In this document: in pieces, positions 1 to 41,381 of the stretch | Layout of the letters: each line of letters starts with the position of its first letter | How positions within the stretch are numbered: position 1 is the stretch's first letter | Assembly (NCBI GenBank): GCA_026389265.1 | Contig: JAPLIE010000123.1 | Coordinates: forward strand, 1 to 41,381 | Source of the DNA: Cyanobacteriota bacterium | Lineage (GTDB): Bacteria > Cyanobacteriota > Cyanobacteriia > PCC-6307 > Cyanobiaceae | Reading direction: 5' to 3' | Length of the DNA: 41,381 nt | The notes under the pieces: model-generated | Told to the model about the DNA's origin: nothing | The model's input: the letters and a program-made list of their open reading frames with translations, nothing else | Databases searched by the model: none | Position numbers and translations under genes: made by a program

Positions 1-447
1 AGCGGTTGGCGCAAGATGCCCCAGACCGGCCAGGTGGTGTTGGAGGACGGCGTCGAGGTGGGTTGCGGCTCCACGATCGATCGCCCTTCGGTGGGGGAAA
101 CACGCATCGGCGCCGGCACCAAGATCGACAACCTGGTGCACATCGGCCACGGTGTCACCACCGGGCGCGGCTGTGCCCTGGCCGCCCAGGTGGGCATCGC
201 CGGTGGTGCCCGCCTCGGCAACGGCGTGATCCTGGCCGGCCAGGTGGGCGTGGCGAACCGGGCCACGATCGGCGACCGGGCGATCGCCTCCTCGAAATCA
301 GGCATCCACGGCGAAGTCGCCGCCGGCGAGGTGGTGAGCGGCTACCCCGCCATCCCCAACCGGCTGTGGTTGCGTTGCTCCGCCGCCTTCAACAAGCTGC
401 CGGAGATGGCGCGCACCCTGCGCAAGCTGCAGGCCGCTCAGGACTGA
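1..447 (+). CDS. lpxD: UDP-3-O-acylglucosamine N-acyltransferase LpxD, C-terminal part (5' end outside window)
   Basis: LpxD transfers an R-3-hydroxyacyl chain from acyl-ACP to UDP-3-O-acylglucosamine in lipid A synthesis. The reading frame is open from base 1, entering as S-G-W-R-K-M-P-Q, so the apparent ATG at 16 is internal and the N-terminal uridine-binding domain lies outside the window. What remains (about 148 residues) is a left-handed beta-helix built from hexapeptide repeats of the [LIV]-G-x-x type. The stretch [13 protein letters not shown] carries the histidine that serves as catalytic base in the family, and [17 protein letters not shown] is the typical LpxD end of the helix, followed by a short helical tail. 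The stop is TGA at 445-447. The 224 bases before leuB show no gene. Family assignment is firm; the acyl-chain preference cannot be read here. Confidence 0.93.
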
Positions 448-671
448 TTCAGCCGGGGCCGCCTCTGCAGAACCACCGTCACCACCTCCCCACTGTCAAT
501 CGGTACCGCCCTAGCCGCCACTCCTTCCAGCCATCACAGCTCCCTGCGCTGGCCAGAGTTCCTGCGGCGATTCAGCCCACCGCTTCCGTCCCTGGCGCCC
601 AGGACAGTGCGCCACCGGCTGCGACCTAGCCTCGGGCTCTCCACCTGTGCCCTGCCGGAGCGCCGCCTGTC

Positions 672-1751
672 ATGACCAGCCACCGGATCACCCTGTTCGC
701 CGGCGACGGCATCGGTCCGGAGATCACGGCGGTGGCCAGAGAGCTCCTGGATGCGGTGAGCCGGCGCCATGGCTTCGAGCTCTTCTACGACGAGCAGCCG
801 ATGGGTGGCGCCGCCATCGATGCCACCGGCGAACCGCTGCCCCCAAGCACCCTGGAGGCCTGCCGGACTGCCGATGCGGTGCTGCTCGCCGCGATCGGCA
901 GCCCGCAATACGACAGCCTCCCCCGCGAGAAACGGCCCGAATCGGGACTGCTGGGCCTGAGGGCCGGCCTGGGTCTGTTTGCCAACCTGCGGCCGGTGAA
1001 GATCATCCCCGCCTTGGCCGGGGCCAGCACCCTCAAACCGGAGGTGATCGAGGGGGTGGATCTGCTGGTGGTGCGAGAACTCATCGGCGGCGTGTACTTC
1101 GGCACCCCCAAGGGCCGGGTCGAAGCCGATGGCCACGTGCGGGCGTTCAACACGATGGCCTACAGCGACTTCGAGATCGATCGCATCGCCAGGGTGGGCT
1201 TCGATCTGGCCCTCCAGCGTGGCGGCCGGCTCTGCTCGGTCGACAAGGCAAACGTGCTGGATGTGAGCCAGCTCTGGCGAGACCGGGTCGAGGCGATCCA
1301 CGTTGATTACCCCGGCGTGAACCTGAGCCACATGTACGTGGACAACGCCGCCATGCAGCTGGTACGGGCGCCGAAGCAGTTCGACGTGATCCTCACCAGC
1401 AACCTCTTCGGCGACATCCTCAGCGATGAGGCCGCCATGCTCACCGGCTCGATCGGCATGCTGCCTTCGGCTTCTCTGGGCTCAGCCGGACCGGGGCTGT
1501 TCGAGCCAATCCACGGCTCCGCCCCAGACATCGCCGGCCAGGATCTGGCCAATCCCATGGCCATGGTGCTCAGCGCCGCCATGCTGTTGCGCATCGGCCT
1601 CAAACAGGAGGCCGCCGCCGCCGATCTGGAGGCCGCCGTGGAGCGCACCCTGGCAGCCGGGTTCCGCACCGGCGATCTGATGGCCGAGGGCTGCACCCAG
1701 CTCGGTTGCCAGGCGATGGGCGAACAGCTGTTGGCGGCACTGGAGGGTTGA
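672..1751 (+). CDS. leuB: 3-isopropylmalate dehydrogenase LeuB
   Basis: LeuB oxidises and decarboxylates (2R,3S)-3-isopropylmalate with NAD to 2-oxoisocaproate, the third step of leucine synthesis, in the cytoplasm. The 359-residue length is normal. The N-terminus [13 protein letters not shown] is the family opening, RPVKIIPAL and [11 protein letters not shown] hold substrate-binding residues, and [19 protein letters not shown] is the isocitrate/isopropylmalate dehydrogenase signature with the metal-binding aspartates. [17 protein letters not shown] forms the coenzyme pocket. The start ATG at 672 puts the conserved strand at residue 6, as expected. It lies on the same strand as lpxD and prk, but gaps of about 200 bases on both sides argue against one tight operon. 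No leucine leader peptide was seen upstream. Confidence 0.97.
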
Positions 1752-1953
1752 GGCCGGCGGAAGCGGGGATCGCGGGGGGAAGGACAATTCAGGCCGGTTC
1801 GCCCTGGGACGCCAGGGAGGAGGGCTTCGATCGCGCCTCACGATCAGAACCCTGGAGGTCCCGGGAACCAGACCACCGCAATCCACAAGCAGCCAGCGCG
1901 GAAGGTCGAGCCGGCGATCTGCGAAACTCGCTAGCGACTCTGTCTATGGCTCG

Positions 1954-2856
1954 ATGTCGAAGCGTCACCCGGTTGTCTCTGTCACCGGCTCCTCCGGCGC
2001 TGGAACCAGCACCGTGAAGCGCGCCTTCGAGCACATTTTTAAACGCGAGGGGATCACCCCGGCGGTGGTCGAGGGCGACAGCTACCACCGCTACGAGCGG
2101 GGTCCGATGAAGGAGGCCATGGCCGCCGCCCTGGCCAATGGCGAGAACTTCTCCCACTTCGGTCCCGAAGCCAACCTGTTCGAAAAGCTCGAGGAGCTGT
2201 TCAGGACCTACGGCGAGACCGGCAGCGGCGAGAAGCGCTACTACCTCCACTCCGTTGAGGAGGCCGCCGAGCACAACGCTCGCCTCGGCACTAACCTCCA
2301 GCCCGGCCAGTTCACCCCCTGGGAAGCCATCCCCGCCGGCACCGACCTGCTCTTCTACGAAGGCCTGCACGGCGGCGTGAAGGGTGAGGGCTACGACGTG
2401 GCCGGTCTGGCCGACCTGCTGGTGGGCGTGGTGCCGGTTGTGAACCTGGAGTGGATTCAGAAGATTGCCCGCGACAACAAGGAGCGCGGCTACTCGGCTG
2501 AGGCCACGGTGGACACGATCTTGCGGCGGATGCCCGACTACATCAACCACATCTGCCCCCAGTTCAGCCAGACGGACATCAACTTCCAACGTGTCTCGAC
2601 TGTGGACACCTCCAACCCGTTCATGATCCGCGATATCCCAACGCCGGATGAGTCGTTCGTGATCTGCCACTTCCGCAAAGGAGCTCGCGCCAAATGGGGG
2701 ATCGACTTCACCTATCTTCTCGACATGATCAATGGCTCCTTCATGTCCAGTCCCACCAGCATCGTGGTGGACGGCGGCAAGATGGGCTTCGCGATGGAAC
2801 TGATCCTCACCCCGACCATCCACCGCATGATTGAGGAGAAGAAAAATCTCGCTTGA
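1954..2856 (+). CDS. prk: Phosphoribulokinase, class I (proteobacterial type)
   Basis: Phosphoribulokinase makes ribulose-1,5-bisphosphate, the CO2 acceptor, from ribulose-5-phosphate and ATP. The 300-residue protein has the P-loop GSSGAGTST (12-20), the catalytic Asp in EGDSYHR (D42) and the EGLHG motif. It follows the Rhodobacter-type enzyme closely through VVNLEWIQKI, CPQFSQTDINFQRV and DTSNPF. Plant and beta-cyanobacterial class II enzymes are about 330-350 residues and carry a redox-active cysteine pair near the P-loop. Here the first cysteine appears only near residue 200, so that thioredoxin switch and the usual Cys basis for CP12 control are absent. Class I enzymes of bacteria are typically octameric and controlled by NADH and AMP; whether this one is so controlled is unknown. 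ATG at 1954 matches the family N-terminus. Confidence 0.96.
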   Translation: MSKRHPVVSVTGSSGAGTSTVKRAFEHIFKREGITPAVVEGDSYHRYERGPMKEAMAAALANGENFSHFGPEANLFEKLEELFRTYGETGSGEKRYYLHSVEEAAEHNARLGTNLQPGQFTPWEAIPAGTDLLFYEGLHGGVKGEGYDVAGLADLLVGVVPVVNLEWIQKIARDNKERGYSAEATVDTILRRMPDYINHICPQFSQTDINFQRVSTVDTSNPFMIRDIPTPDESFVICHFRKGARAKWGIDFTYLLDMINGSFMSSPTSIVVDGGKMGFAMELILTPTIHRMIEEKKNLA

Positions 2857-3102
2857 TTCCTGCGGCAGCCCTACACTCGCTGCAGTGCAACGGGTTCTTC
2901 CCCCTGCGCGTCGTTCCGCTGCAGCCGCGTCATCAGCGCCGACATCGCCACTGACATCGCCGCTGATGGGCCCCTCGATCGAATCGGGGATCCGGCCCCA
3001 CCGCCTGCGCGGGCTCCCGGCCCGCGCCAAGGTCCTTCCTTCGAAATCCGGTCGGCTTCGGGTTCGCTGAGCGCCAACACCCCGCTCGCCGGGTTCCAGG
3101 GA

Positions 3103-3360
3103 TTGCGCCTGGATCGAGTCAACAGTTCCGTGGTGCTGCAAGTGGCGCGTCAGGTGTATTTCCGCTTCCTCTCCTCCGGTCCCAGCGGAATCGAGCCCGC
3201 AGGAATCGTGCTCAAGGTCGCGGCCAGCGAGGGTAGGGTGGTGTTTGAGGCGCCGGTTCTGCTCCCCGACGAGCACTTCGTGCCGATCGACTGGCTCCGC
3301 AACCGCAGCGTCGGTCGCAACCGGCCCGGACGCCCGGCTCCATCCCGCAGTCCGCTCTGA
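3103..3360 (+). CDS. Small protein of unknown function downstream of prk (start uncertain)
   Basis: I do not recognise this protein. The read is in the same frame as prk and stays open from the prk stop to 3360, but the only common start codon in frame is TTG at 3103, giving 85 residues. The sequence just upstream ([14 protein letters not shown]) looks as well ordered as the rest, so translation may begin earlier at a rare start such as CTG 3067. The central part has alternating hydrophobic residues ([36 protein letters not shown]) suggesting a small beta-rich domain, and the tail is basic and proline-rich. A TACACT hexamer at 2872-2877 could be a -10 element. The region 2857-3102 also holds a 12-base direct repeat (gacatcgccact/gacatcgccgct, about 2941-2964) and no other gene. 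Confidence 0.45.
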
Positions 3361-3386
3361 GGTTTCCGCCCAGGCCTGCCGATTCC

Positions 3387-4253
3387 ATGTCCTCCCCCTT
3401 CCACCCCATCCAGTCCCTGATCCCGCTGCTGGCGGCCCCGGTGGCCCTGATCGGAGCCTGCATCGGCAGTTTCATCAACGTCGTGGCCTGGCGGTTGCCC
3501 CGGGAGGAATCCCTGCTCTGGCCGGGAAGCCATTGCCCCCGCTGCGGCACTCCCCTCGCCTGGTTCGAAAACATTCCCGTTCTGGCCTGGCTGATGCTGC
3601 GGGGCCGGTGCCGTCACTGCCATCAGCCGATCGCGTCCCGCTACCCCCTGGTGGAGAGCCTCTGCGCCGGCCTCTGGGTGGCGGTGTTGCTGGCCAGGCC
3701 CGATCGGATGGGCGCCGGCGCCGAGCCCGTTCTGCTGCTGCTAGCCGGGTGGTTTCTGGTCAGCTGGCTGCTCCCCATGGTGCTGATCGATCTCGACCGC
3801 CTCTGGCTTCCCGAACCGATGCTGCGCTGGGGCGTGCTGCTCGGCCTGGCCTTCACCGCCCTGGTGGGGTTCCTTCAGGATCCGGCCACCGGTCGCCGAC
3901 TGCTGCTGGAGCATCTGGTGGCCACGGCGCTGGGACTGCTGGGTTTCGAAGCCGTGAGCGCCCTGGCCGAGCGGGCCTTCGGCCGGCCAGCCCTTGGCCT
4001 GGGGGATGCCAAACTCGCGGCTCTGATGGGGGCCTGGCTCGGGCCCGGCGGGCTCGGCGTGGCGGTGGTCCTTGCGGTGCTCGGGGGGGCTCTGGTGGGA
4101 GGACTTGCCAGGATTCTCGGCCGGCTGGGTCCGAACCAGCCCTTTCCCTTCGGCCCCTTCCTCGCCGCGGGCACCGTGCTGGTGTGGTTGGTGGGGCCCC
4201 AGCCCTGGCTGCGGCTAATGCTCCCCGCTCTGGTGCAGGGCAGCCCCCTCTGA
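3387..4253 (+). CDS. pilD: Type IV prepilin peptidase (A24 family), PilD-like
   Basis: PilD is the inner-membrane aspartyl protease that cleaves the leader of type IV prepilins and pseudopilins and often N-methylates the new N-terminus. The 288 residues start with a hydrophobic helix containing [12 protein letters not shown], the family's first segment. A cytoplasmic loop follows with the zinc-binding pairs CPRC (50-53) and CRHC (75-78), then several membrane helices. The two catalytic aspartates lie in IDLDRLWLP and [11 protein letters not shown], and [13 protein letters not shown] is the usual final motif. The start ATG at 3387 lies 26 bases after the upstream stop. The gene stands alone among non-pilus genes, as pilD often does in cyanobacteria. 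It is a likely requirement for pili, competence or secretion pseudopili elsewhere in the genome. Confidence 0.95.
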
Positions 4254-4348
4254 AGCGTCTTGCCAGTCCCTGCCGCTCCGTGGCGCGGCAGCGTTTAATA
4301 GGTTTCCACCAGGCCCTCGCCCGATCCGCACCGAGCCTCATTCCGCCC

Positions 4349-5239
4349 ATGTCCCTGTTCGACTGGTTCGCCGATCGCCGCAAGAACGCTCCCGTGGTGC
4401 GATCCAGCCAGGGTCCAGAACCCGATGAGGGGGACGGCCTCTGGAGCAAATGCCCCGAGTGCGACCTGGTGGTTTACCGGAAGGATCTTGTGGCCCATGC
4501 CTACGTTTGCAAGGGCTGTGGCCATCACCAGCGGATCAACAGCGAGGAGAGGATCCGCCTGGTCGCCGATGAGGGGAGCTTCGAAGCCCTTGATGCCGAC
4601 CTTTCCCCCACCGATCCGCTCGCCTTCAAAGACCGCCGCTCCTATGCCGATCGCCTGCGGGATAGCCAACAGAGCACCGGCCTCCGGGATGCGGTGGTCA
4701 CCGGTCTCTGCCGCCTGGAGGGCATGCCCCTAGCCCTGGGGGTGATGGACTTCCGCTTTATGGGTGGCTCGATGGGTTCGGTGGTGGGGGAAAAACTCAC
4801 CCGCCTGATCGAGGAGGCCACGGCCCGGCGCTGCCCCGTGGTGATCGTGTGCGCCTCAGGCGGCGCCCGCATGCAGGAGGGCATGCTGAGCCTGATGCAG
4901 ATGGCCAAGATCTCCGGCGCCCTGGAACGGCATCGCCAGGCCGAGCTGCTCTATATCCCCTTGCTCACCCACCCCACCACCGGCGGGGTGACGGCCAGCT
5001 TTGCCATGCTCGGCGATCTGATCCTGGCTGAACCGAAGGCCCTGATCGGCTTCGCCGGACGCCGTGTGATCGAGCAGACCCTGCGAGAGAAGCTCCCGGA
5101 CAATTTCCAGACCGCCGAGTACCTGCAGGAGCATGGATTCATCGACAAGATCGTGCCCCGCACCGAGCTGCGCGCCACCCTGGCCACCCTGCTGCGCCTG
5201 CATGCGCCATCGCGTCGCGGTCAGCCGGTGGCCCCATGA
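4349..5239 (+). CDS. accD: Acetyl-CoA carboxylase carboxyltransferase subunit beta
   Basis: AccD forms the carboxyltransferase with AccA and moves CO2 from biotin to acetyl-CoA, giving malonyl-CoA for fatty acid synthesis. The chosen start ATG at 4349 gives [12 protein letters not shown], the standard bacterial and plastid AccD opening, and 296 residues. A longer open frame upstream is only the shadow of pilD. The N-terminal zinc ribbon has C35, C38, C54 and C57 (CPEC ... CKGC). The crotonase-fold domain has [17 protein letters not shown] and [20 protein letters not shown], which form the acetyl-CoA site and oxyanion hole. Its stop overlaps the next start by ATGA at 5236-5239, so the downstream exported protein is probably translated by coupling. 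There are 95 bases after pilD, enough for a promoter, though none stands out. Confidence 0.97.
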
Positions 5240-5772
5240 ACCGTCGGCCCTCCGGCTCCGAATGGCCGCACCGGCTGGGATGGCTCCAGGCTTTCCTGCC
5301 CATGGTCCTGCTTTTGGTGGGCCTGGCTCTGCCCCCGGCGCCGTCTCCGCTGCTGCCGGGCTTGAAGCCCGCCTGGGCCGGGCCGGTGGAATGGCGGGAG
5401 GTTCCGGCCTCCGCCACGGGGCGCCAGTGGTGGGATGCCGGCAGCCTGCGGCGTGATCGCCGCGGCACCCTGTCGGTGCTGAGCCGCTTTCAGCCCCTTT
5501 CCGAGCCGGAAGGGATCGAAGCTCCGCAGCCCTCCCCTGCCGCTGGAAGCTTGGAAGCGAAACCGCGGAGCGCCCGCCAACCCCTGGGAACGCTGGTGGT
5601 GATGGAACTCGACTGCGACCTCGGGCTCTACCGAGACGTGTCCGTGAACGGCCTGCCCCGCTTCAACGCCACCTGGCAGCCCACCGGCGGCGATCCACTC
5701 GTGGCGGCCACGCTTCAGGAGGCCTGCGCCGCAGCGGCAGGGCCCGCCACCGGCCGGGAACCGACGGCCTGA
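5236..5772 (+). CDS. Predicted exported protein of unknown function, coupled to accD
   Basis: This 178-residue protein is not recognised by name. Residues 1-49 form a signal peptide: basic start ([13 protein letters not shown]), hydrophobic core ([18 protein letters not shown]) and a possible AWA-G cleavage site near residue 48. The mature part starts with [17 protein letters not shown], has a variable Pro/Ala-rich middle, and ends in a small domain [18 protein letters not shown] followed by a conserved-looking cysteine in [10 protein letters not shown]. The two cysteines could form a disulfide. The layout resembles small periplasmic proteins in which a Tyr/Asp-Cys motif is followed by a late Cys, but this is a pattern guess. 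The ATG overlaps the accD stop by four bases, so expression is tied to accD; no functional link is established. Confidence 0.8.
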
Positions 5773-5813
5773 ACGCACCGCCAGCTCCCTCCACCCCAAG
5801 CCTTCTCCCCACC

Positions 5814-6920
5814 ATGGCTGCGCCCACCTACCGTCCCCTCGGCGTCGCCGTCGCAGGCCTTGGCTTTGGTGAGGCGGTGCACCTTCCGGCCCTGCGGGAT
5901 TGCCCAGGCACCGAGCCGGTGGCCCTCTGGCATCCCCGTGCCGAACGACTGGAGCGAGCCTGCCGAGCAAGCGAGCTCGGCGGCAGCACTGATTTCAGCG
6001 CCGTTCTCGCCGACCCGCGGGTAGAGGCCGTGGTGATCGCCACCCCACCGGCCCCCCGCTTCGAGCTGGCCCGCCAGGCCCTTGAGGCTGGCAAGCACCT
6101 GCTGCTTGAGAAGCCAGTGGCCCTCGAGGCCGCCGCCATCGAGGAACTGCAGCGGCTGGCCATCCGCCAAAAACTTTGTGTAGCAGTAGATTTCGAATAC
6201 CGCGCTGTGCCGGTCTTCCAGCAGCTCGCCGCCCTCCTGGCCGAGGGGGCGCTGGGGGAACCCTGGCTAGTGAAACTCGACTGGCTGATGGCTAGTCGCG
6301 CCGATGCCAGCCGTCCCTGGAGCTGGTACTCCCATGCAGCCGAGGGAGGGGGCGTGCTCGGCGCCCTCGGCACCCATGCCTTCGACATCCTGAACTGGCT
6401 CGTAGGACCCGCTGAGCTCCACGCCGCCAGGCTGAGCACGGCGATCCGGGAGCGCCCTCTGGCCGAAGCCAAGAGCGCCGGCGCCTCCGCCATGGGCGCG
6501 GTGGACGCCGAGGACATCGCCCTGATCCAGCTCGATCTCAGCGACTCCCTGGGCCGGCGGATGCCGGCCCAGGTGAACCTGGCCTCGGTGGCCCGGGCGG
6601 GCCGAGGCTGCTGGCTCGAGCTCTACGGCCGTGAGGCCACCCTGGTGCTCGGATCAGCCAACCAGGCTGATTATGTACACGGCTTTCAACTAGCGATCGC
6701 CCGGCCTGGGGAGCCCCTGCGGCCGGTACCCGCCGATCCAGCTCTGGCCTTCGGACGCACTTGGGAGGATGGCCGGATCGCGCCGGTGCGCCGGCTGATC
6801 GGCTGGTGGGCAAGCGCCGCCCGCGAGGGGCGGCCGATGGTGCCGGGCCTGGCGGAAGCGGCGGCCAGCCAGGTCCTCTGTGATGCCGCCCGGCGGCACC
6901 AGCCGATCGGGCCCGCATGA
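5814..6920 (+). CDS. Gfo/Idh/MocA family NAD(P)-dependent oxidoreductase
   Basis: This 368-residue protein has an N-terminal Rossmann domain (GVAVAGLGFGEAVHLPAL, residues 10-27; IATPPAPRFELA near 75-85) and the EKP motif (99-101) in KHLLLEKPVALE, which places the nicotinamide and catalytic lysine. The C-terminal alpha/beta domain has GGGVLGALGTHAFDILNWL, where the conserved His often acts in proton transfer. Members oxidise or reduce sugars, inositols, biliverdin or amino-sugars, and the substrate cannot be read from the sequence. It is not obviously biliverdin reductase, which is usually shorter. It is on the same strand as accD (41-base gap from the exported protein) and fba (97-base gap), and is probably transcribed with the former. 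The start ATG at 5814 is followed quickly by the Rossmann strand, as expected. Confidence 0.9.
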   Translation: MAAPTYRPLGVAVAGLGFGEAVHLPALRDCPGTEPVALWHPRAERLERACRASELGGSTDFSAVLADPRVEAVVIATPPAPRFELARQALEAGKHLLLEKPVALEAAAIEELQRLAIRQKLCVAVDFEYRAVPVFQQLAALLAEGALGEPWLVKLDWLMASRADASRPWSWYSHAAEGGGVLGALGTHAFDILNWLVGPAELHAARLSTAIRERPLAEAKSAGASAMGAVDAEDIALIQLDLSDSLGRRMPAQVNLASVARAGRGCWLELYGREATLVLGSANQADYVHGFQLAIARPGEPLRPVPADPALAFGRTWEDGRIAPVRRLIGWWASAAREGRPMVPGLAEAAASQVLCDAARRHQPIGPA

Positions 6921-6948
6921 AGCGATGGGGGCCCTGTTGGGCATCCCC

Positions 6949-6954
6949 TAGACT
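6949..6954 (+). promoter_or_regulatory. Candidate -10 element of fba
   Basis: The hexamer TAGACT lies 64 bases before the fba ATG in the short gap after the oxidoreductase gene. It fits the loose cyanobacterial -10 pattern (TAnnnT). No convincing -35 hexamer is visible at the usual spacing. It is proposed from position and similarity to TAGAGT elements before two other genes in this window. Confidence 0.3.
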
Positions 6955-7017
6955 CGCCCCCAGGCACGGCGGGGGATCCCGCTAGTCGTCGCTTTCCCCC
7001 CATTCTCGAGGTTTCCC

Positions 7018-8091
7018 ATGGCGCTCGTTCCGCTTCGGCTGCTGCTCGACCACGCCGCCGAAAACGGCTACGGCATTCCCGCCTTCAACGTGAACAACCT
7101 GGAACAGGTCCAGTCGATCATGGAGGCGGCCCACGAGACTGACAGCCCGGTGATCCTGCAGGCCTCCCGCGGCGCCCGTCAGTACGCCGGTGAGAGCTTC
7201 CTGCGCCACCTGATCCTGGCCGCCGTGGAAACCTACCCCGACATCCCGGTGGTGATGCACCAGGACCATGGCAACAGCCCCGCCACCTGCTACGGCGCCG
7301 CCGCCAACGGCTTCACCTCCGTGATGATGGACGGCTCCCTTGAGGCCGACGCCAAGACCCCGGCCTCCTACGAGTACAACGTGCGCGTCACCAAGGAAGT
7401 GGTGGACGTGGCCCATGCCATCGGCGTGAGCGTGGAGGGCGAGCTGGGCTGCCTGGGCTCCCTGGAGACCGGCCAGGGTGAGGCTGAGGATGGCCATGGC
7501 TTCGAGGGCACCCTCGACCACTCCCAGCTGCTCACCGACCCCGCCGAAGCCGCCGACTTCGTGGCCAAGACCAACGTGGATGCGCTGGCGATCGCCATCG
7601 GCACCAGCCATGGCGCCTATAAGTTCACCCGCAAACCCACCGGCGAGGTGCTGGCGATCAGCCGTATCGCCGAGATCCACAAGGCCATTCCCAACACCCA
7701 CCTGGTGATGCACGGCTCCTCCTCGGTGCCCCAGGAGTGGCTGGACATGATCAACAAGTACGGCGGTGCCATCCCCGAGACCTACGGCGTGCCCGTGGAA
7801 GAAATCCAGGAAGGCATCCGCAACGGCGTGCGCAAGGTGAACATCGACACCGACAACCGCCTGGCCTTCACCGCCGCGGTGCGCGAGGCAGCCTTCAAGG
7901 ATCCCGCCAACTTCGATCCCCGCCACTTCAATAAGCCCGCCCGCCAGTACATGAAGCAGGTGTGCCTCGACCGCTATCAGCAGTTCTGGTGCGCCGGCAA
8001 CGCCAGCAAGATCAAGCAGCGCGACATCAACTATTACGCCGCTCTCTACGCCAAGGGTGCCCTTGATCCCAAGAGTGCCGTGGCGGTCTGA
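7018..8091 (+). CDS. fba: Fructose-bisphosphate aldolase class II (Calvin-cycle type)
   Basis: This zinc aldolase joins dihydroxyacetone phosphate with glyceraldehyde-3-phosphate or erythrose-4-phosphate, serving the Calvin cycle (FBP and SBP formation) and glycolysis. The 357 residues show the class IIB/CbbA pattern. The catalytic Asp and zinc His are in MHQDHGNS (D83, H84), a glutamate motif is in VEGELGCLG, zinc histidines lie in GTSHGAYK and VMHGSSSVP, and [10 protein letters not shown] binds phosphate. A GAGG element just before the ATG at 7018 is a plausible ribosome-binding site. The gene ends 42 bases before a strong intrinsic terminator. Strong translation is suggested by steady use of C-ending codons. 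It is the usual main aldolase of cyanobacteria; class I aldolase, if present, is elsewhere. Confidence 0.97.
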
Positions 8092-8133
8092 ACCTGCGGG
8101 TTCCCCGAGATCCAGCGATCACGATTCCCAGCC

Positions 8134-8159
8134 GGGGCCCCTAGGGCCCCTTTTTTTTT
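8134..8159 (+). terminator. Intrinsic terminator of fba
   Basis: A perfect 7-bp GC stem (GGGGCCC 8134-8140, loop CTA, GGGCCCC 8144-8150) is followed directly by nine T residues. This is a textbook Rho-independent terminator and the only long T-run in the window. It would stop fba transcription before the convergent UPF0182 gene. Confidence 0.93.
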
Positions 8160-8231
8160 ATAGGCCTGCGGGCACGGTTTCCGGCACTGCGGGACACCGC
8201 CCATTGCGGCGGTACGTCCCTCAAGGTGGAA

Positions 8232-8322
8232 CGTTGCCGCAAAGCGTTGGGGCGAAGCGATCAAGTGGAGCGTTGAAGCGAAACGTTGCAGGGAATCGTT
8301 GCGGTGATCCGTTGCAGCGCTC
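8232..8322. repeat. Seven tandem copies of a 13-bp repeat between fba and the UPF0182 gene
   Basis: The core CGTTG begins at 8232, 8245, 8271, 8284, 8297 and 8310, always 13 bases apart. A degenerate copy (CGATC) sits exactly on register at 8258. The units read roughly CGTTGcagcGaag. The 13 bases before the array (8219-8231) resemble the degenerate third copy and may be an eighth. The period is not a multiple of three and no gene spans the array. It lies after the fba terminator and just beyond the 3' end of the convergent UPF0182 gene. Function unknown; the unit is not palindromic and does not match CRISPR dimensions. Confidence 0.85.
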
Positions 8323-8333
8323 CGGAGCTGCCG

Positions 8334-11192
8334 TCAAGGCTGGGAGGCCGGTCGCGCTAGCAGGGGCGGTGACACCGCGGCGGCTCCGCCCTTACGGCCC
8401 ACCAGTTCGTTGAGGGCCTGCTGCAGGTTGCGCTCCATCACGATCGTGCGGCCGTCGGTCACCACCACCCGTACCAGGGTGGGCAGGTCGTTGTTGCTGG
8501 ACTGCAGGTAGATCGGTTCGACATAAAGCAGGCCCCGGCCCACCGGCAGCACCAGCAGATTGCCGTGGATCACCTTGGAACCGGCCCGGTTCCAGAGGCC
8601 GAACTGATAGCTGATCGCCGGGTCTTGCTCGATCAGGGCCGACACCTGCTGGGGCCCGAGCAGCAGGCGCTGCTGCGGGAAGCGGGCCAGCAGGAGCTCG
8701 CCATAGTGGGGTTGATCGTTGCGGGCCGCCAGCCAGGCCACCAGGTTGGGCCGCTTCAGTGGCGAGAAGGGCAGCAGCAAAACGAATTCCGGCTTGTCCT
8801 GACCCGGCAGCTGCACGGTGAGGTGGTACGGCTCCACAGGCGTGTTGGTGGAACCGTAGATCTCCAGCGGAATCGACCAGACATCATCGCCGTTGTAGAA
8901 GGTGCGCACATCGGTGACGTGGTAGCGCAGCATCCGCTCCGCCTGAATCGCGAACTGGCTGCGCGGCACCTGGATGTGGGCCTGCAGCGCCGCCGGCATC
9001 GCCGCCAGCGGCCGGAACAGCTCCGGGAAGGCACGCCGCCAGGTGGCCAGCACCGGATCGGAGGGGTCACTGACGTAGAGCCAGACCTTGCCGTTGTAGG
9101 CGTCGACCACCGCCTTGACCGGGTTGCGGAAATAGCGGATACCGCTTGAATTGGCCTCGGAGTAGGGATAACTGTCGCTGGTGGTGAAGCCATCGAGCAG
9201 CCAATACTGATGCTGATCCGCTTCGAAGCCGGGGGTGTTCGCCACCCGCGCCGTGACCAGGTATGGCTGGCTCTCGAACCGCAGGAAGGGCGCCAGCGCT
9301 CGCATCCGTTCGGTCACCCGCCGCCGCAGGTGCAGCCGGGAGGCGGGCGTCAGCGATCCGGAGAACAGCAACCGCGGCTCAGTCAGGTAGGCGGCCGCCA
9401 TCAGTCGCTGCAGTGGGCCGTGGATCGGCAGGCCGCCACTGCCGCTGTAATGGGAATAGATGTTCAGCTCCCCCTCCGGAAAGTCGAACTCCCGCACCTG
9501 CGAGGGCGCAATGATGTAGGGCGAAGGGCCCGATCCGAAGTAGAGGCGGGGCCGGCCCACTGGCAGTGCCTCGCGCGCGCGGGCATCGCTGATCCCCAGG
9601 GCGGGGATGCCCTGCACCCGGCCGCTGCGGCCCAGATCCTTGACGAAGAAGAGCGGCAGCCCATCCGGCCCGAAGGCGTTCACCGGCGACACGGTGAAGC
9701 CGTAGCCGTGGGTGAACACCATGTGGCGGTTCAGCCAAGTGCGTGAATCCTTCGCCAGGCTGCCGGTATCCAGTTCCCGCGCGGCGATCAGCACCTGCTG
9801 CGATCCCAGCCTTGCCGCATCGCTGGCCAGCGGATAGCGATCGACCGCCGCCGAGAAGAAGCGGTAGTAGAGGCGCAGCTGCTGCAGCTGCCGATTGGTG
9901 GCCAGCAAGGGCCGGCTATCCCAGAGGCGGATGTTGGCCAGGGTGCCAGGCGCCTGCTCGAGGTCCTCGGCGGTGAGTTCCTGGCGGGGTTCGAGGGCCA
10001 GCTGCCGCACCGCCTCCAGGCCGAAGGCGCGGCGTGTGCCGCGAATGGAGCGCTCAAGGTATGGCGTTTCGATCGCCAGCTCGCGGGGTTGGACCACGAG
10101 GCGCTGCACCAGCGGTGCCACGATCCACTCGACGATCGGCACCATCAAAGCGGTGGACGCCAGGGGGATCAGGGCGCCGCGCCGCAGCCAGCCCCGCGGC
10201 AACGGCACCAGCAGACCGAGGGCGGTGAGCAGCAGTAGCAGCGCCAGCAGCAGCCGCAGCGGCAGGCGCACGTGCAGATCCACGAAACCGGCACCGGCTG
10301 CCACGCCGCTGCCGCGCACCATCAGATCGAAGGGAGCGAAGGCATTGCTCAAGGCCGCCATCGCCGCCAGCACCGCCAGCTGGGGTTGAAGCACCCGCTG
10401 CTGGGCTCGGCTCAGGCCGGGGAAGCGCAGATCGCTCAGGGTGGTGCCCTCACTGAGGGTGAGCCAGAGGCAGCCCGCCAGGCCGACCGCCACCTGGGCA
10501 ATCACCACGCTCACCAGCAGGTGCAGGGCCGGCAGCTGCAGCACGGTGAAGGCCAGATCGAGGCCCACCACCGAATCGCGCTGGCGGAAAGGCGCCGCCA
10601 GCAGCGCCGGCAGCCAGAGGCTCCAGCCCCGGGCCAGGGCGGTGGCCGAGGCGATCAGCGCCGCCCCCAGGGTGATTTGCAGGGTGGTGCGGGGCCAGAG
10701 CAGCAACGGCAGCAGCAGGCCCGCCGCCAGGCCCAGGAAGAGCCAAGGGGGAAGGTCGGCCAGCACCGGGATGCCGGTGATCACCCGACCACTGAAGGGC
10801 TCGGCGATCAGATCGCGGGCTTGGACCAGCAGGTAGGTGAGGCCGCCGGCCAGCAGCACCAGCAGGGCGACTACCAGCAGCACCAGCAGCGAGGGGCCGA
10901 GGCGGAGTAGGGGTGAGGCCGGCAGAGGCTTTGGGCCCGGCGCCTGGCGCAGTCGCCAGCTGCGCTGCAGCTGCTGGAGCTGCAGCGGGATCCCCAGGCC
11001 GAGCACCAGGGCGAAGGCGAGCATCTGCAGCAGCCAGCGCCGCAGCAGCACCACTTCGGCATCGAACTGGGCGAACCACTGCCACTCGATCACGAGGCGA
11101 GGGATCAGCACCATCAGCCCCACCAGCAGGGCAGCGGCGGGCAGGCCGTGCCGCAGCACTCGGTGGAAGGGAACGGCGGCAGGAGGGGTCAC
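8334..11192 (-). CDS. UPF0182 family large membrane protein (COG1615)
   Basis: This 952-residue protein belongs to the UPF0182 family of actinobacteria and cyanobacteria, whose function is unknown. The N-terminal third holds about seven hydrophobic helices (for example AAALLVGLMVLIPRLVIEW and LLVLLVVALLVLLAGGLTYL). The rest is a large, probably extracytoplasmic region that begins near the family motif ETPYLERSIRGTRRAFGL and includes TWLNRHMVFTHGYGF, the typical UPF0182 landmark followed by GLPLFFVKDL. The length matches the family (about 900-1000). The protein is complete, with the start codon 141 bases from the divergent thrC start, so the two genes share a promoter region. The 3' end faces fba across the 13-bp repeat array. 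Confidence 0.9.
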   Translation of the reverse strand: MTPPAAVPFHRVLRHGLPAAALLVGLMVLIPRLVIEWQWFAQFDAEVVLLRRWLLQMLAFALVLGLGIPLQLQQLQRSWRLRQAPGPKPLPASPLLRLGPSLLVLLVVALLVLLAGGLTYLLVQARDLIAEPFSGRVITGIPVLADLPPWLFLGLAAGLLLPLLLWPRTTLQITLGAALIASATALARGWSLWLPALLAAPFRQRDSVVGLDLAFTVLQLPALHLLVSVVIAQVAVGLAGCLWLTLSEGTTLSDLRFPGLSRAQQRVLQPQLAVLAAMAALSNAFAPFDLMVRGSGVAAGAGFVDLHVRLPLRLLLALLLLLTALGLLVPLPRGWLRRGALIPLASTALMVPIVEWIVAPLVQRLVVQPRELAIETPYLERSIRGTRRAFGLEAVRQLALEPRQELTAEDLEQAPGTLANIRLWDSRPLLATNRQLQQLRLYYRFFSAAVDRYPLASDAARLGSQQVLIAARELDTGSLAKDSRTWLNRHMVFTHGYGFTVSPVNAFGPDGLPLFFVKDLGRSGRVQGIPALGISDARAREALPVGRPRLYFGSGPSPYIIAPSQVREFDFPEGELNIYSHYSGSGGLPIHGPLQRLMAAAYLTEPRLLFSGSLTPASRLHLRRRVTERMRALAPFLRFESQPYLVTARVANTPGFEADQHQYWLLDGFTTSDSYPYSEANSSGIRYFRNPVKAVVDAYNGKVWLYVSDPSDPVLATWRRAFPELFRPLAAMPAALQAHIQVPRSQFAIQAERMLRYHVTDVRTFYNGDDVWSIPLEIYGSTNTPVEPYHLTVQLPGQDKPEFVLLLPFSPLKRPNLVAWLAARNDQPHYGELLLARFPQQRLLLGPQQVSALIEQDPAISYQFGLWNRAGSKVIHGNLLVLPVGRGLLYVEPIYLQSSNNDLPTLVRVVVTDGRTIVMERNLQQALNELVGRKGGAAAVSPPLLARPASQP

Positions 11193-11333
11193 CGCATGAG
11201 GCTAGACAGCTGGCGAACCGGGTCAAGCCCCGGGCGCCGACAGGGGTTAAATCAATATCCGATTCCACGGCTCGGGTATTTTCATTCCCATCATTTGTCG
11301 CTGCTAGCGTCTACTTACCGCTGTGCGAGCTCC
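11193..11333. promoter_or_regulatory. Divergent promoter region between the UPF0182 gene and thrC
   Basis: This 141-base gap separates two divergent starts. It contains the most AT-rich stretch nearby (about 11246-11300, with aaatcaatat and tattttcattcccatcattt), as expected for promoters. I cannot assign exact -10 and -35 boxes with confidence, and no clear operator palindrome is visible. Confidence 0.5.
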
Positions 11334-12617
11334 GTGACGGCCATCCTCTCCCGCTCCACCTTCATCGGGCTGCGCTGCAAGGAGTGCGGTCACCCCTACG
11401 AAGCCGGCGCCCGCCATGTCTGCGAAGACGTCTGTTTCGGCCCCCTGGAGGTCGTTTACGACTACGACGCCATCCGCAGCCGGGTGAGCCGCGCCACGAT
11501 TGAGGCGGGCCCCACCTCCATCTGGCGCTACCGCGAATTTCTCCCCATCGAAGGGGATCCGATCGACGTGGGCACCGGCTTCACCCCCCTGCTGCGGGCC
11601 AACCGCCTGGCCAGGCGCCTTGGCCTCAAGGAGCTTTATATCAAGAACGACGGTGTGAACATGCCGACGCTCTCCTTCAAGGACCGGGTGGTGTCCGTGG
11701 CCCTCACCCGCGCCCGCGAACTCGGTTTCACCACCGTGAGCTGCGCCTCTACCGGCAACCTGGCCAATTCCACCGCCGCCATCGCCGCCCATGCCGGCTT
11801 GGAGTGCTGCGTGTTCATCCCCAGCGACCTGGAGCTGGGCAAAGTGCTGGGCACCCTGGTCTACAACCCCACGCTGATGGCGGTGAAGGGCAACTACGAC
11901 CAGGTGAACCGCCTCTGCTCGGAAGTGGCTAATACCTACGGCTGGGGCTTCGTGAACATCAACCTCCGCCCCTACTACTCCGAAGGATCGAAAACCCTCG
12001 GCTACGAGGTGATCGAACAGCTCGGCTGGCGCCTGCCGGACCACATCGTGGCCCCCCTGGCCTCCGGCTCCCTGTTCACCAAGATCCGCAAGGGGTTTGA
12101 CGAATTCATCAAGGTGGGGCTGGTGGAGGAGAAGGCGGTGCGCTTCAGCGGCGCCCAGGCCGAGGGCTGCAGCCCGATCGCCCAGGCCTTCGCCGAAGGC
12201 CGCGACTTCATCACCCCGGTGAAGCCCCACACCATCGCTAAATCGATCGCCATCGGCAATCCGGCCGACGGCCCCTATGCCATCGACATCGCCAACCGCA
12301 CCGGCGGCAACATCGCGGCGGTGAGCGATGCCGAAATCATCGAGGGCATCAAGCTGCTGGCCGAAACCGAGGGCGTCTTCACCGAAACCGCCGGTGGCAC
12401 CACGATTGCGGTGCTCAAAAAACTGGTGGAGCAGGGCAAGATCGACCCCAGCGAAAGCACCGTGGCCTACATCACCGGCAACGGCCTCAAGACCACCGAG
12501 GCCATTGCCTCCTCAATCGGCGAGCCCTTCGTGATCGAGGCTCAACTGGCCAGCTTCAACAGTGCCTGGGAGCGGGCCCAGTCGTTGCAACGAGCCACCT
12601 GGGAAACCGTGGGCTGA
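11334..12617 (+). CDS. thrC: Threonine synthase
   Basis: ThrC is a PLP enzyme that converts O-phosphohomoserine to threonine. With a GTG start at 11334 (MTAILSRSTFIGLRC) the protein is 427 residues; an upstream in-frame ATG would add a non-conserved leader running through the promoter region. The N-terminus has a rubredoxin-like knuckle (C15-x2-C18, C30, C34), as in the long archaeal/plant-type threonine synthases. The PLP lysine is K116 in PTLSFKDR, followed by the phosphate-binding region CASTGNLANSTAA. AYITGNGLKT lies near the C-terminus. The downstream ThiS/MoaD-like gene begins 75 bases later on the same strand and is probably co-transcribed. No allosteric SAM domain like that of plants is evident. 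Confidence 0.95.
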   Translation: MTAILSRSTFIGLRCKECGHPYEAGARHVCEDVCFGPLEVVYDYDAIRSRVSRATIEAGPTSIWRYREFLPIEGDPIDVGTGFTPLLRANRLARRLGLKELYIKNDGVNMPTLSFKDRVVSVALTRARELGFTTVSCASTGNLANSTAAIAAHAGLECCVFIPSDLELGKVLGTLVYNPTLMAVKGNYDQVNRLCSEVANTYGWGFVNINLRPYYSEGSKTLGYEVIEQLGWRLPDHIVAPLASGSLFTKIRKGFDEFIKVGLVEEKAVRFSGAQAEGCSPIAQAFAEGRDFITPVKPHTIAKSIAIGNPADGPYAIDIANRTGGNIAAVSDAEIIEGIKLLAETEGVFTETAGGTTIAVLKKLVEQGKIDPSESTVAYITGNGLKTTEAIASSIGEPFVIEAQLASFNSAWERAQSLQRATWETVG

Positions 12618-12692
12618 TCCACACCATCAGCCCCCACGGCGGGCACGTTCAACCATCTCCCACTCCCCCATCCCTTCGTCCAAAGCGCAACC

Positions 12693-12968
12693 ATGGCCGT
12701 CCAGGTTCTGATCCCCACCCCCCTGCAGAAGTTCACCAACGACGAAGCCAGCGTGGACCTGGAGGCCGCGAGCGTCGATGAACTGCTCCAGGCGATGGAG
12801 GGTCGTTTCCCCGGCATCCTCAGCCGACTCTGCGATGAGAGCGGCAAGCTGCGGCGCTTCCTCAACGTGTACGTGAACAGCGAGGACATCCGCTTCCTCA
12901 ATCACCAGGCCACCGCCCTGGCCGATGGGGATGAAGTGAGCATCGTCCCCGCCGTGGCGGGCGGCTGA
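12693..12968 (+). CDS. ThiS/MoaD family ubiquitin-like sulfur carrier protein
   Basis: This is a 91-residue beta-grasp protein ending in the diglycine tail AVAGG, which in this family is adenylated and thiocarboxylated to carry sulfur. Supporting features are the opening strand [13 protein letters not shown], the helix [15 protein letters not shown], the strand [14 protein letters not shown] and the [14 protein letters not shown] end. This last part is closer to MoaD/CysO-type carriers than to the shorter ThiS. No moaE, thiG, cysM or Mec-type protease gene is adjacent. The neighbour is thrC, another fold-type II PLP enzyme. A role in molybdopterin, thiamine or an alternative cysteine route cannot be decided from sequence. 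The ATG is at 12693; a hairpin follows the stop. Confidence 0.88.
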
Positions 12969-12974
12969 TCCACC

Positions 12975-13000
12975 CCAGCTGATGGCGACCATCAGCGATC
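12975..13000. other. Stable hairpin after the sulfur-carrier gene
   Basis: An 8-bp perfect stem with a three-base loop (GCTGATGG 12978-12985, CGA, CCATCAGC 12989-12996) starts ten bases after the carrier gene's stop. CCAG (12975-12978) and CTGG (just after 13000) could extend it across a bulge. A second perfect inverted repeat, CGACAC-ca-GTGTCG, follows at 13013-13026. There is no T-run, so it may be an RNA-stabilising or processing element, or an operator, rather than an intrinsic terminator. Confidence 0.45.
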
Positions 13001-13078
13001 TGGAAGCATCGCCGACACCAGTGTCGTCTTCTCGCCCATAAGGTGTTGGCTAGTCGTCGTTTCGGAGGCTCGGAATCC

Positions 13079-14167
13079 ATGGGCAACGCTGCGACCCCCG
13101 CCCCCACAGGCTCCACGCCCGCACGGATCCAGCTGGAGAGCGCCTTGGATCCTGAGGCCGCGCCGATCGATTCGCCATCCCTAGCCTGCGAACTACGGCT
13201 GGGCGAGCACGGCTTGGAATCGGGCGAAGGCTGGGAAGCACCAGCTCTCTGGTTCGACTACCGCGAAGCCGCCAACCCGGTGCGCCCCGGCCTCACCGAA
13301 CCGATCGGCCTGCACCAGTGGGGCGCCGAGCTCCACTCTCACGGACCCACGGCCATCCTGCCGCTCGACCTCAGCCTTGAGCTGGGTTGCCCGGGACCGG
13401 CCACCAGTCCCGCCCTCGCCGCCCACTTCCTGCGGATTCTTCCCGGTGAAGCCCTCAGCGCCGCCGCCGTGGCAACCACCTCCCTGTTCGCCGTGCTGCG
13501 AGGCGGCGGTTCCCTGACCCGCCCCGGCGACCAACACGCCGGCCCCCTCTCCCTGGCCTGGGAGAGCGGTGATGTGTTCGTGCTCCCGGCCGGGCAGGCG
13601 CCCCGCCTGGAGGCCCGGGAGGAAAGCGTTCTCTACTGGGTTCACGATGGCCCTCTGCTGCGCTACCTGGGCGTCGAGCCGAGCCGGCCTCGCTTCCGTC
13701 CTTGTCACTATCCAGCCACCAGACTGCAGCGGGAACTGGAGACCCTGCTCAATGACCCAACAGCCAGCAAGGCGAACCGGCTCAGCCTGCTGCTGGGAAA
13801 CGCCGATCTGCCGGCCACCCGCACCGTGTCCCACACCCTGTGGGCGATGCAGGGGGTACTGCCGGCTGGATCCGTGCAATCAGCCCACAAGCACCAGTCG
13901 GTGGCCCTCGATCTGATCCTCGATTGCGACCCCGGTTGCTACACCCTGGTGGGCAGCTCCTGCGACAGTGAGGGTCGGATCCGTGATCCCCAGCGCATCG
14001 ACTGGCAAAGCGGCGGCGCCTTCATCACTCCACCAGGCCTTTGGCATGCCCATGGGAATGAAAGCGGCCGAGCCGCCCGGCTGCTGCCGATACAGGATGC
14101 CGGCCTACACACCTACCTTCGCAGCCTCGACATCCGCTTCCGAGGCGGCCTCCGTGGTGAGGAGTGA
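13079..14167 (+). CDS. Bicupin-like protein, possibly a ring-cleaving dioxygenase relative
   Basis: This 362-residue protein has two cupin-like halves. The first (about 85-200) includes ILPLDLSLELGC, SLFAVLRGGGSLTRPG and WESGDVFVLPAGQAPRLEA. The second (about 255-355) has the better metal site, with HKH in VQSAHKHQSVALDLIL and a later His pair in ITPPGLWHAHGNESG. That spacing resembles gentisate dioxygenase-like bicupins, but the first half lacks an obvious histidine set. The substrate is unknown. I chose ATG 13079 over GTG 13043 because GGAGG at 13064-13068 is a good ribosome-binding site at ten bases. Its last 63 bases overlap the 3' end of the convergent ftsH gene. It lies 110 bases behind the sulfur carrier gene, with hairpins between. 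Confidence 0.72.
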   Translation: MGNAATPAPTGSTPARIQLESALDPEAAPIDSPSLACELRLGEHGLESGEGWEAPALWFDYREAANPVRPGLTEPIGLHQWGAELHSHGPTAILPLDLSLELGCPGPATSPALAAHFLRILPGEALSAAAVATTSLFAVLRGGGSLTRPGDQHAGPLSLAWESGDVFVLPAGQAPRLEAREESVLYWVHDGPLLRYLGVEPSRPRFRPCHYPATRLQRELETLLNDPTASKANRLSLLLGNADLPATRTVSHTLWAMQGVLPAGSVQSAHKHQSVALDLILDCDPGCYTLVGSSCDSEGRIRDPQRIDWQSGGAFITPPGLWHAHGNESGRAARLLPIQDAGLHTYLRSLDIRFRGGLRGEE

Positions 14168-16156
14168 GGAGAGCTGGGCGGGCACCTCGGAAAGCTGAGG
14201 ATTCTCCGACTCCCACTGGGCTACCAAGGCCCGGAAGTCTTCGCCATTGATCGTTTCCTCGGCGATCAAATGCTCCACCAGCCGATCGAGCAGCTGCCGG
14301 CGGGGCCGCAAAACGGCGAGGGCCTGATCCAGGGCAGCCGAGGCCAGCTGCCTCACCTGAGCATCGATCTGGCTGCCGGTGCGGCTGGAGTAGGGGGGAG
14401 CCTCGGGGCGGATCCAGTCGCGACCCAGGAATACCTGGCCGGCATCCGATTCCAAGGCCACCGGGCCGAGACTGGAGAAGCCGTAGCGAGTCACCATCTC
14501 ACGACAGATGCGGCTCACCATCTGTAGATCGCCAGCGGCACCCTGGGTCACCTCGCTCGGACCGAAGACCACGATCTCGGCGGCCCGACCGCCCAGCACC
14601 ACCACCAGGCGCGAGCGGAGATAGGCCTTGCTGATCAGGCCTGAATCGATGATGTCCTCATCGGGCATGGTGCGGGCGAAGCCACCGACTCCGCCCGCCC
14701 GCGGTAGCAGGGTCACCTTGTCGAGCTTGTCGGCGTTGGGCAGCAGGGTGGTGAGCAGGGCATGGCCCACCTCGTGGTAGGCGATCAGGCGCTTCTTGGC
14801 GCTGTCCTGGAGGGGGGCCGCCGTGAGGCCCATGGTGATGCGCTCAAGGGCATCGCCCATGGCGGCGTCATCGATGTGGTCCTGGTGGCGGCGGGCCGTG
14901 AGGATGGCCGCCTCATTGAGCAGGTTGGAGAGGTCGGCGCCGGAGAACCCCGGAGTGCGGGACGCCCAGTCGGCGAGAGAAACGGAATCGGCAAGCGGCC
15001 GGCTGCGCGCATGCACCGAAAGGATGTCCTCGCGTCCCTTGCGGTCGGGCAGGTCGACGGTGATGCGGCGATCGAAACGACCGGGACGCAGTAGGGCGGC
15101 ATCCAGCACATCCGACCGGTTGGTAGCGGCCAGCAGAATGACTCCGGAGTTCTCCTCAAAACCATCCATCTCGGTGAGCAGCTGGTTGAGGGTCTGCTCC
15201 CGTTCATCGTTGCCGCCTCCGATGCCCGCACCCCGCTGGCGACCGACGGCATCGATCTCGTCGATGAAGATGATGCAAGGCGCCTTGGCCTTGGCCTGAC
15301 GGAACAGATCACGCACCCGACTGGCACCCACCCCCACAAACATCTCCACGAATTCGGAGGCGGCGATCGAGAAGAAGGGCACTCCTGCCTCGCCGGCGAT
15401 GGCCTTGGCGAGCAGGGTCTTGCCGGTACCCGGCGGACCCACCAGCAACACGCCTTTGGGAATCTTGGCGCCCACAGAGGTGAACCGCTCCTGAGAGCGC
15501 AGGAAGGTGACCACCTCCTGGAGCTCCTCCTTGGCCTCGCCGATCCCGGCCACATCCTCGAAGTGCACCCCCACCGACCCCTCGGCCTGAAGACGGGGCT
15601 GGCTGCGGCCAAAGCCAAGGGCCCTGTTCGCCACCTGGCTCGAACGGCGGATCAGCAGGGTGAGGCCGGTGAGGAGCAGCATCACCAGCAGGAGATTGCC
15701 CAGCAGCCCGGCCATCGCCTCATCGCGCTGCTCATCACGCACGGTGAGGGGCACACGGGCTTGGGTGGCGGTGCGGATCAGGAGCTGGTTGTCGTTGAAC
15801 ACCGGCACCTGAATGCTGCGACCATCCCGGTAGGTGGCATCAACCACGCCCTGGCGAGGGGAGAGCAGCAGATCCTTCACCCTGCCCGACGACAGATCCT
15901 GGAGCAGCTGGCTGTAGGAGAGGGTATCGCCGCCACCACCGCCGATGCTGAAGGGCTGCTGGCGCACCTCCTTGTTGCCGGATGACCGGACCCCGGTCCT
16001 GGCATCGCCGCTCCGGGGGGGCGCGGTGATCACGCCGGGCTTCGCCGCTGCGGGCTCGGTACCGGAGTCCACGGGACGCACCCCTTGGCCCTGGACCTTC
16101 TGAGCCGTCCCTTCGGGGGTGGGTGATGGCTGGGGCTGAGTCGACGTCGTTCCCAC
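14105..16156 (-). CDS. ftsH: FtsH-family membrane AAA zinc protease, atypical N-terminus
   Basis: FtsH proteases pull membrane proteins into a hexameric chamber and degrade them; in cyanobacteria they replace damaged D1 of photosystem II. The AAA domain has Walker A GPPGTGKT (240-247), Walker B IIFIDE, and the second region of homology [19 protein letters not shown]. The zinc site is HEVGH (461-465), and the third ligand is probably the Asp in [12 protein letters not shown]. Unusually, residues 1-75 are Pro/Gln/Gly-rich and hydrophilic, and only one membrane helix (about 149-169) is visible, where most bacterial FtsH have two. A stop codon lies 27 bases upstream of the GTG start at 16156, so no longer frame restores the first helix. 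The gene is divergent from rpmF. Its 3' end overlaps the bicupin gene by 63 bases. Confidence 0.93.
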
Positions 16157-16244
16157 GGGCCTACGAAGCGAAACAAGACTCTAGCGATTTGACGAAAGGA
16201 AGGTTCGCAACGGATGATCTTCGTTTGGCTGCATCAGCGAAGGG

Positions 16245-16424
16245 ATGGCTGTTCCTAAGAAGAAAACCTCTAAAGGCAAGCGCAATCAGCGGCATGCCCA
16301 TTGGAAGGCGAAGGCCGGTGTCGCCGCCGCCAAGGCCCTTTCGATCGGCAAGGCCGTGCTGAGTGGCAAGGCTCAGGGCTTTGTCTATCCGATCGCCGAG
16401 GACGAGGAAGACGGCGAAAGCTGA
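16245..16424 (+). CDS. rpmF: Ribosomal protein L32
   Basis: L32 is a small protein of the large ribosomal subunit. This gene encodes 59 residues opening [20 protein letters not shown], the standard L32 start, with the cyanobacterial/plastid-type end [15 protein letters not shown] and no zinc-binding cysteines. The C-minus form is usual for cyanobacteria. The ATG at 16245 follows GAAGGG directly, so the ribosome-binding site is unusually close. It is divergent from ftsH with an 88-base gap that must hold its promoter. Its last 40 bases overlap the end of glyK on the other strand. Identification is certain from the sequence despite the small size. Confidence 0.96.
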
Positions 16425-17353
16425 GCGGGATGATCCAGAGGTTCCCAGCGGCGCCGACCATCAAGCTGGGTGACCCCTACAATCGGAAGGTCTCCAGCCA
16501 GGTCATTTATTAAGGGCCAAGCACTCCGTTTGGCAGCCCCATTGGGCTCTATTCCGCCGCAGAACCCCGCCACCAGCGGGTCCTGGTAGAGAGGTGGCGG
16601 GAGCGAATGCAGGCTGGAGCGCACCACGCACTCCAGTTCATCGGGAGCCAGCCAGGCGCCACCGGCACGCCGCTGTCGGGCTTCTGCATGAAATCTCCAG
16701 CGCCGGGCCAGACTCCAGCGGCGGGGACGTAGGACCCAGAGTCCATCCGCGGTGCGCCAGAGGGATTCGTAGCTCTCCAGCTCCCGATCCCAGCGAGGCA
16801 GCCAGCTCTGTTCGGCTTCGCTGAGATCCCAGCCGTGTAGCCGTGCCAGGCCCGCGGCAACAGCTTCCTGGCCGAGCGGTCGGCAGCCCATCAACCAACC
16901 CTCCAGCACCAGCGCATCGGCGGCTTCTTCGCTGTCACCGCAGCGATCACCCTGGCCGGCAGCGAGGGTCTTGTCGAAGCGGGGCAGTCGCAGGCAAGAA
17001 CCGCCGCGCCAGGCCTCGATGCGATCCACCAGCAGATCCACATCGTGGCTGCCCGGAGGGACCCTGGTCACGCCGAAGGGATTGCCCGCCAGACGGTTCA
17101 GCCGCTCGGGTAGGGGGAGGTAGGCATCATCGATGGAGGCCACGGCCAACCGCAGTCCTTGGGCCGGCGCCAGGCGTGCCAGTTGCCGCACCAAGGTGGA
17201 CTTTCCTGCGCCCACTGGGCCGTTAAGCAGCAGCACAGGCCGGCGCTGGTCAGGGCGGCTCTGTAGGTCTGCCAGGTGGGCCAGCAGCGGCTGAACCAGA
17301 TGCTGCAGCAGTCCGTCCGCCGCAGCGATGGGCGAGGGGCCTTCAGGTTCCAA
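16385..17353 (-). CDS. glyK: D-glycerate 3-kinase (plant/cyanobacterial GLYK type)
   Basis: GLYK phosphorylates D-glycerate to 3-phosphoglycerate, the last step of photorespiratory salvage of 2-phosphoglycolate. The 322-residue protein has the P-loop [10 protein letters not shown] (44-53), the IDDAYLP motif, [17 protein letters not shown] and [14 protein letters not shown] (125-137). The last two are hallmark segments of the plant GLYK family, related to phosphoribulokinase/uridine kinase folds. [11 protein letters not shown] follows. These are conserved over typical length, but the C-terminal 30 residues are low-complexity serine and overlap rpmF. It is the last gene of the cbbY-ycf20-glyK operon, overlapping ycf20 by 11 bases. 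Identification from motifs is strong. Confidence 0.88.
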
Positions 17354-17690
17354 GCTTGAAGGCCTCCAGCACGCCCGCGTAGGTCGTCCCGAGGCGCAGG
17401 TTGTCGAGCATCACCCAGAGCAGCGGCGTCTCCTCGCCACGCACCGCCCGGGTGCGCAGCCGCACGAGCAACTCCATGGCGAGAACCAGCATGAACACCA
17501 CGGCCGGCCGGCCGCCCGGCACCCGCACCAGCAGCAGAGAAATCAAGTTCTGGCTCAGGAAATAACCCACCAGCAACGAGAGCAGCGCCAAGCTGGCGTG
17601 GCGCCAGCTGCGCCGCAGCTGGCCCACCAGGGACCGGCCGAGACGCCGTTCAAAGGCGGCATAGCGGGTGCGCTGCGGGGGATTCGTCAT
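17343..17690 (-). CDS. ycf20: Ycf20 family protein (DUF565)
   Basis: The 115-residue membrane protein has two hydrophobic helices (ASLALLSLLVGYFLSQNLI and PAVVFMLVLAMELLVRL). It ends [18 protein letters not shown], the typical Ycf20 finish, which is also conserved in algal plastids and plants. In plants and algae, Ycf20-like proteins have been linked to non-photochemical quenching; a cyanobacterial role is not settled. It overlaps the cbbY stop by four bases at the start (ATGA at 17687-17690) and glyK by 11 bases at the end, so translation of the three genes is probably coupled. The family call rests on recognised pattern, not a search. Confidence 0.82.
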   Translation of the reverse strand: MTNPPQRTRYAAFERRLGRSLVGQLRRSWRHASLALLSLLVGYFLSQNLISLLLVRVPGGRPAVVFMLVLAMELLVRLRTRAVRGEETPLLWVMLDNLRLGTTYAGVLEAFKLGT

Positions 17691-18448
17691 GGGGCAGGAA
17701 GCAGCCGCTCCAGCCAGCTCAGCGTGACCTGGCCCTCCGGACAGGCCGGACCGTGCAGCAGGGCGAGGGGCCGATCCGAACCTCCTAGGCCATCCACCAC
17801 GGCGGCGGCGGCGGCAAAGACCCCGACCCCCTCATGGCGGGACAGGGAGCTGAGGGTCACGAGGGTGGTGAGCCCGGCCCCCCGGGCCGCCGCCAGACCC
17901 TGGGCCGAATCCTCCACCACCACCACCCGCTGCGGATCCAGGCCGGCCATGGCCATGGCCAAACGGTAGCCCTGCGGATCGGGTTTCTTGCGGCTCACGT
18001 CATCGCCGCTGATCCAGCCCTGGAAGGCCCCAGCCACCCCCGCGAGACTGCCGGCCATGAAGGCCTCCACCGCGGCCCGGGAACTGGTGGTCACGATGAT
18101 CTGGGTGAGACCGGCGGCGGCGGCGGCGCCAATCAATCGCTCCACCCCCTCCCGCAGCGGGATCGAGCCGCTATGCATCAGCTCGGCGTAGTGGCGCTTT
18201 TTGGCTGCCACCAGAGCATCGAGAAGGGGCTCGGAGGGTGGGCTGCCCTCCAGGTCCGTGAGGAAGCGGGCCATCCGCTCTCGCCCCCCGGCGATTCCTA
18301 GGTCGTCGAGATAACGGGCCCGATCCCAGCGCCAGGGCAGACACGCCTCGGCGAGAGCTTGGTTGTAAGCCACCCGATGGCCATCGAGTTCCGTCTCGGC
18401 GAGGGTGCCATCCAGATCCCAGAAAATCGCCTCAAGGGAAGGAGCCAC
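17687..18448 (-). CDS. cbbY: CbbY-type HAD phosphatase (xylulose-1,5-bisphosphate phosphatase)
   Basis: CbbY removes a phosphate from xylulose-1,5-bisphosphate, a misfire product that inhibits Rubisco. The HAD motifs are clear: I FWDLDGTLAETE, II in IIVTTSSRAAV, III SRKKPDPQGYRLA and IV VVVVEDSAQGLAAARGAG. The cap region ETELDGHRVAYNQA and IAGGRERM match plant and Rhodobacter CbbY closely, rather than general phosphoglycolate phosphatase. I chose GTG at 18448 (MAPSLEAIFWDLDG), giving 253 residues, because the sequence before it is not conserved-looking. The open frame itself extends to 18508. A TAGAAC hexamer just upstream may be its -10 box. It is first in an operon with ycf20 and glyK and divergent from recJ. 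A less likely alternative is a phosphoglycolate phosphatase. Confidence 0.85.
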   Translation of the reverse strand: MAPSLEAIFWDLDGTLAETELDGHRVAYNQALAEACLPWRWDRARYLDDLGIAGGRERMARFLTDLEGSPPSEPLLDALVAAKKRHYAELMHSGSIPLREGVERLIGAAAAAGLTQIIVTTSSRAAVEAFMAGSLAGVAGAFQGWISGDDVSRKKPDPQGYRLAMAMAGLDPQRVVVVEDSAQGLAAARGAGLTTLVTLSSLSRHEGVGVFAAAAAVVDGLGGSDRPLALLHGPACPEGQVTLSWLERLLPAP

Positions 18449-18507
18449 CGCGCCACCGGTTCTACCGCCGCAGGGTAGGGCTGGCGACACCGGCGGCGGG
18501 CAGCACA

Positions 18508-20439
18508 ATGCGGAGGTGCCTGCCCCTTACCTTGCCCTTCCTCGACACGCAACCCTGGGTCCTCCCACCACCCCTGTCACGGCGGCATCCCCCCACCGGG
18601 GTTGATCACGGGCCCGGGGTTTCCCTGGATTGCCCCGCGGTCGATCTGCCGGAGGAGCTGTTAGCGGTGCTGCGACGCCGGGGCCACCTCAGCGACAGCA
18701 GCCTCCGCAGCCTCCTGGATCCCCCCCGGGCGCCCGATCCCCACGACCACTTCCCCGACCTCGCCAAGGCGGTGGAACGGCTGGAGCGGGCCTGCCGCTC
18801 TGGCGAAAGCCTGGCCGTCTGCGGCGACTATGACGCCGATGGCATGACGAGCACAGCCCTGCTAGTGGGCGTGCTCCAGCGGCTCGTGGCACGACCGCGG
18901 GCCTCCATCCCGAGCCGGGCCAACGATGGCTACGGCCTCAATGCCGGCATGGTCGAGGCCCTGGCGGCCGATGGCGTGGGCCTGATCATCACGGTGGATA
19001 ACGGCGTGGCAGCCCGGGAGGCCCTGGATCGGGCCGCCGCCCTGGCGGTGGATGTGATTCTCACCGACCACCACACCCTGCCGGCCGAACGGCCGCCCCA
19101 CCTGGCCCTGCTCCATCCGGCCGTCACCCCTCCGGATTCCCCCTATAGGGGCCTGGCCGGCGTGGGCCTGGCCCATGTGCTGGCCAGCGCCCTCTGCCGC
19201 CGGGTGGGCCGGCAGGACGGCGAAGCGATCGCCCTCGACCTGTTCTGCATCGGCACCATCGCCGACATGGCCCCCCTGGTGGGGGTGAACCGGCGCTGGC
19301 TGCTCGACGGCCTGCCCCGCCTGGGCCGAACCAGGCTGGAGGGGCTGCGGGCCCTGCAGCGCCTGGCGGGCCTGGAGGCTCCGCAGCTCAATGCCGAAGC
19401 CGTGGGCTTCCAGATCGCCCCACGGATCAACGCCGTTGGACGGCTGGGCGATCCCCTGCTGGTGGTGGACCTGCTCACCACCGACGAACCGGAGCGGGCC
19501 CTCGAACTGGCGCGGCAATGCGATGGGCTGAACCGGCAACGGCGCGAGCTTTGCAGCGCCATCGAGGCGGAGGCGGTGGCCCTGCTGGAGGCCGATGGCC
19601 TAGCGACTCCGCCGTTCGTGCTGCTGGCCCAGACCCATTGGCACCATGGCGTGATCGGCATCGTGGCCGCCCGGCTGATGGAGCGCTGCGGTCGTCCGGT
19701 GGCGCTCCTGGCCGATGAAGGGAACGGAAGGCTGCGGGCTTCGGTGCGGGCGCCGCGCGGCTTCGCCGTGGACCAGGCGCTCCAGGCCTGCGCTGATCTG
19801 CTGCTGCGCCACGGCGGCCATCCAGCCGCCGGTGGTTTCACCGTGCTGGCGGCACGGGTGGGGGAGCTTCAGTCGCGCCTTGAAGAGTTGGCCCAGGACT
19901 GGCTTGATGGGGCCGGCCAGGCCATGGCCGTGGAGCCCGAAACCCTGCTGCGCTTCGAGCGGATCGACCGCGAGTTCTGGGAACAGCTCCGGCGCCTGGA
20001 GCCCTTCGGAATTGGCCATCCGGCCCCCGTGTTCTGGAGCAGCGGCTGCCAGGTTCTCGAGCAGCGGCTGCTGCGGGGTGGCCACCTGCAGCTCCAGCTC
20101 GAGCAGAACGGGCTGCAGCGCCGCGCCATGGCCTGGCGCTGGCAGGGGGGGGCTGAGCTGCCCGCCCAGGTGGATGTGGCCTACCGCCTCCGGATGGATC
20201 GCTGGCAAGGGGAGGAGAGGCTTCAACTGGAGCTTGTGGGCGTACGGCCTGCGGGCAGCGGCGGCTTGGTGCTGCGACGCCGCGATCGCACTTACTGGTG
20301 CTCCCGCCACGCCGACGGGCTCATCATCCGCAATGCCGCCGGTGAGGAGGTACGCAGCGGCATCCACGACGAGCATTCCCACCCCTACCTACGCGCCCTG
20401 GTGCGAGAGGCCGCCATGGCCCTGGGTCTGACGGCCTGA
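18508..20439 (+). CDS. recJ: Single-stranded-DNA-specific exonuclease RecJ
   Basis: RecJ degrades single-stranded DNA 5' to 3' in RecF-pathway recombination, base excision and mismatch repair. The protein (up to 643 residues) has DHH phosphoesterase motif I CGDYDADGMTST (107-112 core), motif II ITVDNGV, motif III LTDHHTLP (187-189 DHH), motif IV CIGTIADMAPL and the DHHA1 motif GGHPAAGGF, followed by an OB fold. All metal-binding residues look intact. The start is uncertain: ATG 18508 sits inside a CACAAT hexamer that resembles a -10 box. TTG at 18532 (MPFLDTQPWVLP) begins closer to the family's typical PWVL opening. Its TGA overlaps the CLC start (TGATG), so the two genes form an operon. Confidence 0.94.
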   Translation: MRRCLPLTLPFLDTQPWVLPPPLSRRHPPTGVDHGPGVSLDCPAVDLPEELLAVLRRRGHLSDSSLRSLLDPPRAPDPHDHFPDLAKAVERLERACRSGESLAVCGDYDADGMTSTALLVGVLQRLVARPRASIPSRANDGYGLNAGMVEALAADGVGLIITVDNGVAAREALDRAAALAVDVILTDHHTLPAERPPHLALLHPAVTPPDSPYRGLAGVGLAHVLASALCRRVGRQDGEAIALDLFCIGTIADMAPLVGVNRRWLLDGLPRLGRTRLEGLRALQRLAGLEAPQLNAEAVGFQIAPRINAVGRLGDPLLVVDLLTTDEPERALELARQCDGLNRQRRELCSAIEAEAVALLEADGLATPPFVLLAQTHWHHGVIGIVAARLMERCGRPVALLADEGNGRLRASVRAPRGFAVDQALQACADLLLRHGGHPAAGGFTVLAARVGELQSRLEELAQDWLDGAGQAMAVEPETLLRFERIDREFWEQLRRLEPFGIGHPAPVFWSSGCQVLEQRLLRGGHLQLQLEQNGLQRRAMAWRWQGGAELPAQVDVAYRLRMDRWQGEERLQLELVGVRPAGSGGLVLRRRDRTYWCSRHADGLIIRNAAGEEVRSGIHDEHSHPYLRALVREAAMALGLTA

Positions 20440-21809
20440 TGGGGGCACCGGTTCGCGCCGAAAGCGGAAGAAGCGCGAGCGGCTGGCTGCTTCAGGGCTG
20501 CGCCATGGCGGGGGTGGGCCTGGCCGTGGGTCTGGCCTGCTGGCCACTCAACGCCATCGACAGGCTCCAGGACTCCCTGATCAGCAGGCTTCCGGCCTAC
20601 GGCGGCGGCTGGACGGGCCTGACCCTGGCGCTGGCCTTGGCGCCGATCGCCACCGTGCCCCTGCTGCTGGCGCTCCAGGCCGGTGTGCTGCGCCGTTCTG
20701 CAGGGTCGGGTTTACCCCAGCTCCTGGAGGCCCTCCAACGGCCGGAACGGCGGGACCTCCTGCTTGCGGCCGGAACGACGGCCGGGAGAATTGCGCTCTG
20801 GGGAGCGGCCAGCCTGGCCCTGCTGCCGATCGGCCGGGAAGGTCCCGCCGCCCAGCTCGGGGCCGCCGTGGCCCACGGGCTGGGCCGGGGCCTCCTCGGC
20901 AGCGACCTGCTGGCCGCCGCCGCCGGGGCAGGCCTGGCCGGTGCCTTCAACACCCCCTTGATGGGGGTGATCTTCGTGGCCGAGGAGCTGAGCCGCCGCT
21001 TCCAGCCGAACCTGATTTGGCCTTCGCTGCTGATGGCCGGCGTGGCGGCCGAGGTGGCCGGTCTAGGCGGCCAACCGCTCTTCGCGCTCGGCAGCCAGGC
21101 CACCCCCTGGGCGGAGCTGGACCAGGCCTTATGGGCCCTTCCTGTAGGCCTCGGGGCAGGACTTCTCGGAGCCCTGATGGCCAGGATGCTGGTGCTCGGC
21201 ACCGCCTGGATCCTGCCCCTGGCCCGGGCCCATCCCTTGGCCACGGGGCTGGCGGTGGGCACGGCCCTGACCACCCTCACCCTGATCAGTGGAGGGGAAA
21301 GTTCTGGGGATGGAGAAACGCTTCTGCGCCACACGCTGAGCTTGGAGGGCCTGGAAGGATCCGGTGCCGAGGCCCTGGGCTGGTCGGGCGCCGCTCGCTG
21401 GGGCGCCCTTGTGGTGATGCGCTTGGTGGGACCCGTGCTCGCCCTAGCGGCCGGCATCCCTGGAGGGGTGATCGATCCAGCCTTCGCCGTGGGTGGCAGC
21501 TTCGGTGGAGGTCTGTTGGAGCTCTTGGGCGGGCCGAGCGGGCTTGGGGTGTTGCTGGGGATGGCGGCGGGGCTAGCCGGAGCCACCCAGCTGCCGGTGA
21601 TGAGCCTGGCCTTCGCGATCCGAATCGCCGGAGCGCAACAACTATTGCCCGGCCTGCTGCTGGCAGCCCTACTGGGGGCAGTGGTCGGGCGATGGCTGAT
21701 GCCGCTACCGCTCTACAGGGCGCTGGAGAATCTTGCTTCCAATCAGCAGATCCTCAGTACCAAGCAACCGTTTAGCGATGGTCCACCGAAGCGGGAGGGC
21801 CGTCCATAA
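20439..21809 (+). CDS. CLC family chloride channel or chloride/proton antiporter
   Basis: CLC proteins are dimers of 18-helix subunits moving chloride (or fluoride), as channels or H+ exchangers. The 456 residues hold the three selectivity motifs: GSGLPQ (near residue 90), GREGPAAQLG with the gating glutamate, and GGVIDPAFAVGG in place of the canonical GxFxP. FVAEELSRRF carries an acidic residue where antiporters keep the internal proton glutamate, which favours Cl-/H+ exchange. There are no C-terminal CBS domains. The protein starts at an ATG overlapping the recJ stop, so translation is coupled. The physiological role (ion balance across plasma or thylakoid membrane) is inference. A 9-bp hairpin lies about 50 bases after the stop. 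Confidence 0.93.
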   Translation: MGAPVRAESGRSASGWLLQGCAMAGVGLAVGLACWPLNAIDRLQDSLISRLPAYGGGWTGLTLALALAPIATVPLLLALQAGVLRRSAGSGLPQLLEALQRPERRDLLLAAGTTAGRIALWGAASLALLPIGREGPAAQLGAAVAHGLGRGLLGSDLLAAAAGAGLAGAFNTPLMGVIFVAEELSRRFQPNLIWPSLLMAGVAAEVAGLGGQPLFALGSQATPWAELDQALWALPVGLGAGLLGALMARMLVLGTAWILPLARAHPLATGLAVGTALTTLTLISGGESSGDGETLLRHTLSLEGLEGSGAEALGWSGAARWGALVVMRLVGPVLALAAGIPGGVIDPAFAVGGSFGGGLLELLGGPSGLGVLLGMAAGLAGATQLPVMSLAFAIRIAGAQQLLPGLLLAALLGAVVGRWLMPLPLYRALENLASNQQILSTKQPFSDGPPKREGRP

Positions 21810-21861
21810 CCCTGCCCGTGCAGCTGGTTCGATCCTGTGGAGCTGCTCCGAGGCTCTAATA

Positions 21862-21882
21862 CCCTGGGGACCATCCCCGGGG
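21862..21882. terminator. Hairpin between convergent CLC and psb30 genes, possible bidirectional terminator
   Basis: A 9-bp stem with one T-G wobble and a three-base loop (CCCTGGGGA 21862-21870, CCA, TCCCCGGGG 21874-21882) lies between the two 3' ends. It also contains the 12-base palindrome ATCCCCGGGGAT (21873-21884). Neither side has a real T-run, although the minus-strand side continues into ATTAGAG. I see it as a plausible weak two-way terminator. Confidence 0.45.
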
Positions 21883-21934
21883 ATCATCCAATGCATCTGT
21901 CGGGCGAGGCCCGCGCAGGCATGGGCCTAAAGCG

Positions 21935-22042
21935 TCAGAGGGCGCCGCGGCGATAGAAGAGGATGAAGATCACCGCCGGACCCGCCAGGGTGATCAGGGC
22001 CAGAGCAGCGAAATTGGAGATCAGGTGGAAGTCGATGCCCAT
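21935..22042 (-). CDS. psb30: Photosystem II protein Psb30 (Ycf12)
   Basis: Psb30 is a one-helix subunit at the edge of the photosystem II reaction centre near PsbJ and cytochrome b559, helping stability. The 35 residues begin [20 protein letters not shown] and end in [15 protein letters not shown]. The AGPxxIFxLxxRRGxL ending is the Psb30/Ycf12 signature, with a single membrane helix at about 8-30. ATG at 22042 and TGA at 21935-21937 define a complete gene that size filters usually miss. It is convergent with the CLC gene and divergent from the CxxCxxCC protein. Its upstream region (22043-22146) should hold the promoter; I cannot fix the boxes. Confidence 0.92.
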
Positions 22043-22146
22043 GGACGTCGCTCGTAAATGTGATTCGAAGCAACATGCTAATCGCCCAGGGATGGGATTT
22101 CGGCCCGCTGGGATGCCAGTGTGATGGCTTGTCATGGGCGATCGCC

Positions 22147-22563
22147 ATGACCCTGAGCGGGAATCCGAGCAGAAGCAGGCTTGAAGGCCCCACGAATGGC
22201 GGCTCCAGCCCCAAGGAGGTGTGGCGGTGCATCCCGGGCTGCGGCTCCTGCTGCCGACTTGATCCCGCCCTGCGGGCTGAAGCCATCGAAGCCCTCAGCC
22301 CCCAGCAGCGGAGCACCTATCTGGCCATGGTGGGTAGCGATGGTTGGTGCATCCATTTCGACACCGGCGGCTGTCGTTGCCGGATCTACGACGAGCGACC
22401 CGATTTCTGCCGCATCAGCTCCCTGGTCGGCCTTTTCGGCGACGACGGGGAGTCGGGCGATGCCCTGGCAATCGCCTGCTGCAAACAACAGATCCGCAGT
22501 GAGCATGGAGGCCGTGGCAGGGTGATGCGACGCTTTCTGAACGCGATTCGGAAGCCACGATGA
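22147..22563 (+). CDS. YkgJ-family CxxCxxCC metal-binding protein
   Basis: These proteins bind zinc or iron through a cysteine cluster; their cellular role is unknown. With ATG 22147 the product has 138 residues: a short hydrophilic leader, the signature C-x3-C-x2-CC in [14 protein letters not shown], and a second cluster [17 protein letters not shown] further cysteine pair lies in [14 protein letters not shown]. The open frame extends back to 22060 but lacks conserved features there. The stop overlaps the first UPF0016 gene by ATGA (22560-22563), so the gene is coupled to a predicted manganese/calcium transporter. That is suggestive, but not proof, of a shared metal theme. Confidence 0.85.
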
Positions 22564-23030
22564 GCAGCTCCACCAATCCAGGGCCCGATCCCGCGCTCCC
22601 TCCCGAACCGATCGGCTCCAGCGACGGAAGCGGCACCGCTGCGTCTCCATCCACCGCCGGCCAAAACGGCCAAGCCAAAGCAGCAGAAGCCGGAGCGTCC
22701 ACCACTTGGCTCGGGGTGTTCCTCACCACCGCCACCACGGTCTTTCTCGCCGAACTCGGCGACAAGACCCAACTCGCAGCCCTACTGCTCTCGGCGCAGT
22801 CTGGACGGCCGGTGGTGGTGTTCGTGGGGGCTTCCCTGGCGCTGATCTGCTCCAGCCTCGTGGGGGTATTGCTTGGGCGCTGGCTGTCCACGGTGATGGC
22901 GCCGGAACAATTGGAGCGAGCCGCCGGCGTATTGATGGTGGCCCTTGGCCTCTGGCTCGGCCGCCAGGCCGTGCTCAACCTGGCCCCTCTGCACCTGCTT
23001 CAACCCGGCCTGGCCGGTCTCGTCCGCTAG
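22560..23030 (+). CDS. UPF0016 (GDT1/Mnx family) half-size cation transporter, first of pair
   Basis: The GDT1 family exports Mn2+ or Ca2+; in Synechocystis (Mnx) and plastids (PAM71) it loads manganese into the thylakoid lumen for the oxygen-evolving complex. Full-size members have two copies of a three-helix unit, each with E-x-G-D-K-T/S. This 156-residue protein has only one, FLAELGDKTQLAALLL (motif at 65-70), preceded by a 45-residue hydrophilic, Ser/Pro/Ala-rich N-tail. The second unit is encoded just downstream as a separate gene. The start overlaps the upstream stop (ATGA). No manganese riboswitch is possible immediately upstream because that space is coding sequence. Confidence 0.9.
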   Translation: MSSSTNPGPDPALPPEPIGSSDGSGTAASPSTAGQNGQAKAAEAGASTTWLGVFLTTATTVFLAELGDKTQLAALLLSAQSGRPVVVFVGASLALICSSLVGVLLGRWLSTVMAPEQLERAAGVLMVALGLWLGRQAVLNLAPLHLLQPGLAGLVR

Positions 23031-23051
23031 AACCACGTTCGTTTGTCTTCC

Positions 23052-23360
23052 ATGCTGGCGCTGCTCGGATCCACGTTCATCACCGTGTTCCTGGCCGAAC
23101 TGGGGGATAAGACCCAGCTGGCAATCGTGAGCATCAGCGGCACCACCAGCCGCCCCGGCGCCGTCTTCGCCGGCAGTGCAGCGGCCTTAGTGCTGGCGAG
23201 TCTGGTCGGGGCTGCGGCGGGGGGATCCCTCTCGAGCGTGATCCCACCGGACGCCCTGCAGCTGCTGGCTTCGGTGGGTTTCCTGATCCTAGGGAGCCGG
23301 CTGATCCTGCGGTCCTCCCGCAGCTGCGATGGCGAGAGCGGGGAGACCCCCATTCCCTAG
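23052..23360 (+). CDS. UPF0016 (GDT1/Mnx family) half-size cation transporter, second of pair
   Basis: This 102-residue partner carries the same three-helix unit with FLAELGDKTQLAIVSISG (motif E16-T21), followed by two more hydrophobic helices (VLASLVGAAAGGSL and LLASVGFLILGSRLIL). It starts 21 bases after the first half-gene ends. The two proteins probably assemble, with inverted topology, as a heterodimer equal to one full-length Mnx. Compared with the first half it lacks the long N-tail. ATG 23052 is preferred over TTG 23043 since the membrane helix begins directly after it. Its TAG stop (23358-23360) is also part of a TAGAGT hexamer. Confidence 0.9.
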   Translation: MLALLGSTFITVFLAELGDKTQLAIVSISGTTSRPGAVFAGSAAALVLASLVGAAAGGSLSSVIPPDALQLLASVGFLILGSRLILRSSRSCDGESGETPIP

Positions 23361-23363
23361 AGT
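23358..23363 (+). promoter_or_regulatory. Candidate -10 element overlapping a stop codon, before the RNB gene
   Basis: TAGAGT is formed by the TAG stop of the second UPF0016 gene plus the next three bases. If used, the RNB-family gene would have a leader of about 290 bases. The gap 23361-23658 (298 bases) shows no gene. It is open in the RNB frame but reads as Pro/Arg/Ser-rich low-complexity sequence, with no convincing RNA structure by eye. Confidence 0.25.
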
Positions 23364-23658
23364 CAAGAAAGCTTCGGCAGGGAGGCCCCCAGGCCTGGAC
23401 GCCGAATCCCACACCGCCGGTATCCGGTCTGTCCGTTTCCGGGCAACCCCACACTCCAGGCAACCGTTCCCTCTCCGACCGATCGCCGCTTGGGGCACCC
23501 CTAGCCATGCCTCCCCGGCGCCGGCAAGGCCGTCGGAACCGGCCCGCTGGACTGGCCCCACACTCGGGCCCGGAATCTCCACCGCGAAAGTCCGCCTCCG
23601 GTCGCCCTTCCATCCCGCACCCCAAGCGCGTGCGCCTGCTCCCCGCATCCACCCCACG

Positions 23659-25959
23659 ATGAAGTTCACGGTCGCTGACCTGCTTGACCAGCTGACGAAC
23701 ACGGAGCCCATGCCCCTGCAGGATCTGGAAAAGGCCCTTACCCTGGACAGCGAGGTGGAGCGTCAGCAGTTGCGCATCGGCCTCGATGCTCTGGTGCGTT
23801 TGGCGGTGGTAACGGAATCGGAGGCCGGACTCCAGCGGCTGGACCATACCGATCTGGTGCCTGCCCGACTGCGCTGTTCCAGCAAGGGTTTCTGTTTCGC
23901 CCTTCGGGACGACGGTGGCGAAGACATCTACATCCGCGACCATCAGCTCAATCACGCCTGGAACGGCGACCGGGTTCTGGTGAAGATCACCCGGGAGGGG
24001 GGCCGCCGCCGCTCCCCCGAAGGAGGGGTTCAATGCATTCTGGCCCGGGACACCACGAGCCTGCTGGCTCAAGTGGAAGCGCGCGACGAAGAACGCCTGC
24101 TGGCCATTCCCCTCGACGACCGGCTCCTTACCAGCATCGAACTGCCGTTCGACGACCGCAGCCATGCGGACGCTGCCGGGGAGACGGTGGTGGAGGTCAG
24201 CATCGATCGCTTCCCGGTTGGTCAATTCGCTGCCCGTGGGCATGTGGCCCGCAGCCTCCCGGTGCGGGGTGGTCCCGCTGCCGACCGGGATCTGCTGCTA
24301 ACCAAACATCACATCCAGGGACGGCAACCGGCACCCCGCGCCAGCCTCCGTCATCTGGAGGAGAAGGAACGCCGCGATCTCACGGCCCTGGCGGTGCTGC
24401 TGCCGGAGAGCTGGAACGGCGTGGATGCGCCCTCCCTACCGGGCCTATCCCTCGAAGCCCGGGAAGAAGGGGGCTGGCGTCTCTGGGTCCATGCCCCGGC
24501 GGTGGCCGAGCGCATCAGCCCTGGCAGTGCCCTGGACACCTGGCTGAACCAGCAAGGCGAGGCCATCTGTGCCGGTACCCAATGGCTTCCCCTGCTGCCC
24601 CCCGCCCTCGACAAGGCTTCGGCATGGAGGGTCGGAGAACGGAATGAGGCCGTGTCCGTGGCTCTGGAGCTGAGCAGCGAAGGGGATCTGGAGCACTTTC
24701 GCTTCTGCCTGAGTTTGATCAAACCCTCTGCCCGTCTGGATTCGGCCGCCCTGGTGGCACTGGCGGAACGCAAGCCCAAGGCCCGCACGGTGCCCGCTGC
24801 CCTTAAGCCGCTGAAGGAACATCTGCCGCTGGTTGAGAGCCTGCTCACAGTGGTGGGCCTGCTACGCAGCCGCCGGCTTGAGACCGGATCACCAGATCTG
24901 GATCTTGCCAATCCGGCCATCGAGAGCCTCGGCGACCTGCGGATTCCGCTCCCCGATGCCTCTCGGGAGGGCTGGCTGGTTCAGCTTCCAGGCGACGAGC
25001 CCATGGGCCTGTTGCGTGAGGCCGTATTGGTGGCCCATCGCGCCCTGGGGCACCACCTCGCCGCCCTCCAGCTTCCGGGGCTGTTTGCCCGCAACAACCC
25101 GCCCGAAACCGATGACCTCAATGAGGTTGCCAAGGCGGCCCTCGCCCTCGAGATCCCCCTGGAGCTGAGTGCTGAAGGCAACGCCGATGCCGGCGAACTC
25201 GCCGCCGCCTTCGCCGCGACGGACCGCAGCCGCGCCCTTCAGAACCTGCTCCGGGGCAGCATGCAGCCCGTAGAGCTCGATAGCCAAAGCGGACCCCATG
25301 CCGTGGCGGGCGAGGCCGAGGCCTATGCCTCTTGGTGCTGCCCCGGCCTCCACTACACCGACCTCTGGAACCAGCTGCTGCTGGCCACCCTGCTCTCCCA
25401 GGGGAAGGACCGGCCCAGCGTGCGCCACAAAAGTGGGGTCGATCTAGCCAGCGACGCCTGCCATGGCAGCACCGACTGGCCGATTCTCACCCCATCCCAG
25501 CTGTCTCCATTCCAAGAAGCCCTTGCCCATGGACTGGCCAAACGGCTCAACGCCCGCAACCGATTCATGCTTGAGTTTCAGGCGGATGTGTTGGCCATGG
25601 CCCAGTCCCGCTACGCCGAACCCCTGGTGGGCCAGACCCTGACCGGTGTGATCAGCGGGGTACAGAGCTATGGCTTCTTCGTGGAGGTTCCCCCCTCCCA
25701 AGTGGAGGGCCTTGTGCACGTGAGCTCTCTCAAGGACGACTGGTACGAATACCGCTCGCGCCAAAATCGCCTGGTGGGGAGGAAAAACCGCCGCGTCTAC
25801 TTGGTGGGCGACCGGGTTGAGGTGGAGATCCAGAAGGTGGACGCCCTGCGTCACCAGATCGATCTGGCAGTGGTGCTGCCCGAGTCGGGTGAGGAAGCTC
25901 TTGTCGCGACGAACGGCGTGAAGGATGGCGCGGAAACGCTCGTTCTCGCCCCCCTCTGA
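23659..25959 (+). CDS. RNase II/R (RNB) family protein with apparently lost catalytic residues
   Basis: The 766-residue protein has the RNase R/II layout: an N-terminal helix-turn-helix-like part (1-60), cold-shock-type OB folds (about 65-225), an RNB core (about 232-580) and a C-terminal S1 domain (about 655-740, GQTLTGVISGVQSYGFFVEV). Family landmarks in the core are readable: ERRDLTALAV, LWVHAPAVAERISPGSALDTW and LPLLPPALDK. Active enzymes have a DxxDxDDA cluster after RxDLT; here residues 250-266 read ESWNGVDAPSLPGLSLE, without the paired aspartates. The family HFTSPIRRYxDLxxHR segment is SWCCPGLHYTDLW (558-570), losing both arginines. It may therefore bind but not cut RNA. ATG 23659 is chosen for the MKFTVADLLDQL opening; the longer open frame upstream looks non-coding. 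Confidence 0.85.
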   Translation: MKFTVADLLDQLTNTEPMPLQDLEKALTLDSEVERQQLRIGLDALVRLAVVTESEAGLQRLDHTDLVPARLRCSSKGFCFALRDDGGEDIYIRDHQLNHAWNGDRVLVKITREGGRRRSPEGGVQCILARDTTSLLAQVEARDEERLLAIPLDDRLLTSIELPFDDRSHADAAGETVVEVSIDRFPVGQFAARGHVARSLPVRGGPAADRDLLLTKHHIQGRQPAPRASLRHLEEKERRDLTALAVLLPESWNGVDAPSLPGLSLEAREEGGWRLWVHAPAVAERISPGSALDTWLNQQGEAICAGTQWLPLLPPALDKASAWRVGERNEAVSVALELSSEGDLEHFRFCLSLIKPSARLDSAALVALAERKPKARTVPAALKPLKEHLPLVESLLTVVGLLRSRRLETGSPDLDLANPAIESLGDLRIPLPDASREGWLVQLPGDEPMGLLREAVLVAHRALGHHLAALQLPGLFARNNPPETDDLNEVAKAALALEIPLELSAEGNADAGELAAAFAATDRSRALQNLLRGSMQPVELDSQSGPHAVAGEAEAYASWCCPGLHYTDLWNQLLLATLLSQGKDRPSVRHKSGVDLASDACHGSTDWPILTPSQLSPFQEALAHGLAKRLNARNRFMLEFQADVLAMAQSRYAEPLVGQTLTGVISGVQSYGFFVEVPPSQVEGLVHVSSLKDDWYEYRSRQNRLVGRKNRRVYLVGDRVEVEIQKVDALRHQIDLAVVLPESGEEALVATNGVKDGAETLVLAPL

Positions 25960-25986
25960 CCGGGCGCCCCAGCCCCACCTTCCGGC

Positions 25987-26676
25987 ATGCCTACCATCAA
26001 CTCCGCTGCAGCACCGGTGGTCCTGGCCGTCTCCGGTGCATCGGCACAACCGCTGGCCCAACGGGCCCTGCAGCTGCTCCTGGAAGCCGATGTGGCGGTA
26101 GAGATGGTCACCAGCCGTGGAGCCATCGGTGTCTGGCAGGCGGAACTGGGGTTGAGGGTTCCCTCGGAACCGGAGGCTCAGGAGCGGTTCTGGCGTGAAC
26201 GCACCGGCTGCGACAGCGGTCAGCTGCGCTGCCATCGCTGGAACGATCAGGCGGCCGCGATCGCCAGCGGCAGCCACCGCACCCGGGGGATGGTGATCCT
26301 CCCCGCCAGCATGGGAACGGTGGGCCGCATCGCCTCCGGCGTGGCGCTGGATCTGATTGAGCGCGCCGCCGATGTGCACCTCAAGGAAGGACGCCCCTTG
26401 GTGATCGCCCCGCGGGAGCTGCCCTGGAATCTCGTGCATCTGCGCAATCTGACCCGGTTGGCTGAAGCCGGTGCCCGCATCGCGCCGCCGGTGCCGGCCT
26501 GGTATCACCAGCCCCGCACAATTGAGGAAATGGTCGACTTTCTGGTGATCCGCGTCTTCGATGGCCTCGACCTCGAACTGGGCTCGTTGAACCGCTGGCA
26601 GGGGGCTGCCCTGGGAGCCCACCCCACAGGCCAGGATCGGCAGCAGCCCAGCTCCCTGCCCCCCGTCGAGCCCTGA
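25987..26676 (+). CDS. ubiX: Flavin prenyltransferase UbiX
   Basis: UbiX adds a dimethylallyl group to FMN, making the prenylated flavin used by UbiD decarboxylases. In cyanobacteria that supports plastoquinone-9 synthesis from 4-hydroxybenzoate. The 229-residue protein has the FMN-binding opening VVLAVSGASAQPLAQRAL, the central PASMGTVGRIASGVALDLIERAADVHLK segment (read here as two parts, PASMGTVGRIASG and DLIERAADVHLK), PLVIAPRELPWN, and PPVPAWYHQPRTIEEMVDF near the end. The usual GASGA motif is GASAQ here, a mild change. The C-terminal 25 residues are a Gln/Pro-rich tail beyond the family core. It lies 27 bases behind the RNB gene and may share its transcript. Confidence 0.93.
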   Translation: MPTINSAAAPVVLAVSGASAQPLAQRALQLLLEADVAVEMVTSRGAIGVWQAELGLRVPSEPEAQERFWRERTGCDSGQLRCHRWNDQAAAIASGSHRTRGMVILPASMGTVGRIASGVALDLIERAADVHLKEGRPLVIAPRELPWNLVHLRNLTRLAEAGARIAPPVPAWYHQPRTIEEMVDFLVIRVFDGLDLELGSLNRWQGAALGAHPTGQDRQQPSSLPPVEP

Positions 26677-27335
26677 ACCTGATCCGACGCCTGCTGCTGC
26701 TGCCCCTGCTGGCGCCCCTGCTCGCCCTGCTGGTGACCGGTGCGCTCAACACCAGGCCCAAGATGGCGTTGCGACTGCTCACCTGGCAGAGCCCTTCGCT
26801 GCCCCTCGGGGCCTGGATCGCTGTGGCGGCGGCTGGCGGCAGCGCCCTCAGCGCCGGGGGCACCGCCCTGGCCCTGCGGGATCCGGGGCCGGGAGTGCGA
26901 CGCCGGGTGCGTCGAGAGCCGGAGCGAGAGGAACCATGGGAAGGCTCCGCCGGCTTCCCCTGGGGACGGCCCTGGAGCGACGAGCGGCCTGAATCGGCGA
27001 GCCGGCGAGCCGGCAGCGACCAGCGCAGCCGGAACGCGGGAGCGAATGGGAACGAGAACCTCCGGGAGATTGAGCAACCACAGGCCTGGCGGCAGGCAGC
27101 CTCAGCCGGTCCCGACAGGGCACCCGGCGAGCCACCGCCCACCCTCTCGGTTCCCTACCGGGTGATCCGGCGCGGCCGGGCTGAATCTCCCTACGAACCC
27201 ATGAGCTCCGAGGCGGCGGGGCGTCAGGCTCGCAACGATCGCGGCGGCTGGTCCCGGCAGGGAGAGCAAGGGCACAGCGCCGACCCCGTGCCCGCTAGCG
27301 ATGACTGGGGAAGCGACACGCTGGAGGATTGGTGA
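26673..27335 (+). CDS. LapA-like small membrane protein with charged tail, probable CTG start
   Basis: The region reads as a LapA/DUF1049-type protein: helix 1 (LIRRLLLLPLLAPLLALLV), a short loop ALNTRPKMALRLLTWQSPSL, helix 2 (LGAWIAVAAAGGSALSAGG), then about 150 residues rich in Arg, Glu, Pro and Ser. No ATG, GTG or TTG precedes helix 1; the first GTG (26733) would cut it off. CTG at 26673 overlaps the ubiX TGA by exactly the four bases of an ATGA junction with A replaced by C. I therefore propose CTG as start (220 residues, M-N-L-I-R-R-L). If GTG 26733 is used, the product is 200 residues with one helix. LapA proteins in proteobacteria affect lipopolysaccharide assembly; the role here is unknown. 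Confidence 0.6.
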   Translation: MNLIRRLLLLPLLAPLLALLVTGALNTRPKMALRLLTWQSPSLPLGAWIAVAAAGGSALSAGGTALALRDPGPGVRRRVRREPEREEPWEGSAGFPWGRPWSDERPESASRRAGSDQRSRNAGANGNENLREIEQPQAWRQAASAGPDRAPGEPPPTLSVPYRVIRRGRAESPYEPMSSEAAGRQARNDRGGWSRQGEQGHSADPVPASDDWGSDTLEDW

Positions 27336-27369
27336 GGGAACCCCGGGCAAAGATGGTCGCTGGAATCCC

Positions 27370-27375
27370 TAGAGT
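27370..27375 (+). promoter_or_regulatory. Candidate -10 element of the DUF2996 gene
   Basis: TAGAGT lies 36 bases before the GTG start of the DUF2996 gene, giving an expected leader of about 24 bases. The 70-base gap has no other gene. The same hexamer occurs at 23358 and a close variant (TAGACT) before fba. Confidence 0.3.
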
Positions 27376-27405
27376 TCGCTCCAGAATCTGCCGACCAGCT
27401 AACCG

Positions 27406-27987
27406 GTGACCGAGAGCCCCAGCCCCGCCAACCCCGGCCCCGGCACCCCACCGCCGGCATCCGCAGCCAAAGCCAGCGAACCGACAACACCCTCAGCCTC
27501 GGTCGGCGAAGGTGCGGCAAAGGTGCGTGCGGCCGCGGACACCGCCCCAAAGGTTGCTTCCCCTGCGCCTGGCGCCGATGCCAAGCCCGCCGCCGCTGCC
27601 AAGCCTGCGGCCAAGGCGAAGCCACCGGCGCCGGAGGAGCAGCCGTTTGAGCGCTTCGTGCCCGATCTACTGCTGCCCGCCATTGCCATGGAATGCCGCA
27701 CCTACGGAGGTCCCGCACCGGAGCTGAGCTTCCATCAGGGTCCGATGCCGGTGGTGGGCAGCGATTGCTGGATGGTGGAGGGCCAGCTACCCGGAGAGCG
27801 CCGCTTCTGGCTCTGCTTTACCAACCCCGACATCCAGGCGTCCAAGACCGTGGCCGTGGCGGAAGCGGGAGCTGAGCCGAGTCTGCTGGAATCCTTCCTG
27901 ATCGATGAGCGCAAGACGACTCTGGCGCTACTGGTGTCCCGGCTGGTGCAACGGCTAAACGGCCAGAAATGGCTGGGGCCCAACTGA
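27406..27987 (+). CDS. DUF2996 family protein (cyanobacteria and plastids)
   Basis: The 193 residues split into a disordered Ala/Pro/Lys-rich N-terminal half (1-78) and a compact C-terminal domain. The domain opens QPFERFVPDLLLPAIAMEC and continues with LSFHQGP, CWMVEGQLPGERRFWLCF, NPDIQASKTVAVAE and a very conserved-looking end: ESFLIDERKTTLALLVSRL then QRLNGQKWLGPN. I recognise this as DUF2996, a family restricted to oxygenic phototrophs whose function I cannot state. It starts with GTG at 27406. It sits 76 bases before acsF on the same strand, which fits a role around photosynthesis but does not prove one. The low-complexity N-terminus varies freely between relatives. Confidence 0.82.
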   Translation: MTESPSPANPGPGTPPPASAAKASEPTTPSASVGEGAAKVRAAADTAPKVASPAPGADAKPAAAAKPAAKAKPPAPEEQPFERFVPDLLLPAIAMECRTYGGPAPELSFHQGPMPVVGSDCWMVEGQLPGERRFWLCFTNPDIQASKTVAVAEAGAEPSLLESFLIDERKTTLALLVSRLVQRLNGQKWLGPN

Positions 27988-28028
27988 GGCAGGCCTTTAC
28001 ATCCCAGCGGAAACGCAGGGGCGCCCTC

Positions 28029-28034
28029 TACGAT
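28029..28034 (+). promoter_or_regulatory. Candidate -10 element of acsF
   Basis: TACGAT lies 35 bases before the acsF ATG, in a 76-base gap after DUF2996. It matches the TAnnaT pattern, but no clear -35 box is visible. acsF would then have a leader of about 25 bases. Confidence 0.3.
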
Positions 28035-28063
28035 GACTGGATCAGACGTTTGTAGCCAGAGCG

Positions 28064-29179
28064 ATGGTGCCTCCCGCCGCCACAGCCTCCACCAGCGTCC
28101 AAGGCTCGCCCCAAGTCCCCGTGTCGGTCGGCAGCCCGTCGGCTCCGGCTGTGAAGGATCCCGCCAAGGACACGATCCTCACACCGCGCTTTTACACCAC
28201 AGATTTCGACGCCATGGCGGCGATGGATCTGCGCCCGAACGAAGCAGAACTGGAAGCGATCTGCGAGGAATTCCGCAAGGACTACAACCGTCACCACTTC
28301 GTTCGCAACGAAGAATTTGAAGGGGCCGCCGACAAGCTCGATCCCGAGACCCGCAAAGTGTTCGTCGAGTTTCTCGAGCAGAGCTGCACCTCTGAGTTTT
28401 CCGGCTTTCTGCTCTACAAGGAGCTGAGCCGCCGGATCAAGCAGAAAAACCCGCTCTTAGCCGAGTGCTTTGCCCACATGGCCCGCGACGAAGCCCGCCA
28501 CGCCGGCTTCCTCAACAAGTCGATGGCTGATTTCGGGCGGCAGCTCGACTTGGGCTTCCTGACCGCCAACAAGGCCTACACCTACTTCAAACCGAAATTC
28601 ATCTTCTACGCCACCTATCTTTCTGAAAAGATTGGCTATTGGCGCTATATCGCCATTTACCGCCACCTCGAGAAACACCCCGAAAGCAAGATCTTCCCGA
28701 TCTTCAACTTCTTCGAGAACTGGTGCCAAGACGAGAATCGCCACGGCGATTTCTTCGATGCCTTGATGAAGGCCCAGCCCGACACCGTGCGGGGCTTCAC
28801 CTCAAGGCTGTGGTGTCGCTTTTTCCTGCTGGCCGTTTTCGCCACCATGTATGTGCGCGATGTGGCACGCAAAGAGTTCTACGAAGCCCTCGGCCTCGAT
28901 GCCCGCGAGTACGACAAAGAAGTGATCATCAAGACTAACGAAACCTCGGCCCGCGTCTTCCCCGTGGTGCTCGATGTGGAAAATCCCCGCTTCTGGGTCC
29001 GCTTGGAGCGGCTGGTTCACAACAACGAGGCCCTCAGCGCCGTGGATGCTGCCGATGGCCCCGCCCCGATCAAGGCCCTGCACAAGCTGCCCTTCTGGGC
29101 AGCGAATGGTTTCGAAATGGCCAAGCTCTTCCTGATGGCACCGATCCGCAGCGAAGCCTTCCAGCCGGCGGTGCGCTGA
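28064..29179 (+). CDS. acsF: Mg-protoporphyrin IX monomethyl ester (oxidative) cyclase AcsF
   Basis: AcsF is the oxygen-dependent diiron enzyme that forms ring E of chlorophyll, making protochlorophyllide from Mg-protoporphyrin monomethyl ester. It works with the small partner Ycf54 in cyanobacteria, which is not in this window. The 371-residue protein has diiron ligands in [12 protein letters not shown] (E111), [10 protein letters not shown] (E143, H146) and [11 protein letters not shown] (E224, H227), an intact set. Residues 1-35 are Pro/Ser/Ala-rich and variable, and the conserved part starts at [19 protein letters not shown] 28064 is the only sensible start. tldD begins four bases after its stop, suggesting joint transcription. 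Alternative low-oxygen copies of acsF exist in some cyanobacteria; only one is seen here. Confidence 0.97.
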
Positions 29180-29182
29180 GCC

Positions 29183-30616
29183 TTGACCCTCTCCACCCTC
29201 AGCCCGGCCGCTCCCTTCCACGACGAAGGCTGGATCCGGCGTCTCGAACCCCTTCTCGCCGCCGGCCGGGCCGCCGGTGCCGACCTGGTGGAGGTGTTTC
29301 TTGAACGCACCGACCATCTCGGCGTCTTGGCTGAACAGGACACCATCACCAGCGTGAGCCCAGCCTTCGGCATGGGGGCTGGCCTGCGTGTGTTCCGGGG
29401 AGACCGGGACGGCTTTGTGTCGACCAACGACCTCAGTGAGAGCGCTCTCCATGCCGCTCTCGATGAGGCCTTGGCGATGCTGGAACTACGTCGCAACGCC
29501 TCAGTAGGCCTTGGATCCTTCGAAGGGCTTGGCAATCTGCGAGATTTCGCGGTGGCTAAACAACCTTGGCTGGAAAGCTGCCCGGATCTCACCGAGGCCA
29601 CAGCCCGGCTCCTGGAGGGCACTCATGATCTTGAGCGCCACGGCAGCTATCTGCAGGCCCGGCGCGGCAGCTACGCCCGCAACTGGCAAGAGGTTCTGGT
29701 CGTCGCCAGCGACGGTACCCACGCCCGCGACATCCGGCTGCATCAGACGCTGGGCCTCTCTGTGCTAGCTGCCGATGGCGACCATCGCGCCAGCCTGAGC
29801 CGTCGCTTCGGCACCACCGACAACCCCGACGATCTGCGTCACTGGGATGGGGAGTCCGCCGCCATCGACCTCTGCGCCAGTGCCGCCACGATGCTGTATG
29901 CCGATTACGTCGAAGCTGGACAGTTCCCGGTGGTGTTGGCGAATCGTTTCGGCGGGGTGATCTTCCACGAAGCCTGCGGCCACCTGCTGGAAACCACCCA
30001 GGTGGAACGGGGCACCACCCCCTTCGCCGACAAGGTGGGCGAGTTGATCGCCCATCCCGCCGTGACCGCGATCGATGAAGGATCCAGCAACGGAGCCTTC
30101 GGATCCCTGGACATGGACGATGAGGGCATGGAACCTCAGCGCAGCGTGCTGATCGAGAACGGCGTTCTCAAGCACTTCCTCAGTGACCGAGCTGGCGAAT
30201 TGCGCACCGGTCATCGGCGCACCGGTAGCGGCCGCCGCCAGAGCCATGCCTTTGCAGCAGCCAGTCGCATGCGCAACACCTTCATCGCCGCCGGACCCCA
30301 CAGTCCGGAGGAACTGATCGGCTCCATCGATCAGGGGCTGTACTGCAAATCGATGGGTGGCGGCAGCGTCGGCCCCACCGGCCAGTTCAACTTCGCGGTG
30401 GAGGAGGGCTATTTGATCGAAGACGGCCAGCTCACCCGACCGGTGAAGGGTGCCACCCTGATCGGGGAGGCCAAGGAGGTGATGCCCCGAATCTCGATGT
30501 GCGCCAACGACCTCGAACTGGCGGCGGGGTTCTGCGGCTCGGTGAGCGGCAGCGTCAATGTCACGGTGGGACAGCCGCACATCAAGGTGAATTCGATCAC
30601 GGTGGGTGGGCGTTGA
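29183..30616 (+). CDS. tldD: TldD family metalloprotease subunit
   Basis: TldD with TldE forms a heterodimeric zinc protease that degrades unfolded or modified peptides; in E. coli it processes microcin B17 and CcdA. The 477-residue protein carries the active-site motif HEACGH (262-267) in GGVIFHEACGHLLETTQ, and the C-terminal AGFCGSVSGSVNV segment with the third-ligand cysteine. It begins with TTG at 29183, three bases after the acsF stop; no ATG nearby gives a full N-terminus (MTLSTLSPAAPFHDEGW). tldE follows at once. No microcin or other modified-peptide gene is visible beside it, so the substrate is unknown. Confidence 0.94.
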   Translation: MTLSTLSPAAPFHDEGWIRRLEPLLAAGRAAGADLVEVFLERTDHLGVLAEQDTITSVSPAFGMGAGLRVFRGDRDGFVSTNDLSESALHAALDEALAMLELRRNASVGLGSFEGLGNLRDFAVAKQPWLESCPDLTEATARLLEGTHDLERHGSYLQARRGSYARNWQEVLVVASDGTHARDIRLHQTLGLSVLAADGDHRASLSRRFGTTDNPDDLRHWDGESAAIDLCASAATMLYADYVEAGQFPVVLANRFGGVIFHEACGHLLETTQVERGTTPFADKVGELIAHPAVTAIDEGSSNGAFGSLDMDDEGMEPQRSVLIENGVLKHFLSDRAGELRTGHRRTGSGRRQSHAFAAASRMRNTFIAAGPHSPEELIGSIDQGLYCKSMGGGSVGPTGQFNFAVEEGYLIEDGQLTRPVKGATLIGEAKEVMPRISMCANDLELAAGFCGSVSGSVNVTVGQPHIKVNSITVGGR

Positions 30617-30618
30617 CC

Positions 30619-32076
30619 ATGGAGGCAACGAGTTCAAGCCCCGACAGGCCGCTCTCCAACCGGAATGAACTCACCGGAGAACAGTCGGTGGGAGATCTGG
30701 AGGACGGCCACCTCGAAGCCCCCCGGTTGCAGGAGACCGTGGCGGCCATGGCCCGCAGGGCTGGCGTTCGCCAGTGGGATCTTGGCGCCGCCTGCAGCAG
30801 CGACCGCTCCGTGCAGGTCGATCGCGGAGAGGCCAAACAGCTCAAGGCGGCTCAGCGTCGTTCGATCACCGTGCGGGTGTGGAACGAGGCCAATCGGATC
30901 GGCATCACCAGCACCTCCGACCTCTCCGAAGCAGGGCTGGCTCGCGCCCTCGCGGGGGCCAAAGCCGCCAGTGCCTTTGGCAACGAGGACGAGACCCCCG
31001 CCTTCTCCCCCCTCGCCACGGCTCCCCTGCCAGCACTGGTGCAGCCCCTGCGCCCCTCCCTCGGCATCCTGAAACTGCTGGCCACCCTCAAGGAGGCGGA
31101 AGCCGATCTGCTCGGCCGCCACCCCGCCATTGCCACCGTGCCCTACAACGGCCTGGCGGAGCGAAGTAGCGAGCGGATCTACCTCAACAGCGATGGGGCC
31201 TGCCGGCAGCAGAGTCTCACCACCGCCAGCGTCTACCTGTACGCCCGGGCCGAGGAAACCGGCCGCAAACCCCGTAGCAGTGGTGCCGTGAGGCTGGCCT
31301 ACGGCGCCGATTCGCTGGATGTGACGGGCTGCATCGAGGAAGCGGCCGAGCGCACGATCGCCCACCTCGACTACGGCCCGATCCCCACGGGTCAATACAC
31401 CTGCGTGTTCAGCCCCGAAGCTTTTCTCGACCTGATCGGGGCCTTCAGCAGCCTCTTTAATGCCCGCGCCGTCCTTGATGGCGTGAGCCTCTCAAGCCGC
31501 GATTCCCTCGGCCAGGCCCTCGCTGTTCCCTTCCTGGCCATCCACGACAACGGACTGCATCCGGGCAATATCGGAGCGTCTGCGTTCGATGGCGAAGGCA
31601 CACCAACTCGGCGCCTAAGTCTGGTGGAAGGTGGTGTGCTCAGGCATTTCCTCCACTCCGAAGCCACCGCCCGGGCCTTTGGGGTTGAACCCACCGGCCA
31701 TGCCGGCATGGGGGCCAAGGCGAGCGTGGGGCCGAACTGGTTCGAAGTGGGCCCCTCACCGGAGAGCGGTGGCGGAGCCGCCGACCTCGACCGCTTCTTG
31801 GCTAGCCGCAACGGTGGCCAAGGCCTGGTGGTGATCGACTCTCTCTCAGCGCTCCATGCAGGTGTGAAGGCCAGTCAGGGATCCTTTTCGCTTCCGTTCG
31901 ACGGCTGGTTGATCCGCGATGGTGAACAGCGTTCCATCGATGCGGCCACGGTGGCCGGCGATATCCGCACCGTTCTGCAGAGCCTGCTGGGCTTTGAGGG
32001 AGCAGCGAAGATCACCCCCGATGGCCTCTGCCCGTGGGTCTGGGTGGAAGGGCTCGCCGTGACCGGCGACGCCTAA
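30619..32076 (+). CDS. tldE: TldE/PmbA family protease subunit
   Basis: TldE (PmbA) is the partner of TldD and lacks the HExxxH zinc motif, as this protein does. The 485 residues show the family N-terminal region (VRQWDLGAACSSDRSVQVDRG, given here across residues near 50-70), LNSDGACRQQSL, and the C-terminal core LFNARAVLDGVSLSSRDSLG with GEGTPTRRLSLVEGGVLRHF. It starts at ATG 30619, two bases after the tldD stop; TTG 30613 is an alternative. A variable 45-residue N-terminal extension is present. Its TAA stop is part of a TAAGAT hexamer that may be the -10 box of fmt. Confidence 0.92.
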   Translation: MEATSSSPDRPLSNRNELTGEQSVGDLEDGHLEAPRLQETVAAMARRAGVRQWDLGAACSSDRSVQVDRGEAKQLKAAQRRSITVRVWNEANRIGITSTSDLSEAGLARALAGAKAASAFGNEDETPAFSPLATAPLPALVQPLRPSLGILKLLATLKEAEADLLGRHPAIATVPYNGLAERSSERIYLNSDGACRQQSLTTASVYLYARAEETGRKPRSSGAVRLAYGADSLDVTGCIEEAAERTIAHLDYGPIPTGQYTCVFSPEAFLDLIGAFSSLFNARAVLDGVSLSSRDSLGQALAVPFLAIHDNGLHPGNIGASAFDGEGTPTRRLSLVEGGVLRHFLHSEATARAFGVEPTGHAGMGAKASVGPNWFEVGPSPESGGGAADLDRFLASRNGGQGLVVIDSLSALHAGVKASQGSFSLPFDGWLIRDGEQRSIDAATVAGDIRTVLQSLLGFEGAAKITPDGLCPWVWVEGLAVTGDA

Positions 32077-32079
32077 GAT
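32074..32079 (+). promoter_or_regulatory. Candidate -10 element of fmt, overlapping the tldE stop
   Basis: TAAGAT is built from the tldE TAA stop and the next three bases. It would give fmt a leader of about 78 bases. The match to TAnnAT is good; no -35 box is evident. Confidence 0.25.
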
Positions 32080-32163
32080 GACGGCCGCCGTGCCCCCGGG
32101 GCTGCGGCTATCGCTGCTCAGCCACCCGTCAGGTTGCAGCCTGGATCCTGGATCCGAGCGCTC

Positions 32164-33183
32164 ATGAAGATCCTGTTCTGGGGCACCCCCGCCTACGCCC
32201 TGCCGAGCCTGGAGGCCCTGCTGGCGGCGGGACATCAGGTGGTGGGGGTCGTGAGCCAGCCCGACCGGCGCCGCGGACGGGGCAAGGCCCTGATGGCCTC
32301 GCCGGTGAAGGCCCGGGCCCTGGAACTGGGCCTGCCGGTGTTCACGCCGGAGCGGATCCGCAGGGAACCCGATTGCCAGAGCGAACTGGCCGCCCTGAGA
32401 GCCGACCTCTCGGTGGTGGTGGCCTTCGGCCAGATCCTGCCACCCCAGGTGCTGAACCAGCCCCCCCTGGGTTGCTGGAATGCCCATGGCTCCCTGCTGC
32501 CCCGCTGGCGGGGGGCGGCCCCGATTCAGTGGTGCCTCTTGGAAGGAGACCCCGAAACCGGGGTAGGAATCATGGCCATGGAGGCGGGTCTCGACACGGG
32601 CCCCGTGCTGCTGGAACGGCGCCTTGCCGTGGGCCTGCTGGAGAATGCCGCCCAGCTGGGAGAACGGCTAGCCGGGCTCAGCGGCGATCTGCTGGTGGAC
32701 GCCATCGATCGGATCGCCGCGGTGGGCGAAGGCCCTGAGGCCGAACGGTTTGCACAGCTTGGAGTGCGCACCCAGCCCAACGAGGGAACCACCTACGCCC
32801 GCCTTCTGACCAAGGAGGACACCATCGTGGACTGGAGCGCTTCAGCCCTGGCGGTGCATCGGCGTGTGATGGGACTCTATCCCGGCGCCCAGACCCGCTG
32901 GCGGGGCCAGAGGCTGAAACTCCTGGCCACCGAGCCGCTGGTGCAGAGGCTGCGGGAGCAGCTCACCCCCGAGGGTCGCTGCCTGGCGGGTCTCTGGGGC
33001 GGTCGCGAGGACCGGGAGCCGGGCACCCTGCTGGCCCTGGCCGAGGGGGTCGGGGCGGTGGTGGCGACCGGCGGCTGTCCACTGCTGATCAAAAAAGCAC
33101 AGCTGGAAGGCAAGTCAGCGGTGGGGGGGTCGGCCCTTCTCCAGCAGCTGAATCTTCGCGTTGGCGACAGCCTCGGACCCTGA
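32164..33183 (+). CDS. fmt: Methionyl-tRNA formyltransferase
   Basis: Fmt formylates initiator Met-tRNA with 10-formyltetrahydrofolate so that translation can start. The 339-residue protein has the formyltransferase core: MKILFWGTPAYALPSLEALL, the catalytic Asn-His pair in CWNAHGSLLPRWRGAAPIQW (N106, H108), and the active-site Asp in MEAGLDTGPVLL (D144). The C-terminal OB-like domain includes VMGLYPGAQTRWRGQRLKLL. ATG 32164 gives the standard opening; the frame is open earlier without conserved sequence. The 222 bases after it up to the next gene's end contain no gene I can support, only a small inverted repeat (CCTCAG-aggg-CTGAGG, 33404-33419) at the end of the facing gene. Confidence 0.96.
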   Translation: MKILFWGTPAYALPSLEALLAAGHQVVGVVSQPDRRRGRGKALMASPVKARALELGLPVFTPERIRREPDCQSELAALRADLSVVVAFGQILPPQVLNQPPLGCWNAHGSLLPRWRGAAPIQWCLLEGDPETGVGIMAMEAGLDTGPVLLERRLAVGLLENAAQLGERLAGLSGDLLVDAIDRIAAVGEGPEAERFAQLGVRTQPNEGTTYARLLTKEDTIVDWSASALAVHRRVMGLYPGAQTRWRGQRLKLLATEPLVQRLREQLTPEGRCLAGLWGGREDREPGTLLALAEGVGAVVATGGCPLLIKKAQLEGKSAVGGSALLQQLNLRVGDSLGP

Positions 33184-33405
33184 GCCCGCGAGGCAGAGCC
33201 GCCTGACCATGGCGACTTGATGGCCATGGCCAGGGATACTGCGGAATCGGTCCACAGAATCGGCTTGTCTGATCCGCCGGGAAACTCTTGGCCGCTAGCT
33301 GGTGAGCCATGCTGCAGTTCCCGAAGGCCAACAGCACCCGACAGCCTTGCTTGGGTCTACGCAGCCTGACGGGGCTTAAATGCCGCGATTGTTCGGCCGA
33401 CGACC

Positions 33406-33612
33406 TCAGAGGGCTGAGGCGCCCACAACGGAGTCTTGGCCCTGGCGACGTTGCAGCTCGTGGAGCCCCTCAAGCTGGTTGTAGACAGCCACCAGCTGAT
33501 CCCGGATGTGGCGACTGTTGTCGATTTTCTCGAGCGAAAGAAGCATAGTTTCGATCTGACCCTTGCAATCGATCAGCACGCGGCATTCGGGGGAACCGGG
33601 TTCGTAGGGCAT
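33406..33612 (-). CDS. Small conserved-looking protein of unknown function
   Basis: This 68-residue protein is not recognised. It reads MPYEPGSPECRVLIDCKGQ, then an amphipathic helical stretch (IETMLLSLEKIDNSRHIRDQ, LVAVYNQLEGLHELQRRQ) and a short polar tail. The balanced composition, ATG start and helix periodicity favour a real gene over the longer opposite-strand frames here, which are Gly/Ser/Arg-rich. It follows the DEAD-box helicase on the same strand after 100 bases. Two cysteines near the N-terminus could bind a metal or be redox-active. No function is proposed. Confidence 0.62.
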   Translation of the reverse strand: MPYEPGSPECRVLIDCKGQIETMLLSLEKIDNSRHIRDQLVAVYNQLEGLHELQRRQGQDSVVGASAL

Positions 33613-33712
33613 GGCATCAGTGGGTGCGAAGTTAGTTCAATCGAGCCTTGGTCTCCAGACTGTCGCTTTCACTGCCATTCGGCAGGGTCGCAGCACGTTG
33701 CTAAAGAAGCAA

Positions 33713-35062
33713 TCAGCGGGAGCGGGGGCGGCGCCCCGGGGTCCGCTGGGGCTGCCCAGGGCCGTCACGGCGGCGGCCGCGGCCGCCGCTGAGGTCGAGT
33801 GGAGGAGCGGAGAGCACGGTGGGCTCGAAGCCGGGCACCTCCTGCCGGGGCAGGGGCGAAGCGACCAGCCGCTCGATGGCGCGCAGGAGCTCATGCTCTT
33901 CAGCCGCCACCAGGGAGATGGCGTGGCCATTCTGTCCGGCCCGGCCCGTGCGTCCGATGCGGTGCACGTAGTCTTCCGCCACGTTGGGCAGGTCCAGGTT
34001 CACCACATGGGGCAGCTGGTGGATATCAATGCCGCGGGCGGCGATGTCGGTGGCCACCAGCACGCGCACCTCACCGCTCTTAAAGCCGGCCAGGGCGCGG
34101 GTGCGGGCTCCCTGGCTTTTGTTGCCGTGGATGGCGGCGGCGGAGAGGCCCTCCCTCTCGAGCCGTTCGGCCACCTTGTTGGCGCCGTGCTTGGTGCGGG
34201 AGAACACCAGCACCTGCTGCCAGTCATTGCTGCGGATCAGATGGCTGAGCAGATCTGCCTTGCGGGCCATGTCGCAGGGATGGAGCACCTGCTCCACCAG
34301 CGGTGCCGCCTGGTTCTCCGGGGTGGCCTGCAACTGCACCGGACTGTGGAGCAGACCCTGGGCAAGCCTGCGGATCTCGGGGGAGAAGGTAGCGGAAAAG
34401 AGCAGGTTCTGACGCTTGGCCGGCAACAGGCTGAGGATGCGGCGGATGTCGCGGATGAAGCCCATGTCGAGCATCCGGTCGGCCTCATCCAGCACCAGGA
34501 TCTCCACCTGATCGAGGCGAAGGGCACGCTGCTGATGGAGATCCATCAGGCGACCGGGGGTGGCCACCAGAATATCGGTGCCGTGGCGCAGACGATTGAT
34601 CTGGGGGTTGGGACTGACGCCGCCGAACACCACATCGGAGCGCAGATCCAGATAGCGGCCATAGGCCACCACGCTCTCGGCCACCTGAGCAGCCAGTTCG
34701 CGGGTGGGGGTGAGCACCAAGGCCCTCACCTGGCCTGCACGAGCCTTGGGTCCATGTCGGAGTCGCTCCAGCATCGGCAAGGTGAAGCCGGCCGTCTTAC
34801 CGGTACCGGTCTGGGCCGCCGCCATCACATCGTGGCCTTCAAGCACGGCCGGGATGCAGGTCAGCTGGATGGGGGAAGGGGTGCGGTAGCCCTTGGCCGC
34901 CACGGCCTTGAGCAAGGGTTCGGAAAGGCCGAGCTGCTCGAACTCCACCGCGAGGGCGGCCACCGGAGCGGTGAGGTTGGTGGGCGCATCGGGGGCTCCG
35001 CTCCTCACTTGGGGTCCTGAACCGGCTCCGGAGCGGCTCTCGGCGACGGCGGCCAACCCCAC
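33713..35062 (-). CDS. DEAD-box RNA helicase (RhlE/Crh-like)
   Basis: This ATP-dependent RNA helicase of 449 residues has all motifs in order: Q motif GYRTPSPIQ, motif [10 protein letters not shown] (82-90), Ia PTRELA, Ib ATPGRL, II DEAD, III SAT, IV-V region [14 protein letters not shown] and [11 protein letters not shown], and [10 protein letters not shown]. The N-terminal 35 residues are a low-complexity leader and the C-terminal tail ([13 protein letters not shown]...) is short, basic and probably RNA-binding. Of known groups RhlE fits best, from the order and the Arg-rich tail. The start GTG at 35062 is not certain; the core needs only residues from about 40. In cyanobacteria such helicases respond to cold and light redox state (CrhR/CrhC), which cannot be judged here. 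Confidence 0.93.
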
Positions 35063-35265
35063 TCCAGGGGCGCCGGGATCGAGGGTCGCGCCTGCGCTGC
35101 GCGGTGCGGATCGCCGGCGGCGAACGGATTCGGAAGAGGAGGAAGTGATCGCGATGCGGCATCAGGATCTCCACCCTAAGCAGGGGCCGCTAGACGCTTC
35201 GTCGACCCTGCACCCCAAGGTCTTACCCCTGGCCGAGAGCAGACGCGCGGAACGGTGCAGTGGCC

Positions 35266-35613
35266 TCAGCGGGGCTGGTGGGAGCCGCAGCGCTCACACG
35301 GACCTTTCGGAAGCACGGCGCAGCGCAGCAAGGGGGAGAGGGCATTGAAGCGGCAGGAGGGATCGCCGATCACCCAGCCCCCCTTCCAGGGTCGGGCATC
35401 GGCAGGCCGCTGCTGGGGCTTCACGTCGAGGGCCACGGCAACGAGCTCATAGCGGCCATCCCGGAGGCGGTAGCGGTGGGAGCGCTGCAGCACGAGGAAG
35501 CTGCGCCCGCCATGCTCAAGCCAGCGTCCGGGTTGGGGAGAGTCGGCCAGATCATCAAGATCGAGTTCCTCGAGCAAAACCAGGCTGTGGGGATCGCGCA
35601 GCTGAACTCGCAT
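35266..35613 (-). CDS. Cyanobacterial protein of unknown function (probably DUF6464 family)
   Basis: The 115-residue protein starts MRVQLRDPHSLVLLEELDL and has a beta-rich middle (RSFLVLQRSHRYRLRDGRYE, LVAVALDVKPQ). Its end WVIGDPSCRFNALSPLLRC plus AVLPKGPCERC carries four cysteines in a pattern I associate with a cyanobacteria-only family, which I believe is DUF6464; that number is from memory. The cysteines may bind zinc. ATG 35613 overlaps the stop of the terC-like gene (TGATG), so it is translated by coupling with that membrane protein. The 203 bases between its stop and the helicase start hold no gene that I can support. Confidence 0.75.
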   Translation of the reverse strand: MRVQLRDPHSLVLLEELDLDDLADSPQPGRWLEHGGRSFLVLQRSHRYRLRDGRYELVAVALDVKPQQRPADARPWKGGWVIGDPSCRFNALSPLLRCAVLPKGPCERCGSHQPR

Positions 35614-36503
35614 CAATCCACCTGGGACACTTCAACCACAACGCCAGTCCCTGGCAGTGGTGGTGCGCCGTGAGGGGGCCCCTCCGGGGCGACAGCTGAG
35701 CCAGCCAACGGTGCTGCAGAGCTTGGTGGGTCGTTGCGGGAGGAGAATCCCCAGGCAAAGATCACGGCAACGCTGAGCAGCACAGCCCACTCCGGCAAGA
35801 CCAGATCCGGTTTGATCACTCGCACCAGCAGGCGCATGCCCACCAGGGCCACGGCCAGATAGCCCGAGGTTTCCAGGTGGCGGAACTCTTCCAGCCAGCG
35901 GATGAACAATTCGGCCGTGAGGCGCAGGGCCACCACCCCGATCACACCGCCGGCCATCACCAGCACCAGCCTGTCGGTGACGGCCACTGCGGCCGCCACG
36001 CTGTCGAGGGAGAAGGCCAGATCGGTGAGCCCGAGGGTAACCACCACCCCCACCAGCCTGCGGATCTGGCCGCTGGCATCAGGCACCACCGCCGAGGGCG
36101 ACGGAATCTGGCCGTCAGCGACGACGGCGGCCGGGGTGTCACCGGTCGCCGGTTCGGCCCCGGGGGCCTCGTCCGCGGCCAGAAGGTGCGAGCCGGAAAG
36201 CCAGAGCAGGTAGGCGGCGGCCATCAACTGGAGGGGCCAAAAGCGCAGCACCCAGCGGGCCGCGATGATCAGCGCGATTCGGAAGCCCAGGGCCAGCAGC
36301 AGGCCGAAATTCAGGGCCTGGCGCTGTTTCTGCGGGTCATGCAGCCGCCTGGAGATCGCCGCCAGCGCAATCGCGTTGTCGGCCGAGAGCACCACCTCCA
36401 GCACCACCAGAAGCGGAAGCACTACCAGCACCTCCCCCCACTGGTCGACGCCTTGGAGGAGGGTTGTAAGGGAAGGCAGCGTCTCCGCTTCCATGGGCAC
36501 CAT
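35613..36503 (-). CDS. TerC/Alx family integral membrane protein
   Basis: TerC-family proteins are membrane proteins now linked to Mn2+ export and, in plants, thylakoid protein insertion. The 296 residues hold about seven helices with the two family acidic motifs: VLEVVLSADNAIALAAISR in helix 1-2 and TDLAFSLDSVAAAVAVT in a later helix, where the aspartates are expected to bind the cation. Between them lies a polar loop of about 50 residues (APGAEPATGDTPAAVVADG), longer than usual. The Pro/Ala-rich C-terminal tail is cytoplasmic in prediction. ATG 36503 or 36494 are both possible; the longer open frame reading back to 37046 lies opposite another gene and is not credible. It may act on manganese like the UPF0016 pair in this window. 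Confidence 0.88.
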   Translation of the reverse strand: MVPMEAETLPSLTTLLQGVDQWGEVLVVLPLLVVLEVVLSADNAIALAAISRRLHDPQKQRQALNFGLLLALGFRIALIIAARWVLRFWPLQLMAAAYLLWLSGSHLLAADEAPGAEPATGDTPAAVVADGQIPSPSAVVPDASGQIRRLVGVVVTLGLTDLAFSLDSVAAAVAVTDRLVLVMAGGVIGVVALRLTAELFIRWLEEFRHLETSGYLAVALVGMRLLVRVIKPDLVLPEWAVLLSVAVIFAWGFSSRNDPPSSAAPLAGSAVAPEGPPHGAPPLPGTGVVVEVSQVD

Positions 36504-36642
36504 TGTTGGGGGGTAGGGGCCTCGGCGCGACCAGGACGGGGGCGAAGGGTCGGCCCTCCGGACCATCGGCGAACCCGGTGGCTGGAATCGGGAGTCGCGG
36601 GCGGGACAATGGAATGAACCTAGGAAAGCCGGATCACTGCCT

Positions 36643-38522
<1,880 letters not shown>

Positions 38523-38568
38523 TGTCGTAGCTCCGAGCGGTGTTCTGGGGGCCTGAATCCATTCCCGC

Positions 38569-39468
38569 TCAACTGCGCAGCGGGCAATGGCGGCCCACCA
38601 GAGCAGCCCCCAGCCCCAGCCGGTTCTGGTTGGCGTAGGCCTCGGCCTCCAAGGCCCGCTCCGCCAAGGTGGCCTCGGCATACGTGGGTTGGTCGAGCTG
38701 TTCGGCCAGTTCCGGAGTGAGCTGGTTGTTGATTCCCAGAAGCTTCGGCGAGGCTCGAAGTCCGCCGCCGAAACAGCTCTGGGCCACGTGAATGGCCTCA
38801 TGGTTGAGCACCCGGGCGAAATCGAGGGTGCCGTGGCCCACCACGGAGGGATCAATCCTGAGGGTGCGGGAGGCGCCATCCCATTCCGCAGCCGCCGCCC
38901 GTTTGCGGGGTTTGGTCAGGTCGAGCTGCACTCCCACATCCTGCAAGGTGCGCAAGAGTTCCACCACGGCCTCCCGCTCCTTGTCGAAGCTGGGGGGGAG
39001 GTCAATCAGGGCTCGAATCTGAGCCAAACTCAGGGGGGGCTCCCCCGGACGCCGATGGTAGAAATAACGGGTTCCTCCACCGCTGAGGTATTCCACCCGG
39101 GGCGTCCAGCGGGCATCGCCCTCGGCGAGTTGTTGCAGCAGGCCCTGCCGCAGCAGCACTTGAGGACGGCGACGGGGATCGGGAGGAGGGTCGAACCGCT
39201 CCATCAATCCAGGGGCCAGTGGGTAGCGCACGGCCAGGGAGGCCACACCCTGGAGCAGATCCGGTGCCGCCGCCAGCAGCAGGGTGGCGGCGGCCACGCC
39301 AAGGGCGATGGCGCTACCCGCCGGCAGCAAGCTCGCCGGCCGCAGCAGCTGGCCGCAACGGCGACAACGGGGCCGGCGCACCAGCGGATCCGATAGTCGG
39401 ATCACGGCACCGCGGCAATCGGGGCAGCGATAACGGGCCAAGAACGCGCCAAAACTTGCCCACAGCAT
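38569..39468 (-). CDS. Membrane-anchored zinc-ribbon protein with a predicted HExxH metalloprotease-like domain
   Basis: I do not know this protein by name. It starts with an N-terminal zinc ribbon (CPDC 15-18, CRRC 35-38), then a membrane helix (AIALGVAAATLLLAAA, about 53-68), and a soluble region of about 220 residues. That region contains NHEAIHVAQSC (HEAIH 223-227) and, 50 residues on, RALEAEAYANQ (E274/E276), where a third metal ligand could sit as in gluzincin proteases. Known homologues are unfamiliar to me. The ATG 39468 opens with MLWASFGAFLARYRCPDC. The gene is divergent from mfd across 104 bases and convergent with gap. The protease call rests on motif only. Confidence 0.68.
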   Translation of the reverse strand: MLWASFGAFLARYRCPDCRGAVIRLSDPLVRRPRCRRCGQLLRPASLLPAGSAIALGVAAATLLLAAAPDLLQGVASLAVRYPLAPGLMERFDPPPDPRRRPQVLLRQGLLQQLAEGDARWTPRVEYLSGGGTRYFYHRRPGEPPLSLAQIRALIDLPPSFDKEREAVVELLRTLQDVGVQLDLTKPRKRAAAAEWDGASRTLRIDPSVVGHGTLDFARVLNHEAIHVAQSCFGGGLRASPKLLGINNQLTPELAEQLDQPTYAEATLAERALEAEAYANQNRLGLGAALVGRHCPLRS

Positions 39469-39572
39469 GGATCGGTTTCGCCCCGACTGAGGCCGCTGCC
39501 CGGCGGTGACATGGGCCTGTGTTTTGCGAAGGGAGGGGACTTGCGAGGATCAACGTTCCCAACCGAGCCACG

Positions 39573-41381
39573 ATGCCCCTCTCCCCCCTGGTGTGCCAGC
39601 TGCAGCAGGTGCCCCTCACCCGGGAGGTGCTGGCCCGCAGTGAGCGTCCGGAACGGCTGCGGCTCGGGTGGGCCGGCCGGGCCGGCCGGGCCCTGATCAC
39701 CAGTGCCCTGGCGAGGGTGGCCGAAGCACCGTTGCTGGTGGTGGTGCCCACCCTGGAGGAAGCGGGCCGCATGGCGGCGCTGTTGGAGCTGATGGGCTGG
39801 CAGAGCTGCCAGCTCTATCCCACCAGCGAGGGGTCGCCCTACGAACCATTCGATCCCACCAGTGAGATCACCTGGGGGCAGCTGCAGGTGCTGGCGGAAC
39901 TGCTCGATCCGGAGGCCGGCGGCAAGCGGCTGGCGATCGTGGCCACCGAGCGGGCCCTGCAGCCCCATCTGCCCCCACCGGATGTGCTCGCCGGCCGCTG
40001 CCTCACCCTGCGGCGCGGCGACACGCTGGACATCGAAGAACTGGGCGCCACCCTGGCGCGCCTCGGCTACGAGAGGGTGCCCAGCATCGAGCAGGAGGGC
40101 ACCTGGAGCCGCCGCGGCGACATCATCGACCTCTTTCCCGTCAGCGCCGAGCTGCCGGTGCGCCTGGAGCTGTTCGGAGAGGAACTGGAGAAGCTGCGGG
40201 AATTCGATCCGGCCAGCCAGCGTTCCCTGGATGCGATCGAGCGGGTACGGCTCACCCCCACCAGCCACGCGCCGCTGATCGCCGACGCCCTGCGCGAGCG
40301 GATGCCCGAGGGGTTGGAGGCCCTGCTTAGCCCCGAAGCCCTCGATCAACTGCTGGAGGGGGGCACCCCCGAAGGAATGCGGCGCCTGCTGGGCCTGGCC
40401 TGGGAGGAACCGGCCTCGCTGCTCGACTATCTGCCCGCCGGCACCCTGATCGCCCTGGAGGAAAGGCGCCATTGCCTGGCCCATGGCCAACAGTGGTTCG
40501 ACCACGCCGCCTCCCACCACCGCGAGGTGGTGCAGGAGCTGGAGTTGGCGGCCTCCCTGCTACCGGCGAGCCTTCACCGCCACCCCGCCGAGGCCCTGGC
40601 GGCCCTCGACGCCTTCCGAGGCTTCGATCTGGCCGAACTGCATGAGAGCGACCGTCACCCCAACAGCTTCGATCTGGCCAGCCGGGCGGTGCCGGCCCAC
40701 CCCAATGCCTTCGGCCGCCTGGCCGGCCTGGTGAAGGGGTATCAGGCCGGGAAGGCTCGGGTGTGGCTGGTGTCGGCCCAGCCCAGCCGGGCTGTGGCCC
40801 TGCTGGAGGAGCACGACTGCATCGCCCGCTTCGTGCCCAATTCCCTCGACACTCCGGCGATCGAGCGGCTGATCGAGCAGAACACGCCGGTGGCCCTCAA
40901 GAGCCGCGGCACCGCCGAGCTGGAGGGCCTGGAGCTGCCCGCCTGGAAGTTCGTGCTGCTCACCGACCGGGAGTTCTTTGGCCAGCACAGCCTGGCCGCC
41001 AGTGGCTACGTGCGCCGCCGCCGCCGCGCCGCCAGCCGCACGGTCGATCCGTTGCGCATGGTGCCCGGCGACTTCGTGGTGCACCGCAACCACGGCATCG
41101 GCCGCTTCCTGAAACTCGAGAAGCTGGCGATCGGCGGCGAAGCGCGCGACTACCTGGTGGTTCAGTACGCCGATGGCCTGCTGCGGGTGGCGGCCGACCA
41201 GCTGGGCAGCCTGGGCCGCTACCGCGCCAGCAGCGAGACCCCGCCCGAGCTCAACCGCATGGGCGGCAGCGCCTGGACGAAGGCCAAGGAGCGGGCCCGC
41301 AAGGCGGTGGCCCGGGTGGCGATGGACCTGGTGAAGCTCTATGCCGAGCGCCACAAGGCGCCGGGCTTCGCCTTCCCCCCC
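39573..41381 (+). CDS. mfd: Transcription-repair coupling factor Mfd, N-terminal part (3' end outside window)
   Basis: Mfd removes RNA polymerase stalled at DNA lesions and recruits UvrA. The gene runs off the window after 603 codons, about half of the usual length of roughly 1150. The N-terminal UvrB-like module is present (LLVVVPTLEEAGRMAALLEL, YPTSEGSPYEPFDPTSE, GTWSRRGDIIDLFP), as is the RNA-polymerase-interacting CarD-like domain (VPGDFVVHRNHGIGRF, YLVVQYADGLLRVAADQL). The last part, VARVAMDLVKLYAERHKAPG, leads into the translocase domain that lies beyond the edge. ATG 39573 is the start. The 104 bases upstream are shared with the divergent zinc-ribbon gene and must carry both promoters. 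Confidence 0.96.
   Translation, partial: MPLSPLVCQLQQVPLTREVLARSERPERLRLGWAGRAGRALITSALARVAEAPLLVVVPTLEEAGRMAALLELMGWQSCQLYPTSEGSPYEPFDPTSEITWGQLQVLAELLDPEAGGKRLAIVATERALQPHLPPPDVLAGRCLTLRRGDTLDIEELGATLARLGYERVPSIEQEGTWSRRGDIIDLFPVSAELPVRLELFGEELEKLREFDPASQRSLDAIERVRLTPTSHAPLIADALRERMPEGLEALLSPEALDQLLEGGTPEGMRRLLGLAWEEPASLLDYLPAGTLIALEERRHCLAHGQQWFDHAASHHREVVQELELAASLLPASLHRHPAEALAALDAFRGFDLAELHESDRHPNSFDLASRAVPAHPNAFGRLAGLVKGYQAGKARVWLVSAQPSRAVALLEEHDCIARFVPNSLDTPAIERLIEQNTPVALKSRGTAELEGLELPAWKFVLLTDREFFGQHSLAASGYVRRRRRAASRTVDPLRMVPGDFVVHRNHGIGRFLKLEKLAIGGEARDYLVVQYADGLLRVAADQLGSLGRYRASSETPPELNRMGGSAWTKAKERARKAVARVAMDLVKLYAERHKAPGFAFPP

Follow-up and report, generated by a model that had tools for sequence, protein, structure and literature searches.

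The window analysed here, i.e., the whole stretch of 41,381 nucleotides from a member of the Cyanobiaceae (contig JAPLIE010000123.1), contains at positions 23659–25959 of the forward strand a gene which is almost certainly zam, its product being an orthologue of the cyanobacterial protein Zam, a putative RNB-family pseudonuclease of 766 amino acids. The explanation which appears probable as a whole is that Zam is a dead descendant of RNase R, which would be redox-switched through its domain CSD1 and would act on RNA turnover. The conclusion that Zam is a dead nuclease is already published for the family (PMC9145284). In a literature search which covered few subscription papers, PMC9145284 was the sole paper found that was titled on Zam. 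Additional results obtained here are a graded retention of the catalytic site and a natural loss of the cysteine pair, which are of modest value.

Identification of the gene and its product

Translation of the open reading frame from the ATG at 23659 yielded 766 amino acids. A longer ORF is given by an alternative in-frame start at 23329; the N-termini of the aligned relatives coincided with 23659 and not with 23329. The ORF is real, and the relatives speak for 23659 as its start. Pfam scanning assigned four domains, all on the forward strand: OB_RNB (residues 70–125, 2e-19; positions 23866–24033), which represents CSD1 and contains C73 and C79 within RLRCSSKGFCFA; CSD2 (residues 88–130, 1.1e-8); RNB (PF00773, residues 238–580, 142.9 bits, 1.9e-41; 24370–25398), with the same span in the RNB search of the genome; and S1 (residues 656–737, 1.6e-13; 25624–25869). 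CSD1 and S1 also stood out by their conservation, and the RNB domain was apparent in an AlphaFold2 model. The order CSD-CSD-RNB-S1 is that of RNase R, as the initial annotation had recognized, and it was supported by Pfam, the AlphaFold2 model and comparison with PDB structures. The best NCBIfam match was the RNase R model with 197 bits, which missed the equivalog cut-off of 597.85, and a superfamily model was missed as well (156.9 bits vs. a cut-off of 368.6).

According to its published description, Zam is an RNB protein of cyanobacteria in which the site is degenerate and which comprises two cold-shock domains and an S1 domain, with C73 and C79 located in CSD1 (PMC9145284). In the window protein the numbering of C73 and C79 equals that of Zam from strain PCC 7002. 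It is in no way set apart from the described protein: Zam of Synechocystis PCC 6803 (sll1910) and of PCC 7002 have the same domain order and start, and the cysteines in CSD1, the degenerate RNB site and an accompanying intact RNase II are likewise common to the window and to Zam of PMC9145284. Relatives with equal start and domains showed about 30–94% identity to the window protein.

Loss of the catalytic site

The site of E. coli RNase II is formed by Asp201, Asp207, Asp209, Asp210 and Arg500, the most critical residue being Asp209, whose loss abolishes activity (PMC3293843). All site calls were made in one alignment, which comprised 177 proteins of the Zam type and 29 of the RNase II type. 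At the positions of the four acids the window protein has E250, P258, L260 and P261, and instead of S-P-x-R-R-Y it has C561-P562-x-L564-H565-Y566, with L564 at the position of Arg500; the four acids and SPxRRY were found in 29/29 RNase II-type rows, the second acid being Glu in 23. The degenerate metal-site loop comprises residues 244–266 (24388–24456, forward strand), and the segment in place of SPxRRY, which includes SWCCPGLHYTDLWNQ, comprises residues 554–575 (25318–25383, forward strand). Two claims of the initial annotation, the loss of the catalytic aspartates and the replacement of the HFTSPIRRY segment, are borne out by these data. The critical D209 is among the residues lost. Two small corrections are to be made: E250 is an acid at the D201 position, and a further Asp, D256, is present.

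The loss is common to the 104 aligned proteins of the Synechococcus/Cyanobium type: none has an acid at D207, D209 or D210, Arg500 is missing in all of them, and the D209 column contains Leu in 96. Their columns 244–265 hold 0–3 acids, vs. 5–7 in RNase II. An acid at the D201 position, such as E250, occurs in 40/104 of these close relatives; D256 is acidic in 80/104, but lies outside the metal-site columns, and E266 is retained in 97/104. The clade, which represents the extreme of Zam loss, has a replacement motif of its own, with W252 (100/104), P258 (100/104), L260 (96/104) and Ala at 262 (96/104) in the loop, and with N571-Q572 in all 104 proteins; position 571 is mixed in other Zams, Val being commonest with 38% of 61 thinned rows. 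Aspartates which are shifted and still present were looked for in the alignment of 177 Zams and 29 RNase II-type rows, and a mere shift was ruled out. We infer from these sequence comparisons that the window protein very probably has no exonuclease activity.

Two RNB matches were obtained in the window's genome, namely Zam and an intact RNase II, which carries TIDDDDTLDIDDG and TSPIRRY; an intact paralogue is therefore present in the same genome. Cyanobacterial RNase II (rnb, sll1290 type) belongs to the same RNB superfamily as Zam, but is its opposite with respect to acids and SPxRRY (kept in 29/29) and the cysteine pair (0/29). In a quick tree of the RNB domain, which included no bacterial RNase R and for which rows had been pre-sorted by profile score with a cut at 250 bits (RNase II rows score 113–182), 96 Zam rows were parted from the 29 RNase II-type rows by a branch with a support of 100.

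The cysteine pair

Mutation of C73 or C79 was reported to phenocopy deletion of zam, with less phycocyanin and an altered PSI:PSII ratio, and gel mobility of PCC 7002 Zam was found to be redox-dependent (PMC9145284). Both cysteines were present in 173/177 Zam rows and the pair in 0/29 RNase II-type rows. The four exceptions were L163 (C79 to Gly), L101 (C73 to Ser) and two rows of family f18. L101 is from Synechococcus RCC307 (around position 6214), with the codon TCC, and the related L102, L104 and L105 have Cys; the change concerns a residue whose mutation phenocopies deletion in PCC 7002 (PMC9145284).

In family f18 both cysteines are gone in 7/7 genomes searched (L151, L168, L199, L243–L253). 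The segment reads RFSRGSFWA, in G330 YSRGSYWA, and is one residue shorter. Catalytic acids were lost as well in the two full f18 rows that were aligned. One of these genomes is presumably that of Gloeomargarita lithophora. Since family f18 is without the pair, the redox model cannot cover every Zam, and the term "invariant" used for the cysteines in PMC9145284 needs to be limited in view of their natural loss. Two further observations were made in f18. In L168 (G235:C1:735500-738500) zam extends across two overlapping ORFs in different frames, of 281 and 475 amino acids, which may be due to a frameshift, a split gene or a sequencing error. Genome G346 contains two differing Zam copies (L243 and L248), which may have arisen by duplication or be a consequence of contamination.

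Graded loss of the site among Zams

The 177 rows are a non-random sample of full-length Zams. They were drawn from the 80 top-ranking of 568 named relatives, from the best 30 loci of the phylum search, and from hand-picked and profile-search loci; five partial Zam ORFs (L200, L201, L215, L222, L168), the window copies L002 and L003, and exact duplicates were left out. The sample consists of 104 picocyanobacterial rows and 73 others, with the low-identity rows L146–L148 of the window's own family put among the latter. Acids at all four positions were found in no Zam, three acids in seven, two in 31, one in 62, and none in 77. Six of the three-acid Zams read D-A/V-D-D and one R-D-D-D, and all seven contain SPxRRY. 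Arg500 was retained in 38/177 Zams, all of which belong to the 73 rows that are not part of the main picocyanobacterial set; the D209 position was acidic in 56 of these 73, vs. 0/104 of the picocyanobacterial rows. The Pfam RNB scores of the three-acid Zams were 320.6–336.4 bits (the rest of their clade reached up to 351.1), whereas the RNase II-type proteins among the matches listed scored lower, with about 257–279 bits; the Pfam score alone would therefore mark the three-acid Zams as good nucleases. A poor site, T/A/E-V/F-E-N at the four acid positions, was present in seven Zams of family f7, which we take to be Nostocaceae.

The order of losses was estimated from a tree of 96 rows, from which the site columns had been removed and which was rooted on L202–L207 (family f46, presumably Gloeobacter). 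This was a quick tree, with no bootstrap, 25 open forks and flagged long branches, and the following counts are indicative. With regain forbidden, parsimony required at least 9 losses of the D209 acid and at least 15 losses of Arg500; with regain allowed, a site-bearing root required 9 and 12 changes, respectively, and a site-less root 6 and 9. The likeliest history would appear to be that the ancestor was active and that the site was lost repeatedly; this ancestor should have had the acids, because all four are present in 29/29 RNase II-type rows.

The graded pattern could be accommodated by a wider proposal, according to which Zam was a once-active cyanobacterial RNase R whose CSD1 and S1 had an additional, non-enzymatic role linked to redox. 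This role would have been retained while catalysis was lost many times; some Zams with D201-D209-D210-Arg500, e.g., L116, L125 and L126, may still be weak nucleases, and in f18 the switch would have been lost too. We consider this proposal possible, although on the unlikely side. That one clade regained its active site, or received it by gene conversion, is an unlikely alternative to repeated loss. The rows with D209-D210 do form one nested clade, and with regain allowed and a site-less root just 3 changes would suffice for D210, and 6 for D209. However, this clade was kept whole by the RNB domain alone (19 rows and L119, support 94), and there was no sign in the RNB-only tree of a domain swap behind it. 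It was also the nearest to RNase II of four groups, with a mean path of 2.22 to ten RNase II rows, although the degenerate f7 group was almost equal (2.40); the deepest rows, L202–L207, and the picocyanobacteria were at 3.84 and 4.55. The occurrence of all four acids throughout the RNase II-type rows argues for their presence in the ancestor.

Distribution of Zam

Matches to the window protein at E ≤ 0.001 were found in 143 of 291 genomes of the phylum. Of these, 141 belong to the window's class, with best E-values ≤ 1e-47; this is a number of matching genomes and not a statement on every member of the class. The remaining two, G010 and G018, lie outside it and matched with RNase II-type proteins. 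When a profile was used to search 22 genomes, of which 20 belong to the class, four class members (G344, G352, G321, G292) yielded only RNase II-type proteins, the assemblies of G321 and G292 being fragmented. Zam seems to be truly absent from G344 and G352 (family f53; L212, L214), since the assembly of G344 consists of one contig and G352 is from the same family. According to PMC9145284, Zam was present in every cyanobacterial genome searched in that study.

Conservation, selection and predicted fold

Column conservation in 80 Cyanobium/Synechococcus rows was 0.94 for CSD1, the highest of any part of Zam, and 0.88 for S1. In 73 Zam rows CSD1 (0.75) and S1 (0.74) were likewise far above RNB (0.38); the 29 RNase II rows showed the opposite, with 0.48 and 0.43 vs. 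0.60 for RNB. The conservation pattern published for Zam is thus confirmed with a larger set. The dN/dS ratios of 12 pairs, some of which are rough since dS exceeded 1 in several pairs, were 0–0.038 for CSD1, 0–0.060 for S1 and 0.065–0.275 for RNB; between the window protein and its nearest rows, L033 and L034, the RNB ratios were 0.183 and 0.119. Purifying selection continues to act on the RNB domain of Zam. Unusually high conservation of the replaced site was seen in only one of its two parts: among 49 picocyanobacterial proteins (the 104 thinned at 80% identity), the segment in place of SPxRRY was highly conserved, with 8% of RNB windows at least equal, and the loop was close to the domain average, with 43% at least equal.

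An AlphaFold2 model from a 29-row alignment had a pLDDT of 88.7 and a pTM of 0.85, with an ordered site loop and a pLDDT ≥ 82 in every ten-residue block of residues 241–580. The top solved relative in Foldseek was 8cdu, in which RNase R is bound to an intermediate of 30S degradation; other RNase R structures matched with Z 36.4 and an rmsd of 3.2 over 612 residues (7did) and Z 34.4 (5xgu), followed by lower matches to Dis3L2, Rrp44, RNase II and the pseudonuclease Ssd1 (7am1, Z 30.5). In fold and domain order bacterial RNase R (5xgu, 8cdu, 7did) is therefore like the window Zam, but the latter has lost the catalytic acids and Arg500 and lies far under the RNase R cut-off.

Gene neighbourhood

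A flavoprotein gene adjoins zam at 25987–26676 on the forward strand. The labels ubiX for this gene and acsF for another neighbour come from the initial annotation; Pfam scanning gave Flavoprotein and Rubrerythrin, respectively. Neighbourhoods were counted in 80 named loci, from which 24 shorter ones were omitted, and gene order was seen in 15. Homologues of ubiX, DUF2996, acsF and tldD were beside zam in 56/56 named loci of more than 13 kb. Among 20 other loci, 8 had a flavoprotein (ubiX) homologue near zam and 2 had acsF, of which L237 is from the window's own family. Linkage to acsF would seem to characterize the clade rather than Zam itself, and the operon context gives little as a functional clue. 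A GDT1-type cation/proton antiporter is encoded by two adjacent half-size genes (22560–23360 of the window), both of which were near zam in 55/56 close loci.

Possible function of Zam

Deletion phenotypes have been published for PCC 6803 and PCC 7002; the zam phenotypes are resistance to acetazolamide, less phycocyanin and a changed PSI:PSII ratio. Purified PCC 7002 Zam, which aggregates, gave neither nuclease activity nor RNA binding (data not shown in that study), according to PMC9145284. An RNA-binding protein without nuclease activity had been proposed in the initial annotation; of this, the full-length RNB fold and the very probable lack of exonuclease activity, as judged from the residues present, can be maintained, but RNA binding was not found in the study mentioned.

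Zam probably descends from an active RNase R-like exonuclease, with retention of the CSD1-CSD2-RNB-S1 fold and loss of RNA cutting. CSD1 and S1 would be the conserved working parts, and the RNB domain could be a scaffold, perhaps with an altered binding channel. A disulfide between C73 and C79, in an RNA-facing loop of CSD1, would toggle Zam from one state to another as the redox level of photosynthesis changes; the switch would govern the docking of Zam, either to RNA or to the degradosome (RNase E), and would thereby adjust RNA turnover in favour of or against pigment and photosystem genes. A redox switch acting through CSD1 is likely. The RNase E/RNA step is one that we infer, and action of Zam through RNase E is put forward with hesitation.

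A function as RNA chaperone or ribosome factor, as had also been suggested, is improbable. Zam possesses highly conserved OB-type domains, and rank 1 in Foldseek is an RNase R bound to a 30S degradation intermediate; but a scan of nine neighbouring proteins gave no match to a ribosome-biogenesis family, the phenotypes reported for zam relate to pigments and photosystems, and RNA binding in vitro was not found (PMC9145284). No finding here points to such a role.

The proposed link to RNase E is based on Alr1240 of Anabaena, which was described as an exonuclease on unstructured RNA that binds and stimulates RNase E (PMC10989914); according to PMC9145284, the protein studied there was Zam. Should both papers be correct, activity was reported for a Zam whose site is degenerate. 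Given the poor site of the f7 Zams, either Alr1240 is the RNase II paralogue, or a contaminant was responsible for the activity, or a Zam can be active in spite of its degenerate site. It could be argued that Zam still cuts RNA by means of acids displaced within the loop (E250, D256, E266), in view of this report, of the frequent acid at 256 and E266 (80 and 97 of the 104 close relatives), and of the loop's own conserved pattern. We regard this as very unlikely, since the critical D209 column is Leu in 96 and acidic in none of the 104, Arg500 is absent throughout, the loop holds fewer acids (0–3) than that of RNase II (5–7), and no activity was reported in PMC9145284, albeit from an aggregation-prone preparation. 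That the protein is decaying after loss of function can practically be dismissed, for although RNB evolves faster than CSD1 and S1, its dN/dS stays at 0.065–0.275 across the 12 pairs, relatives keep long open frames, and the predicted fold is ordered.

Comparison with fungal pseudonucleases and significance

Yeast Ssd1 and fungal Dis3L2 pseudonucleases resemble Zam in having a dead RNB fold, conserved cold-shock domains and repeated loss of the site (PMC8934651, PMC8097288). They are eukaryotic and derived from Dis3L2, whereas Zam is bacterial, with an RNase R-like domain order and mostly with a redox cysteine pair. In Ssd1 the inner path is blocked and RNA is held on the outer surface (PMC8934651); the window Zam was compared with it by fold alone. 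For the fungal Dis3L2/Ssd1 proteins repeated loss of RNase II activity was reported (PMC8097288).

Zam would link the photosynthetic redox state to RNA metabolism, possibly by a step at RNase E or RNA. The naturally occurring three-acid and cysteine-less variants permit tests of the nuclease and the redox hypotheses by comparison. What happened in fungi, where RNase II activity was lost repeatedly, probably has its bacterial counterpart in the cyanobacteria.
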